Source of the DNA: Thermosynechococcus sp. CL-1
GTDB lineage: Bacteria > Cyanobacteriota > Cyanobacteriia > Thermosynechococcales > Thermosynechococcaceae
NCBI RefSeq assembly: GCF_008386235.1
Contig: NZ_CP040671.1
Coordinates: forward strand, 2,420,001-2,484,000
Length of the DNA: 64,000 nt
Direction: 5' to 3'
The notes beneath the pieces are model-generated. The model did no database searches. It saw only the letters and a list, made by a program, of their open reading frames with translations, and had not been told where the DNA came from. Positions 1-64,000 of the stretch are shown here, in pieces. Every line of letters starts with the position of its first letter. Position 1 is the first letter of the stretch. A program made the position numbers and the translations under genes.

Positions 1-1887
1 GTGCTTAATCAGCAGCGGAAAGGCGCGCCCTGCCATGACCGTGACTAGACAAAGCAAACTAAAGCTAAACACCCGCACCAGAAAGAGCTTCGTGACATCT
101 TGAATGCCGTTGTAGATGCGCTGTCCCTCACGAAAGGCTGCTGGTAAGGCGGCAAAGGAATCCGCAAGCAATACAATATCAGCCACATTTCGGGTAATGG
201 CACTGCCACTTTCCATGGCGATGCCCACATTGGCCTGCTTCAGGGACAGCACATCATTGACACCATCGCCAATCATGGCCACCTGATGCCCGAGGGCACG
301 CAGTCGAGTCACGAGTTTCGCCTTTTGCTCGGGGGTAATGCGACCAAAAACCGTGGCTTTCTCGGCCATTTGATCAAAGCTAGGATCATCCATGGCGGCG
401 AGTTCTGTGCCGGAGATGGCGATCGCCCCCGCATCGAGGCCGACTTGTTTACCGAGGGCAACCACCGTTTCCGCATGGTCACCGGAAATAATTTTGATTT
501 GAATTCCAGCCTGTTGAAAGCGTTGCAAAACATCGCGGGATTGGGGTCGCAGGCGATCGCCCACCCAAATCACTGCTAAGGGTTCAAGATCTGGGGGCAA
601 GAGGGGAGTCTCCTGCCGCTCATCCCATTGAGGATCACTGCAACTACGGGCAAAGAGAAGCACCCGCAATCCCTGCTGCCGTCCCCGCTGGAGTAATTCA
701 GTCACCTCAGGGGAGAGGTCTTCAGCCTTGAAGAGGACATCCGGTGCCCCCAAAATAAATGCTTCTGAGTCATGCCACGCTGCGGCACTCCACTTGTAGG
801 CGGAGGAAAAGGGAATTTCGAGGCGTAGGGGCTGGGGCCTGCCGTCAAAGGCCTCCGTGAGGGCAACAATGGTGCGGTTCGGAGCACTAACACTGGCGGT
901 AAACGTGGCGAGAGCCGCTTTTGTCTTTTCCTCTGTATCAGTGAGGGCGTACCAGCTATGGAGTTCAAGGGCATTGGCCGTCAGTGTGCCCGTTTTATCA
1001 AGGCAGAGAATATCGACGCCACTGAGGGATTCAATGGCATTTACCTGCTGCACCAAGACATTGGCACGGGAGATACGCAGTGCCCCCAAGGCATAGGTGA
1101 GCGTAATTGTCAGATACAAGCCCACGGGGACAAGACCCGCCACCACTGCCGCCGTTTGCACACTCATTTGTAGGGTGGTCAGGCGTACCAATAGCGAGAG
1201 CAGCACCAATAGCCATAGGAAAACCGCCAGCGCCAGAATGACGCGGATAATCAGGTTAATTTCCCGTTGCAGGGGAGTGAGTTTGTGGTGGTGGGTTTTG
1301 GCGGCAGCAGTCAGTTGATGGGCGGTACTGGCTTCCCCCACCTGTTCGGCGACATAGGCAGCGGCACCGCGCACACAAAAGCTCCCGGAGTACAGGCGAT
1401 CGCCCGCTTGCTTGGAGATGAGATCCGACTCCCCTGTGAGCAAGGACTCATCCACTTGGATCTGTCCATCACCAACGACAGTGCCATCGGCAACGATTTG
1501 ATCCCCCGGCTCCAAAAGCAGAATATCCCCTTCTACGACTTCTGCAGGATCAATAATGGCCTCTTGGCGATCGCGCAGCACCTTGACACGGGGACGGGTG
1601 AGGAGGCTAATTTCATCCAACTGCCGTTTGGCGCGAATTTCCTGCAGGATGCTAATGATGGCATTGAGAAACACCACCACGATGATGGCGGCCACATCCC
1701 CCGGACGACCTAAAAAGAGCAAAATGACGCTAATAAAAGCAAAAACCCCATTGATAAACGTGAAGAGGTTTTCCCGCAAAATGTCGCCATAGGTGCGATT
1801 GCTTTCACTCGCTTGACGGTTAATGCAACCTCTGGCTTGCCGCTCCGCCACTTCCGCCGCTGTCAGACCCGTCAATGGTGCTGTCAT
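1..1887 (-). CDS. Cation-transporting P-type ATPase (N-terminal 629 codons; runs off the left edge)
   Basis: Membrane pump that moves a cation at the cost of ATP. Reading the minus strand from an ATG at 1887, the frame stays open to base 1. Seen: two early hydrophobic segments (about residues 45-90), the actuator loop with TGES (around 150), a further membrane pair, the phosphorylation motif DKTGT with the aspartate at residue 297, and the hinge motif GDGVND near the window edge. The C-terminal membrane helices lie outside. The heavy-metal CPC motif and an N-terminal metal-binding domain are absent, so a type II/Exp7-like ATPase is more likely than a copper or cadmium pump; the ion is not determinable. 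Only 3 nt separate it from the uspA-like gene upstream, so the two are probably cotranscribed. Confidence 0.88.
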   Translation of the reverse strand, partial: MTAPLTGLTAAEVAERQARGCINRQASESNRTYGDILRENLFTFINGVFAFISVILLFLGRPGDVAAIIVVVFLNAIISILQEIRAKRQLDEISLLTRPRVKVLRDRQEAIIDPAEVVEGDILLLEPGDQIVADGTVVGDGQIQVDESLLTGESDLISKQAGDRLYSGSFCVRGAAAYVAEQVGEASTAHQLTAAAKTHHHKLTPLQREINLIIRVILALAVFLWLLVLLSLLVRLTTLQMSVQTAAVVAGLVPVGLYLTITLTYALGALRISRANVLVQQVNAIESLSGVDILCLDKTGTLTANALELHSWYALTDTEEKTKAALATFTASVSAPNRTIVALTEAFDGRPQPLRLEIPFSSAYKWSAAAWHDSEAFILGAPDVLFKAEDLSPEVTELLQRGRQQGLRVLLFARSCSDPQWDERQETPLLPPDLEPLAVIWVGDRLRPQSRDVLQRFQQAGIQIKIISGDHAETVVALGKQVGLDAGAIAISGTELAAMDDPSFDQMAEKATVFGRITPEQKAKLVTRLRALGHQVAMIGDGVNDVLSLKQANVGIAMESGSAITRNVADIVLLADSFAALPAAFREGQRIYNGIQDVTKLFLVRVFSFSLLCLVTVMAGRAFPLLIKH

Positions 1888-1890
1888 ACC

Positions 1891-2322
1891 CTAAGTTTCC
1901 GCTGACTTAACCACAAACACCGAACAGGGGGCATCCGCCACAACGGCGCCACTTACTGAGCCTTGCACAACCCGCTCAACCCCCGTGAGGCCGCGACTCC
2001 CCAGCACAATTAGGTCTGCCCCATAGATATTGGCCAAGCGTAAAATTTCCTCGACGGGGTCACCGGTAACAATTTCAATTTCCGAGTCACAGGGGAGGTG
2101 GCTTTGGAACTGTTGTAAATGCTGCTCAATACTACGGTAGGTGCCCATTTGCGGATGCAACGAGGGGCGATCGGCACTGACGCCAAAACCCGCCTCTGTC
2201 GGTGAGATCACATGACTGAGAATCACTTGGGCATCCGGGTCAAGATTTAACTGTGCCACCGCCGCCATCACCCGTGCCGATAGCTCACTGGTATCGAGGG
2301 CCACTAAAATTGTTTTGAACAT
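1891..2322 (-). CDS. UspA-family universal stress protein
   Basis: Single UspA domain, 143 aa, the usual family length. The N-terminus MFKTILVALD is the family's first beta strand with its conserved aspartate. The C-terminal half has the nucleotide-binding signature GSRGLTGVERVVQGSVS, of the G-x2-G-x9-G-S/T type, suggesting ATP binding. The ATG at 2322 is chosen because a longer frame to 2430 adds residues with no similarity to the family. It sits directly upstream of the P-type ATPase with a 3-nt gap. UspA proteins are often linked to ion transporters, so a regulatory partner of the ATPase is a reasonable inference, not shown. Confidence 0.88.
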   Translation of the reverse strand: MFKTILVALDTSELSARVMAAVAQLNLDPDAQVILSHVISPTEAGFGVSADRPSLHPQMGTYRSIEQHLQQFQSHLPCDSEIEIVTGDPVEEILRLANIYGADLIVLGSRGLTGVERVVQGSVSGAVVADAPCSVFVVKSAET

Positions 2323-2646
2323 GCCTGTGACTCTGTACTTGCAATCTCTTAGTCTGCCATAAGGGTGCTGGGATTGATGGCTCCTAAGGTCACTCAAGGC
2401 AGGGACAAAGAACAAACATAGTGTCAACATTTGTTACAACCCTCCCTAGGGATCATAAGACTTGTGGAGAATTCCCACAAAACGCTGACATTTGCGCCCA
2501 TTTCCGAGGGGATCGCAGTAGCGTGAGGATCAGTACAGGACAGCAGGTGAATGTGTTGTGACGGTGTCGGGCGGTTATAAAAATGCCCGGATGAGTACAC
2601 CAAGGAATTGTTCTGTCAAGACTACAAACCCTATCCAAGAGTGCCT
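2323..2646. other. Divergent intergenic region between uspA and the pnt operon
   Basis: These 324 bases hold no credible gene. A 6-bp inverted repeat (TTGTGG/CCACAA, 7-nt spacer) lies at 2462-2480. A GC-rich dyad (CGGGC/GCCCG) at 2568-2589 encloses a TATAAA-like -10 candidate at 2576-2581, which would start the pnt transcript about 60 nt before the ATG. No convincing -35 was found. Confidence 0.5.
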
Positions 2647-3801
2647 ATGAAAGTTGGGGTCGTTAAGGAACGCGAAGTGGGTGAACAACGGGTTGCCCTG
2701 ATTCCCGAAGTCGTTGCCAAGCTGGTGCAGCAGGGGTATCACCTTTGTGTGGAGTCCGGTGCAGGAGATATGGCTCACTTCAGCGATGATGACTACCGTG
2801 CAGCGGGTGCGGAAATTGGTTACTCCATTGAAGAGGTCTGGGGCAATGTGGATGTGGTGCTCAAGGTGGCGCCGCTGCGCGATCGCGAGGTGGAGTGGAT
2901 TCGACCCGGCACCACCTTAATTAGTTTTCTCAATCCCTTGGGCAATCCATGGCAGATGCAACACTTGGCAGAGCGGCATATTACTGCCTTTGCCCTCGAG
3001 TGCATTCCCCGCACCAGTCGTGCCCAGAGTATGGATGCCCTGTCTTCCCAAGCAGCGGTGGCAGGCTATGCGGCGGTGTTATTGGCCGCTGCTAATTTAC
3101 CGCGCTTTTTCCCGATGTTGACGACGGCAGCGGGTACGATTCCCCCCGCTAAGGTGTTTGTGATTGGGGCAGGGGTGGCGGGCTTGCAGGCGATCGCCAC
3201 CGCGCGGCGTTTGGGAGCTGTGGTTGAAGCCTTTGATATTCGCCCAGCGGTCAAGGAGGAAGTACAAAGCCTCGGTGCCAAATTTGTCGAAGTCAACCTT
3301 GAGGAGGATACGGTTGCTGCCGGCGGCTATGCCAAAGAGGTTTCTGAGGCGGCGAAGCACAAAACCCAAGAGGCGATCGCTGCCCATGTCCACAGTGCCG
3401 ATGTGGTCATTACCACTGCTCAAATTCCCGGCAAGCCTGCCCCTCTTTTGGTGACAGAACGGATGGTGGCCAGCATGAAACCGGGTTCGGTGATTGTGGA
3501 TTTAGCCGCTGAGCAGGGGGGCAACTGTGCCTGCACAGAACCGGGGCGCTCTATTTGTCATCAGCGGGTCACTATTATTGGCCCGATTAATCTGCCCTCG
3601 ACAATGGCTATTCATGCCAGTCAAATGTATGCCAAAAACATTTCAACGCTCCTGAAGTACCTCACCCCCCAAGGGGAATTGGTTTTGAACTTTGGGGATG
3701 ACATTGTGGATGCCGCCTGTATCACCCATGAAGGGCAGGTTCGCAACCCACGGGTACTGCAACTGCTGCATCCTGCCCCAACCTTGGCAACAACGGCTTA
3801 G
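2647..3801 (+). CDS. pntA: NAD(P) transhydrogenase subunit alpha, part 1 (domain I)
   Basis: Soluble NAD(H)-binding domain I of the proton-translocating transhydrogenase, which couples hydride transfer between NAD(H) and NADP(H) to proton movement. The 384-aa product resembles the alanine dehydrogenase/PntA N-terminal fold, beginning MKVGVVKEREVGEQRVALIP. A Rossmann nucleotide site, VIGAGVAGLQAIATARRLGA, lies mid-protein. The family's membrane domain is encoded separately by the next gene, the split alpha arrangement usual in cyanobacteria. The ATG at 2647 gives the canonical N-terminus; a GTG two codons earlier (2641) is an alternative. First gene of a three-gene operon. Confidence 0.95.
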   Translation: MKVGVVKEREVGEQRVALIPEVVAKLVQQGYHLCVESGAGDMAHFSDDDYRAAGAEIGYSIEEVWGNVDVVLKVAPLRDREVEWIRPGTTLISFLNPLGNPWQMQHLAERHITAFALECIPRTSRAQSMDALSSQAAVAGYAAVLLAAANLPRFFPMLTTAAGTIPPAKVFVIGAGVAGLQAIATARRLGAVVEAFDIRPAVKEEVQSLGAKFVEVNLEEDTVAAGGYAKEVSEAAKHKTQEAIAAHVHSADVVITTAQIPGKPAPLLVTERMVASMKPGSVIVDLAAEQGGNCACTEPGRSICHQRVTIIGPINLPSTMAIHASQMYAKNISTLLKYLTPQGELVLNFGDDIVDAACITHEGQVRNPRVLQLLHPAPTLATTA

Positions 3802-3825
3802 AGATGTCCCTAGAGGATTCGTTCT

Positions 3826-4104
3826 ATGACAGATCCCATTCTTGTCGGTCTGATGATTTTTGTGCTGGCCAGTTTCATTGGCTTTGAGGTGATTAACAAA
3901 GTCCCGCCCACGCTGCATACTCCCCTCATGTCTGGTGCCAATGCCATTTCGGGGATTGCCGTAATTGGTGCCCTACTGATGGCGGGGAGTGGGCACACCA
4001 CTTTAACGGTGGTCTTGGGATTCATTGCGACAGTGCTCGCCACGATTAATGTGGTGGGCGGTTTTTTGGTCACGGATCGCATGTTGCAGATGTTTAAGCG
4101 GTAG
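3826..4104 (+). CDS. NAD(P) transhydrogenase subunit alpha, part 2 (membrane domain IIa)
   Basis: A 92-aa membrane protein corresponding to the C-terminal membrane part of PntA. It has about three hydrophobic helices, and the segment FEVINKVPPTLHTPLMSGAN is the conserved signature of this domain. It follows part 1 by 24 nt and precedes pntB by 5 nt, as expected for translationally linked subunits of one complex. It forms the proton channel with the PntB membrane domain. Confidence 0.93.
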   Translation: MTDPILVGLMIFVLASFIGFEVINKVPPTLHTPLMSGANAISGIAVIGALLMAGSGHTTLTVVLGFIATVLATINVVGGFLVTDRMLQMFKR

Positions 4105-4109
4105 GAACC

Positions 4110-5510
4110 ATGGATTGGCTAACACGCATTGAAGAATTGAGCTATCTGGGCGCTGCGGCGCTCTTTATCCTCGGTTTGAAAAAACTGGGGTCTCCGGCCA
4201 CGGCCCGTCAAGGAAATCGCCTTGCCGCCTTGGGGATGTTGATTGCGATTGTGGTCACGCTCCTCGATCGCCAGATTATTAGCTACACGGGCATCCTAGC
4301 GGCCATGGGTCTCGGCAGTGTCATTGGCGCGATCGCTGCCTACAAAGTGGCAATGACGGCCATGCCCCAGATGGTGGGGTTACTCAATGGCTTAGGAGGG
4401 GCGGCCTCTGCCTTGGTGGGCATTGGTGAATTTTGCCGCATTGTGGCGGTGGGTGAACCGCTGACCCCCAGTACGCTGATCACGATTATTTTGGGGGTGC
4501 TGATTGGTGGCGTCACCCTTACTGGTAGCCTTGTTGCTTTTGGTAAACTTCAGGGATTGATTTCGGGAACCCCGATCATTTTCCCGATGCAGCAGGCGAT
4601 TAACCTCGGCTTGCTGGTGGCTTTCTTGGTGGCCAGTGGCTGGGTGTGGTTGGATCCAAGTCAGATGCCGATTTTCTGGGGCTTGGTGGCGATCGCCAGC
4701 ATTTTGGGGGTGCTCTTTGTTCTGCCCATTGGCGGTGCCGATATGCCGGTCGTGATTTCCCTTTTGAACTCCCTTTCGGGCTTGGCTGCCAGTGCTGCCG
4801 GTTTTATTGTGGGCAACAGTATGCTGATTATTGCTGGTGCCTTGGTGGGGGCTTCGGGGCTGATCCTGACGCAAATCATGTGCAAGGCCATGAATCGCTC
4901 CTTGGCCAATGTGCTCTTTAGTGGCTTTGGTAGCTCGACCACAGGCAGTGCTGAGGGTAGTGTTCATGCCACCGCGAAGTCAGTGCGCACCATTGACCCC
5001 GAAGAAAGTGCGATGATTCTAGGTTATGCCAAGTCGGTGGTCATTGTCCCCGGTTATGGAATGGCGGTGGCTCAAGCACAGCACAGTGTCAAAGAACTAG
5101 CGGATCAACTGGAGCGGCTGGGTGTCGATGTCAAATACGCGATCCACCCGGTGGCAGGTCGCATGCCCGGTCACATGAATGTGCTGCTTGCCGAAGCCAA
5201 TGTCCCCTACCCCCAACTCAAGGACATGGAGGACATTAATCCAGAGTTTGAGCATGTGGATGTGGCACTGGTCATTGGTGCCAATGATGTCGTGAATCCA
5301 GCCGCTCGCACCAACCCCGGTAGCCCCGTCTATGGGATGCCCATTCTCGATGTGGATCGGGCACGACACACGATTGTGATCAAGCGCAGCCTCAATCCGG
5401 GCTTTGCCGGTATTGACAATGAGTTGTTCTACAAGGACAGAACTCTAATGCTGTTTGGCAATGCCAAGGAAGTGCTCAATCAACTCATTGCTGAGGTGAA
5501 ACACCTCTAG
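4110..5510 (+). CDS. pntB: NAD(P) transhydrogenase subunit beta
   Basis: 466 aa: about nine N-terminal membrane helices (domain IIb, residues 1-280), then a soluble NADP(H)-binding domain III. Domain III shows VVIVPGYGMAVAQAQHSV (nucleotide loop) and VALVIGANDVVNPAA, both hallmarks of PntB. The enzyme makes NADPH from NADH using the proton gradient, or runs in reverse; in cyanobacteria it lies in the thylakoid or plasma membrane. The stop overlaps the stop of the convergent HAD gene by 4 nt, leaving no room for an intergenic terminator. Confidence 0.96.
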   Translation: MDWLTRIEELSYLGAAALFILGLKKLGSPATARQGNRLAALGMLIAIVVTLLDRQIISYTGILAAMGLGSVIGAIAAYKVAMTAMPQMVGLLNGLGGAASALVGIGEFCRIVAVGEPLTPSTLITIILGVLIGGVTLTGSLVAFGKLQGLISGTPIIFPMQQAINLGLLVAFLVASGWVWLDPSQMPIFWGLVAIASILGVLFVLPIGGADMPVVISLLNSLSGLAASAAGFIVGNSMLIIAGALVGASGLILTQIMCKAMNRSLANVLFSGFGSSTTGSAEGSVHATAKSVRTIDPEESAMILGYAKSVVIVPGYGMAVAQAQHSVKELADQLERLGVDVKYAIHPVAGRMPGHMNVLLAEANVPYPQLKDMEDINPEFEHVDVALVIGANDVVNPAARTNPGSPVYGMPILDVDRARHTIVIKRSLNPGFAGIDNELFYKDRTLMLFGNAKEVLNQLIAEVKHL

Positions 5511-6220
5511 GAGGGGGTGGCGGCCACGCTGCGATCAAACACCGGGGCAATTTCCTCAAGGTCAAACTGATCAAGGCGATCGAGCACCCAATGGCAGCGA
5601 CGCTGGAGCATGTGGAAGGGATAGGTGTGCGCGACCCCCAAGACTTTGACACTGGCCTCGCGGGCGGATTGCACCCCCACCAAGGTGTCCTCGATCGCCA
5701 GACAATCAGCGGCTGTGAGATCGCCCCCTAGGGCTTGCAAGGCTGCAATGGCACGGAGATAGGGGTCGGGATAGGGTTTGCCGCGTTCCACACTTTCGGC
5801 ACTGATAATGCAGTCCACAATGCCAGTCAAGTTTCCCCGCTCAAGAGCCAAGTCCACATCGGATTGCAGGGCACCGGTGACAATGGCAATTTTCAACTGC
5901 GCAGCATGGAGTTTCTCCAGCAGGGCGATCGCCCCCGCAAAGAAGGGAAAAGGCTCCATATTGGCCAAGCGTGCGCGGTAGGCGACTGCCTTTTGTGCCA
6001 CCAGTTTATCCAGATAGGCGGGGGTCACTGCCCGGCCGCGGCGGCTGAGGAGATTATCCAAACAGGCGCGATCGCTGCGGCCTAGGCAAAATAGGTCGTA
6101 CTCGCCCCGCTGGGGTCGCAGATTTTCTTGCAGCAGAATCTCCTCAATGAGGGCAGCATGGATCGCCTCATCGTCGAGGATGACACCATTGAAATCAAAC
6201 AAAACTGCCTTCAGGGGCAT
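5507..6220 (-). CDS. HAD-family hydrolase, beta-phosphoglucomutase/phosphatase-like
   Basis: 237 aa. Motif I is FDFNGVILDDE: the second aspartate of the usual DxDG is replaced by asparagine (DFNG). In this superfamily the second position is the general acid/base, and DxN variants exist in phosphatase-like members, so activity may be altered. Motif II (VTGA), the motif III lysine (GKPYPDPY) and motif IV (AIEDTLVGVQSAREA) are present, with a helical cap between motifs I and II. The start lies 2 nt after the trpC stop, so it is cotranscribed with trpC. The substrate is unknown. Confidence 0.85.
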   Translation of the reverse strand: MPLKAVLFDFNGVILDDEAIHAALIEEILLQENLRPQRGEYDLFCLGRSDRACLDNLLSRRGRAVTPAYLDKLVAQKAVAYRARLANMEPFPFFAGAIALLEKLHAAQLKIAIVTGALQSDVDLALERGNLTGIVDCIISAESVERGKPYPDPYLRAIAALQALGGDLTAADCLAIEDTLVGVQSAREASVKVLGVAHTYPFHMLQRRCHWVLDRLDQFDLEEIAPVFDRSVAATPS

Positions 6221-6222
6221 AC

Positions 6223-7146
6223 CTAGCGTGCTAACTCTGGGAATAACTGCTGAATCCGTGCTTGGAGTTGCTCCGCCTCGCTGCAGTGCGCCATCTCTAC
6301 TGGGGGTCGCATGAGGGATTCTCCGACTAAAATGGCCTGGGCACCGGCTTGTGTCACCCGCTCAACATCGGCACGCTGATGAATGCCCGATTCACTGACC
6401 ACAAGGATGTGGCGATCGCGCAGTTGCGCCCCATAGGTGGCCAAAAGCTGTTCAGTGGTGGCTAGATCAACACTAAAGTCCGTCAAGTTGCGATTGTTGA
6501 TGCCCACCAACTGTACGTCCTCCAGCCCAAGTACCCGTTCCATCTCCTCGGCGGTGTGCACCTCCACTAATGCGGTTAGCCCCAAGCCATGGGCAATGCG
6601 CAGGAAATAACGCAGATCGCGATCCGAGAGAATGGCAGCGATTAAGAGAACCGCATCAGCGCCCCGCAACCGCGCCAAGAACATTTGGTAGGGGTAAATG
6701 ATAAAGTCCTTGCACAGCAGTGGCACGTCCACCACTTGGCGAATTTGGGCGAGGTACTCAAAACTGCCTTGGAAAAACTCCCTGTCCGTCAGGACGGAAA
6801 GGCAAGTCGCGCCAGCGGCAACATAGGCTTGGGCGATCGCCACCGGATTAAAGTTGGGGCGAATAATGCCCTTACTGGGAGAGGCCTTCTTGACCTCAGC
6901 AATCAGTGCTGGCTGGGTGACGGGTTTTTGCAGTGCCCCTAAAAAGGAGCGCACCGGGGGTGCATCGAGCACCTGACGTTGCAAGTCCGGCAGGGGCAAC
7001 ACTTCCCGCAGTTGCTCCACCTCCTGTTCCTTGTGCCAAACGATTTTCTCAAGGATATTGCGGGGAGCCTCATCGGCCACCGGTACTTGGTAGTGGAGGT
7101 TGCGAACGGTTACAGCAGGATTAGGGGGACGCCGGCGAATTTGCAT
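6223..7146 (-). CDS. trpC: Indole-3-glycerol phosphate synthase
   Basis: Fourth step of tryptophan synthesis: ring closure and decarboxylation of carboxyphenylaminodeoxyribulose phosphate to indole-3-glycerol phosphate. TIM barrel with family motifs: [13 protein letters not shown] (catalytic lysine and phosphate site), [41 protein letters not shown] and SESGI. The 307-aa product has a roughly 40-residue N-terminal extension common in cyanobacteria. The ATG at 7146 (MQIRRRPP) is chosen over an upstream frame rich in hydrophobic, non-homologous residues. The trp genes are scattered here: only a HAD gene follows. Confidence 0.95.
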
Positions 7147-7256
7147 GATGAGTGTCGTATGGAGTTGCAACAGTTGAACACTAAGATAAATCACATTGGT
7201 TGTACTAAACCATTCTCCTTTAGTCCTTATTCACAATATTCACAATCTGAGTTCAG

Positions 7257-8756
7257 ATGGCCATTGGCGTTTGGGTTTTAGGCGATCAACTGTGGCAAGG
7301 GCAATCAGCCCTGCAAAGCTGTCCAACCCCTGTGCCCGTCATCCTCATTGAGTCCCGCCAATGGGTGAAACAACGCCGCTACCATGCTCAAAAACTCGTG
7401 CTGGTCTGGTCGGCCATGCGGCATTTTGCCCAAGAACTGGAAGCAGGCGGTTGGCCGGTGACCTATGCGATCGCCCCCGACTTTGCTACCCCACTGCGAC
7501 AGTGGATTGCAGCCCACCATATCCACGAACTGCGGATCATGCAACCCAGCGATCGCCCCTTTCGGGATCTGATCGCTACCCTCGATCTCCCCTGTACCAT
7601 TAAGTTCTTGCCCAACAATCACTTTCTCTGGTCAGAAGCAGAATTTCAGGACTGGGCGAAAGGTCGCAAAACGCTGGTCTTGGAGTATTTCTACCGCGCC
7701 GGTCGCCAACGGTTTCAAATTCTCATGGACGGTAAATCCCCCGTGGGTGGCAAGTGGAACTACGATGCCGAAAATCGCCAACCGCCGCCTACTCGCCTCA
7801 AACCGCCACCACCGCTGCGCTTTTCTCCCGATCAGATCAGCCAAGAAGTCATTGAGACAGTGCGCCAAGGGAACTTTGACACCTACGGCCACATCGAACC
7901 CTTTGACTGGGGAGTCACCCGCGCCCAAGCGCTGCAGGTCTTGGAAAACTTTATTGCATACCGCTTGCCCCAGTTTGGCCCCTACCAAGATGCCATGGTG
8001 GCAGGAGAAGAGAGCCTGTGGCACAGTTTGCTGTCCCCCTATTTGAACCTAGGGCTATTGCACCCCCAAGAAGTGATCGATGCTGTCTTAGCCGCCTACA
8101 GGGAACGGCCGCTGCCCCTCAACAGTGTGGAGGGCTTTATTCGCCAAATTCTCGGCTGGCGCGAGTATATGTATGGTCTCTATCACTACCTTGGTGCTGA
8201 CTACTGCCAGCATAATTTCTTTCAGCACACTCATCCCTTACCGACGTTCTTTTGGCAGAGCGATCGCACCTCGATGAACTGTCTGCGCCAGGTTCTGCAG
8301 CAAATTGAGCGCACAGGCTATGCCCACCACATTCAACGGCTGATGATCCTCGCCAACTTTGCCCTGATTACTGGCTTGTCTCCCCAACAAGTGGAAAACT
8401 GGTTCCACAGCGTGTTTATTGATGCCTACGACTGGGTGATGCAAACCAATGTCCTCGGCATGGGCTTATTTGCCGACGGCGGACGCTTGGCCTCCAAGCT
8501 CTATGCGGCGTCTGCTAACTACATTCAGCGCATGAGTAATTATTGCCAAGGCTGTGCCTATGATCCCAAGCAACGGGTGGGCGATCGCGCCTGTCCCTTT
8601 AACTTTTTTTATTGGCACTTTCTAGCCCGACACCGCAAAATCTTGAGTCGCCAAGGACGCATGAGCATTATCCTCAAAAATTTGGATAAATTGAGCGCCA
8701 CAGAAACGGCAGCCATTCAACAGCAGGTGCAGCAGTGGTATGCTGAAAATTCATAG
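7257..8756 (+). CDS. Deoxyribodipyrimidine photolyase-related protein, FeS bacterial cryptochrome/(6-4) photolyase class
   Basis: 499-aa flavoprotein of the photolyase-related family. It starts WVLGDQLW, the typical N-terminus of this class. Cysteines at residues 342, 430, 433 and 446 reproduce exactly the spacing (88, 3, 13) of the four [4Fe-4S] ligands in Agrobacterium PhrB (C350, C438, C441, C454), so an iron-sulfur cluster is expected. The FAD region with the conserved GWREYMYGLYHY stretch is intact. Known members repair (6-4) photoproducts or act as blue-light receptors; which applies here cannot be told. Monocistronic and divergent from trpC, with a 110-bp spacer. Confidence 0.9.
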   Translation: MAIGVWVLGDQLWQGQSALQSCPTPVPVILIESRQWVKQRRYHAQKLVLVWSAMRHFAQELEAGGWPVTYAIAPDFATPLRQWIAAHHIHELRIMQPSDRPFRDLIATLDLPCTIKFLPNNHFLWSEAEFQDWAKGRKTLVLEYFYRAGRQRFQILMDGKSPVGGKWNYDAENRQPPPTRLKPPPPLRFSPDQISQEVIETVRQGNFDTYGHIEPFDWGVTRAQALQVLENFIAYRLPQFGPYQDAMVAGEESLWHSLLSPYLNLGLLHPQEVIDAVLAAYRERPLPLNSVEGFIRQILGWREYMYGLYHYLGADYCQHNFFQHTHPLPTFFWQSDRTSMNCLRQVLQQIERTGYAHHIQRLMILANFALITGLSPQQVENWFHSVFIDAYDWVMQTNVLGMGLFADGGRLASKLYAASANYIQRMSNYCQGCAYDPKQRVGDRACPFNFFYWHFLARHRKILSRQGRMSIILKNLDKLSATETAAIQQQVQQWYAENS

Positions 8757-9006
8757 CCTCAAAAATAAAAAGTGTATTCTACATAACATTCATTTGCCAT
8801 ACGTCTTAAATTTAATCCGAAGTCTGTGAGTCTGGAATAAGTGAAAAATTCGGGTATTTTGAAATCTAATGGGAATCGAACTTAACCAAAAGATAACCAA
8901 AAAATAATTTCCTCCTACTCTTAAGTCGAGATAATTTATAGTGAGGTAAAGCAAAAGTACAGTTTTCACCCTAAAAAATTCAATACTCATTCCGGGGGAC
9001 AATCAA
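8757..9006. other. AT-rich intergenic region upstream of the CBS-like/coiled-coil gene
   Basis: These 250 bases are clearly richer in A+T than the flanking genes. They end in a good ribosome-binding site (GGGGGA at about 8995-9000) before the ATG at 9007. A TATAGT -10-like hexamer lies near 8937-8942. A small minus-strand frame here has no family resemblance and is not called. Confidence 0.4.
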
Positions 9007-10158
9007 ATGAATGAGACAGTCAATATCCAACTGTCCGCAGCCGCTACGTTGGCTGACTTACCCTATTTTTCCTATCAGGTTTCCCCTGAAACCATCTCTG
9101 AAGAAGTGGCTGACGAATTTCAACGTTACCCTGAGCTACCGGGGGTCCTAGTGGTGGCAGGCAATCGCGTCATCGGCATGATCTCCAAGGTCAAGTTTTT
9201 TGAGCGCATGAGTAAGCAGTTTGGTCGCGATCTCTACTTGCCGCGCCCGATCAAATTGATTCCAGAAATTGCCGCCCCCCAAGTACCGCCCCTTGTCTTG
9301 ATGGCACGCACTCCCGTCGAAGAAGCCGTGGAACAGGCCTTGAGTCGCCCCCCCGCCTTTGTCTACGAACCCGTGGTCGTGCGTAAGGGCAAGCAACTGG
9401 TGTTGGTGGATATGCGGGTGATCCTGATTGCCCAAGCGCAAGTGCTGAGCAAGAAAAATCTCTTCATTCAGCAGCAGCACCTCCACACCCAGCAACTCCT
9501 TGAGAAGTTAAAGGTGGAAAAAGAGCGGAACCAAGACTATGCCAAGCGCCTTGAAAGCGAGCTGACCCGCACCCAACAGATGAACGAAGCCCTAGAGCAG
9601 CAGGAGCGCTCTGTGCGTGAGCAAGCGGAGCGGATTGCCCAACTCAATCAACGGTTCGTCTCCATTAGCCAAGTTCTTTCCCAGCGGGGGCGCAAAGCCT
9701 TTCAGCAAACATTCACCGGGGTTAACCAAATTAGCCGTCACACAGCGGAGGTTTATCGCCTCAGCGAACGGCTGAAACAGGACGTGGAAATTATCGACCA
9801 AGCCACCCATCAAATTGCTGAGATTACCCGTCAGGTGAAACACCTTGCGGTGCAGGCGGGGCTGATTGCCAGTCGCAGTGGCCAGCAGATGGCTGGTTTC
9901 GATTTTATCAGTGAGGCAATTAACAAATTGGCCAACCAAGTGGTCTTTGCCAACCAACAAGTAGAGGAAATGGCCAATCATTTTCGCCATCACATTCGCG
10001 AGGTTGTAGAGTCCACCGCCTCTGGGGAAAAAATCGCGCGATCGCTCCTCAGTCAAGTGGAAGATACGCAGCAAGCCATCCAAGAACTGCAAGCGCTCCT
10101 GAATGCTGAGGAAGTCTCTACGGACTATGAGGAGATGCCGACAGCTGCGGTTGCTTAG
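9007..10158 (+). CDS. Soluble signalling-type protein: CBS-like N-terminus, long coiled coil, chemoreceptor-like helices
   Basis: 383 aa, no signal peptide or membrane span. Residues about 20-150 look like a CBS-type pair: GVLVVAGNRVIGMISKVKFF, then a second half ending VVVRKGKQLVLVDMRVIL. Residues 155-225 are a charged coiled coil (LLEKLKVEKERNQDYAKRLE onward). Residues 225-365 are long amphipathic helices with heptads such as VEIIDQATHQIAEITRQVKH and LAVQAGLIASRSG, resembling the helical hairpin of methyl-accepting chemotaxis proteins. I cannot name a product. A cytoplasmic sensor or scaffold that reads a nucleotide through the CBS-like part is an inference. The strong GGGGGA site sets the start. 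Confidence 0.7.
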   Translation: MNETVNIQLSAAATLADLPYFSYQVSPETISEEVADEFQRYPELPGVLVVAGNRVIGMISKVKFFERMSKQFGRDLYLPRPIKLIPEIAAPQVPPLVLMARTPVEEAVEQALSRPPAFVYEPVVVRKGKQLVLVDMRVILIAQAQVLSKKNLFIQQQHLHTQQLLEKLKVEKERNQDYAKRLESELTRTQQMNEALEQQERSVREQAERIAQLNQRFVSISQVLSQRGRKAFQQTFTGVNQISRHTAEVYRLSERLKQDVEIIDQATHQIAEITRQVKHLAVQAGLIASRSGQQMAGFDFISEAINKLANQVVFANQQVEEMANHFRHHIREVVESTASGEKIARSLLSQVEDTQQAIQELQALLNAEEVSTDYEEMPTAAVA

Positions 10159-10228
10159 GGCAGTGGATTTCGGCGATCGCCACAGGGTATTTTGGAGCTA
10201 GAACACCCTATAATTTCTAGGATTGAGG

Positions 10229-11155
10229 ATGCCCAAACCCACTGTTATTCTCCATGGCGGCGCCGGCAGCTCGCTCCAAGACAAAGGCGGTCTCATTCCC
10301 GTCCGCCAATCCCTGCATACCATTGTCAGCCAAGTGGTTCAGGCCCTAAAAGAAGGGGCAACGGCGATTGAGGCAGTGGTTTTGGGGTGTCGGCTCCTAG
10401 AGGATGAACCGCGCTTTAATGCAGGCACGGGGTCTGTGCTGCAATCGGACGGTCAAATTCGCATGAGTGCCTCGCTCATGGATGGGCAGCGGCAGAGCCT
10501 CAGCGGTGTCATTAATGTCTCACGGGTGAAAAATCCCATTGATCTTGCCCACTGGCTGCAACAGTGCCCTGACCGTATTCTGTCCGATGTGGGAGCAGCA
10601 GAACTGGCTCGTGAGCTAGGGATTCCTGTGTATCAACCCCTCACGGATCAGCGACTCTACGAGTGGCTCGAGGAACGCAAAGGCAATTTCCAAAAATCGA
10701 TGGCCGGAGTCGTGGCCGAGGAGGCAAGGCGGGGCACGATTGGTGTTGTGGTTTTAGATCAGCAGGGACACTTGGCCGTGGGGACTTCCACTGGCGGCAA
10801 GGGCTTTGAGCGCATTGGGCGGGTGAGTGACTCCGCAACCCCAGCCGGCAACTATGCCAACAGCTTAGCAGCAGTCAGTTGTACTGGCATTGGTGAGGAT
10901 ATTCTTGATGAGGCGCTGGCCACGCGGATTGTGGTGCGGGTAACCGATGGCTTGTCCCTAGAGGCGGCCTTTGAAAAATCCTTCCGCGAAGCCGCTAGTC
11001 GGCAACGCGATTTTGGCGCCATTGGCCTCGACCATCGGGGGGCGATCGCCTGGGGCAAAACCTGTGATGTCCTGCTGGCGGCCTACTGGGATGGAACGAC
11101 CATTGGCGATACCTTGGAATTACCACCGGGGCTACAGGTGGGCAGTCAAAAATAA
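10229..11155 (+). CDS. Isoaspartyl peptidase / plant-type L-asparaginase (Ntn hydrolase)
   Basis: 308 aa, N-terminal nucleophile hydrolase that removes N-terminal isoaspartyl residues and hydrolyses L-asparagine. The N-terminal HGGAG motif is the family signature. Autoproteolysis is expected before the threonine of RRGTIGVVVLDQQG, giving alpha and beta subunits. Downstream GTSTGG carries the second conserved threonine, followed by the substrate region GRVSDSATPAG. The ATG at 10229 is preferred to an in-frame TTG two codons earlier, since GAGG then sits upstream. A perfect TATAAT (10210-10215) lies only 13 nt before the ATG, which would give an almost leaderless message. Confidence 0.92.
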   Translation: MPKPTVILHGGAGSSLQDKGGLIPVRQSLHTIVSQVVQALKEGATAIEAVVLGCRLLEDEPRFNAGTGSVLQSDGQIRMSASLMDGQRQSLSGVINVSRVKNPIDLAHWLQQCPDRILSDVGAAELARELGIPVYQPLTDQRLYEWLEERKGNFQKSMAGVVAEEARRGTIGVVVLDQQGHLAVGTSTGGKGFERIGRVSDSATPAGNYANSLAAVSCTGIGEDILDEALATRIVVRVTDGLSLEAAFEKSFREAASRQRDFGAIGLDHRGAIAWGKTCDVLLAAYWDGTTIGDTLELPPGLQVGSQK

Positions 11156-11225
11156 TTTATCCTTGGTGTCAAGTTTTTTTATTGCTCACTACATCGGATT
11201 GGGTGCATCTGTTGGGTCAAACGCC

Positions 11226-11231
11226 TATAAT
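11226..11231 (+). promoter_or_regulatory. Putative -10 element of the ndhK operon
   Basis: Perfect TATAAT hexamer 44 nt upstream of the ndhK ATG in the only spacer before the operon. No good -35 at 16-18 nt was found, so this rests on the -10 match and position alone. Confidence 0.4.
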
Positions 11232-11275
11232 CTTAAGTGTTTTTACATTTGGCCGATGTCCCTTGAGGGAACCCT

Positions 11276-11989
11276 ATGACCAATACGACCTCGCCTGCCA
11301 TTCTCAATCCGATTGCTCGTCCTGAAGTTCCCCAAGAACTTGCTGAAAATATTATTTTGACTTCCCTCAATGATGTCTATGACTGGGCGCGGCTATCGAG
11401 CCTTTGGCCACTCATGTATGGCACTGCCTGCTGCTTCATTGAGTTTGCGGCCATGATTGGCTCGCGCTTCGATTTCGATCGCTTTGGCTTGGTGCCCCGC
11501 AATAGCCCCCGTCAGGCGGATTTGATCATCACCTCTGGCACCATCACGATGAAAATGGCACCGGCTCTAGTGCGCCTCTACGATCAAATGCCCAATCCCA
11601 AGTACGTGATTGCCATGGGCGCCTGCACGATCACAGGGGGAATGTTTAGCTCTGATTCTTATTCCGCCGTGCGTGGTGTGGACAAGCTGATTCCCGTGGA
11701 TGTTTATTTGCCCGGCTGTCCGCCCCGTCCAGAGGCGATCATGGATGCGATCGTCAAGCTGCGTAAGAAAATTGCCAACGAGCATATCAACGAGCGTGGC
11801 AACCTTGCTCAAACCCATCGCCTCTTTACCGCCAAGCACAAGATGAAGCCGGTGCCCCCTATTTTGACAGGGCAATATCTCAATGCTCCCAGTCGCCAAG
11901 CTCCGCCCCCAGCCCTTGCGCAAGCCATGGGAATGGCCGTTCCTGCTCTTGGGGAACCCGTGAGCGAAACCCGCACCGTTGCAGAGTAG
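11276..11989 (+). CDS. ndhK: NAD(P)H-quinone oxidoreductase subunit K
   Basis: Peripheral-arm NDH-1 subunit (PSST/NuoB family) that carries iron-sulfur cluster N2 and passes electrons to plastoquinone, used in respiration and cyclic flow around photosystem I. 237 aa. The cluster ligands are the tandem cysteines C52-C53 ([10 protein letters not shown]), the cysteine of [12 protein letters not shown] and that of [10 protein letters not shown]. The C-terminal tail of about 60 residues is a cyanobacterial extension. In most cyanobacteria the order is ndhC-ndhK-ndhJ. Here ndhK stands apart and leads an operon with ndhL, as in Thermosynechococcus. Confidence 0.97.
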
Positions 11990-12019
11990 TTTGGTCATCG
12001 TTGGTAAGAGGTAGGAATC

Positions 12020-12250
12020 ATGGCAGTTTCAACGGAACTTTTGGTACTGGGTGTCTATAGCGCCTTGGCAGGGCTATATCTGCTGGTGGTGCCGGCGATC
12101 GTCTATGCCTATTTGAATGCTCGCTGGTATGTGGCTGGCTCCTTTGAACGGGCATTTATGTACTTTCTGGTGACGTTCTTCTTTCCGGGATTACTCCTGC
12201 TGGCTCCCTTTATTAACTTTCGTCCCCAACCGCGCTCCCTCAATTCCTAG
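12020..12250 (+). CDS. ndhL: NAD(P)H-quinone oxidoreductase subunit L
   Basis: 76-aa membrane protein specific to cyanobacterial and chloroplast NDH-1. Two hydrophobic helices (residues about 8-30 and 45-65) flank the conserved loop [19 protein letters not shown], and the C-terminus FINFRPQPR is typical. It has no counterpart in bacterial complex I. It lies 30 nt after ndhK, with a GGTAGGAATC ribosome site. Confidence 0.95.
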
Positions 12251-12255
12251 GTGCT

Positions 12256-12588
12256 ATGCGCCGCATTGATGTTCTAGGGATTGGCATTGGTGTTTTCTTT
12301 ACGGGCGGCTTGGTTTATCTCCTGTTGCGCATTGCGGGGATTGAGCCGCTTCAAGCCGGGATTTGGAGTCAAGCCATTTTTGTCTTGGTGGTTCTGGGTT
12401 GGCTCTCGACATATTTCCTGCGGGTCTTTACAGGACGGATGACCTACCACCAGCAACTTAAAGACTATGAAGAGGCAGTGATGAGCGATCGCCTTGCGCG
12501 GATGTCGCCAGAGGAGCTAGCCGCCCTTGAAGCAGAAATTCTAGCGGAATCCAGCGAGATTGCCGATCCAGAATTGGGCGATAATTAG
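12256..12588 (+). CDS. DUF3007 family membrane protein
   Basis: 110 aa: two predicted helices (about 5-28 and 38-58), a polar segment YHQQLKDYEEAV, then an acidic C-terminal helix. The family is conserved in cyanobacteria and plastids and is commonly found next to ndhL. Function unknown; a role in NDH-1 assembly or membrane association is an inference from linkage. Only 5 nt separate it from the ndhL stop. Confidence 0.85.
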   Translation: MRRIDVLGIGIGVFFTGGLVYLLLRIAGIEPLQAGIWSQAIFVLVVLGWLSTYFLRVFTGRMTYHQQLKDYEEAVMSDRLARMSPEELAALEAEILAESSEIADPELGDN

Positions 12589-12613
12589 CTCAAGTCTCCC
12601 CGTGGCTTAAATA

Positions 12614-14164
12614 ATGCACTTTCCCCGCTCCTGTGGTTTACTGCTTCATCCCACGTCCCTGCCTGGTGGTCATGGCATTGGTGACTTGGGTGCGGCAGCT
12701 CGTGAGTTCCTTGAATTTTTGGTTGCCAGTGATCAGCAGTACTGGCAGGTCTTGCCCCTAGGGCCAACAGGCTTTGGCAATTCCCCCTACATGTGCTACT
12801 CTGCCATGGCCGGCAACCCACTGCTGATCAGCTTGGATGAACTGGTCAAGGAGGGCTGGTTAACGGAAGCAGATTTGGCAGGACTCACGCTTGAGAATAG
12901 CGATCGCGTCGATTTCGAGGCTGTCATTAGCCAAAAACTCCCCCTGCTCCGCCTTGCGGCTCAACGCTTTCAGAATCAAGCCACCCCAGAAGACTGGCAG
13001 GCCTTTCGCGACTTTCAAGCCCTTGCCCACTACTGGCTGCCCACCTATGCCCTCTTTATGGCGCTGAAGGATCACCACGAGGGACAGCCGTGGTATGAAT
13101 GGCCCGCCCCTTTGCGCGATCGCGAACCCACTGCCCTTACTGCTCTGCAAGCCCTTCTCAAAGAGCGCATCTTTGAATACGAATTTCAGCAATTTCTCTT
13201 TTATCGGCAGTGGCAGGCTCTCAAGGAAGCCGCCAATCAACAGGGCATCCAGATTATCGGTGATATTCCCATCTACGTTGCCCACGACAGTGCCGATGTC
13301 TGGGCCTTTCCCCAATTTTTTGAACTCAATCCAGAAACGGGTGGGGCTGCCCTCATGGCCGGTGTGCCCCCAGATTACTTCAGTACCACAGGACAACTCT
13401 GGGGCAACCCCATTTACAACTGGCAAGCCTTGGCTGCCGATGGCTACTCTTGGTGGATTGAGCGCTTCCGTGCCCTGCTCTCCTACATGGACATTATCCG
13501 TGTGGATCACTTTCGCGGCTTTCAGGGCTACTGGCAAGTGCCCGAAGGGGAGGAAACAGCGGTCAATGGCGAGTGGCAACCGGGTCCCGGTGCTGCCTTC
13601 TTTGAAACCTTGCAAGCTGCCTTGGGACGACTGCCTATTCTCGCCGAGGATTTAGGGGATATTACCCCCGATGTCATTGCCCTACGGGATCAGTTTCAGT
13701 TTCCGGGGATGAAAATTCTCCAATTTGCCTTCGGCGGTGGTTCAGATAATCCTTTTTTGCCCTTTAATCAAGAGCGCAACTGTGTGGTGTACACCGGCAC
13801 CCATGACAATGACACAACTGTCGGCTGGTACCGCAACCTAAGTGACTGGGAACGGCAGCGCCTCATTGACTATTTGGGCTATACCCCTAGGGAACCCCAC
13901 TGGGCTTTGATTCGCATGGCCCTAGGAACCGTTGCCAACCAAGCCATTCTTCCCGTTCAAGATTTGCTCGGCCTCGATAGTCATGCCCGCATGAATTTCC
14001 CCGGTACTGGCGAAGGCAACTGGGCGTGGCGGCTAACTGCGGGCCAACTCACCCTTGAACTTGCCGCTCATTTGAAGCACTTGGTGCACCTCTTTGGCCG
14101 TCAAGCGCCACCGAGACCCCAGTCTGTTGAAACCGAGACAGAATCCTTTGAAACTGAGGAGTAG
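12614..14164 (+). CDS. malQ: 4-alpha-glucanotransferase (amylomaltase, GH77)
   Basis: 516 aa. Transfers alpha-1,4-glucan segments between maltooligosaccharides, part of glycogen turnover. The catalytic nucleophile aspartate is in IRVDHFRGF, the acid/base glutamate in ILAEDLGDI, and the stabilising aspartate in TGTHDNDT. The donor-side signatures LPLGPTGFGNSPY and IGDIPIYVAHDSADVWA are intact. It begins 25 nt after the DUF3007 gene and may be read through from the ndhK transcript. The stop is 2 nt from that of the convergent pentapeptide gene. Confidence 0.96.
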   Translation: MHFPRSCGLLLHPTSLPGGHGIGDLGAAAREFLEFLVASDQQYWQVLPLGPTGFGNSPYMCYSAMAGNPLLISLDELVKEGWLTEADLAGLTLENSDRVDFEAVISQKLPLLRLAAQRFQNQATPEDWQAFRDFQALAHYWLPTYALFMALKDHHEGQPWYEWPAPLRDREPTALTALQALLKERIFEYEFQQFLFYRQWQALKEAANQQGIQIIGDIPIYVAHDSADVWAFPQFFELNPETGGAALMAGVPPDYFSTTGQLWGNPIYNWQALAADGYSWWIERFRALLSYMDIIRVDHFRGFQGYWQVPEGEETAVNGEWQPGPGAAFFETLQAALGRLPILAEDLGDITPDVIALRDQFQFPGMKILQFAFGGGSDNPFLPFNQERNCVVYTGTHDNDTTVGWYRNLSDWERQRLIDYLGYTPREPHWALIRMALGTVANQAILPVQDLLGLDSHARMNFPGTGEGNWAWRLTAGQLTLELAAHLKHLVHLFGRQAPPRPQSVETETESFETEE

Positions 14165-14166
14165 CC

Positions 14167-15516
14167 CTAGGCTCGCCGCCGGCCGTCGGGCATAATTGTG
14201 CCCCGCAAATCCACTTCACTGAGGTTGGCACCACTCATATCCGCAGCGGTCAGGTTCACCCGCGTCAAATCCGCCCGCGACAGGTTAGAGCCGGAAAGGT
14301 TGGCATCCCCTAAATCTGCCCCACTCAAGTTAACACCGCTGAGATCGACGGTTCCCAGTAAGCTACCGCTAAACGTTGCCCGGCTGAGGGTGGCTCCACT
14401 GAGGGTGGCGCGGCTGAGATTCGCTTCTGAGAGGGTAGCACGACTCAGGTTGGCTCCCACCAAGCGGGCACGGCTGAGATTCGCTTCTACCAAGTCAGCA
14501 CGGCTAAAGTTGGCTTCCGTTAACTCCACGTCGCGGAGATTGGCACCACTGAGATTGGCACCCCGCAGCTTCACGCCATTAAAGACGAGGCCACTGAGGT
14601 TGGCACTGCGTAGATCCGTTTGACTCAAATCCGCATTGTCCAGCAATGCCCCCTGCAAGTTTGCCCCTTGGAGATTCGCCCCCCGCAGATTGGTGCCCAC
14701 CAGTTTGGCATGGCTGAGGTTGGCGCCCCGTAAATTCGCCCCACTGAGATCCGCACGACTAAGGTTGGTATGACTCAGATTCGCGCCACTGAGATTGGCA
14801 CCACTCAAGTTAACCTCAGAGAGTTCTAGGGACGAGAGGTCTGCCTTTGCCAGTTCAGCTCCCACCAGATTGGCCTTGGCAAGGTTGGCTTCACTGAGCT
14901 TGACTTCTGTGAGATCAACGCGGCTGAGATTGGCTCCCGTGAGATTCGCCGCCGTTAAATTAGCACCACTCAGGTTCGCACCGCTGAGGTTCGCGCCACT
15001 GAGATTGGCATTGCTGACATCCGCCTGAATTAAATCTACACGGGTCAGATTCGCCTGCTTTAGATTTGTGCCATGCAAATTCGCGCCCTGTAAATTTGCC
15101 CCCGAAAGGTTAACGCCGTCGAGTGTCAGTCCCCGTAGATCCGCATTCGCCAAATCCACACGGGAGAGATTGGCTCCCTGAAGCACCGTTCCCCGCAGGG
15201 TGGTTTCACTGAGTTCAGCGCGGCTGAGATTGGCTCGCGTCAGGTTTGCCCAACTGAGATCACTGCGGCTCAAGTTTGCCCCAGCGAGGTTGGCATCCAC
15301 CAGTTCTGCTTTGATGAGCATGGCATTGACGATTTCTGCGCCACACAGCACCGCACCACTGAGATTGGCTCCGCTCAGGTTGACCCACTCCATGTCGGCA
15401 CGGGAGAGAATAATCCCCCGTAGATCGGCGTTGATAAACTCGCCATTTGTCAAACTGGCACGATTGAAGTCCCGTTCACCGCTGGCATAGCGTTTTAACA
15501 ACTCTTGGGGATTCAT
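14167..15516 (-). CDS. Long pentapeptide-repeat protein
   Basis: 449 aa, almost entirely A(D/N)LxX pentapeptides (ANLSGANLSRADL and variants) from about residue 28 to 445, roughly 80 units. Such repeats fold as a right-handed quadrilateral beta-helix of about 20 coils. The short N-terminus MNPQELLKRYASGERDF is a conserved cap seen on many cyanobacterial pentapeptide proteins. No signal peptide, membrane span or catalytic domain. Function unknown; some pentapeptide proteins mimic DNA, but nothing here supports that. A TTG codon precedes the ATG at 15516. The repeats create 15-bp DNA periodicity and many mirror frames on the other strand. Confidence 0.93.
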   Translation of the reverse strand: MNPQELLKRYASGERDFNRASLTNGEFINADLRGIILSRADMEWVNLSGANLSGAVLCGAEIVNAMLIKAELVDANLAGANLSRSDLSWANLTRANLSRAELSETTLRGTVLQGANLSRVDLANADLRGLTLDGVNLSGANLQGANLHGTNLKQANLTRVDLIQADVSNANLSGANLSGANLSGANLTAANLTGANLSRVDLTEVKLSEANLAKANLVGAELAKADLSSLELSEVNLSGANLSGANLSHTNLSRADLSGANLRGANLSHAKLVGTNLRGANLQGANLQGALLDNADLSQTDLRSANLSGLVFNGVKLRGANLSGANLRDVELTEANFSRADLVEANLSRARLVGANLSRATLSEANLSRATLSGATLSRATFSGSLLGTVDLSGVNLSGADLGDANLSGSNLSRADLTRVNLTAADMSGANLSEVDLRGTIMPDGRRRA

Positions 15517-15641
15517 CAAAAAAAACGGGTCTGGAACCCCGCCCTTGAGAGCGGCTCTACACTCTAAGCCTAGCTTAATTCGCTAAAACCACACTACGCT
15601 CGTGAGAGGATGATAATTAAGGACTTGCGCTCGATGCTCTC

Positions 15642-16796
15642 ATGGATACCATCCCTATTCTTGATCTCAAAACCCAATATCAATCCCTGCAAGCAGACAT
15701 CGATCGCGCAGTTGCCCGCGTACTGGCATCGGGTCAGTTTATTCTAGGACCAGAGGTACAAGCCTTTGAGGAAGAGGTGGCCGCCTATTTAGGGGTGCGC
15801 CATGCGGTGGCAGTCAATTCAGGGACAGATGCACTGGTGATTTCCCTGCGCAGTTTGGGAATAGGTGCTGGGGATGAGGTGATTACCACCCCCTTTTCGT
15901 TTTTTGCGACGGCAGAAGCAATTAGTTTAGTGGGGGCTCACCCGGTGTTTGTGGATGTGAAACTGGACTCCTTTAACCTTGATCCCAGTAAAGTTGCCGC
16001 AGCGATTACCCCCCGCACCAAGGCGATTTTGCCCGTGCATTTATTTGGGCGACCGGCAGCCATGGGAGCAATTGTGGAACTTGCTCAGGCTCATGGGTTA
16101 GCAATTCTTGAGGATTGTGCCCAGTCCTTTGGTGCCCGCTATTGCCCACCCTGTGAAAATTGTCAATGTACAGAGGTGACTCAAAAGACTTTAGCCCATC
16201 AATTCACGGGGGCGATCGGCAGCATGGGTGCCTTTTCTTTTTTCCCAACCAAGAACTTGGGTGCCTATGGTGATGGGGGGCTGATTACCACCAATGATGA
16301 TGATTTAGCCGAGCGATCGCGCATGCTGCGGGTTCACGGCTCCCGTCAACGCTACCACCACGAAATGATTGGCTACAATTCTCGCTTGGACAGCCTACAG
16401 GCGGCAATTCTGCGGGTGAAGCTACCCCATATCGATCGCTGGAATCAAGAGCGACGGCGAGTCGCCCAAACCTATAACCAAGCCTTGGCGGGTCTTGAGA
16501 CGGTGGTCACCCCAACAGTATCTCCGGGACATGTATTTCATCAATATACGATTCGGGTACTCAATGGCCAGCGGGACGCCCTTGCGGCTTACCTGAAGGC
16601 GGCTGGCATTAGTTCAATGATTTACTACCCGATTCCCCAAGATCACTGTCCAATGTATAAGGGGCAATCTCCACCCAATCCTGTGAGCGATCGCCTTGCT
16701 CGCGAGGTACTGAGCTTACCCATTTGGCCTGAGTTGAGCGATGCCACCATTGAGCATATTGCCGCAACCATTCGCCAGTTTTTTCAGAACCCTTAG
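15642..16796 (+). CDS. DegT/DnrJ/EryC1/StrS-family aminotransferase with a Cys-rich insertion
   Basis: 384 aa, PLP-dependent sugar aminotransferase fold. These enzymes aminate keto sugars for surface polysaccharide or lipopolysaccharide. Seen: substrate region FSFFATAEAI, EDCAQSFGA, and the PLP lysine K204 in FFPTKNLGAYGDGG, then LDSLQAAIL. Between the EDCAQ strand and the PLP-lysine strand there are about 20 extra residues with C168, C171, C174 and C176 (CPPCENCQC), not typical of characterised members; this could bind a metal. No other sugar genes are adjacent, so the substrate is unknown. Confidence 0.9.
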   Translation: MDTIPILDLKTQYQSLQADIDRAVARVLASGQFILGPEVQAFEEEVAAYLGVRHAVAVNSGTDALVISLRSLGIGAGDEVITTPFSFFATAEAISLVGAHPVFVDVKLDSFNLDPSKVAAAITPRTKAILPVHLFGRPAAMGAIVELAQAHGLAILEDCAQSFGARYCPPCENCQCTEVTQKTLAHQFTGAIGSMGAFSFFPTKNLGAYGDGGLITTNDDDLAERSRMLRVHGSRQRYHHEMIGYNSRLDSLQAAILRVKLPHIDRWNQERRRVAQTYNQALAGLETVVTPTVSPGHVFHQYTIRVLNGQRDALAAYLKAAGISSMIYYPIPQDHCPMYKGQSPPNPVSDRLAREVLSLPIWPELSDATIEHIAATIRQFFQNP

Positions 16797-16910
16797 GTAC
16801 ATCGCCTAACGATTTGTCCTCATTTAACACAACCTTAAGATCTCACTCGCTAAGCTAGCAACAGCCCTTTTCTCAAACCTGTAATGTCGCTAGGGCAGGA
16901 GTGCAATGCC

Positions 16911-17909
16911 ATGAAGGTTGCCGTTTTCAGTGCCAAATCCTACGATCGCCAGTTTTTGAATGCCGCCAATGCAGCGCAGGGGCACCCCCATCTCCTGACC
17001 TATTACGATGTGCTGCTGCGCCCTCAAACAGCCTCCTTGGCCGAGGGGCACAATGCCGTCTGTGGGTTTGTCAACGATGATTTGGGAGTGGAGACCCTAA
17101 AACGGCTGGCAGAGTTGGGAGTGCGTCTGGTGACACTGCGCTGTACGGGCTTCAACAATGTGGATTTGGCAACGGCGGCCAGCTTGGGCATCACAGTTAC
17201 CCGCGTGAGTACTTATTCCCCCTATTCAGTGGCGGAGCATACGGTGGGGCTGATCCTGATGTTGAACCGCAAACTCCACCGTGCCTACAACCGTGTGCGC
17301 GATGACAATTTTTCCTTGGAGGGGCTGATGGGCTTTGACCTCCATGGTTGTACGGTCGGAATTATTGGCACGGGTAAAATTGGCCGTATTGTTGCTCAGA
17401 TTATGGCTGGTTTTGGCTGCCACCTCTACGGCTATGATCCCTACCCTAGTGAAGCCTTTAGGGAGATTGGTACCTACACAACCCTAGAGACGCTGCTGGC
17501 GGCATCCGATATTGTGACGCTCCATTGCCCCTTGGTGCCCGAAAATGAACATCTGATCAATGCCACCACGATCGCCCAAATGAAGCGAGGGGTGATGTTA
17601 ATCAATACCAGTCGCGGCAAACTGGTGGACACCAAAGCAGTGATTGAGGGCATTAAAAGCGGCCAAATCGGCTATCTGGGCATTGATGTCTATGAAGAGG
17701 AAGACTCCCTCTTTTTCCAAGATCTTTCGGACACGATTATCCAAGACGACACCTTTCAACTCCTGCAATCCTTCCCCAATGTGGTGATTACTGCTCACCA
17801 AGCCTTCTTTACCCGCAATGCCCTCACGGATATTGCCCGTACGACAATTGAAAATCTGACCTGTTTTGAGCAAGGCCTGCCCCTAGCAAACGAAGTGGAA
17901 CAGATGTAA
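16911..17909 (+). CDS. ldhA: D-lactate dehydrogenase-like D-2-hydroxyacid dehydrogenase
   Basis: 332 aa. NAD-dependent reduction of pyruvate to D-lactate is the expected reaction. N-terminus [15 protein letters not shown] is typical of fermentative D-lactate dehydrogenases. The Rossmann motif [17 protein letters not shown], the catalytic arginine region [22 protein letters not shown] and the catalytic histidine in ITAHQAFFT are all present. The ATG at 16911 has a CAGGAG ribosome site 10 nt upstream; an earlier in-frame ATG at 16884 would add nine non-homologous residues. Fermentation at night is the likely role. Confidence 0.93.
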
Positions 17910-17918
17910 GGCTCGGCG

Positions 17919-17941
17919 AAACGGTTATCCCCATAACGTTT
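17919..17941 (+). promoter_or_regulatory. Inverted repeat upstream of argG
   Basis: Dyad with arms AAAC(G)GTTAT and ATAACGTTT around CCCC: nine pairs with one bulged G. No T-run follows, so it is not a standard terminator. It lies about 18 nt before a TATAGT -10 candidate (17959-17964), a position compatible with an operator for argG. The binding protein is unknown. Confidence 0.4.
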
Positions 17942-17994
17942 CCGGCAAACAGATCCGCTATAGTAGCGATCGCGTTTATTTCAGGAAAAAAGTC

Positions 17995-19200
17995 ATGGGG
18001 CGTGCAGAAAAAGTCATTTTGGCCTATTCGGGGGGAGTGGATACCTCTGTGTGTATTCCCTATCTCAAGCACGAGTGGGGCGTGAAGGAAGTCATTACCC
18101 TCGCCGCTGATTTAGGACAGGGGGATGAACTGGAACCCATTCGCCAAAAAGCCCTTGATGCTGGTGCCAGTGCCTCGCTGGTGGCCGATGCCAAAGCTGA
18201 ATTCATCCGCAACTATGCCTTTCCAGCCATTCAGGCCAACGCCCTCTACGAAAATCGCTATCCCCTCTCGACGGCCCTTGCTCGCCCCCTGATTGCCAAG
18301 CTCTTGGTGGATGCGGCTGCTGAGTATGGTGCCGATGCCGTTGCCCACGGCTGTACAGGGAAAGGCAATGATCAAGTCCGCTTTGATGTGGCGATCGCCG
18401 CCCTGAATCCCAACCTCAAGGTCTTGGCACCCGCTCGCGAATGGGGCATGAGCCGTGAAGAAACCATTGCCTACGGCGAACGCTTTGGCATTCCCGCCCC
18501 TGTGAAAAAATCTTCTCCCTACAGCATTGACCGCAATCTTTTGGGACGCAGTATTGAAGCAGGCCCCCTTGAGGATCCGTGGATTGAACCCCTTGAGGAA
18601 ATCTATTTGATGACCCAAGCCATTGAAAATACCCCCAACTCCCCGGAGTATGTGGATATTGGTTTTGAGGTCGGAATTCCCGTCAGCCTCGATGGCCGCT
18701 CCCTCGATCCCGTAACGCTAGTGAGTGAACTCAATGAGCGGGTGGGGCGCCACGGCTTTGGTCGCATTGACATGATTGAAAATCGCCTTGTCGGCATTAA
18801 ATCCCGCGAAATTTACGAAGCCCCTGCCCTCTTGGTGCTCATTGACGCCCACCGCGATTTGGAAAGTTTGACCCTGACCGCCGATGTGACGCAGTACAAA
18901 CGGGGGATTGAAGAGACATACAGCCGCCTAGTCTATAACGGCCTCTGGTACAGCCCCCTCAAGGAAGCCTTGGATGCTTTTATTCAACAGACCCAGCAGC
19001 GGGTGACGGGTACCGTGCGCGTCAAACTCTTTAAGGGAACCGCACGGGTGGTGGGGCGGCAATCTCCCTACTCCCTCTACACGCCCGACTTGGCTACCTA
19101 TGGTGCCGAGGATCAATTTGATCACAGGGCAGCCGAGGGCTTTATCTATGTGTGGGGGCTACCCACCCGTGTCTGGGCAGAAAAACTGCGCCAAGGCTAA
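17995..19200 (+). CDS. argG: Argininosuccinate synthase
   Basis: 401 aa, the normal length. Condenses citrulline and aspartate with ATP in arginine synthesis. The PP-loop ATP site [11 protein letters not shown] lies near the N-terminus, followed by [33 protein letters not shown] and the C-terminal [15 protein letters not shown], all family hallmarks. A GGAAAAAAG stretch precedes the ATG. The stop overlaps that of the convergent YciI gene by 4 nt. Confidence 0.97.
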
Positions 19201-19469
19201 TCGGGTGCTTCGACAATACACCACTCATGGAGTTCGTACTGCACACACTGGTGTTGGACGAGGGGATCGCGGGCAACAATTTCCTCAGCCGCCTTGCGGG
19301 AATCGGCCTGAAACAACAACATGCCACCCCCTCGCTCAGCCCAGTATCCCGTGCGGGCTTGATGCCCTGCGGCAATGAGGGCGCGCACATAGGCGCGATG
19401 GGCACCAACGTGGCGATCAAAGGTGGCCTTGTCCACAATACCGCGTTCAATTTTGACAAACCATGGCAT
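19197..19469 (-). CDS. YciI-family small protein
   Basis: 90 aa, ferredoxin-like dimeric alpha/beta barrel fold. The pattern [20 protein letters not shown], then [21 protein letters not shown] and [16 protein letters not shown], matches YciI proteins. These carry a conserved His/Asp pair thought to be catalytic, but no general reaction is established. Convergent with argG. Confidence 0.85.
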
Positions 19470-19562
19470 CGGTCAGTGGCTCCTCTGGATTTCAATCAAG
19501 ACCTAGAATAGCTATAAGCAGTGTGCCTGAGTGACTCTGTTGTGCCCTGATTGCGAGCGGCT

Positions 19563-20882
19563 ATGAGCAAAGCCATGACCCTTGAAACCTTGTTAAGCGA
19601 ATTTGCCCGTGGGGTGCGAAATTTCCGTGGTGTCAATTTGGCGGGCAGTGTGTTTCCGTTGGTGCAACTCAGCCATATTGATTTGGCGGGAGCCAATCTG
19701 CAGGGTATCAACTGGAGCGGGGCAGATTTGATCAAAGCGAACCTTGCCAATGCCAATCTGCGAGGCGCCAATCTGATTGGTGCAGATCTGAGTGGTGCTA
19801 ATCTGACCGATGCCAACTTGCAGGAAGCCATGCTCAGTGGCGCCATCCTAGTGGGTGCCTACCTCTCGCGCGCCAATTTGCAGCGGGCAGTGCTCAGTGG
19901 AGCAATCCTCAAGGGGGCGGTGCTCCATGACAGTAACCTCAAGGATACAAATGTGGTGGGGGCAGATCTCTCAGAGGCGGATCTGACCGGGGCGATCGCC
20001 CGCCGTCAAGACTTAGAGGAAGCCAAGCTCTCAGGAACTATACTGCCCAATGGCGAAGTGGTCTTTGATGAAGGGGACATTGAAGAGGTACCGTTGCCCA
20101 CTCCAACGCCAATGGCTAAGCCAATGGCAACCGCTAACGAAACCACTGTGATTGAGTGGACCAATGAGCAGGTGATCCAAATGCTGATCCTGCAACAACA
20201 CCCCCTGCCCAGTACCTACCAAAGTGCTGATTTGAAGGTGGCTAGCCTCGGCAACCACTGTTATCAATTGCGCACGGTTACGGAAACGGTGGTGGCGGTG
20301 GTAGAAGGTGAGAGTGTGGCCAATGAGAAAGTAACCCTTTTTGCCGAGGCGCCCTTTGCCGATGTGGTGGCCAGTGTCCTCCAAGCCCATTCCTTCTTGC
20401 CCACACAATACATCAGTGACCCCGTGCCTGCATGGCAGTACGAGCAAGTACCCATTCCCCGCGGCAGTGAAGTCCGTTTGGGAACGGCACGGCAGCTCTG
20501 GAAAACGTGGTGGTTACTCTTGAAGTCCACGGCTACAGGGCAGGAGCCAGCACAGCTACAACTGTTGGTGGGCAAGGAGTGGCAGCCCATTTGCGATATT
20601 GCCTTTTCACCGTCGGCGGGCGGTGGTCTGATTATCAAAACGGCTACGGGCGATCGCCACTATCCTGCCGATGCGTCGCTGATTTGGCTAGAAAGTGTCC
20701 AGTCTGGCTCACCCACAACCACTGCCCCAGCGCCCACCCCCACAGCACCTCTCTGGAATGGTGTCCTGAAATTTGAAAATAACTGCTTAACGATTCAAAC
20801 GGCGGCGGGATCCGTCTGTGTGCGGGGGGAAAATTTGACGGTCACCATCGGTGGTCAGGCGATCGATCTAACCCAGCTCTAA
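19563..20882 (+). CDS. Pentapeptide-repeat protein with a long C-terminal extension
   Basis: 439 aa in two parts. Residues about 20-165 are pentapeptide repeats (LAGANLQGINWSGADL onward), about 28 units. A proline/threonine-rich linker follows, then 260 residues of mixed alpha/beta sequence I do not recognise (for example VVAVVEGESVANEKVTLFAE and LLVGKEWQPICDIAFSP). A second Pro/Thr-rich spacer (PTTTAPAPTPTAP) precedes a small terminal domain. No signal peptide. The ATG at 19563 is preferred to an upstream TTG. The stop overlaps the next start (TAATG), so it is translationally coupled to the tRNA nucleotidyltransferase gene. Confidence 0.85.
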   Translation: MSKAMTLETLLSEFARGVRNFRGVNLAGSVFPLVQLSHIDLAGANLQGINWSGADLIKANLANANLRGANLIGADLSGANLTDANLQEAMLSGAILVGAYLSRANLQRAVLSGAILKGAVLHDSNLKDTNVVGADLSEADLTGAIARRQDLEEAKLSGTILPNGEVVFDEGDIEEVPLPTPTPMAKPMATANETTVIEWTNEQVIQMLILQQHPLPSTYQSADLKVASLGNHCYQLRTVTETVVAVVEGESVANEKVTLFAEAPFADVVASVLQAHSFLPTQYISDPVPAWQYEQVPIPRGSEVRLGTARQLWKTWWLLLKSTATGQEPAQLQLLVGKEWQPICDIAFSPSAGGGLIIKTATGDRHYPADASLIWLESVQSGSPTTTAPAPTPTAPLWNGVLKFENNCLTIQTAAGSVCVRGENLTVTIGGQAIDLTQL

Positions 20883-22162
20883 TGATCGTTGTTCAGCCCT
20901 TTGATTTTAGTCGCTGGCCGATCGCCGTCAGTGATTTACCTGCCGATACCTACCTCGTGGGTGGAGCGGTGCGGGATGCGCTCCTCGGTCGGACAACGTT
21001 GTACCCCGACTTGGATTTTATTGTGCCGGCGGATGCCATTGCCCTGACCAAAAAACTAGCGGATAAGTACAAGGCTGGCTTAGTGGTTTTGGATCGGCAG
21101 CGGCAGATTGCCCGCTTAGTTTTTGCCAACACCAGCGTGGATATTGCCCAGCGGCATGGTGAGACGCTCTTAACGGATTTGAGCGATCGCGATTTTCGCC
21201 TCAATGCCATTGCCTACGACATTCACCACCACCACATTGTCGATCCCCTCGGTGGCCTTTTGGATTTGCAACGCCGCCAAATTCACTATGTCGCACCAGA
21301 AAATCTCGCTGCTGATCCACTGCGACTCCTACGCGCCTATCGCCAAGCCGCCCAACTGCAATTTACGATTACGCCCGAAACGCGGCAGGTGATCCAAATC
21401 CTTGCCCCCCAACTGCGACGAGTCGCCCCAGAACGGGTGCGGGTGGAACTCAGCTATCTCCTCAGTGCCGTTGAGGGTGCGGCCCAAGTGACCCTCGCCT
21501 TTCGGGATGGGGTGTTGGCGGTGTGGCTGCCGTCGGTCACCGAGGAGCGGATTACCCACTACCATGCCCTTGAATCCACCCTAGCGAATTTTCCCTTCCC
21601 AGCCCTTTGGCCGGCGCTAACGACATCGATTGCCGCAACAACTGCCCCCGGCGAACCCCAACGGCGAACCCTAGCGGCTTTGGCCAAGCTCACCTGCCTC
21701 GTGAATGCCAGCGATCGCCAAGCGGCCGAGGAACTAACTGCCCTCACCTACACCACCGATGAAATTCGCATTGTCCAAGTTCTGTGCCGACTGCTCAACC
21801 ACTGGCTAGTCCCCCTCGAACAGCCCCTGAACCGCGAGCAAGCCTTCTATCTATTTCGCGCGGCGGGTAGCTATTTTCCAGCCTTTGTTGCCCTTGCCCT
21901 TAGTCGTGGCATCCCCAAAGCGCATCTAGTGCCCTTGGTCAAAGGGTGGTTAGACCCCAAGGATGCCATTGCCCATCCCCCCCAATTGGTGCGGGGTGCC
22001 GATCTGGTAGAAGTGTTTCAGGTCTCGCCGGGGCCGCGTGTGGGTGAATTGTTGCGAGCTGTGGAAGCAGCCCAAGCGCGGGGAGAAATTAGCGATCGCC
22101 CCCAAGCCCTCGCCTATGTGGCACAACTCCTCAAGAGTGCAACTGAACCAAGACACCGTTAG
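20882..22162 (+). CDS. tRNA nucleotidyltransferase / poly(A) polymerase family (class II)
   Basis: 426 aa. The head domain has the motif VGGAVRDALLGR and the catalytic aspartates in PDLDFIVP. Next come FANTSVDIAQRHGE, the DRDFRLNAIAYD signature and the nucleotide-recognition stretch ADPLRLLRAYRQAAQLQF. It adds all or part of the CCA end to tRNA 3' termini; some cyanobacteria split CC- and A-addition between two enzymes, so the exact specificity is open. The tRNA-Leu gene in this window lacks an encoded CCA, which fits the need for such an enzyme. Its start overlaps the preceding stop by 1 nt. Confidence 0.9.
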   Translation: MIVVQPFDFSRWPIAVSDLPADTYLVGGAVRDALLGRTTLYPDLDFIVPADAIALTKKLADKYKAGLVVLDRQRQIARLVFANTSVDIAQRHGETLLTDLSDRDFRLNAIAYDIHHHHIVDPLGGLLDLQRRQIHYVAPENLAADPLRLLRAYRQAAQLQFTITPETRQVIQILAPQLRRVAPERVRVELSYLLSAVEGAAQVTLAFRDGVLAVWLPSVTEERITHYHALESTLANFPFPALWPALTTSIAATTAPGEPQRRTLAALAKLTCLVNASDRQAAEELTALTYTTDEIRIVQVLCRLLNHWLVPLEQPLNREQAFYLFRAAGSYFPAFVALALSRGIPKAHLVPLVKGWLDPKDAIAHPPQLVRGADLVEVFQVSPGPRVGELLRAVEAAQARGEISDRPQALAYVAQLLKSATEPRHR

Positions 22163-23205
22163 GAATTGGTCAGAAAAATCTCTTGCCAAAGGGTGTCATA
22201 GGTCTTTTGGGTCGCGGCATCAAGGGGTAGCAATACCTCACTCTTGGTAAAGGCGGTGGGGTCAGCGAGGGGGATATAGCGCTGAAAGAGGGTGCCCGTT
22301 AGATTACTCACGCGGGGCGAGAGCGCATCACTAAATTGACTGAGTTGCTCAGCCACCTCTGGCTGCCACCAGTAGTTTAACCAATCCAAGGTGGGGCGAT
22401 CGGGGGCTTGGCCACAGACCCACAAATCCAGCCAAAGCGCCGTGCCACTGGCGGGGAAGACTGCTCCATAGGTCTGCGGATCGCGCTTCAGCAGCGGCAG
22501 TAGATCCGTTGACCAACCCACTGCCAAGTGCGTACTCCCCAGCATCAGCGGTTGCAGGTAGGCATCGGAACTAAAGAAACGGCAACCTTGGCGCAGGCGA
22601 GACAATCGCTCCCGTAACTGCGGGTGGGTGGGTGGGGCATTGTAGGACCGCCCCAAGGCTTTCAGGGTTAAGCCAATCACTTCGCGGGGGGTATTCAAGA
22701 GGCTGTAGTGCCCCTGCACTGCGGGGTGCCATAGAGCATCCCAATCTTTGGGTTCCCAACCCAAGTCAGCAAAGAAATCGCGGCGATAAATGAGGGCGGT
22801 AGCTCCCCAGCGATAGGGAAGACCCCAGAGGGCATCCTCTTTGCTGATCAACTTCACAAAAGGTTGCAATGGTTCAGCCCAATCAAATCCATTTTGAATG
22901 AGTTGTTTGGGAATGGGAGCAATCTGCCCTTTTGCCACCGCCTCTGGTAACCAAGCATCCCCGAGACTAAGGACGGCTGAGCCTAGATTGCCTGCTGCAA
23001 GGGTATGGGCTAAGGCTTGGGGGGTTTCCTGAAGGCGCAGATGAACGCCCACACCCGCCTGTTGACGAAATCGCTGAATCAGTTGAGGCGGTAGGGATTT
23101 GCGCAGCAGATGAACGGTTAGCCCCCCCTTGGCACTTGCTTGACAACCACTGAGGGCGATCGCCCCCAAGGCAAACAACCCCTGACAAAATTGCCGCCGC
23201 TGCAT
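22159..23205 (-). CDS. Extracellular solute-binding protein, Tat-type lipoprotein
   Basis: 348 aa. The N-terminus [21 protein letters not shown] combines a twin-arginine start with a lipobox (LSGC), so it is probably exported folded and lipid-anchored. The body follows the spermidine/putrescine or ferric-iron binding-protein fold (YRWGATALIYRRDFFADLGW, TDLLPLLKRDPQTYGAVFP, WLNYWWQPEVAEQLS). No permease or ATPase genes flank it, so the ligand is unknown. The ATG overlaps the pgi stop (TAATG), indicating coupling to pgi. Its own stop overlaps the convergent nucleotidyltransferase by 4 nt. Confidence 0.88.
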   Translation of the reverse strand: MQRRQFCQGLFALGAIALSGCQASAKGGLTVHLLRKSLPPQLIQRFRQQAGVGVHLRLQETPQALAHTLAAGNLGSAVLSLGDAWLPEAVAKGQIAPIPKQLIQNGFDWAEPLQPFVKLISKEDALWGLPYRWGATALIYRRDFFADLGWEPKDWDALWHPAVQGHYSLLNTPREVIGLTLKALGRSYNAPPTHPQLRERLSRLRQGCRFFSSDAYLQPLMLGSTHLAVGWSTDLLPLLKRDPQTYGAVFPASGTALWLDLWVCGQAPDRPTLDWLNYWWQPEVAEQLSQFSDALSPRVSNLTGTLFQRYIPLADPTAFTKSEVLLPLDAATQKTYDTLWQEIFLTNS

Positions 23206-24794
23206 TAGTGTTGCCACCGAAACTGCAATTGACTTGGCTGCGCTGGATCCCCCAGTTGCTCGATGCCGCGATCGTTGGCCACAAGGTGCCGTAGGATCAG
23301 GTAAATCCGCTCCAGTTGATCCGGCGCATTCACAGCGTCGGCGATCGCCCCCAAGTCAAGGGGTTCATCACTTTGTTCTAAGACTTTAACAATCTGCCGT
23401 TGCAACGCCAAATTCGCTGCTGCTGCTTTCTTGCCCGCTTCCACCCCCGGCTGATGGTAGGCATTGATATTCACCAAGAAGCCATAGAGACCCACTGCTC
23501 GCTCATAAAGGGCAATCAGAGCACCCACCGTTTTGGGCGTCACCTCTGGAATCGTCACCGTCAGGGAAGGGCGATCCTTTTCATAGAGGGCTTGGCGCGT
23601 GCCGAGCAGCAAGCCACTGAGGTAGTCCCCTGATGTAATTCCCGGCTCTACTTCAATGCCGGGTTCTTGACCATCCCGCAGCACTTCAATAAAGGTGACA
23701 AAGAAGTTGGGCAGGCCATCCCGCAACTGCTGCACATAGGCGTGCTGATCCGTGGTTCCCTTGTTGCCATAGACCGCAATCCCTTGGTGGACAATGTTGC
23801 CGTCGAGGTCTTTTTCCTTGCCGAGGGACTCCATTACCAACTGCTGCAAGTAGCGGCTAAACAGGAGCAGACTATCTTTGTAGGGCAGGACAACCATATC
23901 TTTTTCACCCCGACCCTTGCCCGCATGGTGCCAGGCCAAGGCGAGTAGGGCAGCGGGATTTTGGCGAATCTGCGGCACGCGGGTTGCCTGATCCATCAAT
24001 TTTGCTCCCGCGAGGAGGGCATCAATGTCAATCCCTTGCAGGGCAGCGGGCAATAGACCCACCGTTGACAGTTCCGAGGTACGCCCCCCCACCCAGTCAA
24101 ACATCGGGAAAATGGCCAGCCAACCGTTGGACTCCGCCACTTGGGCAAGGCCACTGCCCGGCAGGGTGACGGCGACGGCGTAATCGGCAAAGGCCAGACC
24201 GGCACGTTGGAAGCGGGCTTGGGCTTCTAGCATGCCATTGCGGGTTTCCGGTGTCCCCCCCGATTTGGAAATGACAATCACCAATGTCGTCCGCAGGCGA
24301 TCGCCTAGTTCCGCAAAAACCCGCTCAAACCCGGCAGGGTCGGTGTTGTCCAAAAAGTGAATGTTCAGGGGGGGATTCACAGGGGCAAGGGCAGCCGCCA
24401 CAAACTGCGGACCCAGGGCAGACCCCCCAATGCCAACAGAGAGAATATCCGTAAAACGACCCCCTTGGGGTGGGGCAATGGCGCCACTGTGGACTTGCTG
24501 GCTAAACTGCTTCACTTGGGCAATGGCATCGCGAATTTCGGCACGCAGTTCTGGAGTTGGTGCCAAATCGGCATCCCGCAGCCAGTAGTGCCCCACCATG
24601 CGGCCCTCATCGGGGTTGGCGATCGCCCCTGCTTCCAATTCCTTCATTTGCTGAAACGCGCGCTCAAAAGCTGGCTCTAGGCGACGTACCACTTCTGGGG
24701 TCAGCCCCATACGACTGACATCCACATAGAACTCCAACTCAGGGTGGTAGTACAACCAGTCTTGGTAATGCTGCCAAAGAGCCAAAGCATCCAT
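23205..24794 (-). CDS. pgi: Glucose-6-phosphate isomerase
   Basis: 529 aa. Interconverts glucose 6-phosphate and fructose 6-phosphate in glycolysis, gluconeogenesis and the oxidative pentose phosphate cycle. Family signatures: [41 protein letters not shown] and [13 protein letters not shown]. The ATG at 24794 ([13 protein letters not shown]) is chosen because the upstream 14 residues in frame are not conserved. First gene of a pair with the solute-binding protein. Confidence 0.96.
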
Positions 24795-24878
24795 AAGACA
24801 ATATTTTCGCGCTACGATCTCAGCGTACCTCAACAACTGTCCCTTACTGGGAACATCAGCTTTCCCTTAATAAACACC

Positions 24879-25700
24879 CTAGGCAGATTGTGCCTTCAGA
24901 AAAGCAGCAAATTCCTCTAACGCTATCCGCAGGCGATCGGCCGCCACCTCAACAAAATCATTGTGATCGGCACCCTCGACCCAGAGGGAAAATTTTGGCT
25001 CACGGGCAATGGCAAAAAGGTATTGGCCATGACGAAAGGGCACGATGCTATCGGCAGTACCGTGGAGAATCAACAGCGGCACCTTGACTTGCGGCAGTTT
25101 ATCTCGGTTGATAAAGCGATCAAAGGGAAACAACGGGAAAGGCACCACCACCCGAAAGATGGAAGTAAAGGTACTTTCTAAGACCAACCCCGCAATTGCA
25201 ACCTGTGTTGCCAGTTCCGTCGCCACCCCACCGCCAAGGGAACGGCCATAGAGAATCACCCGCTCTGGGGGGACTCGCAGTTCCTCTGTGAGATAGGTAT
25301 AGGCTGCCAAAGCATCTGCGTAGGCATGACGCTCACTAGGGCGACCCGAACTCAAGCCGTAGCCACGATAGTCGTAGGCGAGGACGGAAAACCCCCACTG
25401 CCGCAGCGTCTGTAGAAAGGGTTCCACCATGCCGAGGTCTTCCCCATTGCCGTGACTAAACAGCAGCGTAAAGTGAGCGTCTGGGTTGGCGACATACCGC
25501 ACCGCAAGGCGATCGCCCTGCCCCACTGGAATCAGCCGGATCTCCTCAGAAAGGGAGTAGGTAGGACGGGGTGGATGGAAGATCAGGGCATCGGCGCCAA
25601 AGTAGAGATAGACCGCAATGATCAGATAAATCAGGAGTGCCGATCGCCCCAAGCGCAACCAACTCCACTCACCCAGTACCCAGTCTCGCAGCCAACTCAT
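24879..25700 (-). CDS. Alpha/beta hydrolase (ABHD13/17-like) with N-terminal membrane anchor
   Basis: 273 aa. One hydrophobic segment at residues 19-36 ([20 protein letters not shown]) is probably a membrane anchor. The hydrolase core shows oxyanion motif FSHGNGED, nucleophile elbow GRSLGGG, the acid in [10 protein letters not shown] and the histidine in GADHNDF: a complete catalytic triad. Substrate unknown; relatives are thioesterases or serine peptidases. The ATG overlaps the ndhD1 stop by 4 nt (ATGA), so it is the last gene of the ndhF1-ndhD1 operon. Confidence 0.88.
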
Positions 25701-27280
25701 TTAGAGGGAGAGTTCAGGCTCGGTGCCACCAGTGTCCCTAAGGGTTGATCCACCTGCTGAGCCAGTGTCGGTACCACTTCCCGCGCTCGCGCAATCACCT
25801 GCCCCGTGGTGGCATCGTAAATTTGCGTCAATAGCTTGGGATAGAGGCCAATGCCAATAATTGGTACCAAAAGACAGGCAATGATAAACACCTCGCGGGG
25901 TTCAGCATCCACAAGGGCTTCATGCTCCACCAATTCCTTGTTTTCAGGGCCGTAGAAAATTTCCCGCAGCATCGACAGCAGGTAAATTGGTGTCAAGATC
26001 ACCCCCACTGCGGCCAAAAAGACCACAATCACGCGGAAGGGCAAAGAATAGGCATCACTGGTGGCAAAGCCAATAAAGACCATGAGTTCAGCCACAAAGC
26101 CACTCATCCCCGGCAGAGCAAGGGAGGCCAAGGAGCAGGCCGTAAACATGGCAAAGATTTTCTTCATTTTCTGGCCAACACCGCCCATTTCCTCAAGGAT
26201 CAGCGTGTGGGTACGGTCATAGGTGGCTCCCACCAAAAAGAAGAGACTCGCCCCAATCAAGCCGTGGGAGACCATTTGTAGCACCGCCCCACTCATGCCC
26301 AAATTGGTAAAGGAGGCAATCCCAATCAGCACAAAGCCCATGTGGGAAATCGAGGAGTAGGCAATTTTGCGCTTGAGATTGCGCTGCGCATAGGAAGTCA
26401 GCGCCGCATAGATGATGTTGACCACCCCCAAAATCACCAAAACGGGGGCAAACTTGGCATGGGCTGCCGGCAGCATATCGACATTCATGCGAATCAGGGC
26501 ATAGCCACCCATCTTCAGGAGAATCCCCGCCAGCAGCATGTGCACCGGCGCTGTTGCTTCACCGTGGGCATCCGGCAACCACGTGTGCAGGGGGACAATC
26601 GGCAGCTTGACGCCGTAGGCCACCAAAAAGCCGGCATAAACTAGCAGTTGAAACCCAATGGCATAGTCCTTGGCCGCCAAGGTCTGCATATCAAAGCTAA
26701 TCGTGTCGCCATAGAAGGCCATGGCCAAGCCCGCCACCAAAATAAAGAGGGAGCTACCAGCCGTGTAGAGAATGAACTTTGTTGCCGCGTATTGACGCTT
26801 GTGCCCCCCCCAAATTGCCAAGAGCAGGTACACCGGAATCAGCTCCAGTTCCCACGCAAGGAAAAAGACCAGCATATCCTGCACGGCAAAAACGGCAATC
26901 TGGCCACCATACATCGCCAGCATTAAGAAATAAAACAGTCGCGGCTTCAGGGTCACTGGCCAAGCCGCCAAAATCGCCAGCGTGGTAATAAAGCCCGTGA
27001 GTAAAATCAGCGGCATGGAGAGGCCATCTGCCCCCACTGACCAGCGCAGGCCAATTTCGGGAATCCAGTCATAGCTTTCCCACAGTTGCATGCCGGGGGT
27101 GTTCAGGTCATAGAAATTCGTGAAGGCATAGACAATCAAGGCAAAGTCAATCAACCCCACCGTCAGGGCATACCAGCGGATTGGGCGTCCTTTGCCTGTG
27201 GGATCTGGAATGAAGGGAATCGCCAAGGAAGCCACAATTGGGAACAGGATAATCGTTGTCAGCCAAGGAAACGTACTCAT
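25697..27280 (-). CDS. ndhD1: NAD(P)H-quinone oxidoreductase chain 4 (NdhD1)
   Basis: 527-aa antiporter-like proton-pumping subunit with about 14 membrane helices. The conserved glutamate is in [14 protein letters not shown] and the lysine/histidine pairs in [18 protein letters not shown] and SHMGFVLIG. Pairing with ndhF1 marks the respiratory/cyclic NDH-1L form, not the CO2-uptake forms that carry ndhD3/ndhF3. The ATG at 27280 gives the canonical N-terminus [12 protein letters not shown] longer frame upstream contains cysteine-rich non-homologous residues. GAGGAG lies 14 nt ahead, a little far. Confidence 0.96.
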
Positions 27281-27329
27281 GGCAGTCGTGTTTACTCCTC
27301 CAGCAGTTGGGAAAGAACCATGACCGGGG

Positions 27330-29309
27330 TTAGGCTTGCACCGAGAAGATGACAAATCCCAACACCGCCAGCAGCACAATGAGGGCGTAGAATTGGGCAC
27401 GGCCATTTTGGAAGTATTTCAGCCCTTCACCGGTGACCATCGTGACAAAGCCCGTGAGGTTGACCACGCCATCCACCACGTTGTAATCCACTTCCAAGAC
27501 CTGACGCGCCAAGCGACGACAGCCTTTAATGAAGACCGCCTCATAGAGTTCATCGAAGTACCACTTATGCAGTGAGAACTGGTACAGCGGTTGAATGGCT
27601 TTGGCGATCGCCTGCGGACTGGGAGTGCCCTTGAGATACATCAGGGAGGCCAAGGTAATGCCAATCAGGCCAATGCCCACAGAGCTACCGCCAAGGATGA
27701 GAAACTCCGTCAAATCCACCGCGTGATCTGCCACCATCTCCTCACCGGGAGCATGGATAAAGGCCGCAAAGAGATTGTTGAAGGGGGTACCCACAAAACC
27801 AATCAACGTCGAGGGAATTGCTAGCACCACCAAGGGTAGGGTCATTGTCCAAGGGGATTCATGGGGTTCAGCAGTCTGCTGATCGTGGTGGGCATTGTGA
27901 TCATAGTGTTCCTGTAACTCTGGGGGCACATTACGGAACTTGCCCTCAAAGGTCATGAAGTACATGCGGAACATGTAAAAGGCGGTTAAGCCCGCCGTGA
28001 GCCACGTCAGCAGCCACATTGCCGGGTTGGCATGAAAAACGGCGCCTAAAATTTCATCCTTTGACCAAAAGCCAGCAAAGGGCGGCACGCCAGAAATGGC
28101 CAAGCACCCCACTAGAAATGTTGCCCCTGTAATGGGCATATACTTGCGCAGCCCCCCCATGTAGCGCATATCTTGAGCCAAGTCTGGGTTGTGGCCAACC
28201 ACCCCTTCCATGCCATGGATGACTGACCCCGATCCAAGAAAGAGCATCGCTTTGAAGTAGGCATGGGTCATCAGGTGAAAAAGGCCGGCACTGTAGGCAC
28301 CCACGCCCATCCCCATGACCATGTAGCCCAGTTGGGAAATGGTTGAATAGGCCAAGCTCTTTTTGATGTCGTTTTGGGTGATGGCAATAGTTGCCCCCAT
28401 AAATGCCGTAAAGGCCCCCGTCCAAGCAATGATGGTCATCACTTGGGGCAATTGCTCAAACACAGGGAACATCCGCGCAATCAGGAAGACTCCGGCTGCC
28501 ACCATGGTTGCCGCGTGAATCAGAGCAGAAATGGGGGTCGGACCTTCCATCGCATCCGGCAGCCACACATGCAGGGGAAACTGGGCAGATTTGGCCACAG
28601 GGCCGAGAAAGACCAAGATGGCAAGAATGGCGGCAAGACTAGGGGAAAGTAGCCCGGTATTGACCAGTTCCGTCAGGCGATCGCCCATGCCACCAAAGTC
28701 AAAGCTACCCGTCGCCCAAAATAGCCCCACCATGCCCAACAAAAGGCCAAAATCACCGACACGGTTGGTAACAAATGCCTTCTGTGCTGCTTCCGCCGCG
28801 CTTTTGCGGTCATACCAGAAGCCAATCAGCAGGTAGGAGCACATCCCCACCAATTCCCAAAAGATATAGACCTGCACCAAGTTGGGACTGACGACCAACC
28901 CCAGCATCGAGGAGCCAAACAGGCTGAGATAGGCAAAAAAGCGAACATAGCCCGCATCATGAGCCATGTAGCCATCGCTGTAGAGCATGACTAAAAAGGC
29001 CACCGTTGTGACGATGACCAACATCAATGCCGCTAAGGGGTCAATCACGTATCCCATGGCAATGTGGAGATTGCCCGCCGCTGCCCATTCAATCATTTGC
29101 GTATAGGGGGCGTGGCCTTGAACTTGACTCCAGAAGAGGCTCAGAGAATGCACCATGGCGATCGCCATCAACGCCATGATGAAAATGGCACTGGGTCGCC
29201 GCAGTTTCGAGGTGGTCTCTGAAAAGGCAATCAAGCCAAAGCCAACAATCAGCGCTCCCAAGAGGGGTAAAACGGGAATCAGCCAAGCGTATTGATACAG
29301 GGGTTCCAT
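27330..29309 (-). CDS. ndhF1: NAD(P)H-quinone oxidoreductase chain 5 (NdhF1)
   Basis: 659 aa, distal proton-pumping subunit of NDH-1L with about 16 helices, including the long lateral C-terminal helix. Conserved [49 protein letters not shown] (split here across core helices) and [13 protein letters not shown] identify it. The hydrophilic loop with [11 protein letters not shown] is typical of cyanobacterial NdhF1. The ATG at 29309 follows an AGGTGG ribosome site; an in-frame GTG at 29318 is less likely. First gene of a three-gene minus operon. Confidence 0.97.
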
Positions 29310-29561
29310 GCGTGCCACCTAACTTTCCATGAGAGCTGCCTGCCTAGAAAACCAAATAGGTATGAATCGCTAGTGTAGGCAAAACCCTCTACATTCTGCC
29401 ATATCCCTTTTAGCAAGGGACGAGGGCTACCAGTGACAGAAAATTAAAAAACGGATTTTCTTTAGCTTTGCCGCCATTAAGAAGGCATGATTGGTGATGG
29501 AACAAGCCAGAAAGGTTCACCCGTCTAACGATATATTGATGCACTGATGAGGGAGATGGCG

Positions 29562-30281
29562 ATGGAATTGCGTTTTGTAATGGGACGCTTATACCGAGTG
29601 GGGTCTGTCATGGGGGGGGCGATCGCCCTGATGTTCATCCCCCACACCACCCTTGCCCAAAATGCCCCTGATTCGCGCATGGTGCAGCGGGTCGAGAACG
29701 CCACATTTGTCCTTGGCGAGTTTACATTTAACAACAACAACCGCATTCCACCGAGGATTGTCCAGCGCGCTCAAGGGATTGCCATTATTCCCAATGTCGT
29801 TCAAGCGGGGTTTCTCTTTGGGGGCCGCCGTGGCGCTGGTATTCTGCTTGTGCGCAATGAAAATAACGAATGGAGTAAGCCCGCCTTTATCACAATGACC
29901 GGCGGGAGCTTTGGCCTGCAAATTGGTGCCCAATCCACGGATGTGGTGCTGGCCTTCATGGATAAATCCGTCGTCATGCGCAGCTTGGCGCAGTCCTTTC
30001 GTCTAGGGGGCAATGTCTCCGTTGCGGCAGGCCCTGTGGGTGGCGAAGTTGTCAGTCCTACGGATCCGAGTCCCCAAGTCTTTTCCTACACGCGCAGTGC
30101 AGGTCTTTTTGCTGGTGTTGCCCTTGAGGGCGCCAATATTAGTTTTGACCGTAGTGCTAGTACCCGCTTCTATGGCCGGCCTAACCTGACGCCAATGCAA
30201 ATTTTCGAGAACTCGCCCCCCCTCCCTTCCCCTCCCGTCCTCAATGGTCTCTACAATGCCCTTGCCCGTGCAGCGCGCTAA
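29562..30281 (+). CDS. SYLF-domain (Ysc84/DUF500) lipid-binding-type protein, exported
   Basis: 239 aa. A signal peptide is visible (GAIALMFIPHTTLAQNA, cleavage likely after LAQ or nearby). The mature part is a SYLF domain: RAQGIAIIPNVVQAGFLFGG, GILLVRNENNEWSKPAFI, GGSFGLQIGAQSTDVVL and YTRSAGLFAGVALEGANISF. Eukaryotic SYLF domains bind phosphoinositides; the bacterial role is unknown. Of three in-frame ATGs (29547, 29556, 29562) the last has AGGGAG six bases upstream and is chosen. Probably periplasmic or thylakoid-lumenal. Confidence 0.88.
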   Translation: MELRFVMGRLYRVGSVMGGAIALMFIPHTTLAQNAPDSRMVQRVENATFVLGEFTFNNNNRIPPRIVQRAQGIAIIPNVVQAGFLFGGRRGAGILLVRNENNEWSKPAFITMTGGSFGLQIGAQSTDVVLAFMDKSVVMRSLAQSFRLGGNVSVAAGPVGGEVVSPTDPSPQVFSYTRSAGLFAGVALEGANISFDRSASTRFYGRPNLTPMQIFENSPPLPSPPVLNGLYNALARAAR

Positions 30282-30342
30282 TCCCTTCTCAAGACAGTGA
30301 TAAGATAGCAGTCAATAGTCCGCACTGTATAGAAGGAACACT

Positions 30343-30690
30343 ATGGCACAGGGACAGGGTTTTGGCTTCGGTCTTGGCAAAATGAAGGAGCTGGCCGCAG
30401 CCATCCAGAAAGCACAACAAGTTCAAGAAGGCGCCAAGAAGCTGCAGGAAGACCTCGAAAAAATGGACATTGAGGGTCAAGCAGCAGGGGGTGCCGTCAA
30501 AGTGGTTATGAGTGGTACCCAAGAACCCCGCCGCGTCGAAATCAGCCCAGATCTCCTGAGTGAAGGGGCTGAAGTGCTCTCTGATTTGGTGACCGCCGCC
30601 ATGCGCGATGCCTACCAAAAATCCACCGCCACTATGCGGGAACGGATGGAAGAGTTGACAGGTGGTTTGAACGTTCCGGGTCTCGGTTAA
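30343..30690 (+). CDS. YbaB/EbfC nucleoid-associated protein
   Basis: 115 aa. Small dimeric DNA-binding protein: glycine-rich N-terminus ([10 protein letters not shown]), a long helix [22 protein letters not shown], then [26 protein letters not shown], the YbaB core, and a C-terminal helix. YbaB proteins bind DNA as tweezer-like dimers. The usual neighbours dnaX and recR are absent; instead it begins a plus-strand run leading to a response regulator 18 nt downstream. Confidence 0.93.
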
Positions 30691-30708
30691 TGCACTGCCC
30701 CGCCCACC

Positions 30709-31338
30709 ATGGCACCCAAGCTACGGCTCCTGATTGTGGAAGATGATCCGATGATGCAACTGGGGCTAGGACAAGCTCTAGGGGAGCAGTTTGCTGTGGT
30801 GGGTTATGCCGAAGATGGCTATGGTGCCATTGATATGACACGGCAGTTGCAGCCGCAAGTGGTCATTATGGACATTGGCCTACCAAGGCTAGACGGGATT
30901 GCAGTAACCCAACGGCTGAAGCGAGAATTTCCTGACATTCATGTGGTGATGCTCACCTCCCACCAATCGGCTCTTGAGGCCGTTGCCGCCCTTTCTAGTG
31001 GTGCTGATGCCTACTGTATCAAGGGAGAAACCGTTGAGCGATTACTGATGGCGATCGCTGCTGCCCAAGAGGGAGCCACCTATCTTGATCCCCAGATTGC
31101 CCGCCATGTGATCCAGCACCTGCATCCGCCCCAACCGACAATGGACTATCACCTTTCGCAGCGGGAACTGGATGTCCTGAAGCTGATGGTGGAAGGCTAT
31201 AGTAACCCTGAAATTGCCAGTAAGCTGTTTCTCAGTCCAAATACTATCAAGACCCATGTGCGGGGTATTTTGAACAAGTTGGCGGTGGATGACCGTGTGC
31301 AGGCGGCGGTTGTTGCACTTCGTAACGGTTTAGTCTAG
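30709..31338 (+). CDS. NarL/FixJ-type response regulator
   Basis: 209 aa. N-terminal receiver with acidic pair D12-D13, phosphoacceptor D55 (VVIMDIGLP), switch Thr in MLTSHQ and lysine in YCIKGE. C-terminal LuxR-type helix-turn-helix from about residue 145: LSQRELDVLKLMVEGYSNPEIASKLFLSPNTIKTHVRGIL. All phosphotransfer residues are present, so it should respond to a kinase; none is encoded nearby. I cannot assign it to a named cyanobacterial regulator with confidence. Confidence 0.92.
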   Translation: MAPKLRLLIVEDDPMMQLGLGQALGEQFAVVGYAEDGYGAIDMTRQLQPQVVIMDIGLPRLDGIAVTQRLKREFPDIHVVMLTSHQSALEAVAALSSGADAYCIKGETVERLLMAIAAAQEGATYLDPQIARHVIQHLHPPQPTMDYHLSQRELDVLKLMVEGYSNPEIASKLFLSPNTIKTHVRGILNKLAVDDRVQAAVVALRNGLV

Positions 31339-31407
31339 GCCTTCCCCAAGACTCAAGAACACTTGTTATCGTGAAGGGGAACCGTCGGTGTGTTGAGCCT
31401 GTGTCCC

Positions 31408-31644
31408 ATGGCATCCTATAGCAATGAGGCAACGGTTTTAGCCTCGGATCAAGAATCATCCTGGATGCTGAAGCGGGAAAAAGCCATTGGTCAAGCGGAA
31501 GGCATTATTGACCGGCTCTACGGCATTTATGGTGAGATCTTTGACGTGAATGTGGCGGGGCACTGGCTGATCATTAGCTTGTTTATTGCCCTCATGTTTG
31601 CCATGATTGTCGGCATTCAGATCTATTTCGACACCCTCCACTAG
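31408..31644 (+). CDS. Small single-span membrane protein, unknown
   Basis: 78 aa: a polar N-terminal half with a short amphipathic helix (LKREKAIGQAEGIIDRLYGI) and one transmembrane helix at the C-terminus (HWLIISLFIALMFAMIVGIQIYF). No family recognised. The ATG at 31408 is preferred to the GTG at 31390. It lies 11 nt before the WD40 gene and is probably cotranscribed with it. Confidence 0.65.
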   Translation: MASYSNEATVLASDQESSWMLKREKAIGQAEGIIDRLYGIYGEIFDVNVAGHWLIISLFIALMFAMIVGIQIYFDTLH

Positions 31645-31655
31645 GGGCGTAACTG

Positions 31656-32663
31656 GTGAATTCTCTGATCCCACTAGGACAAACCCAACTTCAAGAGTAC
31701 GTCACCGCCTTGGCGTGGGGCGATCGCCATCTGTTGGCCGCTTCCGCCGCAGGAGAGGTCTATCACATTGATCCAGAGGTGGGTGAGCAACTCATCTTGC
31801 AAACGGCGACCGATCAAAGCTTAACGATCCTCGCGGTGGCGAGCGATCGCCAGTGGTGGGCAGCGGCGGGAGAGCAGGGACGGGTACTCATTGGTTCCTT
31901 AGCTCACCCTGAGAATCTTCAGGTGCTCCACTACGGTTCCCACTGGATTGATCAACTGGCTTGGCATCCCACATTGCCTTGGGTTGCCTTTAGTCTTGGT
32001 CACTACGTCCAGATTTGGGATGCGGCTCAAGCCGATGTCATTACCACCCTTGATTTTGCAGCCTCGTCAGTTTTGGCTTTGGCTTGGCAACCTACGGGTG
32101 ATGCTTTGGCCGTTGCCGGTTATGGCGGTGTACGGGTGTGGTCGGCTAAAGATTGGGATGCCGATCCCCAAGAATTGGGGTTTATGTCTGCGACAGTGGG
32201 CGTAGCCTGGTCCGCCACAGGGGAATATTTCGCGGCCAGCAACATGGATCACACCCTTTTTGTCTGGCGTTGGGGCGATCAGTATCCGTGGCAAATGCAG
32301 GGCTTTCCCGGTAAAGTGCGGCATCTTCACTGGTTGGAAACCGCCAACCAAGCCCCCCAGCTCCTGAGTAGTTCCCAAGAGGGGATTATCCTCTGGTGCC
32401 TCAGCGAGGACGAAAGCGGCTGGCAACCCCAAGTGCTGGATCTGCACCGTGGCACTGTGCGCGCCCTCTCTATTCATCCCCAAGGTCAAGGCTTCGTGTC
32501 CAGTGGCGATGAGGGATGGCTGTGTTATTGGCAGCAAACTCAACCGCAGGAGTTACTGCAAGGTGCCCAAGAATACTTCACAACTCTTGCTTGGCACCCC
32601 AAGGGATCGTATTTAGCCGCTGGGGGCACCCAAGGGGAACTCTGGGTTTGGCAAGCCGGTTAG
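31656..32663 (+). CDS. WD40-repeat beta-propeller protein
   Basis: 335 aa of consecutive WD40-like blades, readable from endings such as VQIWDAAQ, VRVWSAKD, LFVWRWGD, IILWCLSED, LCYWQQTQ and LWVWQAG, about seven blades. No signal peptide or attached catalytic domain. It presumably acts as a protein-binding scaffold. The start is a GTG at 31656; no ATG gives a fuller first blade. Confidence 0.88.
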   Translation: MNSLIPLGQTQLQEYVTALAWGDRHLLAASAAGEVYHIDPEVGEQLILQTATDQSLTILAVASDRQWWAAAGEQGRVLIGSLAHPENLQVLHYGSHWIDQLAWHPTLPWVAFSLGHYVQIWDAAQADVITTLDFAASSVLALAWQPTGDALAVAGYGGVRVWSAKDWDADPQELGFMSATVGVAWSATGEYFAASNMDHTLFVWRWGDQYPWQMQGFPGKVRHLHWLETANQAPQLLSSSQEGIILWCLSEDESGWQPQVLDLHRGTVRALSIHPQGQGFVSSGDEGWLCYWQQTQPQELLQGAQEYFTTLAWHPKGSYLAAGGTQGELWVWQAG

Positions 32664-32712
32664 GGAGAACCCGTGTGGTAGGATGTTGCTGCGGGTTTAA
32701 GCTAGAGTGCCG

Positions 32713-33231
32713 ATGAAACTCATTGATCGCTATGGCCGTCTTTTTGGCAAGCTGAGTCTTCTAGACCTTGGGGCAGGGCTTGTTCTCCTGTGCGTTTTGG
32801 CGGGCTTGTTCCTCCTGCCGGGGCGATCGGGCACCTCGTTGGCACAAATGACCGCTGCCCAACCCATTGAAGTAGATGTTCTCGTTCTGGGTCTGAGTAC
32901 TCCCACTCCCCAAGACCTGATTCCCAAGGGCAGTACCGCCAACTTTATTATTCGCAACCAGCCCTACGGCCAAATCACTGTGAAAAATGTCCAGGTTCTG
33001 CCGCGCACAGTTACTGTTTCTCAGCCCGATGGGTCGGTTAAAGCGCTGCCAGATCCCCGCCCAGAGATGGCCTATAGTAGCAACCTGCTCTTGACCCTCG
33101 AAGGCCGAGGCCAAATCACTAACAAGGGGCCTGTGCTGGGGAATACTGGCATCAAAGTAGGGACGCCCGTAGAATTAGAGGGCAAAGAGTATAATTTCCG
33201 TGCCTCGGTGATTGCCGTTAGGCCGTTGTAG
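32713..33231 (+). CDS. DUF4330 family membrane-anchored protein
   Basis: 172 aa. N-terminus [22 protein letters not shown] leads into one membrane helix ([15 protein letters not shown]), then an extracytoplasmic domain with two beta-rich repeats ([22 protein letters not shown] onward). The family is widespread in cyanobacteria and unstudied. A GTG two codons earlier (32707) is a possible start. It overlaps the convergent ridA gene by 14 nt at the 3' end. Confidence 0.85.
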
Positions 33232-33616
33232 GACAGTAGGCAATGCAGTCAATTTCAACTTTGACTCCCTTCGGCAGGCGCGATACTTCCACACAGGCAC
33301 GGGCAGGTGCTGTCTCGGCATCCATGTACTGAGCATAGATTTCATTCATGGCGGCGAAGTCATTGAGGTCTGCAAGATACACGGTTGTTTTCACCACCTG
33401 TGACCAATCGCTACCGGCGGCCTTGAGGACAGCACTGAGATTATCCATCACTTGGCGGGTCTGCTCCTTGACATCTTCGCCACCAACAATCTCACCCGTT
33501 TTTGGATCAAGGGCAATTTGCCCTGCGAGAAAGACCCATTCCCCATGGCGCACGGCTTGGCTATAGGGGCCGACCGGCCTAGGCGCATCAGTGGTACAAA
33601 TAATCACTTTTGTCAT
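33218..33616 (-). CDS. ridA: RidA-family reactive intermediate deaminase
   Basis: 132 aa, trimeric enamine/imine deaminase family (YjgF/YER057c/UK114). It hydrolyses reactive enamines from PLP enzymes such as threonine dehydratase. N-terminal [12 protein letters not shown], then [15 protein letters not shown], and the conserved arginine in [22 protein letters not shown] near the C-terminus, which anchors the carboxylate in active members. Confidence 0.94.
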
Positions 33617-33970
33617 AAAACTTAAAACAATTTACATATCGGGGGCGATCGCCCCAAAAGCCGATTCTACAGGGAATTGAGCCACGGCCACCTGTATTAA
33701 ATCAATGGATATGATAGCGCATATATTATGCATTTATACCCCCACAATCATGTCAAGAATTCAAGCATCTTAAATAATGTTAATTATCGGCAAAGTCTGT
33801 ACTCCCCTTCTATAATGCTGAATTGAGCATTCGCCTCCTGAACGGGCTTTATCGTTCCATTCTGGGTCTTTAGATTCACGATTCTTCACAATCATTGATC
33901 TAAAGATCTTTCTATATTGCCGAGGTGAATGCCCTCGTTCCTTCCTTGCCTAAGAGAGAGGAGAGACTCG
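33617..33970 (+). promoter_or_regulatory. psaA upstream regulatory region
   Basis: 354 bp with no gene. A perfect TATAAT lies at 33812-33817, which would give a transcript leader of about 150 nt. A second AT-rich stretch near 33715-33735 (around GCGCATATATTATGCAT) could hold a further promoter; psaAB in other cyanobacteria has two. A TTTACATA near 33631 matches one half of the RpaB HLR1 site, but the second half is poor. A 14-bp palindrome around a HIP1 octamer (GGGGCGATCGCCCC) lies at about 33642-33655. The ribosome site GAGAGGAGAG precedes the ATG. Confidence 0.6.
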
Positions 33971-36238
33971 ATGACCATCAGTCCACCGGAGCGAGAGCCA
34001 AAGGTCAAAGTCGTGGTTGATAATGACCCGGTGCCCACCTCCTTTGAAAAATGGGCAAAACCCGGGCATTTTGACCGCACCTTGGCCAGAGGCCCCCAAA
34101 CCACCACATGGATTTGGAACCTCCACGCTCTTGCCCACGATTTCGATACACACACGAGCGACCTTGAAGATATTTCCCGCAAGATCTTCAGTGCACACTT
34201 CGGCCATCTGGCTGTAGTGTTCATCTGGCTGAGTGGGATGTACTTCCACGGTGCAAAATTCTCAAACTATGAGGCTTGGCTGGCCGATCCCACCGGTATC
34301 AAGCCCAGTGCTCAAGTGGTCTGGCCCATTGTGGGTCAAGGCATTCTCAATGGTGATGTCGGCGGTGGTTTCCACGGCATCCAAATCACCTCGGGGCTAT
34401 TCCAACTGTGGCGTGCCTCTGGGATCACCAATGAGTTCCAGCTTTACTGCACCGCAATCGGTGGCTTGGTCATGGCTGGCTTAATGCTCTTTGCAGGCTG
34501 GTTCCACTATCACAAGCGCGCTCCTAAGCTGGAATGGTTCCAAAGCGTGGAATCCATGCTCAACCACCACCTCGCCGGCTTGCTTGGCTTGGGGTCTTTG
34601 GCTTGGGCAGGTCACCAGATCCACGTCTCGCTACCCATCAACAAACTCTTGGATGCAGGGGTTGCTGCTAAGGATATTCCCTTGCCCCACGAGTTTATCC
34701 TTAACCCCAGCTTGATGGCCGACCTATATCCCAAAGTGGATTGGGGTTTCTTGAGTGGCGTCATTCCCTTCTTCACCTTTAATTGGGCTGCCTACTCGGA
34801 TTTCCTGACCTTTAACGGCGGCTTGAACCCTGTTACCGGTGGCCTGTGGCTGTCGGATACGGCTCACCATCACGTGGCGATCGCCGTCCTCTTCATCGTT
34901 GCCGGTCACATGTACCGCACCAACTGGGGAATCGGCCACAGCCTCAAAGAGATTCTTGAAGCCCACAAAGGCCCCTTCACCGGTGCCGGCCACAAAGGTC
35001 TGTACGAAGTGCTGACCACCTCTTGGCATGCCCAACTGGCGATCAACCTAGCCATGATGGGTTCGCTGAGCATTATTGTGGCGCAGCACATGTATGCAAT
35101 GCCCCCCTATCCTTACTTGGCTACCGACTATCCCACCCAACTGTCGCTGTTTACCCACCACATGTGGATTGGCGGTTTCCTGATTGTGGGTGGTGCTGCC
35201 CACGGTGCCATCTTCATGGTGCGTGATTACGATCCGGCCATGAATCAAAACAACGTTCTGGATCGGGTACTGCGCCATCGCGATGCCATCATTTCTCACC
35301 TGAACTGGGTGTGCATCTTCTTGGGCTTCCACAGCTTCGGCCTGTACGTCCACAACGACACGATGCGCGCCTTTGGTCGTCCCCAAGATATGTTCTCGGA
35401 TACGGGGATTCAACTTCAGCCCGTGTTTGCCCAATGGGTACAACACCTGCACACCCTAGCCCCCGGTGGCACTGCTCCCAATGCAGCAGCGACCGCTAGT
35501 GTTGCCTTTGGTGGTGATGTGGTTGCAGTCGGTGGCAAAGTCGCCATGATGCCCATTGTTCTGGGAACGGCCGACTTCATGGTGCACCATATTCACGCTT
35601 TCACGATCCACGTGACAGTGCTGATTCTGCTGAAGGGCGTCCTCTTTGCCCGCAGCTCTCGCCTCATTCCCGATAAAGCCAACTTGGGCTTCCGCTTCCC
35701 CTGCGATGGTCCCGGTCGTGGCGGTACCTGCCAAGTCTCCGGTTGGGATCACGTCTTCTTGGGTCTGTTCTGGATGTACAACTGCATCTCTGTTGTAATT
35801 TTCCACTTCAGTTGGAAGATGCAGTCGGATGTCTGGGGTACTGTTGCTCCCGATGGCACGGTATCTCACATCACGGGCGGTAACTTTGCCCAAAGTGCCA
35901 TCACCATCAATGGCTGGCTACGGGACTTCCTGTGGGCACAAGCTTCTCAGGTGATTGGCTCCTATGGTTCAGCCCTATCCGCCTATGGTTTGTTGTTCTT
36001 GGGTGCTCACTTCATTTGGGCCTTCAGCCTCATGTTCCTCTTCAGTGGTCGTGGCTACTGGCAAGAGCTGATTGAGTCCATTGTTTGGGCCCACAACAAG
36101 CTGAAAGTTGCACCGGCCATTCAGCCCCGTGCCCTGAGCATTATTCAAGGCCGTGCCGTCGGTGTAGCCCATTACCTCCTAGGGGGGATTGCCACTACTT
36201 GGGCATTCTTCCTAGCTCGGATTATTTCTGTAGGATAG
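33971..36238 (+). CDS. psaA: Photosystem I P700 chlorophyll a apoprotein A1
   Basis: 755 aa, exactly the length known for Thermosynechococcus PsaA. Eleven membrane helices bind the P700 pair, A0 and A1 cofactors and many antenna chlorophylls. The FX iron-sulfur ligands are C578 and C587 in [12 protein letters not shown]. The ATG at 33971 gives the canonical start [17 protein letters not shown] and has a strong ribosome site; the frame extends 14 codons upstream without homology. First gene of the psaAB operon. Confidence 0.99.
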
Positions 36239-36261
36239 GGGCGAGGAGGAGATAACCAACT

Positions 36262-38487
36262 ATGGCAACTAAATTTCCGAAGTTTAGCCAAGACCTCGCA
36301 CAGGATCCGACCACACGCCGGATTTGGTATGCCATCGCCATGGCTCACGACTTTGAAAGCCACGATGGCATGACCGAGGAAAATCTTTACCAGAAGATTT
36401 TTGCCTCCCACTTTGGGCATCTGGCCATCATCTTCCTGTGGGTGTCTGGTAGCCTATTCCACGTTGCGTGGCAGGGGAACTTTGAACAATGGATTCAAGA
36501 CCCTGTCAACACCCGTCCCATCGCCCATGCGATCTGGGATCCTCAATTTGGCAAAGCCGCAGTGGATGCCTTTACCCAAGCGGGGGCTTCTAACCCTGTG
36601 GACATTGCCTACTCCGGTGTCTATCACTGGTGGTACACCATCGGTATGCGCACCAACGGTGACCTCTACCAAGGTGCCATCTTCCTGCTGATTCTGGCTT
36701 CGCTGGCTCTCTTTGCCGGCTGGCTGCACCTACAACCCAAATTCCGTCCTAGCCTCTCTTGGTTCAAAAATGCCGAATCGCGGTTGAACCACCACTTGGC
36801 GGGTCTGTTTGGGGTTAGCTCCTTGGCTTGGGCGGGTCACCTGATTCACGTGGCCATTCCCGAGTCCCGTGGTCAGCACGTGGGCTGGGATAATTTCCTG
36901 AGTACCATGCCCCACCCCGCTGGTTTGGCGCCTTTCTTTACGGGCAACTGGGGTGTCTATGCCCAAAACCCTGACACGGCTAGCCACGTCTTTGGCACGG
37001 CAGAGGGGGCGGGAACGGCGATTCTCACCTTCTTGGGTGGCTTCCATCCCCAAACGGAGTCCCTGTGGCTCACGGATATGGCGCACCACCACCTTGCCAT
37101 TGCGGTGCTCTTTATTGTGGCGGGTCACATGTACCGCACCCAGTTTGGGATTGGCCACAGCATTAAAGAGATGATGGATGCCAAGGACTTCTTTGGCACG
37201 AAGGTGGAAGGTCCCTTCAACATGCCTCACCAAGGCATCTATGAAACCTACAACAACTCGCTGCACTTCCAGTTGGGTTGGCACTTGGCCTGCTTGGGCG
37301 TGATCACCTCCTTGGTGGCACAGCACATGTACTCGCTGCCACCCTATGCCTTCATTGCCCAAGACCACACCACGATGGCTGCCCTCTATACGCATCACCA
37401 GTACATTGCTGGCTTCTTGATGGTGGGTGCCTTTGCCCATGGTGCCATCTTCTTGGTGCGGGACTATGATCCAGCCCAAAACAAAGGCAACGTGTTGGAT
37501 CGGGTGCTGCAACATAAAGAGGCGATTATTTCCCACCTAAGCTGGGTGTCCCTCTTCTTGGGCTTCCACACCTTGGGTCTCTATGTCCACAACGATGTCG
37601 TGGTGGCCTTTGGTACCCCCGAAAAGCAAATCCTGATTGAGCCGGTGTTTGCTCAGTTCATTCAAGCGGCCCATGGCAAACTGCTTTACGGTTTTGATAC
37701 GCTGCTGTCGAACCCCGATAGCATTGCCAGCACTGCTTGGCCGAACTACGGTAACGTCTGGCTCCCTGGTTGGCTCGATGCCATCAACAGTGGTACCAAC
37801 TCCTTGTTCTTGACGATTGGCCCTGGGGACTTTTTGGTGCACCACGCCATTGCTCTAGGTCTGCACACCACCACCTTGATTTTGGTCAAAGGTGCGTTGG
37901 ATGCCCGTGGTTCCAAACTGATGCCAGATAAAAAAGACTTTGGCTATGCTTTCCCCTGTGATGGCCCTGGCCGTGGCGGTACCTGCGATATTTCTGCATG
38001 GGATGCCTTCTATCTAGCGATGTTCTGGATGCTGAACACCATTGGCTGGGTTACCTTCTACTGGCACTGGAAACACCTTGGTGTCTGGGAAGGCAATGTG
38101 GCTCAGTTCAACGAAAACTCTACCTACCTCATGGGTTGGCTGCGGGATTACCTCTGGTTGAACTCGTCGCAGCTCATCAATGGCTACAACCCCTTTGGCA
38201 CCAATAACCTGTCGGTATGGGCATGGATGTTCCTGTTTGGTCACCTTGTGTGGGCTACAGGCTTCATGTTCCTGATTAGCTGGCGCGGTTACTGGCAAGA
38301 GCTGATTGAAACCTTGGTGTGGGCACACGAACGCACTCCCTTGGCCAACTTGGTGCGTTGGAAAGACAAGCCGGTGGCGCTGTCCATTGTGCAAGCCCGT
38401 TTGGTGGGTTTGGCTCACTTCAGTGTTGGCTATGTCTTGACCTACGCGGCCTTCTTGATTGCTTCAACCGCTGCCAAGTTCGGTTGA
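36262..38487 (+). CDS. psaB: Photosystem I P700 chlorophyll a apoprotein A2
   Basis: 741 aa, the expected length, homologous to psaA along its whole length. The FX ligands are C566 and C575 in [12 protein letters not shown], shared with PsaA to hold one [4Fe-4S] cluster. N-terminus [20 protein letters not shown] is canonical. It follows psaA by 23 nt with a GGAGGAG ribosome site, and a strong terminator follows 25 nt after the stop. Confidence 0.99.
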
Positions 38488-38512
38488 TCGAGTTGAGATA
38501 ACTTTCGTTCAG

Positions 38513-38546
38513 TCCCCTGCCCTCGTGGTGGGGGATTTTTGTTTTT
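38513..38546 (+). terminator. Rho-independent terminator of psaAB
   Basis: Nine-pair stem TCCCCTGCC/GGTGGGGGA (two G-T wobbles) around loop CTCGT, followed by TTTTTGTTTTT. Placed 25 nt after the psaB stop. Confidence 0.85.
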
Positions 38547-38751
38547 GATAAGTTTGATAAAAAGTTGTAGCTGCTTGTTTCAAGTCGGCAGCAAACTAGT
38601 TCCTTGCCAACGACTAAAGTTAGGGATTTGTAACGTATCTCAATATACTAGTCCCCTAAAAACGTTTTCAATGACATCACGCTACTTTTTAGATATCCTA
38701 GGACTGAATTTTGCCATTGATGAGATTGGGTTTTAACTGAGGACGGTTGTA

Positions 38752-40419
38752 ATGCGTGATACATTTAACCTAGCTATTTTGAGGTTTTCATCTAAGAGCC
38801 CTATTGAAGGCTTGTTGGCTCAAATTAGTACTGAAGAAACTTCCCAAATTGTCGGTGAAAATTCAGTGAATCCAGCTTTTGACCTTAACAATTTGGGGAG
38901 CCTTTTAGCGCAAGTCATTATTGCAGTTGCTTTGTTGCTCATTGGCTGGATTGTTGCCACTATTCTGGCAAAGATAACACGCTCGGTTTTGAAACGACTG
39001 CGCGTTGATGAACGATTGACCCAGTTCTTTGGTGGCAATGAGTCGCTTCAGAGCATATCAGTGACTGCTATTCTGGCAGCAGTGGTTTTTTGGGTCATCT
39101 TTTTGCTGGCGGTGGTGGCCTTTTTGGATGCCCTGCGGCTAACAACGGTTTCCCAGCCCCTCAATGCATTTCTCAATCAAGTTTTTAGTTTCCTGCCCAA
39201 GCTGGGGGCAGCCATCTTGCTGGCGGATGTGGCTTGGGTAGTGGCGACCATATCAAAAATGGTGGTTACTCAGTCCGCCCGTTCTTTGAATTTGGATCGC
39301 CAACTCCCCCTAGAATCTGAGGGGAATGGTTCCTCAGAGGGGCCGGCCACCATGTCTGTGGCTGAGATGTTGGGAAATACCCTCTATTGGTTTGTTTTTC
39401 TTTTCTTCCTGCCCTTAATTTTGGGGGTGCTTGATCTGCAAGGCTCATTGCAGCCTGTACAAAATCTCTTGAATGATATTCTAGGGGCACTGCCTTTTGT
39501 CTTTAAGGCGGTGATTATCGCGGTTGTTGGTTGGTTTATTGCCCGCATTGTCCGCAGCTTAGTCGTTAACTTAATGACGGCCATGGGGATTCAGCGCATT
39601 GGTCAGCGCCTCGGTCTAGGGCAAACCAGTTTAGGGGAATCCCTAGCAACGGTCATCGGTACGATTGTCTATGTCTTAGTCTTGATTCCCACGGCGATCG
39701 CCAGCCTTGACGCGTTGCAAATTGTGGCCATTACGGAACCGGCAACGGCAATGCTCAACCAAGTGCTGACGGCATTGCCGAAAATTTTTACTGCAGCCAT
39801 TATTCTGCTGCTGGCCTATGTAATTGGCCGCTTTGTGGCGGAGACGCTTACCAATTTCCTACAAACCATCGGCTTTGATCAAGTGTTTGTCTGGCTAGGT
39901 CTAGAGCGTCCGACGGTGGATTCTCAGGAGTCTCAGCCGGCGGAGGCACCCGAGCAGCGCTGGCGACAGCCCTCAGAAGTGATGGGCATCGTTGCCCTTG
40001 TTGGCGTTTTGTTATTTGGGGCGATCGCTGCCGTTGATGTACTGGATATTCCTGCTCTCAGTGCTTTTGTCACTGCCCTAGTAGTGGTGATTGGTCGGGT
40101 GTTGGTCGGAACGCTGATCTTTGCGGTAGGATTGTATTTTGCCAATTTAGTGTTTCGGCTTCTTGCCAGTTCTGGCACCTCCCAAGGGCGTTTTCTCGCT
40201 CAGGCGGCGCGGCTAGCAACGATGACATTTGTGGGGGCAATGGCTTTGCAACAGATGGGCATCGCAACAAGTATTGTCAATTTAGCCTTTGGCTTGCTCT
40301 TTGGTTCTATTGCGGTGGCGATCGCCCTCGCCTTTGGGTTGGGATGCCGTCAAATTGCCGCGTCTCAAGTTGAAGAATGGCTGAATCTGCTTAAGGGCAG
40401 GAATTCCGAAAATTCTTGA
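38752..40419 (+). CDS. MscS-related multi-span membrane protein with repeated conserved TM-helix modules (CmpX-like)
   Basis: 555 aa. At least four copies of a membrane module are visible, each with a hydrophobic helix followed by small-residue stretches: VIIAVALLLIGWIVATILA, AVIIAVVGWFIARIVRS, AIILLLAYVIGRFVAETL and VLVGTLIFAVGLYFANLVF. This matches the conserved TM-helix family linked to mechanosensitive channels such as Pseudomonas CmpX. The soluble beta domain of MscS is missing: the protein ends shortly after the last helices, so channel activity is uncertain. ATG at 38752 with GAGGAC upstream. Confidence 0.82.
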   Translation: MRDTFNLAILRFSSKSPIEGLLAQISTEETSQIVGENSVNPAFDLNNLGSLLAQVIIAVALLLIGWIVATILAKITRSVLKRLRVDERLTQFFGGNESLQSISVTAILAAVVFWVIFLLAVVAFLDALRLTTVSQPLNAFLNQVFSFLPKLGAAILLADVAWVVATISKMVVTQSARSLNLDRQLPLESEGNGSSEGPATMSVAEMLGNTLYWFVFLFFLPLILGVLDLQGSLQPVQNLLNDILGALPFVFKAVIIAVVGWFIARIVRSLVVNLMTAMGIQRIGQRLGLGQTSLGESLATVIGTIVYVLVLIPTAIASLDALQIVAITEPATAMLNQVLTALPKIFTAAIILLLAYVIGRFVAETLTNFLQTIGFDQVFVWLGLERPTVDSQESQPAEAPEQRWRQPSEVMGIVALVGVLLFGAIAAVDVLDIPALSAFVTALVVVIGRVLVGTLIFAVGLYFANLVFRLLASSGTSQGRFLAQAARLATMTFVGAMALQQMGIATSIVNLAFGLLFGSIAVAIALAFGLGCRQIAASQVEEWLNLLKGRNSENS

Positions 40420-40467
40420 GCAAGGTAGTGGAGTAAGTTAACGCAGGAACGCTGTTTTAGCCACCAG

Positions 40468-40494
40468 AGGGGGAGAAATATTTCCTCTCCCCCT
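40468..40494. terminator. Hairpin between the MscS-like gene and folE
   Basis: Perfect nine-pair stem AGGGGGAGA/TCTCCCCCT with a nine-base loop, between two convergent genes. Only two Ts follow on either strand, so it is a weak intrinsic terminator, possibly bidirectional, or an mRNA 3'-end stabiliser. Confidence 0.55.
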
Positions 40495-40509
40495 TGTCTG
40501 CTAATCAGG

Positions 40510-41160
40510 CTAGCGGAAGGAGGGTTGGTGGCGGATCAGATCTAGGAACTCTTGGCGGGTGCGGGCATCTTCAGCAAACACCCCTTGCATTGAACTGGTG
40601 ACCGTCCAAGAGCCCGGTTTTTGTACACCTCGCATCACCATACACATATGGGTGGCCTCAACAACCACAGCCACCCCTTGCGGTTTCAGGAGTCCTTGCA
40701 AAGCATCTGCAATTTGTTGGGTTAGGCGCTCCTGCACCTGTAGCCGCCGCGCATACATCTCGCAAATGCGGGCAATTTTTGACAGGCCAATGACCCTGCC
40801 ATTGGGAATGTAGGCGACATGGGCACGACCAATGATTGGCAGAATATGGTGCTCACAACAACTAAAGAGATCGATGTCGCGCACTAAGACCATCTCATTG
40901 GTGTCTTCGTAAAAAACGGCGTCATTCAGTAGGTCATCCAAGGATTGGCGGTAGCCACTGGTTAAAAACTTCAAGGCTTGCACAACCCGTTTGGGGGTAT
41001 CCCGCAGGCCTTCGCGATCGGGATTTTCCCCTAGCCCGATGAGGAGTGTGCGAACCGCCTGCTCCATCTCAGCATCCGACACCTGGGTCGAGACGCAGGT
41101 GGGTATACTTTCAAGGCTGCTTTGCACGGTTAACAACTGGTTACGGGATTGCTGGGACAT
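40510..41160 (-). CDS. folE: GTP cyclohydrolase I (FolE type IA, zinc-dependent)
   Basis: 216 aa. Converts GTP to 7,8-dihydroneopterin triphosphate, the first step of folate and pterin synthesis. The zinc ligands lie in [11 protein letters not shown] and in [22 protein letters not shown] and [12 protein letters not shown] are family signatures. The N-terminal 30 residues are variable. A Zur/Fur-like palindrome lies 12-30 nt upstream of the ATG, suggesting repression by a zinc or iron regulator, notable because the enzyme needs zinc. folB, a later step, is also in this window but unlinked. Confidence 0.96.
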
Positions 41161-41171
41161 AGGGTACCTAA

Positions 41172-41190
41172 AATAATAACGATTATCATT
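41172..41190 (-). promoter_or_regulatory. Zur/Fur-like operator upstream of folE
   Basis: On the minus strand AATGATAATCGTTATTATT. The first 15 bases match the Fur core AATGATAATCATTAT at 14 of 15 positions. As a Zur 7-1-7 palindrome (TGATAAT-C-GTTATTA) the arms match at 5 of 7. The site is 12 nt before the ATG, where binding would block transcription. Confidence 0.6.
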
Positions 41191-41273
41191 CTATTTACTG
41201 GTGGAAATGGTGTCAATGAAACTGACATGAAAGTCGGTTTAGTTGAGCATAGAATTTACAGGGGAAAGGCAGT

Positions 41274-41309
41274 CAAAATAAAATCCCCTCGTCCGCACTG
41301 GGAGAGGGG
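41274..41309 (-). terminator. Rho-independent terminator of ftsH
   Basis: Read on the minus strand: CCCCTC stem, 13-base loop, GAGGGG, then ATTTTATTTTG. It begins about 32 nt after the ftsH stop. Confidence 0.7.
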
Positions 41310-41341
41310 TTAGGGTGATTGAATCTACTAATTTAGGTTAT

Positions 41342-43237
41342 CTAAAGCTGCGGTACAAAGCGCTCTTTATCGGGAACAACGGTGTATTCAGCAACAATTT
41401 GCCGGAACTCTTCACCATCAATGGTTTCTTTTTCTACTAGGAGATCGACGAGGCGGTCAATGACCACGCGATTGTCCCGGATAATCTTGATGGCGAGTTC
41501 GTAGCTGTGCTGCACCAACTCCCGCACTTGGGCATCAATGCGCGCCGCAATTTCTTCGGAGTATTCTGTTCGAGACACCAAGTCCCGCCCCAAGAACACT
41601 TCACCGTTTTGGGTTTCCAAGGAGAGAGGTCCTAGATCTGACATACCAAAGCGGGTCACCATTTGCCGTGCCATTGCTGTCACTTGCTGCAGGTCATTGC
41701 CAGCACCAGTCGTGACCTCAGCATCGCCAAAGACGACGTATTCAGCCGCTCGGCCCCCAAGGGCACCGGCCATCCGCGCCATGAGTTGCGATCGCGAGAT
41801 CAGACCAGAATCCTCTGAGGGCATGAACCAAGTGAGACCACGGGCTTGACCGCGGGGCACCAACGTCACTTTTTGGACAGGATCGTGCTCTTTAAGCAGT
41901 GTCCCGACAATGGCATGACCCACTTCGTGGTAGGCGATGAGGCGCTTGCTCTTGCCGTCAATCAGCGGTGTGCCCTCCATACCAGCGACAACCCGATCCA
42001 CGGCATCGTCAATTTCCAGCATGGTGATGGCGGGTTTCCGCCGCCGGGCCGTGAGAATCGCTGCTTCATTGAGGAGGTTGGCCAAATCGGCTCCCGTAAA
42101 GCCGGGGGTACGGCGAGCGATCGCCTCAAGGGAAACTTCGGGCGCCAATTTCTTGTTGCGGGCATGCACCTTGAGAATCGCCAAGCGACCCTTAATATCC
42201 GGTGCATCTACCACCACCTGCCGGTCAAAGCGACCCGGACGCAGGAGAGCCGCATCCAAGACATCAGGACGATTGGTTGCCGCAATCACAATGATGCCGG
42301 TATTCCCCTCAAAGCCATCCATTTCGGTCAGCAGTTGGTTGAGGGTTTGCTCCCGCTCATCGTTACCGCCGCCAATGCCAGCCCCGCGTTGGCGACCCAC
42401 AGCATCAATTTCATCAATAAAGATGAGACAGGGAGCGTTTTCTTTGGCTTTGCGGAACAGATCCCGGACGCGGGAGGCACCAACACCAACAAACATCTCG
42501 ACAAATTCTGAACCCGAGATGGAGAAGAAGGGTACCCCTGCCTCACCGGCGATTGCCTTGGCCAGCATCGTTTTCCCTGTGCCGGGTGGCCCTACTAGTA
42601 GCACCCCTTTGGGAATGCGAGCACCCACCGCTGTAAATTTCTCGGGCTTCTTCAGGAAGGTGACCACCTCTTGTAGTTCTTCCTTGGCTTCATCGACACC
42701 AGCAACATCGTCAAACATGACACCCGTTTTGGCCTCCATTTGGAAGCGGGCGCGAGACTTACCAAAGTTCATCGCCTGACCTGGGCCTCCGGGCACGTTG
42801 CTGGAGCGGCGGAAGAGGAAAAAGAGTCCTCCCAAGAGCAAGACGGGGAAGAGTAAATTACCCAAGAGTCCCCACAGGGCACCATCATTGCGAGCCGGAT
42901 GAACATCAATTTCTACGTGCTGCTCCCGCAGTTTACTAATGACTTCTGGAGCCGTCCCCGGCATATCTACCCGTACCCGCAGGGGGCGACCGTTAATCAG
43001 TTCCGGATCAGAGACATCCACAATGGCGGTGCGACCATTATCGAAAATGTCCACTTTACTAATGCGACCCGCATCTAAATAGTTGAGGAATCGCCCATAG
43101 CTCATGCGCGTACTGGCGGTATTCAGAGGAGGCTGACTTTGATTGAGCATAAAGTTGCTCGCCCCCTGCCAGAGGAGAACCCCCATGAGCAGTAGGGGGA
43201 TTGACCAAAGGAGAACAGTTTTCCAAGAGACTTTCAT
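41342..43237 (-). CDS. ftsH: ATP-dependent zinc metalloprotease FtsH (FtsH2-like)
   Basis: 631 aa. Membrane-anchored AAA protease: two N-terminal membrane helices (about 8-25 and 118-138) enclosing a periplasmic/lumenal domain, the AAA module with Walker A GPPGTGKT and Walker B FIDEID, the SRH region, and zinc motif HEVGH (valine in place of the commoner alanine). N-terminus [16 protein letters not shown] resembles Synechocystis FtsH2 (Slr0228), the thylakoid form that degrades damaged photosystem II D1 protein, so that role is likely. Confidence 0.95.
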
Positions 43238-43277
43238 TGGCGGCGCTTTTTATCAGGTTCTTAACTAAATTTAACAT

Positions 43278-43299
43278 ATCCCTCCCAAAGGGGGGGTAT
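43278..43299. terminator. Possible hairpin between recG and ftsH
   Basis: Dyad ATCCCTCCC/GGGGGGGTAT around AAA with one mismatch, directly at the recG stop. There is no uninterrupted T-run, so its role as terminator is tentative; the ftsH promoter must also lie in this 61-bp gap or inside recG. Confidence 0.35.
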
Positions 43300-45686
43300 T
43301 AGTTCATCATGCCCTCAAGCAGGCGATCGCGCCGCTGCTGGAGAACTGCCTGCAGCAGAGGATAGCCCCGTAACTCAGGATCCTGGGCGATCAGTTCACT
43401 GGCCGCCGATCGCGCCGCCTCTAGGCAATCTTGATCCTCAACGAGGCTAGCGAGGGCAAAGTCCGGTAATCCCGATTGCCGCGTCCCCAACACCTCCCCC
43501 GGACCGCGCAGCCGCAGATCCATCTCTGCAATAAAGAAGCCATCCTGAGACTGTGCCAGCACATTCAGCCGTTGCTTGGCAACATCATTGCGAGAACTAT
43601 TGAGCAGCAGACAATAGGACTGTTGGGCACCCCGCCCCACCCGCCCCCGCAGTTGATGGAGTTGGGATAGGCCAAAGCGTTCGGCATGTTCAATGAGCAT
43701 CACCGTGGCATTGGGGACATCCACCCCCACCTCAACCACCGTGGTAGCCACCAGAATATCCAATTCCCCCTTGGCAAAGGCTTGAATTGTCGCATCCTTT
43801 TCACTCGATACCATGCGACCGTGGAGCAGCCCGACCCGAAAATTGGGAAAAATCTCCGTTTGTAATCGCTCGTGCTCGGCAATGGCGGATTTCAGATCCA
43901 GTTTTTCCGATTCCTCAACCAAAGGCAGGACAATATACGCTTGCCGCCCTTGGGCTACTTCCCGACGGATTAAATCGTAGGCGCAGGAGCGATCGCCCCG
44001 TCCCAAGACGGTTGTTTGAATCGGCTGCCGACCGGGGGGCAATTCATCAATTTGACTCACATCCAAATCCCCATGGAGGGTCAAGGCAAGCGTGCGGGGA
44101 ATCGGTGTCGCCGTCATGGTCAACACATGGGGCAGGAGTCCTTTAGCTTGCAGCTTTGCCCGTTGCGCCACCCCAAAGCGGTGCTGTTCATCAATAACCA
44201 CGAGACCGAGGCGCTGAAACGTCACCCCCTCTTGGATCAGAGCGTGGGTGCCCACCAGCACCGGCAATTCCCCTGTTGCCAATTGATCCAGAATCTGGCG
44301 GCGCTTGGCTGTACGTATCGATCCTGTGAGCAGTTCCACCGGCACATGGAGGGGGGTGAGCCATTCCAAGAGCTTGCGATAGTGCTGCTCTGCCAGAACC
44401 TCCGTGGGTGCCATTAGTGCCCCTTGATAGCCGGACTGCACTGCCGCCAATAGGGCAATCACTGCAACAACCGTTTTCCCTGACCCCACATCCCCTTGGA
44501 CAAGGCGATTCATGGGAATCGGGCGCTCTAAATCCGCCAAAATTTCCGCCACTACCCGCTGCTGCGCCCCTGTGAGTTGAAAGGGCAGCCCTTGGTAAAA
44601 CTGCTCAATCAGTTCCCCTTGGGGATTGAGGGGGGCACTGGCCTGCTGTTGCTGCTGGCGCCGCCGTTGCAGTAAGCCCAGTTGCAGGTAAAAAAATTCA
44701 TCAAAAATCAGCCGCCGCCGTGCCAGACTCAGTTGCGTTCGATCCGGCGGAAAGTGAATGTGCCGTAGCGCCATGTCTAAGGGCAGGAGTTGGTGACGTT
44801 GGCGTAGCCCCTGCGGTAGGGGATCAGGATAGCCCTGCACCAAGGGCAGAACGCGATCGACCGCACGGCGAATCACATCGGGAGATACCCCCTCCGTTAA
44901 GGGATAGACCGGCACAATACGGCCAATCGTGAGGGAGTCTATTTCTGCCCCAGCATGATCCAGCACTTCCAACTGCGGATCTTCAAGGGTAAGGCCATAC
45001 TTTGTCAGTTTCACGAGGCCAGAGGCAGCCACAATGGTCTGTGGGGCATAGAGGCGTTTTTGCTGCTCTTGCCACCCCCGTTGGGCATAGCGGGCACCCG
45101 CATAGAAGCGACTCAGGCGAATTTGCCCGGTGCGATCTTGAAGAACAATTTCTAAGATCGTCAGCTTGGCATTGCGGGGACTGGTAAAACAGTTGCAACG
45201 GCGGACTTTACCCACAAGGGTGACGGTCTCCCCAGCTTGCAGTTGCTGAATCGGGACTTGGCGGGCATAGTCAATGTGATCGCGGGGGAAGTAGTAAATG
45301 AGATCCGCAACCCTATAAAGCCCGAGTTTTTCCAGTTTCGCCGCAGTGCGCTCACCAATCCCATTCACTGTTTTGAGCGCTTGATCGAGGGGACGGGGGC
45401 GCGGGGGTGGACTTGTGAGTTGTTTGTGGACATCGTGGAGCAGTTGGCGCGTTTTCACCACGAGGTGTTGTCGTTGGCTGGGGGAGAGATCGTTGTAGTG
45501 GGCATAGGCTGCCGCCGTTTCCTGCCAGCGATCGCGCATCTGAAGGGGGAGTTGTTGCAGAGGGGCTTGCATTAACGCTGCGTGTAAATACTCATTAAAC
45601 CGATAGGTATTGCCCTGAAGGTTGCAAAAACCCCGCGCCGTTTCAATGGCAAGGGCGCGTTGTAGGCGTGGCCAGTCAAGGGACAC
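43299..45686 (-). CDS. recG: ATP-dependent DNA helicase RecG
   Basis: 795 aa, longer than the 690 or so of E. coli RecG because of about 100 extra N-terminal residues, as in other cyanobacteria. It regresses stalled forks and remodels branched DNA. Wedge domain near residues 150-260 ([20 protein letters not shown]), helicase motif [15 protein letters not shown] motif II, motif [15 protein letters not shown] and motif [17 protein letters not shown]. The start is GTG at 45686, supported by AGGAGG six bases upstream. Follows an unknown gene by 15 nt. Confidence 0.95.
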
Positions 45687-45701
45687 AGCAGGCCTCCTTC
45701 C

Positions 45702-46550
45702 CTATTGCTCACCATCCATTGCTTCGGGGACACTGGCGGTCGCGTCTGCGGCTTCATTGGCTTTCCACGTTTGCCACCATACCCGACTGGCCTTGAGAAC
45801 CAGATATTGCCGCTGTTTTTTATGCAGTTGCTTCTGGAGGGTGGCCAGACGTGCTTCCAGTTGGCGAATTTGACTGCGCTGATTGCCGAGGGGGGGATGC
45901 TGAAACTCCAGTTCCTCAAGTTGCAGGTAAATGGCTGCCATGGGGTGATGACTGGAAGATTCCCTTGGGGACTCACTGGTGTCTCGCTCCTCTTCGCCCT
46001 CCTCTTGTAGTTTCTGCTCATCTAGCATCATCGTCAACAAATGGGGAATCCGCCCAAGGGGACGATTTTCTGCCTTACTGGCAATCTCTAAAATGACCGC
46101 GATTGGGGCAGGCGGTAAGATAGCCGCCCGTTGTAGTAGATGGTTAATCTTGAGCGAACTTTGATAAAGAACTTGGCTCAATTGCTCTGATAGGGAGGGG
46201 GGTTCCTGTTCCTTGGTTGCGTCTTCTTCCCCATTCGTTGCCTCTTGCCTTGCAGTTGAGTCTTCTTGGCGACGGGTCTGTAGGCTTAAAATCGTGGTTT
46301 CCAAGGCGATCGCCAGTTCAACAATCTGACGCTGAAGGTCCTGTCGCTCTGGGTCTGCAAGGGTCAAAAATTGCTCTGGAAAGACTTGGGTGCACACCTG
46401 ATAACTAACCGTGATCAACTGCTGGCGGGCAATGGGGGCGAGCATTTCTAGATAGACATCATAAAGCTGACGCATTTCCGCCAAGGCGGCCAATAGCATC
46501 CCCTGTAACCCTAAAATTTCCCGCTCAACGGCTTCTAAGTTACCCGACAT
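45702..46550 (-). CDS. Conserved-type hypothetical, mostly helical protein upstream of recG
   Basis: 282 aa, not recognised. Residues 1-100 are predicted helical (REILGLQGMLLAALAEMRQL), followed by an acidic, Glu/Thr-rich linker (about 95-125), another helical block (SLKINHLLQRAAI), a second acidic linker (EEGEEERDTSES) and a basic coiled coil (SQIRQLEARLATLQKQLHKK). No membrane span or signal. It shares a transcript with recG; a link to DNA metabolism is only suggested by that. Confidence 0.7.
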   Translation of the reverse strand: MSGNLEAVEREILGLQGMLLAALAEMRQLYDVYLEMLAPIARQQLITVSYQVCTQVFPEQFLTLADPERQDLQRQIVELAIALETTILSLQTRRQEDSTARQEATNGEEDATKEQEPPSLSEQLSQVLYQSSLKINHLLQRAAILPPAPIAVILEIASKAENRPLGRIPHLLTMMLDEQKLQEEGEEERDTSESPRESSSHHPMAAIYLQLEELEFQHPPLGNQRSQIRQLEARLATLQKQLHKKQRQYLVLKASRVWWQTWKANEAADATASVPEAMDGEQ

Positions 46551-46684
46551 ACACGCCTAACCGGCAAAACAGTGCTGCTGCGTTTAAGAAGACTGTTTCT
46601 ACAATCTATTACAAAATCTTGGCGAGGATAGCCTGTTCACCGACTCATGGCAAGATGGTGGGGTTGCAAAGGTGAGACAGAAAC

Positions 46685-47506
46685 GTGGATATTATTCTCT
46701 GGCTGCAAGCAGTCATCCTCGGCTTCGTGCAAGGTATTACAGAGTTCTTGCCCATTAGCAGTACCGCTCACTTGATTCTCTTTAGTGACCTCTTGGGGTG
46801 GAAAAGTGTCTGGCATAAAACTGCCCTAGATGCGATGCAATTTGGTAGCGTGATCGCGGTTTTTGGCTATTTCTGGCAGGATATTCGCCAAATTGTCCAA
46901 GGGGCTTGGCAGGCATGGCAACAGCGGGATTGGCAGCGGGAAGAATGGAAACTGTTGGTTGGGATCACGGTGGGCACGATTCCCGCACTAGCGGCAGGAC
47001 TTCTTCTGAAATGGGCCAAAGTCGAGTTGGATCGGCCTCAGATCATTGCCACGATGGCGATCGCCATGGCGATTCTTTTGGGACTCGCAGAAAAATGGGG
47101 TTCCCGCAAACGCACCTATCAAGACATTGGCATTTTAGATGGCTTTCTAGTGGGTTGTGGCCAGATGATTGCCCTGCTGCCGGGGGCTTCGCGTTCAGGA
47201 TCGACGCTAACGACAGCTTTATTTTTAGGGCTGGAGCGGCAAACAGCGGCGCGCTTTTCTTTTCTGTTGGGCATTCCCACACTGACGATCGCCACCCTTG
47301 TCCAAGCCAAAGATGTTTTTGATGAGGGGACGCTGTTTATTCCTCTTGTGATTGCCACACTCTCGAGCATGGTTTTTTCCTATTTGGCAATCGCTTGGCT
47401 GCTGCGATTCCTGCAACGCCATTCCACTTGGGTTTTTATCTGGTATCGCATTGGCTTGGGAACTGCATTGTGGGGCGCGATCGCCCTCGGTAGTCTGCGA
47501 ACCTAA
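46685..47506 (+). CDS. uppP: Undecaprenyl-diphosphatase (UppP/BacA)
   Basis: 273-aa membrane phosphatase that recycles undecaprenyl pyrophosphate for peptidoglycan and polysaccharide synthesis. Two active-site motifs are present: VQGITEFLPISSTAHLIL near the N-terminus and LLPGASRSGSTLTTALFLGL in the middle. About eight membrane helices. The start is GTG at 46685; no in-frame ATG lies close. Confidence 0.95.
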   Translation: MDIILWLQAVILGFVQGITEFLPISSTAHLILFSDLLGWKSVWHKTALDAMQFGSVIAVFGYFWQDIRQIVQGAWQAWQQRDWQREEWKLLVGITVGTIPALAAGLLLKWAKVELDRPQIIATMAIAMAILLGLAEKWGSRKRTYQDIGILDGFLVGCGQMIALLPGASRSGSTLTTALFLGLERQTAARFSFLLGIPTLTIATLVQAKDVFDEGTLFIPLVIATLSSMVFSYLAIAWLLRFLQRHSTWVFIWYRIGLGTALWGAIALGSLRT

Positions 47507-47535
47507 GGAACAACATTTAGCAAAATTTAACCTAA

Positions 47536-47555
47536 CCTGTGGTCGAGATCACAGG
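47536..47555 (+). promoter_or_regulatory. CRP (SyCRP1)-like palindrome upstream of sigF
   Basis: CCTGTGGTCGAGATCACAGG contains TGTG-N8-CACA and differs by one base from TGTGATC-NN-GATCACA, the cAMP receptor protein pattern used by cyanobacterial SyCRP1. It lies about 150 nt before the sigF ATG and some 97 nt before the predicted transcription start. Confidence 0.6.
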
Positions 47556-47608
47556 GAAACTACAGAGGCTTTGCCATACTGAGTATGAAATAGTGAAAGT
47601 AGGGAAAA

Positions 47609-47636
47609 TTGTACAGGGACGCGATCGCTCTACAAT
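47609..47636 (+). promoter_or_regulatory. Candidate sigF promoter
   Basis: TTGTAC, 16-base spacer, TACAAT. The -10 matches consensus at 5 of 6; the -35 is poor (3 of 6), compatible with an activator-dependent promoter. The spacer includes a HIP1 octamer. Confidence 0.45.
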
Positions 47637-47693
47637 GACGTGAGCAAGTAGCGCCCTGGCCGCTTACTTTGGAAACGGTAGGGAAACCAAACC

Positions 47694-47714
47694 ATGGGTG
47701 TCTATGTCCAATAG
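47694..47714 (+). other. Six-codon mini-ORF overlapping the sigF start
   Basis: ATG GGT GTC TAT GTC CAA TAG, in a different frame from sigF, begins 10 bases before the sigF ATG and ends 8 bases inside it. The only ribosome-binding-like element (TAGGGA at 47679-47684) is 9 nt from this ATG, better placed for it than for sigF. Confidence 0.4.
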
Positions 47715-48498
47715 GGCACTGAGTACTGATCATACTGACCTAAAGGGTTCTACCTTGTCTCTGTTGCAGGCATACCAAGACAACCCTGCACGCGAATTGC
47801 GGAATCGCCTTGTCGAGTTGAACATGGGACTGGTACGCAAGGAAGCCCATCGCTGGGTACAGTGCACCCAAGAAAGCTTTGACGACCTGATGCAAGTGGG
47901 CACCCTTGGCCTCATTCACGCCATTGAACGCTTTGATCAAAGTAAGGGAGTGGCCTTTAGTTCCTTTGCCATTCCCTACATTCGCGGTGAGATTCAACAC
48001 TACCTGCGGGATAAAAGTCCGCAAATTCGCGTCCCCCGTCGTTGGCAAACCCTCCAAAGCCAAGCAAAGCGAGTCATTCAGGAGTTACGCCAACAACTGC
48101 AGCGTCCCCCCAGCGATAGTGAAATTGCCCAAGCCCTCGATGTCCCCCTTGAAGAATGGCAAGCGGCAAAATTTGCCAACTACCACACCACCCCGGTCAG
48201 CCTAGATGCCCCCACCTTTGAGGGTGAGGAAGATGCTGTTTCCCTCGGTGACATCGTGCCCGATCAACGGTACCAAAGTTTTCAACTCGCCCAAGAAGAT
48301 CGCATTCGTTTGCAGCAGTGTCTGCAAAAACTAGAAGCCCGCACCTGTCAGATTCTGGAATTTGTCTTTTTGTACGATTTGAGTCAAAAAGAAACCGCTG
48401 AACGCTTGGGTCTAAGTGCGGTCACAGTCTCTCGCCAGATTAAAAAAGGCCTCCAAGCCCTACAACGGATGATGAGTCACGACGAGGCTGAATCCTGA
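47704..48498 (+). CDS. sigF: RNA polymerase sigma factor, group 3 (SigF-type)
   Basis: 264 aa. Region 2 is clear: DLMQVGTLGLIHAIERFDQSKGVAFSSFAIPYIRGEIQHYLRD. Then region 3 (PRRWQTLQSQAKRVIQELRQQL) and region 4 with helix-turn-helix LSQKETAERLGLSAVTVSRQIKKGL. No region 1.1, so it is an alternative factor of the sigma-B/F/28 class. The KEAHRWVQ and RDKSPQIRVPRRW segments resemble cyanobacterial SigF, which controls type IV pilus and motility genes. A GTG at 47698 is an alternative start; the mini-ORF leaves the exact start uncertain. Confidence 0.85.
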   Translation: MSNRALSTDHTDLKGSTLSLLQAYQDNPARELRNRLVELNMGLVRKEAHRWVQCTQESFDDLMQVGTLGLIHAIERFDQSKGVAFSSFAIPYIRGEIQHYLRDKSPQIRVPRRWQTLQSQAKRVIQELRQQLQRPPSDSEIAQALDVPLEEWQAAKFANYHTTPVSLDAPTFEGEEDAVSLGDIVPDQRYQSFQLAQEDRIRLQQCLQKLEARTCQILEFVFLYDLSQKETAERLGLSAVTVSRQIKKGLQALQRMMSHDEAES

Positions 48499-48526
48499 AA
48501 ACGCATAAAATATATTTATGATATTT

Positions 48527-49547
48527 ATGGTTGATTTTGCTGCCCCCCTAGCGGCTTTAGCGGCACATCGTTGGTTCAAACTCATTAACGGTGCCAGTTT
48601 CCAAGATGTTGCCCAAATCTATAACCTGACCTTGGCCTATGCACTGGCAGGGGCTGATTGTATTGATGTGGCCGCCGACCCTGCCGTGATTTACGCGGCT
48701 AATGACGCTTTGACGGTTGCGGCAAGCCTTGGGGCCACTCGCCCCCTGCTGATGGTGAGCATCAACGATGGTGCTGACCCCCATTTTCGTAAGGCCACGT
48801 TTGATCCGAGTCGCTGTCCGCCAAGGTGCGATCGCCCCTGTGAACGCATTTGCCCTGCCACTGCCATTCGCTTTGATGAACAGGTGCAGGGGGTGGTGCG
48901 CGATCGCTGTTATGGTTGTGGCCGCTGTTTACCCCTCTGCCCCTTGGGCTTGATTCGCACCGATGAGCAACCCGCAGTCTTTGAGCAAATCACGCCCCTG
49001 ATCCAGGCGGGCACGATCCAAGCCCTCGAAATTCATACTCAACCCCAACGCTACAGCGCCTTTCACGAGCTTTGGCAGCGAGTTCGTCCTTGGGTGCGCT
49101 ATTTACAGGTGCTGGCCATCAGTTGTCCCCAAGGAGAGGGAGTAATTGACTATTTGCGCTGGATCAATGGGCAGATTCAACCGTTGGAATGTGCCCTCAT
49201 TTGGCAGGCGGATGGTCGTCCCATGAGTGGCGATATTGGTGATGGCGCAACGCGAGCCACCATTCAATTGGGTCAAGCCATTTTAGGGGCAAATTTACCC
49301 GGATTTGTGCAGTTGGCGGGCGGCACAAATGGCCATACGGTTGCTAAACTCAGGGCAATGGGATTGCTAGATCCACAGGGAATTGCTGGTGTTGCCTATG
49401 GTAGTTATGCTCGCAAACGCCTTGCCCCTTTCCACGCGATCGCCGACCAACCTTGGCAAACTGTTCCTGCCGTCCTTGCAGCGGCTGTTGCTGAAGCAGC
49501 TACCCTTGTGTCTCCTTTGAAATCTGTCCCGTCACCCTCTGTACCCT

Positions 49548-49555
<8 letters not shown>
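48527..49555 (+). CDS. ldpA: LdpA: iron-sulfur protein of circadian light input
   Basis: 342 aa. Two iron-sulfur binding motifs are visible: CPPRCDRPCERICP and CYGCGRCLPLCPLG. In Synechococcus elongatus LdpA senses redox state and adjusts clock period by affecting CikA and KaiA stability. The C-terminal half is the LdpA-specific domain, with QLAGGTNGHTVAKLRAMGL. The ATG at 48527 (MVDFAAPLAAL) is chosen by resemblance to other LdpA starts; 48518 is also possible. It overlaps the next gene by 8 nt. Confidence 0.9.
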
Positions 49556-51251
<1,696 letters not shown>

Positions 51252-51472
51252 TTAGGGATTTACCGGCGCCTGCAAAAAGGCACCTCTGCGCTCAATGGGC
51301 AAAATATGCTGCAACCGCCAAGGGCAATGGCCTGCTTGGGGAGGCCAAAAATGACACTGGTGGCCTCATCTTGGGCGCAGTAAGTATAGTTTGGGCATGA
51401 ATGCAGGTTCCTGTTTGTCAGCGGCTGAGGTTTAGAAATTGTGCGAGTAGTTGATCATTCATGGGTTCTATT

Positions 51473-51486
51473 CCCTAGGCTATGAT
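51473..51486 (+). promoter_or_regulatory. Repeated promoter-like box, copy 1
   Basis: CCCTAGGCTATGAT, 46 nt before the first DUF3782 gene. TATGAT could be a -10, with TTCATG 17 bases upstream as a weak -35. The same box recurs at 52184 and 52855. The rest of the 280-bp gap from 51252 shows nothing else definite. Confidence 0.5.
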
Positions 51487-51531
51487 CGTATAGAAAATAT
51501 CGGAATTTGTCGGCAATCATCAATCAAGTCA

Positions 51532-52131
51532 ATGACACAAGCATACACCCCTGAAGATGTTTGGCGATTATTAGGCGAGCTATTAGAAGCCCAAAAGGAA
51601 ACTGAGCGGCGTTTTCAGGAAACTGAGCGGCGTTTTCAAGAGACTGAGCGGCGTTTTCAAGAGACTGAGCGTTTACTACGGGAAGAAGCACAACAGCTCA
51701 ACCAACAGATTGGTAAATTGGGTAACCGTCTTGGGGAATTTGTGGAATGGCAAGTACGTCCAGCCGTGCTGCGCTTATTTCAGAGTCGGGGGATTGCCGT
51801 CTCTCAACTCTACAGCGATGTGATTCTCCAAGATGGGAACGAGAGCCTAGAGATTGATCTGTTGGTCGTTAACACCGATGAAGCCGTTCTCGTTGAGGTG
51901 AAAACCAAGCTCAGCCAAAGTGATGTGGATGAACACCTAGAGCGGATTGCCAAATTTCGCCGTTTGGCTCATCAGTATCGGGGTACAAAACTCTTGGGAG
52001 CCGTGGCGGGGATGATTGTGCCCCCTGAGGTGGCTCGCTATGCCTATCGGCAGGGTCTATTTGTGTTGGCACAGTCGGGAGATGGCGTGGCAATTCTCAA
52101 CGACCCGCAGTTTCAGCCCCGCGCGTGGTAA
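51532..52131 (+). CDS. DUF3782 / PD-(D/E)XK nuclease-fold protein, copy 1
   Basis: 199 aa. After a short start (MTQAYTPEDVWRLLGELLEA) come three exact ERRFQET heptads in a coiled coil, then a helical stretch LNQQIGKLGNRLGEF. A C-terminal nuclease-like core shows EIDLLVVN and EAVLVEVKTKL, with the Asp and Glu-x-Lys of the PD-(D/E)XK superfamily. Activity is unproven; this family is abundant and multicopy in cyanobacteria. The ATG at 51532 is fixed by identity with copy 2; a longer frame upstream is not conserved. Confidence 0.85.
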   Translation: MTQAYTPEDVWRLLGELLEAQKETERRFQETERRFQETERRFQETERLLREEAQQLNQQIGKLGNRLGEFVEWQVRPAVLRLFQSRGIAVSQLYSDVILQDGNESLEIDLLVVNTDEAVLVEVKTKLSQSDVDEHLERIAKFRRLAHQYRGTKLLGAVAGMIVPPEVARYAYRQGLFVLAQSGDGVAILNDPQFQPRAW

Positions 52132-52183
52132 AGCATAGTGGCAGTGCCCTTGCGCAGTTTATGATGGAAATTCTCTGAGTGCC

Positions 52184-52197
52184 TCCTAGGCTATGAT
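52184..52197 (+). promoter_or_regulatory. Repeated promoter-like box, copy 2
   Basis: TCCTAGGCTATGAT, 39 nt before the second DUF3782 gene. Differs from copy 1 only at its first base. Confidence 0.5.
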
Positions 52198-52236
52198 GAG
52201 AGGGTTAGCTGTAGCCTAGAAAACCCGACCAAGATC

Positions 52237-52815
52237 ATGACACAAGCATACACCCCTGAAGATGTTTGGCGGTTATTGGGGGAGTTACTGGAAGCTCAAA
52301 AGGAAACAGAACGCCGATTTCAAGAAACTGAGCGGCGTTTTCAAGAGACTGAACGGTTACTGCGAGAAGAAGCTCGCCAACTTAACCAACAAATTGGCAA
52401 ACTGGGTAACCGTCTTGGGGAATTTGTGGAATGGCAAGTACGTCCAGCCGTGCTGCGCTTATTTCAGAGTCGGGGGATTGCCGTCTCTCAACTCTACAGC
52501 GATGTGATCCTCCAAGATGGGAACGAGAGCCTAGAGATTGATCTGTTGGTCGTTAACACCGATGAAGCCGTTCTCGTTGAGGTGAAAACCAAGCTCAGCC
52601 AAAGTGATGTGGATGAACACCTAGAGCGGATTGCCAAATTTCGCCGTTTGGCTCATCAGTATCGGGGCACAAAACTCTTGGGAGCCGTGGCGGGGATGAT
52701 TGTGCCCCCTGAGGTGGCTCGCTATGCCTATCGGCAGGGTCTATTTGTGTTGGCACAGTCGGGGGATGGGGTGGCAATTCTCAACGACCCGCAGTTTCAG
52801 CCCCACGCGTGGTAA
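52237..52815 (+). CDS. DUF3782 / PD-(D/E)XK nuclease-fold protein, copy 2
   Basis: 192 aa, the same as copy 1 except for one heptad fewer in the coiled coil (two ERRFQET units), Gln to Arg in EEARQ, and Arg to His three residues from the end. The Asp and Glu-x-Lys residues are unchanged. Nearly all nucleotide differences are synonymous, so both copies are under selection for protein sequence and neither is a pseudogene. It may form homo- or hetero-oligomers with copy 1 through the coiled coil. Confidence 0.85.
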   Translation: MTQAYTPEDVWRLLGELLEAQKETERRFQETERRFQETERLLREEARQLNQQIGKLGNRLGEFVEWQVRPAVLRLFQSRGIAVSQLYSDVILQDGNESLEIDLLVVNTDEAVLVEVKTKLSQSDVDEHLERIAKFRRLAHQYRGTKLLGAVAGMIVPPEVARYAYRQGLFVLAQSGDGVAILNDPQFQPHAW

Positions 52816-52854
52816 AGCAAGGGAATTCTCCTCTGAGGTGTGGGAGCGATCGCC

Positions 52855-52868
52855 CCCTAGGGTATGAT
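52855..52868 (+). promoter_or_regulatory. Repeated promoter-like box, copy 3, upstream of hemE
   Basis: CCCTAGGGTATGAT, 105 nt before the hemE ATG. The sequence around it (GGAATTCTC before, TAGGGTTA after) also resembles the flank between the two DUF3782 genes, so it may be the ancestral hemE promoter or a product of the duplication. Confidence 0.5.
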
Positions 52869-52973
52869 TGTAGGGTTAAACTCTGTGAATCGCAGGCAAC
52901 ACCTGACTTCAATAGGGCTTGCTGAGCGAGTCTTCCAGAGCCATTGAAAACGATTGGAATTACACATTTTAGG

Positions 52974-54005
52974 ATGACCACCCCTTTACTCCTACGTGCT
53001 GCCCGTGGTGAAAGCGTTGAGCGTCCCCCCATTTGGTTGATGCGGCAAGCTGGACGCTACATGAAGGTCTATCGTGACCTGCGCGATCGCTATCCCTCGT
53101 TTCGTCAGCGATCGGAAATCCCTGAACTGGCTATTGAAATTTCACTCCAACCCTTTCGTGCCTTTGCCCCAGACGGTGTGATTCTCTTTTCGGATATTCT
53201 CACGCCCCTGCCAGGGATTGGTATTCCCTTTGACATTGTCGAGAGTAAAGGGCCAATCATTGATCCACCCATCCGTACCCTTGAGCAGGTGCAACAACTC
53301 CATCCCTTGGAACCGGAAGCGGCCTGTCCTTTTATTCGCCCGATTCTCTCAACCCTGCGCCAAGAGGTGGGCGATCGCGCCACGGTGCTGGGGTTTGCCG
53401 GTGCCCCTTGGACACTTGCCGCCTATGCCATTGAGGGCAAAAGCTCCAAGGACTACATTGAAATCAAAACCATGGCCTACCGTGAGCCAGAGTTGCTCCA
53501 CAAGTTCTTAAACCATTTGGCCACTGCCATTGCCGACTACCTGTGCTATCAAATTGACTGTGGTGCTCAGGTGGTGCAATTGTTTGATTCGTGGGCGGGT
53601 CAACTCAGCCGTCAGGACTACGATAGCTTTGCCTTCCCCTACCAAAAGCAGGTGGTTCAGCAAGTTAAAGCCGTCTATCCTGATGTGCCCATCATCCTCT
53701 ATATCAATGGCAGTGCCGCAGTGGTCGATCGCATGGCAGCAACCGGGGCAGATATTGTCAGCCTTGACTGGACCGTGGACATCGGCACGATTCGCCAGCA
53801 GTTTCCTGCCAGTGTCGGTCTGCAGGGGAATTTAGACCCCGTCACGCTCTTTGCCCCCCAGCCAGTGCTCAAGGAACGAGCGCTAGCCATTATCGAAGCG
53901 GGTCGCAAGGGCAAATATATCTTTAACCTTGGCCACGGCGTTCTCCAAGGAACCCCTGAGGAGAATGTGGGTTTTCTCTTTGATCTGGTGAAGTCCCTCG
54001 GCTAA
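52974..54005 (+). CDS. hemE: Uroporphyrinogen decarboxylase
   Basis: 343 aa. Decarboxylates uroporphyrinogen III to coproporphyrinogen III for heme and chlorophyll. The signatures [14 protein letters not shown] and [16 protein letters not shown] are intact, with the catalytic aspartate in [14 protein letters not shown] and [12 protein letters not shown] near the C-terminus. The frame opens with a TTG at 52944, but the ATG at 52974, with AGG just ahead, gives the usual N-terminus. Coupled to the next gene by a 1-nt overlap (TAATG). Confidence 0.96.
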
Positions 54006-54952
54006 TGCGCATCTTAATCACGGGTGCCAGTGGTTGCATTGGCCAGTACATCGCTGAGGCGCTGATCCAAGAGACGGATCATGAGCTCTTTTTGCTGGTG
54101 CGGGATCCAGCACGGTTGCAGATTGATCCTCACCAAAGAGGCGGGGTGAACGTGATTCAGGCGGATCTCATGGATTTGACCCCCTTGGAACCGCTGCTGC
54201 CCACCCTCGATATTGCGATCCTAACGGCAACCGCTTGGGGGGGAAAGAAAGTCTTTGCCATCAACTACGAGCAAACTTGCCATCTCCTCAAGCAACTGGA
54301 GCCGCAACGCTGCCAACGGGTCTTTTATTTTTCAACGGCAAGTATCCTCAATCATCAAATGGAACCGCTGCCGGAAGCAGGCACCTTGGGAACGGATTAT
54401 ATTCGCTCCAAGTATGAGTGTCTCCATGCCATTGAGCAGTTACCCGTGGGCGATCGCGTGATTGAACTGTTTCCGACAATGGTGTTTGGCGGCGGGTCTG
54501 ATGGTAAGCGTCCCTCGTTCATCACTGAGGGCATGCGCGAAGTTCTCAAGTGGCTGTGGTTGGCTCGCTTTTTCCGCGCTGATGCCAGTTTTCACTTTGT
54601 CCATGCCCGCGATATTGCCCAAGTGGTTCTCTACCTGTTGCAGCATCCTGAGTATCCCGTACCGCGTCGGGTGGCTCTGGGTAATCCGCCAATTACTGTC
54701 AATGAGATGTTGGCGCAGTTGTGCGCTGCGGCAAAGCTGCCCATCTATTTGCAAGTCCCCTTGACACTGCCAGTGATCAACTTCTTTGTGCGGGTATTTC
54801 GAGTGCAGATGTCGCCGTGGGATTATTTTTGCTTGAACTATCGTAACTTCACCTATGACACCGTGCTCAATCCCCAAACCTTGGGGCTAACTCCCTACTG
54901 TGCAACCGTTGAGGATTTGCTACGCTGTAGCTTGGGCACAGCAGACCTCTAA
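54005..54952 (+). CDS. NAD-dependent epimerase/dehydratase-type extended SDR
   Basis: 315 aa. Rossmann motif ITGASGCIGQYIAEAL at the N-terminus; DLMDLTPLEPLL at the adenine site; and an active site of Ser-Thr (FSTAS) with YIRSKYE, the YxxxK catalytic pair. Substrate unknown. The C-terminal segment YFCLNYRNFTYDT is not typical of nucleotide-sugar epimerases. Coupling to hemE could suggest a pigment- or lipid-related job, but that is a guess. Confidence 0.87.
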   Translation: MRILITGASGCIGQYIAEALIQETDHELFLLVRDPARLQIDPHQRGGVNVIQADLMDLTPLEPLLPTLDIAILTATAWGGKKVFAINYEQTCHLLKQLEPQRCQRVFYFSTASILNHQMEPLPEAGTLGTDYIRSKYECLHAIEQLPVGDRVIELFPTMVFGGGSDGKRPSFITEGMREVLKWLWLARFFRADASFHFVHARDIAQVVLYLLQHPEYPVPRRVALGNPPITVNEMLAQLCAAAKLPIYLQVPLTLPVINFFVRVFRVQMSPWDYFCLNYRNFTYDTVLNPQTLGLTPYCATVEDLLRCSLGTADL

Positions 54953-54974
54953 ACCCACAGTTAAAGAGTCTTTC

Positions 54975-55442
54975 ATGGCAGGGATTTGGTTACTGAAGTC
55001 GGAGCCAAGCGTTTTTTCTTGGCAGGATTTGCAGGCAGCCCCACAACAAACCACCTGTTGGGAAGGAGTACGCAACTACCAAGCCCGCAATTTTATTCGC
55101 GATCAAATGCAGGTGGGCGATCGCGTGCTCTTTTACCACAGTAATGCCAACCCACCAGCCATCATGGGCATTGCCGAAGTCGTCAAGGCCGCCTATCCCG
55201 ACCACTTTGCTTGGGATGCGGACAGTCGCTACTTTGACCCCAAAAGCACGCCTGACAATCCCCGCTGGTTCATGGTGGATATTCAGTATCGCCGCGATTT
55301 TTCGCCACCAATTACACTTCCAGAACTGCGGCAAACGCCCGGCCTAGAGGGGATGCTGCTGTTGCAAAAGGGCTGCCGTCTCTCGGTACAACCGGTCACC
55401 GAACAGGAGTGGCAGATTATTCTCGGTTTGCGATCGCCCTAG
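54975..55442 (+). CDS. EVE-domain protein (thymocyte nuclear protein 1-like)
   Basis: 155 aa. One EVE domain of the PUA-like fold: WLLKSEPSVFSWQDL, TCWEGVRNYQARNFIRDQMQVGDRVLFYHSN and FDPKSTPDNPRWFMVDI are diagnostic. EVE domains bind modified bases in DNA or RNA. The ATG at 54975 is chosen because the upstream frame lies inside the SDR gene. Third gene of the hemE transcript, 22 nt after the SDR gene; its stop overlaps the convergent zinc-ribbon gene by 4 nt. Confidence 0.92.
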   Translation: MAGIWLLKSEPSVFSWQDLQAAPQQTTCWEGVRNYQARNFIRDQMQVGDRVLFYHSNANPPAIMGIAEVVKAAYPDHFAWDADSRYFDPKSTPDNPRWFMVDIQYRRDFSPPITLPELRQTPGLEGMLLLQKGCRLSVQPVTEQEWQIILGLRSP

Positions 55443-55981
55443 GGTTGGCGAGGCAGACGGCGCAAATAGGGTAAATTTTTCAGGTGGCGATCGCTAGAGT
55501 ATTGAAAGCCAAAATCCGCATATTCTGCGGTATTCACCAGTCGCCGAAAGGCCGATAAGCCAATCCGCCGCTTGCCATCGAGGGTACTCACCTTGGAGTT
55601 GGGGTTGTCTGGGTTGCCGCCCAAGAGTTGAAAGGCCTCTTCGGGAGTCAGCCACTCCTTACTGGGATCACCAGTGGGAATTTTTTCCTCGAGGTGTTTG
55701 AGCTTGGTGACGAGGCTTTCCCATAGGTTGCGGCGCGGTTGTTGCTGCTGCGAACGAGCGGTCAGCGATCGCCACAGTAGTTGCAGCTGCACCCCCAAAT
55801 ACTGGAAAAATCGCTTGATCAACCGCCCGATCTGACTCAAAAGCAGGGGTAATCCCGTGGGCGGCGGTGGGGGCGATCGCTCGATGACCACCGTACTCCA
55901 ACCGCAGACACTACACACTTGGCGGCCAGAGGACAAGGGCTTTCCTAAACGAGCACCACAGCGAGGGCAAGTTTCCAGCAT
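55439..55981 (-). CDS. Zinc-ribbon protein with C-terminal conserved domain, unknown
   Basis: 180 aa. N-terminal zinc ribbon CPRCGARLGKPLSSGRQVCSVCGW with two CxxC knuckles; a proline run (SPPPPPTGLP); a hydrophobic/basic helix (LLLSQIGRLIKRFFQYLGVQLQLLW); and a C-terminal domain (LTPEEAFQLLGGNPDNPNSKVSTLDGKRRIGLSAFRRLV) that looks like a small DNA- or protein-binding fold. No known family name comes to mind. Probably the last gene of the folB-gcvT minus transcript, 49 nt after gcvT. Confidence 0.75.
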   Translation of the reverse strand: MLETCPRCGARLGKPLSSGRQVCSVCGWSTVVIERSPPPPPTGLPLLLSQIGRLIKRFFQYLGVQLQLLWRSLTARSQQQQPRRNLWESLVTKLKHLEEKIPTGDPSKEWLTPEEAFQLLGGNPDNPNSKVSTLDGKRRIGLSAFRRLVNTAEYADFGFQYSSDRHLKNLPYLRRLPRQP

Positions 55982-56030
55982 TCGTTGCGTTTTACGACTG
56001 ATGAATCAAATTTTAGCGGAATTGCAGCGG

Positions 56031-57107
56031 CTACCGAGGGCGGCGATAGAAGGGGCGAGGAACCACCACGGCTGGGACTTGGCGATCGCGCACCTGTACC
56101 GCCAGTTCCCGACCGATGTGGGCAAACTCTGGAAAGACATAGCCAATGGCGATCGCCTTCCCCAAGGTGGGAGATAGGGTGCCACTGGTAACCTCCCCCA
56201 CAGCCTGTGCCCCCGCATAGATGGGATAGCCGTGGCGAGCAATGCCTTTGCCCACGAGTTCTAAACCCACCAATTGCCGCTCAATCCCCTGTTGCTTTTG
56301 GGCTAAGAGGGCCGCACGACCTACAAAATCGGGCTTTTGCCAATCAATCAGCCAATCGAGACCCGCCTCTAGGGGAGTGGTTTGCTCATCCATGTCTTGG
56401 CCGTAGAGGAGCATGGCCGCCTCTAAGCGCAGGGTATCCCGCGCCCCCAAGCCACAGGGAGTCACACCCGCCGCCAGCAGGGTTTGCCACAACTGTTGCC
56501 CCAGTTCTGGTGCCACAAGAATTTCCCAACCGTCTTCGCCCGTGTAGCCGGTGCGAGCCATCCAAGCGGGCTGTTCCAGTAGGTTGACTTGAGCATGGCG
56601 ATAGGCCTTGAGGTCATCTAGGGGGCGATCGCACAGGGGAGCTAAGGTCGCTGTCGCGGCAGGGCCTTGAAGAGCAATCAGCACCTGTGTCGCTGACTCA
56701 TCAATGAACTCAATACTGGCGGGTAAATACGTCTGAAACCATGCCCAGTCCTTGGCAGTGGTGGCTGCATTCACAATACAGCGGACTTGGCCATCCCCAA
56801 TGTAGAGAATGACATCATCGACAATGCCCCCAGCCTCATTGAGGAGAACGGTGTATTTCGCTTGGCCGGGCTGGAGACGATTGAGATTGGTGGGTACCCG
56901 TTCTTGGAGTGCCGCGATCGCCTCAGGGCCGCGCAGCAGAAACTTGCCCATGTGGGAAATATCAAACATCCCCACCCGCTGCCGCACCGCTTGGTGTTCC
57001 TGCAAAATGCTGCTGTACTGAAGGGGCATCTCCCACTCGCCAAAGGGGGTAAACCGTGCGCCTTGATGCAACGGATAGAGGGGGGTACGACGCAACGCTT
57101 CAGCCAT
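56031..57107 (-). CDS. gcvT: Aminomethyltransferase, glycine cleavage T protein
   Basis: 358 aa. Transfers the methylene group from the H-protein-bound intermediate to tetrahydrofolate, releasing ammonia; needed in photorespiration. Motifs: [47 protein letters not shown] and [15 protein letters not shown]. The ATG at 57107 overlaps the upstream DUF255 stop by 8 nt; another ATG three codons earlier (57116) is possible. A folate enzyme sharing a transcript with folB is coherent. Confidence 0.95.
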
Positions 57108-59136
57108 AGAGATCATCCAATTGTTGTTGTAGTTGGGTGGGGGTCAGTGCCGGTTCACGGCAGCGCAAGCCTTCACAGACAAGGGCAACTGGCTCGAGGT
57201 CATCGCGAACTTTGAGGACAGCCGTTGGCAAGTAGCGATCCCAGAGGGTTGTGACCTGATCAGGCCGCGCTTGGACACAGACAGGACGCAGATACCACTG
57301 CAACGCCGCCAAAAGGCTCGGACAACTTTGGGGAGACTCCTTCATCAACGGGCTAAAGAAACGCAATCCCTTCTCTGCCTGTTCGAGGTAGGCGGGATTC
57401 TCTGTGAGCAAAAAGAGTTGCACCAAGTTGGCGATCGCCACCCCATTCGCAGAAGGTGTAGCATTATCGAGACCTTCCCGCTGGCGCACAATCAAATCGG
57501 CGCGCTCCGGTGCATTGTAGTAGCCCCCCTCTGTTGCCGCCAATTCCTGATCAAAGAGGGTTTGATACTGCGTGGCCAATTCCAGCCACGGCTGCGCCGC
57601 CTCCCCCACCGCTAAACTGGCTTGATGCAGAGCAATCAGGGCTTGGATCCAGTAGGCATAATCCTCGGCCTGCGCCACTTCGGCCACGGTGCCGCCATAG
57701 TTGAGGCGGTAGAGTTTGCCTTCTTGATATTGATGCTCGTGGAGCCATTGTGCCGCTTTAGCCGCTCGCTGCCAGTAGGTGCGCTCTCTCCAGACTTGGG
57801 CTGCCGTTGCTAAGCCAGTAATCATCAGGCTATTCCAAGCCAAAATCATTTTTGTATCAGTGACCGGCGGAATCCGTCCCGGCCAAGCCTGTCCCTTTGC
57901 GGTTGCATTATCCGTGGCCACGGGAAAGGGTTGATCCATGGGCGTATCGGCACCATAGCGGCGAGCAAAGAGTTTACGCAGAATCGGTGCTAGCACCTCA
58001 GGATTCGCCGGCGGGCGCACTTGCTTGAGCACAATCTTGCCCTCGAAGTTGCCCCTGGGAGAGATGTCAAAGTGGGCTTGCAGTTGTGCCAATTCCGTTG
58101 GGGTTAGGGTCTGCTCTAGCTCTGCATATTGCCAGCAATAAAAGGCACCCTCCTCAGGTTCAGGATCATTGGCACTGACAAAGCTATCGGCATCCTGTGC
58201 TGCATAGAAGTACCCCTCAGGGGCCGTCATTTCGCGATCGAGCCATTGAATCGTTTGGGCAATTGCAGCGGGAATCTGGGGCCAGCGATCGCCCTGCTGC
58301 CACAGCCGCGCTAGATAGGTCACAATTTGGCCATTGTCGTAGAGCATTTTTTCAAAGTGGGGCACCGTCCATTGGGGATCGACGGTGTAGCGATGCCAAC
58401 CACCGCCCACATGGTCATAGATGCCCCCCTGCAAGAGATTGCGTCCCCGTTGCCGACACAGGTGCAGCAGTTGCGGGGGATTGGGACTCAAAGCCAATCC
58501 CTGAAGCAGCATTTGGGCATAGGGCATCATGGGGAAGCAGGTGCCTTGGGGGCGATCGCCCAAAATCGGCGTCACTTGGCGAATCCCTGCCCTTAGGAGT
58601 TCTTCACTCAGGGGGACGGCTTCTCCCATCTCAGCGGGGGGAGCGAGATATTGCCAGAGGGTGGCTTGTTGGGCGGCTAACTTGTCCTTTTCTTGGTCAT
58701 AGAAGCGGCGCACCGCCTGCAACACCTGTAAAAAGCCCGGACGGCCATAGCGCGGCTGCACGGGAAAATAGGTACCGCCATAAAAGGGACGGCGATCCTG
58801 CGGCGTCAGGAATACATTGAGCGGCCAGCCTCCTTGACCCGTCATCAGTTGCAGTGCCTGCATGTAAATACTGTCCAGATCGGGTCGCTCCTCGCGATCC
58901 ACCTTAATCGGCAGGAAATGGGCATTGAGATAGGCGGCAATCTCCAGATCCGAAAAGGCTTCCCCCTCCATGACAGTGCACCAGTGGCAACTGGAGTAAC
59001 CAATCGAGAGAAAAATCACCCGATCCTCTGCCGCTGCTTTGGCAAGGGCTTCATCACACCACGGCCACCAGTCAATGGGGTTTTCGGCATGCTTGCGCAG
59101 ATAGAGACTTTGGCACTGGCTAAGGCGATTCGGCAT
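57100..59136 (-). CDS. Thioredoxin-domain protein DUF255 (YyaL/SPATA20-like)
   Basis: 678 aa. N-terminal thioredoxin-like domain with the active-site motif SSCHWCTVM and [14 protein letters not shown]. The long C-terminal part is an (alpha/alpha)6 barrel of the type seen in N-acylglucosamine epimerase-like enzymes ([38 protein letters not shown]). Function unknown in bacteria. The ATG at 59136 matches the usual N-terminus [23 protein letters not shown]. It overlaps folB by 17 nt and gcvT by 8 nt. Confidence 0.93.
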
Positions 59137-59503
59137 GGCAGCGCACCATTTCAACACTAATTTGACCTGTAAAGTTGGGCACGGGGGGGGCAAGTTTGGT
59201 GACGCGAACAGCAGCCCGCTGCACTTGGGGGGGCGCTAGGCACAGTTTCATAATTGCTGCTGCTAGGGTCTCAATTAAGTGAAAGCGTTGCTGCTGCATT
59301 AACTGCTCGATGGCTTGCAAGAGGGGGCGATAGTCAAGGGTGTCCTCAAGGCGATCGCTAGCGGCAGCTTGTGTCATATCCAACCAGAGCTTAATATCAA
59401 TCTCAAACCACTGGCCGAGAATTTGTTCCTCTGGCAGGGCGCCCGTATAGCCGTAGTAGCGAATTCCCGAGAGGTGGAGACAGTCAGTTGATGATTCGCT
59501 CAA
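59120..59503 (-). CDS. folB: Dihydroneopterin aldolase
   Basis: 127 aa. Cleaves dihydroneopterin to hydroxymethyl-dihydropterin and glycolaldehyde in folate synthesis. LSGIRYYGYTGALPEEQILGQWFEID carries the catalytic glutamate, FHLIETLAAAIM the substrate-binding region and the C-terminus has the conserved KLAPPVPN with its lysine. No suitable ATG exists; the start is taken as TTG at 59503, 12 bases from the divergent exchanger ATG, with no clear ribosome site. First gene of a four-gene minus transcript. Confidence 0.92.
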   Translation of the reverse strand: MSESSTDCLHLSGIRYYGYTGALPEEQILGQWFEIDIKLWLDMTQAAASDRLEDTLDYRPLLQAIEQLMQQQRFHLIETLAAAIMKLCLAPPQVQRAAVRVTKLAPPVPNFTGQISVEMVRCHAESP

Positions 59504-59515
59504 GGGGATCGATCC

Positions 59516-60586
59516 ATGACAACACAGGAAAAAATGCTGCTGGGCCTATTGATTTTTGTGCCCCTTGCCCTCCTTAACTTTATCGTCAAAATGCCGCCGA
59601 TGGTCAGCTTTATCCTCAGTGGTCTCGCCATTGTGCCCCTTGCGGCTTGGATTGCCAATTCCACAGAGGCGATCGCCGAAGTCATTGGCCCTGCCCTTGG
59701 CGGACTCTTGAATGCCACCTTTGGCAATGTCACTGAGATGATTATCGCCATTGTCGCCCTGCGTCAGGGTCTGGCAGAGGTGGTAAAAGCCAGTCTCAGC
59801 GGTGCCATTATTGCCAATTTGCTTTTGGGATTGGGTCTGGCCATTGTTGTTGGGGGCATCCGATTTCCAGAGCAGCAGTTCTCAGCACCTGTCGCCCGCA
59901 TTAATGCCTCTGCCCTCACCCTATCGGTGATTGTGCTGATGACCCCGACCGCGATTCAGGCGGCAGCTCCCAGTGTGCCGCTTCACTTGATTGATCACTT
60001 CTCCTATGCGTCGGCGATTTTGCTGCTGATTTTTTACGGTCTGATGTTGCTCTTTTCTATGAAAACCCATCGTCACCTCTACCTGATGGATGAGACGATC
60101 GCTGGTCAGGAACCCTCCCCCACTGTCAATCTCAAGGTGCCCCTTGCCATTCTGCTGGTGGGTACGATTTTGCTAGTCTTTGTTTCCGACATCCTCGTGG
60201 ATAGTTTGCAGGACAGCATTAGTGAAATCGGGTTGACCCAATTGTTTACAGGCGTGTTTCTCATTCCCGTCTTCAGCAGTGTGGTTGAGTTCATCACCTG
60301 TATCAAGTTTGCCCTCAATAATCGTATGGAAGGGGCAGTGGCGGTGGCGATTGGGTCTAGCTTGCAGATTATCCTTTTTGTGGCGCCGGTGCTTGTGCTG
60401 GTGGGCTGGTTCTTGGGTCAACCGGAGATGAACCTGAGCTTCAATCTCTTTGAACTGTTGGCCGTTGTGGCTGCGGTTGCCATCACCAACTCCATTAGCA
60501 ACGATGGCCGCACGAACTGGCTAGAGGGTGTCTTGCTGATGATCACCTACCTCGTGCTGGCGATCGCCTTCTTTATTCACCCATAA
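59516..60586 (+). CDS. Ca2+/H+ exchanger (CAX family)
   Basis: 356 aa, about 11 membrane helices. The two family repeats are present: GNVTEMIIAIVALRQGLAEVVKASLSGAI (c-1) and SSVVEFITCIKFALNNRMEGAVAVAIGSSLQI (c-2), each with the acidic residue that binds the cation. It exports calcium, or loads a compartment, using the proton gradient. AAGGGG ribosome site lies inside the folB start region because the genes diverge with a 12-nt gap. Converges on tRNA-Leu 4 nt downstream. Confidence 0.93.
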   Translation: MTTQEKMLLGLLIFVPLALLNFIVKMPPMVSFILSGLAIVPLAAWIANSTEAIAEVIGPALGGLLNATFGNVTEMIIAIVALRQGLAEVVKASLSGAIIANLLLGLGLAIVVGGIRFPEQQFSAPVARINASALTLSVIVLMTPTAIQAAAPSVPLHLIDHFSYASAILLLIFYGLMLLFSMKTHRHLYLMDETIAGQEPSPTVNLKVPLAILLVGTILLVFVSDILVDSLQDSISEIGLTQLFTGVFLIPVFSSVVEFITCIKFALNNRMEGAVAVAIGSSLQIILFVAPVLVLVGWFLGQPEMNLSFNLFELLAVVAAVAITNSISNDGRTNWLEGVLLMITYLVLAIAFFIHP

Positions 60587-60590
60587 ACAA

Positions 60591-60671
60591 TGCGGATGGC
60601 GAGACTCGAACTCGCAAGGCAAAGCCACACGCCCCTCAAACGTGCGCGTATACCAATTCCGCCACATCCGC
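60591..60671 (-). tRNA. tRNA-Leu (anticodon GAG)
   Basis: 81 nt. Acceptor stem GCGGATG/CATCCGC, D arm GCG/CGC with GG in the loop, anticodon stem CACGT/GCGTG with loop TTGAGGG giving GAG, a long variable arm (GGC-TTT-GCC) as in class II tRNAs, T arm GCGAG-TTCGAGT-CTCGC, discriminator A. CCA is not encoded, so it must be added enzymatically. Reads CUC and CUU codons. Confidence 0.95.
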
Positions 60672-60682
60672 GTAGCTTTATG

Positions 60683-60711
60683 ATTATAGCGCAGATGGCT
60701 AAATTTCTGAA
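60683..60711 (-). promoter_or_regulatory. Promoter of tRNA-Leu
   Basis: On the minus strand TTCAGA (60711-60706), 17-base spacer, TATAAT (60688-60683). The start of transcription would fall about 5 nt before the mature 5' end. Confidence 0.7.
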
Positions 60712-60794
60712 AGTGGTGATCTGGCCTCTCGATGGCAGAAAATTAAAGTGCCCTTCTCTAAAATCGCTGTCTCGCTGATCTTGGGAGAACTGCC

Positions 60795-61211
60795 ATGAAT
60801 GCAGCCGCCTACTTGATTGGTACCGTTGCCCACAGTAGTGGCCTGCCCGTCAAGACCATTCGCTATTACGAGGAATTGGGGCTGTTGCGAACTGTTGGCA
60901 GAACCAGTGGCGGCTATCGCCTCTTTGCTGAGGACGTCTTTGCTCGCCTAAGTTTTATCAAACGTGCCCAGTCCCTTGGCCTCACCCTGAGCGACATCAA
61001 AGCCTTGCTTGAGGTATACGATCGCGGTGAGATTCCCTGTGACCACATCAAGGAAAAGTTAGAGGAAAAATTGGCGGCCATTGAGGCACAAATTCAGCAG
61101 TTGCAGATTCTTAAACAGGAATTGCAAGGCCTCCTCTCCGGCTGGCGATCGCCCGCGCAACTCCAAAAGGGCAGGATCTGTCCCATTCTCCAGCCAGTGG
61201 TGTGCTCCTAA
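60795..61211 (+). CDS. MerR-family metal-responsive transcriptional regulator
   Basis: 138 aa. N-terminal winged helix (GTVAHSSGLPVKTIRYYEELGLL and SGGYRLFAEDVFARLSFIKRAQSLGL), dimerisation helix 85-113, and cysteines at 82, 129 and 137. C82 matches the helix-start cysteine of MerR/ZntR, and C129-x7-C137 resembles the metal-binding loop of CueR-type proteins, so a soft metal ion is the likely effector. No metal transporter is adjacent, except the Ca2+/H+ exchanger beyond the tRNA. Its stop abuts the pxcA stop. Confidence 0.9.
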   Translation: MNAAAYLIGTVAHSSGLPVKTIRYYEELGLLRTVGRTSGGYRLFAEDVFARLSFIKRAQSLGLTLSDIKALLEVYDRGEIPCDHIKEKLEEKLAAIEAQIQQLQILKQELQGLLSGWRSPAQLQKGRICPILQPVVCS

Positions 61212-62597
61212 CTACTCGTTCATATTCTTGTAGGTAGCCACTGCCGAAGGGGAAATCTGGTTGAGATAGCGGAAAATCCAATACTTAAATACCGTATCGA
61301 GCATCACCGGAAAGGTGGCAATAAACATGTTGATAAAGTCCTCATTGCGCGGAAAGCCAAAGTGCTCGAGGGTATTGTTCACCAACACTTCCCAGCCGTG
61401 GGGGGAGTGGTATCCGACAAAGACATCCGTAAATAGGATAATGATAAAGGCTTTGGCACTGTCACTGAGGCCATAAACCACTTCATCCAAAAAGGCTTTG
61501 ACAATCGCCAGTTGCCGTTGGCCCGTAAACACGAGTCCCAAAAAGACCGTAAAGCCCAAGGCATCGGAAAGGATGTTTTTCAGGGGTTCAATCAGTTCCT
61601 TTTGGTATTCCGTGGATAGCTCGATCGCCTTCTCGCGGATGCGGTCTTGAATTTCCTCTGCAGAAACAGGAACATTGCTCACCAGGCTTTCAAAGCGAAT
61701 TTTATTTTCAAAGCGAGCCAGTTCATCGAGAATGTTGTCTTCCAATTGTGAGTTAATGATGCGTTCAATCTGCCCTACCGCCTTAAAGTGGTTGACCAAG
61801 GGACTCACAATCAGGGCCTTGGAAATTTGCTGGGTCAACAGGGGCAAAATCACCAGCAAGAGCATAAAACGAACCGCTAGACGGGTGCGCAGCTTTGAGG
61901 TGCGAAAATCACGAACGACTTCAGCTTCGGTGGTTTCATCAGAATTGAGTTCACGGCGAAAGCGATCGGCGGTGCGCAAAATCGAGCGGGGAATAAAGCT
62001 GCTGCTGTCCAGCTTGGAATCATCGGTGAGATCATCACTGATATATTCCGAGAGATAAAGGGAATCATCCTCAATTTTGTCGAGGGCGGCCGCCTGTTGG
62101 CGTTGTTGGGGATCTTGGCGACTGAGGCTCGGACGGGCTAGGGCATTGAGTTCCTTTTCACGCTGCCGTTTATAGCGGTTGAGGGTGGCATCAATCAGCC
62201 GCAGCTTTTCATAAACGCTGGGTTCCTCGGTCGTGCTACTCACCGTAGCCGTCACCGTATAGGTTGCCGTTGCACCATTGACACTATCGTTGACAGGAGT
62301 GGGGGGGCTTTGGGGGGGAGCAAGGGGCAAAATTTGACGGCTGGCGCGGAACTCCGTCATCCGCATACGAATGGTTTTTAGCAGTTGTTTTAGCTCTGTC
62401 TCGAAATAGCTAGAGACTTCTCCCACGGGTAGATTGAGGGGGCTAATGGGTTGACCGTCAAAGTGTTCCAGTTCGATGGCGCGAATTTTCAGAGCGGCTT
62501 CATAGGCTTCCTGTAGGGCGCGGTTCGGAGTTGTACGATACCACTGCTCTGCACGCTTGATCCAGTCTCTGAGGCGAATAAAGGGATTGCTGGACAT
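61212..62597 (-). CDS. pxcA: Proton extrusion protein PxcA (CemA/Ycf10 family)
   Basis: 461 aa. The N-terminal 240 residues are polar and partly disordered. The C-terminal half has about four membrane helices of the CemA family: RFMLLLVILPLLTQQISKAL, LGFTVFLGLVFTGQRQLA, AFIIILFTDVFVGYHSPHGWE and FINMFIATFPVMLDTVFKYWIFRYLN. In Synechocystis PxcA drives light-induced proton release and supports inorganic carbon uptake. The HSPHGWE motif is the family signature. Confidence 0.95.
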   Translation of the reverse strand: MSSNPFIRLRDWIKRAEQWYRTTPNRALQEAYEAALKIRAIELEHFDGQPISPLNLPVGEVSSYFETELKQLLKTIRMRMTEFRASRQILPLAPPQSPPTPVNDSVNGATATYTVTATVSSTTEEPSVYEKLRLIDATLNRYKRQREKELNALARPSLSRQDPQQRQQAAALDKIEDDSLYLSEYISDDLTDDSKLDSSSFIPRSILRTADRFRRELNSDETTEAEVVRDFRTSKLRTRLAVRFMLLLVILPLLTQQISKALIVSPLVNHFKAVGQIERIINSQLEDNILDELARFENKIRFESLVSNVPVSAEEIQDRIREKAIELSTEYQKELIEPLKNILSDALGFTVFLGLVFTGQRQLAIVKAFLDEVVYGLSDSAKAFIIILFTDVFVGYHSPHGWEVLVNNTLEHFGFPRNEDFINMFIATFPVMLDTVFKYWIFRYLNQISPSAVATYKNMNE

Positions 62598-62663
62598 TGC
62601 TGTTGTTCTTAACGGCTACCGCAAAAGCAATAAATCGATAGGATAGATAAAGATCGTAGCAAA

Positions 62664-64000
62664 TTGACTTTGCAGGCTTTGTTGGCGGTGTTGCAGTGGA
62701 TCAGTGGCGGTAGTCGCAGTGGCAAGACCTGTGCACTGGTGAGGGAATTTGCTCATTGGGTTGGGCAGGACAAGTCCGTGATTCCCCGTGAGCGATCGCT
62801 CCTCTTTTTGACAGATACCGTAGAAGGCCGCCAAGTCATCCAACGGGAAATTGAGTCACAGTTGGGCAGTGGCTACAGACCTTACATCACTACACCAGTG
62901 GGCTTCATGCAGGATGAGGTGGAACTTTTTTGGCCACTACTGGTGCAGGCGAAGGCCGTTGATCCGCATCCCCCTTTGCGTCTGAAACCAGAAACGGAGT
63001 TGGTGTGCGCAGAGCGGTTGTGGCAGCCTTGGCTAGCCAACCATAGGTTTGCTGTCCTTAGTGAAAATCGCGATCGCGCCACCCGTCACCTGCTCGATAT
63101 TTTTCAACTAGCTGCCTTTGCCCGCCTTAGCCTAGATGATCTACCCCAACTCATTTGGGATCATCAGCTTGAGATGCCTTCAGAAACCGTGGGGGCGATC
63201 GTCACTGCCCTGAAACAGTGGCAAAGTTGGTGTACTGCCCACAGCCTTCTCACCTACGGCATCACCACGGATTTATTTGGCCGAGTTCTCCTTGACCATC
63301 CCCGATACCAAGCCTCCTTGGGGCAACGGTTTCAGTGTCTTCTTGCTGATAACATCCACAACTATCCAGCGGTGATGGCAGATGTGATCGCCCGCTTTAA
63401 CCAACAGGGGATCAAGATTGTCCTGACTCACCAACCCATTGGCGCTGTCCGTCTCGGTCTGGGAGCTGATCCCGATGCGTTTCTCAGCCTGAAAAACCAA
63501 GCCACCGTCATTGAGCAACCCTGCCCTGCCGAAACGATTTTTGGCAACACCCCTCTCCAAACTGAGATTCAAGAACGCCTCACTACGCCCCAAGCCACGC
63601 TGCCTGAAAACATCGCGGCCATTCAAACCACTTCGCGGATGCAACTGTTGCAGGAAGTAGTTGCGACGATCGCCACCGCCATTCATCAAGGGATGGTGCA
63701 ACCAAACGAGATCGCCATCCTTGCCCCCGGTTTAGATAGCGTTGCCCGCCATGTCTTTAGCACTGAGCTAAAAAAACGCGGCATTCCCCTCGTGATCTGG
63801 AATGAGCAGCGCCCCCTGATTCAATCCCCCTTTGTGCGTGCTCTTTTGACGCTGTTGCTGTTTGTTTATCCGCGAACGGGAATGATCCCAGAGGCAACGG
63901 CGGTTGCAGAGATGTTAACGGTTTTGCTGCCGCGAGCAATTGATCCTGTGCGGGCAGGCCTGCTCTCTTGCTATTGTTTTCAGCCGGGTCTGGAGAAAGC
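62664..64000 (+). CDS. RecB/UvrD-type helicase (N-terminal part; runs off the right edge)
   Basis: About 445 codons to the window end, no stop. Walker A is present as GGSRSGKT close to the start (ISGGSRSGKTCALVREFA). Other stretches fit a superfamily I helicase: RSLLFLTDTVEGRQVIQREI (motif Ia region), CLLADNIHNYPAVMADVIA in the motif II position, but with ADN in place of DE, and VQPNEIAILAPGLDSVARHV. The frame is open from 62634, with no ATG; TTG at 62664 or 62670 is the likely start and the call is uncertain there. It diverges from pxcA with a 66-bp spacer. Confidence 0.72.
   Translation, partial: MTLQALLAVLQWISGGSRSGKTCALVREFAHWVGQDKSVIPRERSLLFLTDTVEGRQVIQREIESQLGSGYRPYITTPVGFMQDEVELFWPLLVQAKAVDPHPPLRLKPETELVCAERLWQPWLANHRFAVLSENRDRATRHLLDIFQLAAFARLSLDDLPQLIWDHQLEMPSETVGAIVTALKQWQSWCTAHSLLTYGITTDLFGRVLLDHPRYQASLGQRFQCLLADNIHNYPAVMADVIARFNQQGIKIVLTHQPIGAVRLGLGADPDAFLSLKNQATVIEQPCPAETIFGNTPLQTEIQERLTTPQATLPENIAAIQTTSRMQLLQEVVATIATAIHQGMVQPNEIAILAPGLDSVARHVFSTELKKRGIPLVIWNEQRPLIQSPFVRALLTLLLFVYPRTGMIPEATAVAEMLTVLLPRAIDPVRAGLLSCYCFQPGLEK

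Follow-up and report, generated by a model that had tools for sequence, protein, structure and literature searches.

The window, a stretch of 64,000 nucleotides from Thermosynechococcus sp. CL-1, contains a tandem pair of related genes, with an ATPase gene (49548-51251) on their left and hemE on their right. The hemE gene starts at 52974 and is present in 10 of the 11 genomes of the genus. Both genes of the pair are read on the forward strand. Copy A (51532-52131) encodes a coiled-coil, PD-(D/E)XK nuclease-like protein of 199 residues with three ETERRFQ heptads. Copy B (52237-52815) belongs to the same family and encodes 192 residues with two heptads. In the genomes G002 and G004 just one such gene lies next to hemE, that of G004 being frameshifted, and B is the orthologue of this gene; the orthology of its 5' part extends to G006. 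The left flank of the single genes corresponds to the region upstream of A and their right flank to the region downstream of B, and their 5' end is of the B type. The G006 counterpart has been split next to an insertion-sequence remnant: 170 bases lie by the ATPase gene (L054:5175-5344) and the distant 3' 79 bases are left by hemE (L056:4333-4411), about 540 kb apart. A 24-base trace of the gene is left in G009.

The two proteins have matches to the Pfam families DUF3782, NERD and PDDEXK_10, all below threshold. For DUF3782 (PF12644) they score 20.0 and 21.7 bits alone against a cut-off of 24.4, and the B frame reaches 24.8 bits only with its neighbourhood included. NCBIfam gives no match above cut-off, a sequence search of the PDB brings up nothing beyond fortuitous coiled-coil similarity, for instance to haemagglutinin stalks, and the PADLOC models of anti-phage CARF/NERD nucleases match the core weakly (best E 2e-4, 18 bits). 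An AlphaFold2 model shows a long helix at residues 7-85, which begins with low confidence (pLDDT 54-66 for residues 1-60), followed by an alpha/beta core modelled with confidence (pLDDT about 81-97). The best structural matches of the core are PD-(D/E)XK nucleases (Foldseek best E 3e-5, to 1y88; VIA-align Z 8-10, up to 10.4, over 105-121 residues). D109, E122 and K124, which make up a D...E-x-K motif, are invariant in 26 aligned homologues, and so is E72. By predicted fold and motif, A and B belong to the PD-(D/E)XK nuclease superfamily, and their likeliest function, by inference, would be that of a DNA nuclease working as a coiled-coil oligomer.

Pfam groups the coiled-coil stalks of a PD-(D/E)XK endonuclease family as DUF3782 (eLife 2016, PMC4786415). 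Like those enzymes, A and B have an N-terminal coiled-coil stalk ahead of the core; unlike them, they contain heptads only, with no nonad insertion seen, and stay under the family cut-off when scored alone. The core fold is also that of the NucS/EndoMS, Can2/Card1 and XisH-type nucleases (2vld, 7bdv, 6wxw, 2inb), but the identity is 11-17%, and a long helix takes the place of the CARF or NucS N-terminal domain. Likeness of fold to these nucleases does not by itself show function.

The initial annotation of this DNA had described the divergence of the two copies as a mosaic, and alignment, a breakpoint scan and permutations reproduce that mosaic almost to the base. The alignment of A and B covers 579 sites, 28 of them mismatched, and contains one in-frame gap of 21 bases, equal to one heptad. 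Bases 1-35 of A (51532-51566) are identical to bases 1-35 of B (52237-52271), one base more than had been counted, and the first mismatch is at A position 36. The divergent segment, A 36-187 (51567-51718; its counterpart is B 36-166, 52272-52402), has 23 mismatches at 131 aligned sites besides the heptad gap, in keeping with the approximately 24 differences over some 150 bases reported before. The mismatches are at A 36, 42, 45, 49, 52, 54, 60, 72, 75, 78, 81 and 87, and at 117, 147, 150, 159, 161, 162, 165, 168, 177, 183 and 187. Only two of the 23 are nonsynonymous, as the description 'almost all synonymous' implied. The core (A 188-600, 51719-52131; B 52403-52815) has exactly the five differences in 413 bases that had been noticed, at A 294, 453, 549, 555 and 590. 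Synonymous difference is 0.69 in the divergent segment (21 of 30.7 sites) and 0.04 in the core (4 of 98.3).

A free two-breakpoint scan returns exactly A 36-187 as the odd segment, with a score that is reached in none of 1000 permutations. At sites polymorphic in the family, the contrast between the 5' segment and the core has a Fisher P of 9e-10, and the longest run shared by A and B, a GENECONV-like measure, has P = 0.0046. Since three of the five core differences cluster in the last 52 bases (P = 0.016) and two fall in A 188-548, the near-identical tract really spans about 188-548. The proposed split between coil and nuclease core holds as to age, with an old 5' part and a young core, but the boundary is not clean: besides the identical start, a patch of 29 identical bases occurs within the coil, and the junction lies at A position 187/192, approximately 50 bases beyond the heptads. 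Likewise, the proteins do differ in heptad number, but not in coil length alone, because residues 54 (Gln/Arg) and 197 (Arg/His) differ as well.

The heptad array has its own turnover, as indicated by two observations. All three heptads of A (51598-51660) are near-copies of each other and of heptad 2 of B (the B heptads are at 52303-52344), and the 29-base patch, A 88-116 (51619-51647), which matches B 52324-52352 at heptad 2, is identical only in the A/B pair. Five of the 23 mismatches (72-87) fall in heptad 1 and reflect this turnover; outside the heptads the 5' segments differ by about 20%. Two heptads are the rule at the hemE position, and A has three. At an orthologous position of a second locus (slot 3) the number varies from 4 to 9. 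Such a range at a single orthologous position makes a conserved length code improbable, and a fixed stalk-length code for the choice of partners appears unlikely from the sequences.

Comparison with relatives shows which copy is odd. B differs from its G002 orthologue at 4 of 104 sites in the 5' part (3.8%) and at 24 of 413 in the core, and its 5' part differs from G004 and G006 at 9 and 6 of 104. The 5' part of A is 18-28% from every gene compared, and its core differs from G002 at 23 of 413 sites. Of the sites informative against G002, 2 join A to B and 20 join B to G002 in the 5' part, and the corresponding numbers in the core are 21 and 2 (Fisher 1.6e-8). This pattern indicates that, as judged by sequence comparison, B is an ordinary orthologue over its whole length, that A is a mosaic, and that the common ancestor of the two cores is younger than the species split. 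The cores are 1.2% apart (5/413), compared with 4.5-5.8% (18-24 differences) from the lone orthologues of G004 and G002, the nearest two species, and the core tree groups A with B at 90/85. Paralogues are thus closer than orthologues within the tract; outside it orthologues are closer, as seen for B and again at the second locus.

Synonymous difference between the 5' parts outside the heptads is about 0.8, counted on only 18-20 sites, and that between separate gene positions is 0.4-0.8; the 5' parts of A and B are as different as separate gene lineages. No donor or close relative of the A segment was found among all family copies in 29 genomes, and the segment has no orthologue there. At its very start, over 33 bases, A has the sequence type proper to this position. 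The 5' branch of A is long (0.25). In the 5' tree a grouping of A with B is not significantly rejected by an AU test (P = 0.13, on 104 sites), and another AU test of a 5' clade gives P = 0.32; both tests are underpowered.

The region between A and B (52132-52236) is unlike the region upstream of A. Its best match among the window segments tested is the region upstream of hemE (score 42.5, next 38.5, 0 of 1000 shuffles), from which it differs by many substitutions and gaps. Such divergence fits an old rather than a recent duplication. A promoter-like motif, CCTAGGCTATGAT, lies upstream of A (51474-51486) and again upstream of B (52185-52197), and the form CCTAGGGTATGAT lies upstream of hemE (52856-52868). 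The motif CCTAGGSTAKGAT, which precedes all three genes, has only these three occurrences in the 2.65-Mb genome, a distribution that hints at a common promoter unit copied with the duplication.

These findings are best explained by an old tandem duplication followed by recent gene conversion limited to the core, to which we give a probability of about 0.58. The pair would be an old tandem duplicate, each copy with an N-terminal helix bearing the heptad array and then the PD-(D/E)XK core. The two copies would have drifted apart long ago, since synonymous sites in the 5' part are near saturation and the intergenic region has diverged. The core would then have been overwritten recently through recA-type homologous repair between the neighbouring copies, and the near-identical tract, roughly A 188-548, would be the trace of this conversion. 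Conversion tracts may tend to end close to the heptad array, a stretch in which A and B are unequal in both length and sequence, and heptad number may shift separately through repeat turnover. The likely outcome would be one common catalytic core on stalks of unequal length, from which a functional benefit might follow. The initial annotation had proposed the same combination of recent core conversion and an older 5' split; the ages of the two parts stand, and conversion is the probable rather than the demonstrated process. A finding that speaks against an old pair is that the flank upstream of A leads, in G002, G004 and G006, into a gene with a B-type 5' end. Given these B-type ends, either an old pair collapsed to one copy in those genomes or A is new here.

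The strongest rival is the import of a left segment. DNA of an unsampled Thermosynechococcus lineage, starting roughly halfway along the ATPase gene, crossing the intergenic region and ending within A, would have been recombined in, with its right junction at A 187/188, and the core of A would be native. One such event would yield the same mosaic. We hold this to be rather improbable but a live rival, because A alone has an odd 5' segment and the adjoining end of the ATPase gene is unusually diverged. In the 3' part of that gene (50251-51251), substitutions found in this genome alone are in excess: they rise from 13/1718 to 24/996 in the last kilobase (P = 0.0005; P = 0.0002 relative to other lineages), with no such change in G002. 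Synonymous distance to G002 doubles at the ATPase end, from 0.23 to 0.45, and drops to 0.18-0.22 in the core and to its right. Divergence from G004 and G002 is 18-25% upstream of A and only 2-4% upstream of hemE, and the lack of a close relative of the A segment in the 29 genomes would also be expected of foreign DNA. The rise is, however, partly a matter of local rate, as the distance between G002 and G010 climbs too (0.24 to 0.37). The A segment, at about 0.8, is farther away than the ATPase end at 0.45, which is paralogue-like rather than allele-like, and the first 33 bases of A are already of the local type. Import leaves unexplained both the diverged intergenic region and the second locus, where no effect on the flanks is needed. 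Conversion and import could both have occurred.

Another possibility is that a B-like gene was duplicated in tandem recently and that ectopic conversion then pasted segment 36-187 of a divergent paralogue into A. It would account for the local type of A on either side of the segment, in the first 33 bases and in the core, and for the three A heptads being near-copies of B heptad 2. A recent duplication should have left an intergenic region nearly matching the flanks, yet this region is diverged, and the search of the 29 genomes yielded no donor; we judge this course of events distinctly unlikely. Joining or polishing together of the two copies during assembly is a very improbable cause. Near-identical tandem copies are prone to assembly errors, but this one-contig genome keeps five core differences and distinct flanks, and the pattern is seen again at another locus and in another assembly. 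Least credible of all is that the 5' part of A is a mutational hotspot or under relaxed constraint. The long 5' branch of A would suit it, but so few nonsynonymous changes (2 of 23) would not, and a hotspot is rejected because B is equally diverged from orthologues and paralogues in its 5' part and core. The initial annotation had named uniform divergence of orthologous pairs and a 5' hotspot as the outcomes that would count against its reading; the A/B pattern is absent from orthologues, B has no 5' excess against G002, and none of nine comparisons of B with orthologues or paralogues gives a significant 5'/core contrast where testable.

Homogenisation of the core only, as claimed for A and B, is found again between neighbouring copies at a second, independent locus. 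G000 has copies there at 1292.7 and 1294.7 kb, and G002 has copy 1819 and three tandem copies; the correspondence of copies was assigned by their downstream flanks. In the quartet formed by G000 1292/1294 and G002 1819/1817, 27 core sites group the copies by genome and none by position, whereas 2 of the 5' sites group them by genome and 5 by position (Fisher 7.5e-5). The core tree agrees with the grouping by genome. The G006 pair at this locus shows no homogenisation (48/413). The three tandem copies of G002 (L046:4450-6688), spaced at 788 bases, are homogenised over their whole length, and the fourth copy beside them keeps a position-specific 5' end.

Outside the genus, Arthrospira PCC 9108 has six tandem copies (L074:558-6781) with two N-terminal types that are 9-11/66 apart, and except for one copy the cores are 4-10/417 apart regardless of N-terminal type. 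The 5'/core contrast has P < 0.005 in 9 of the 15 copy pairs; this comparison is without an orthologue control and its pre-region differences include amino-acid changes, so that faster evolution of the pre-region may be the cause. In Microcystis (L098, L099) the upstream and N-terminal parts keep their identity by position and the core sites are scrambled, a weak signal from few informative sites. The contrast is seen in one of three pairs of L126 and is mostly absent from the arrays L127-L130 (none in L127, in L129 or in the L128 pre-region), though stalk lengths differ there. The recurrence is therefore firm in Thermosynechococcus and only tentative in the wider family, since three further array genomes are mostly without the contrast. 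As a separate observation, G036 (L128, L129, L130) has many members of the family, with stalks of about 60-180 residues and cores that are almost identical within each array.

Prokaryotic duplicates under gene conversion have been described as alike within a genome at both synonymous and nonsynonymous sites (Commun Biol 2018, PMC6053082). A and B resemble such duplicates in concerted evolution in that paralogues in one genome are closer than orthologues. They differ from them in that concerted evolution in that survey runs over the full gene length, whereas here it is limited to one domain. Concerted evolution that acts on only part of a gene, domain by domain, is already known; what makes the present case interesting is that it recurs beside unequal repeat arrays. 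Just two papers were found to name DUF3782, and no published description of gene conversion in this nuclease family was found. The Thermosynechococcus loci would offer a clean bacterial case of conversion held to one domain, with replicate gene pairs across genomes and a candidate barrier, repeat arrays of unequal length, that is open to testing. Trees of such nucleases that are based on the core follow genome membership and not gene identity. It is conceivable, if doubtful, that the same holds across cyanobacteria: conversion would keep neighbouring cores uniform, heptad arrays would stop the tracts, and stalk length and N-terminal type would diversify, possibly giving sets of oligomers that share one active site and assemble differently.

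The region between A and B also contains a 32-base dispersed repeat (52136-52167). Repeats of this TAGTGGCAGTACCCTTGCGAAGTTTATGATGG-like kind occur at 12 places in 6 of the 11 Thermosynechococcus genomes, a reversed control giving none, and in at least two loci (L120, L121) the repeat ends at an apparent gene start.
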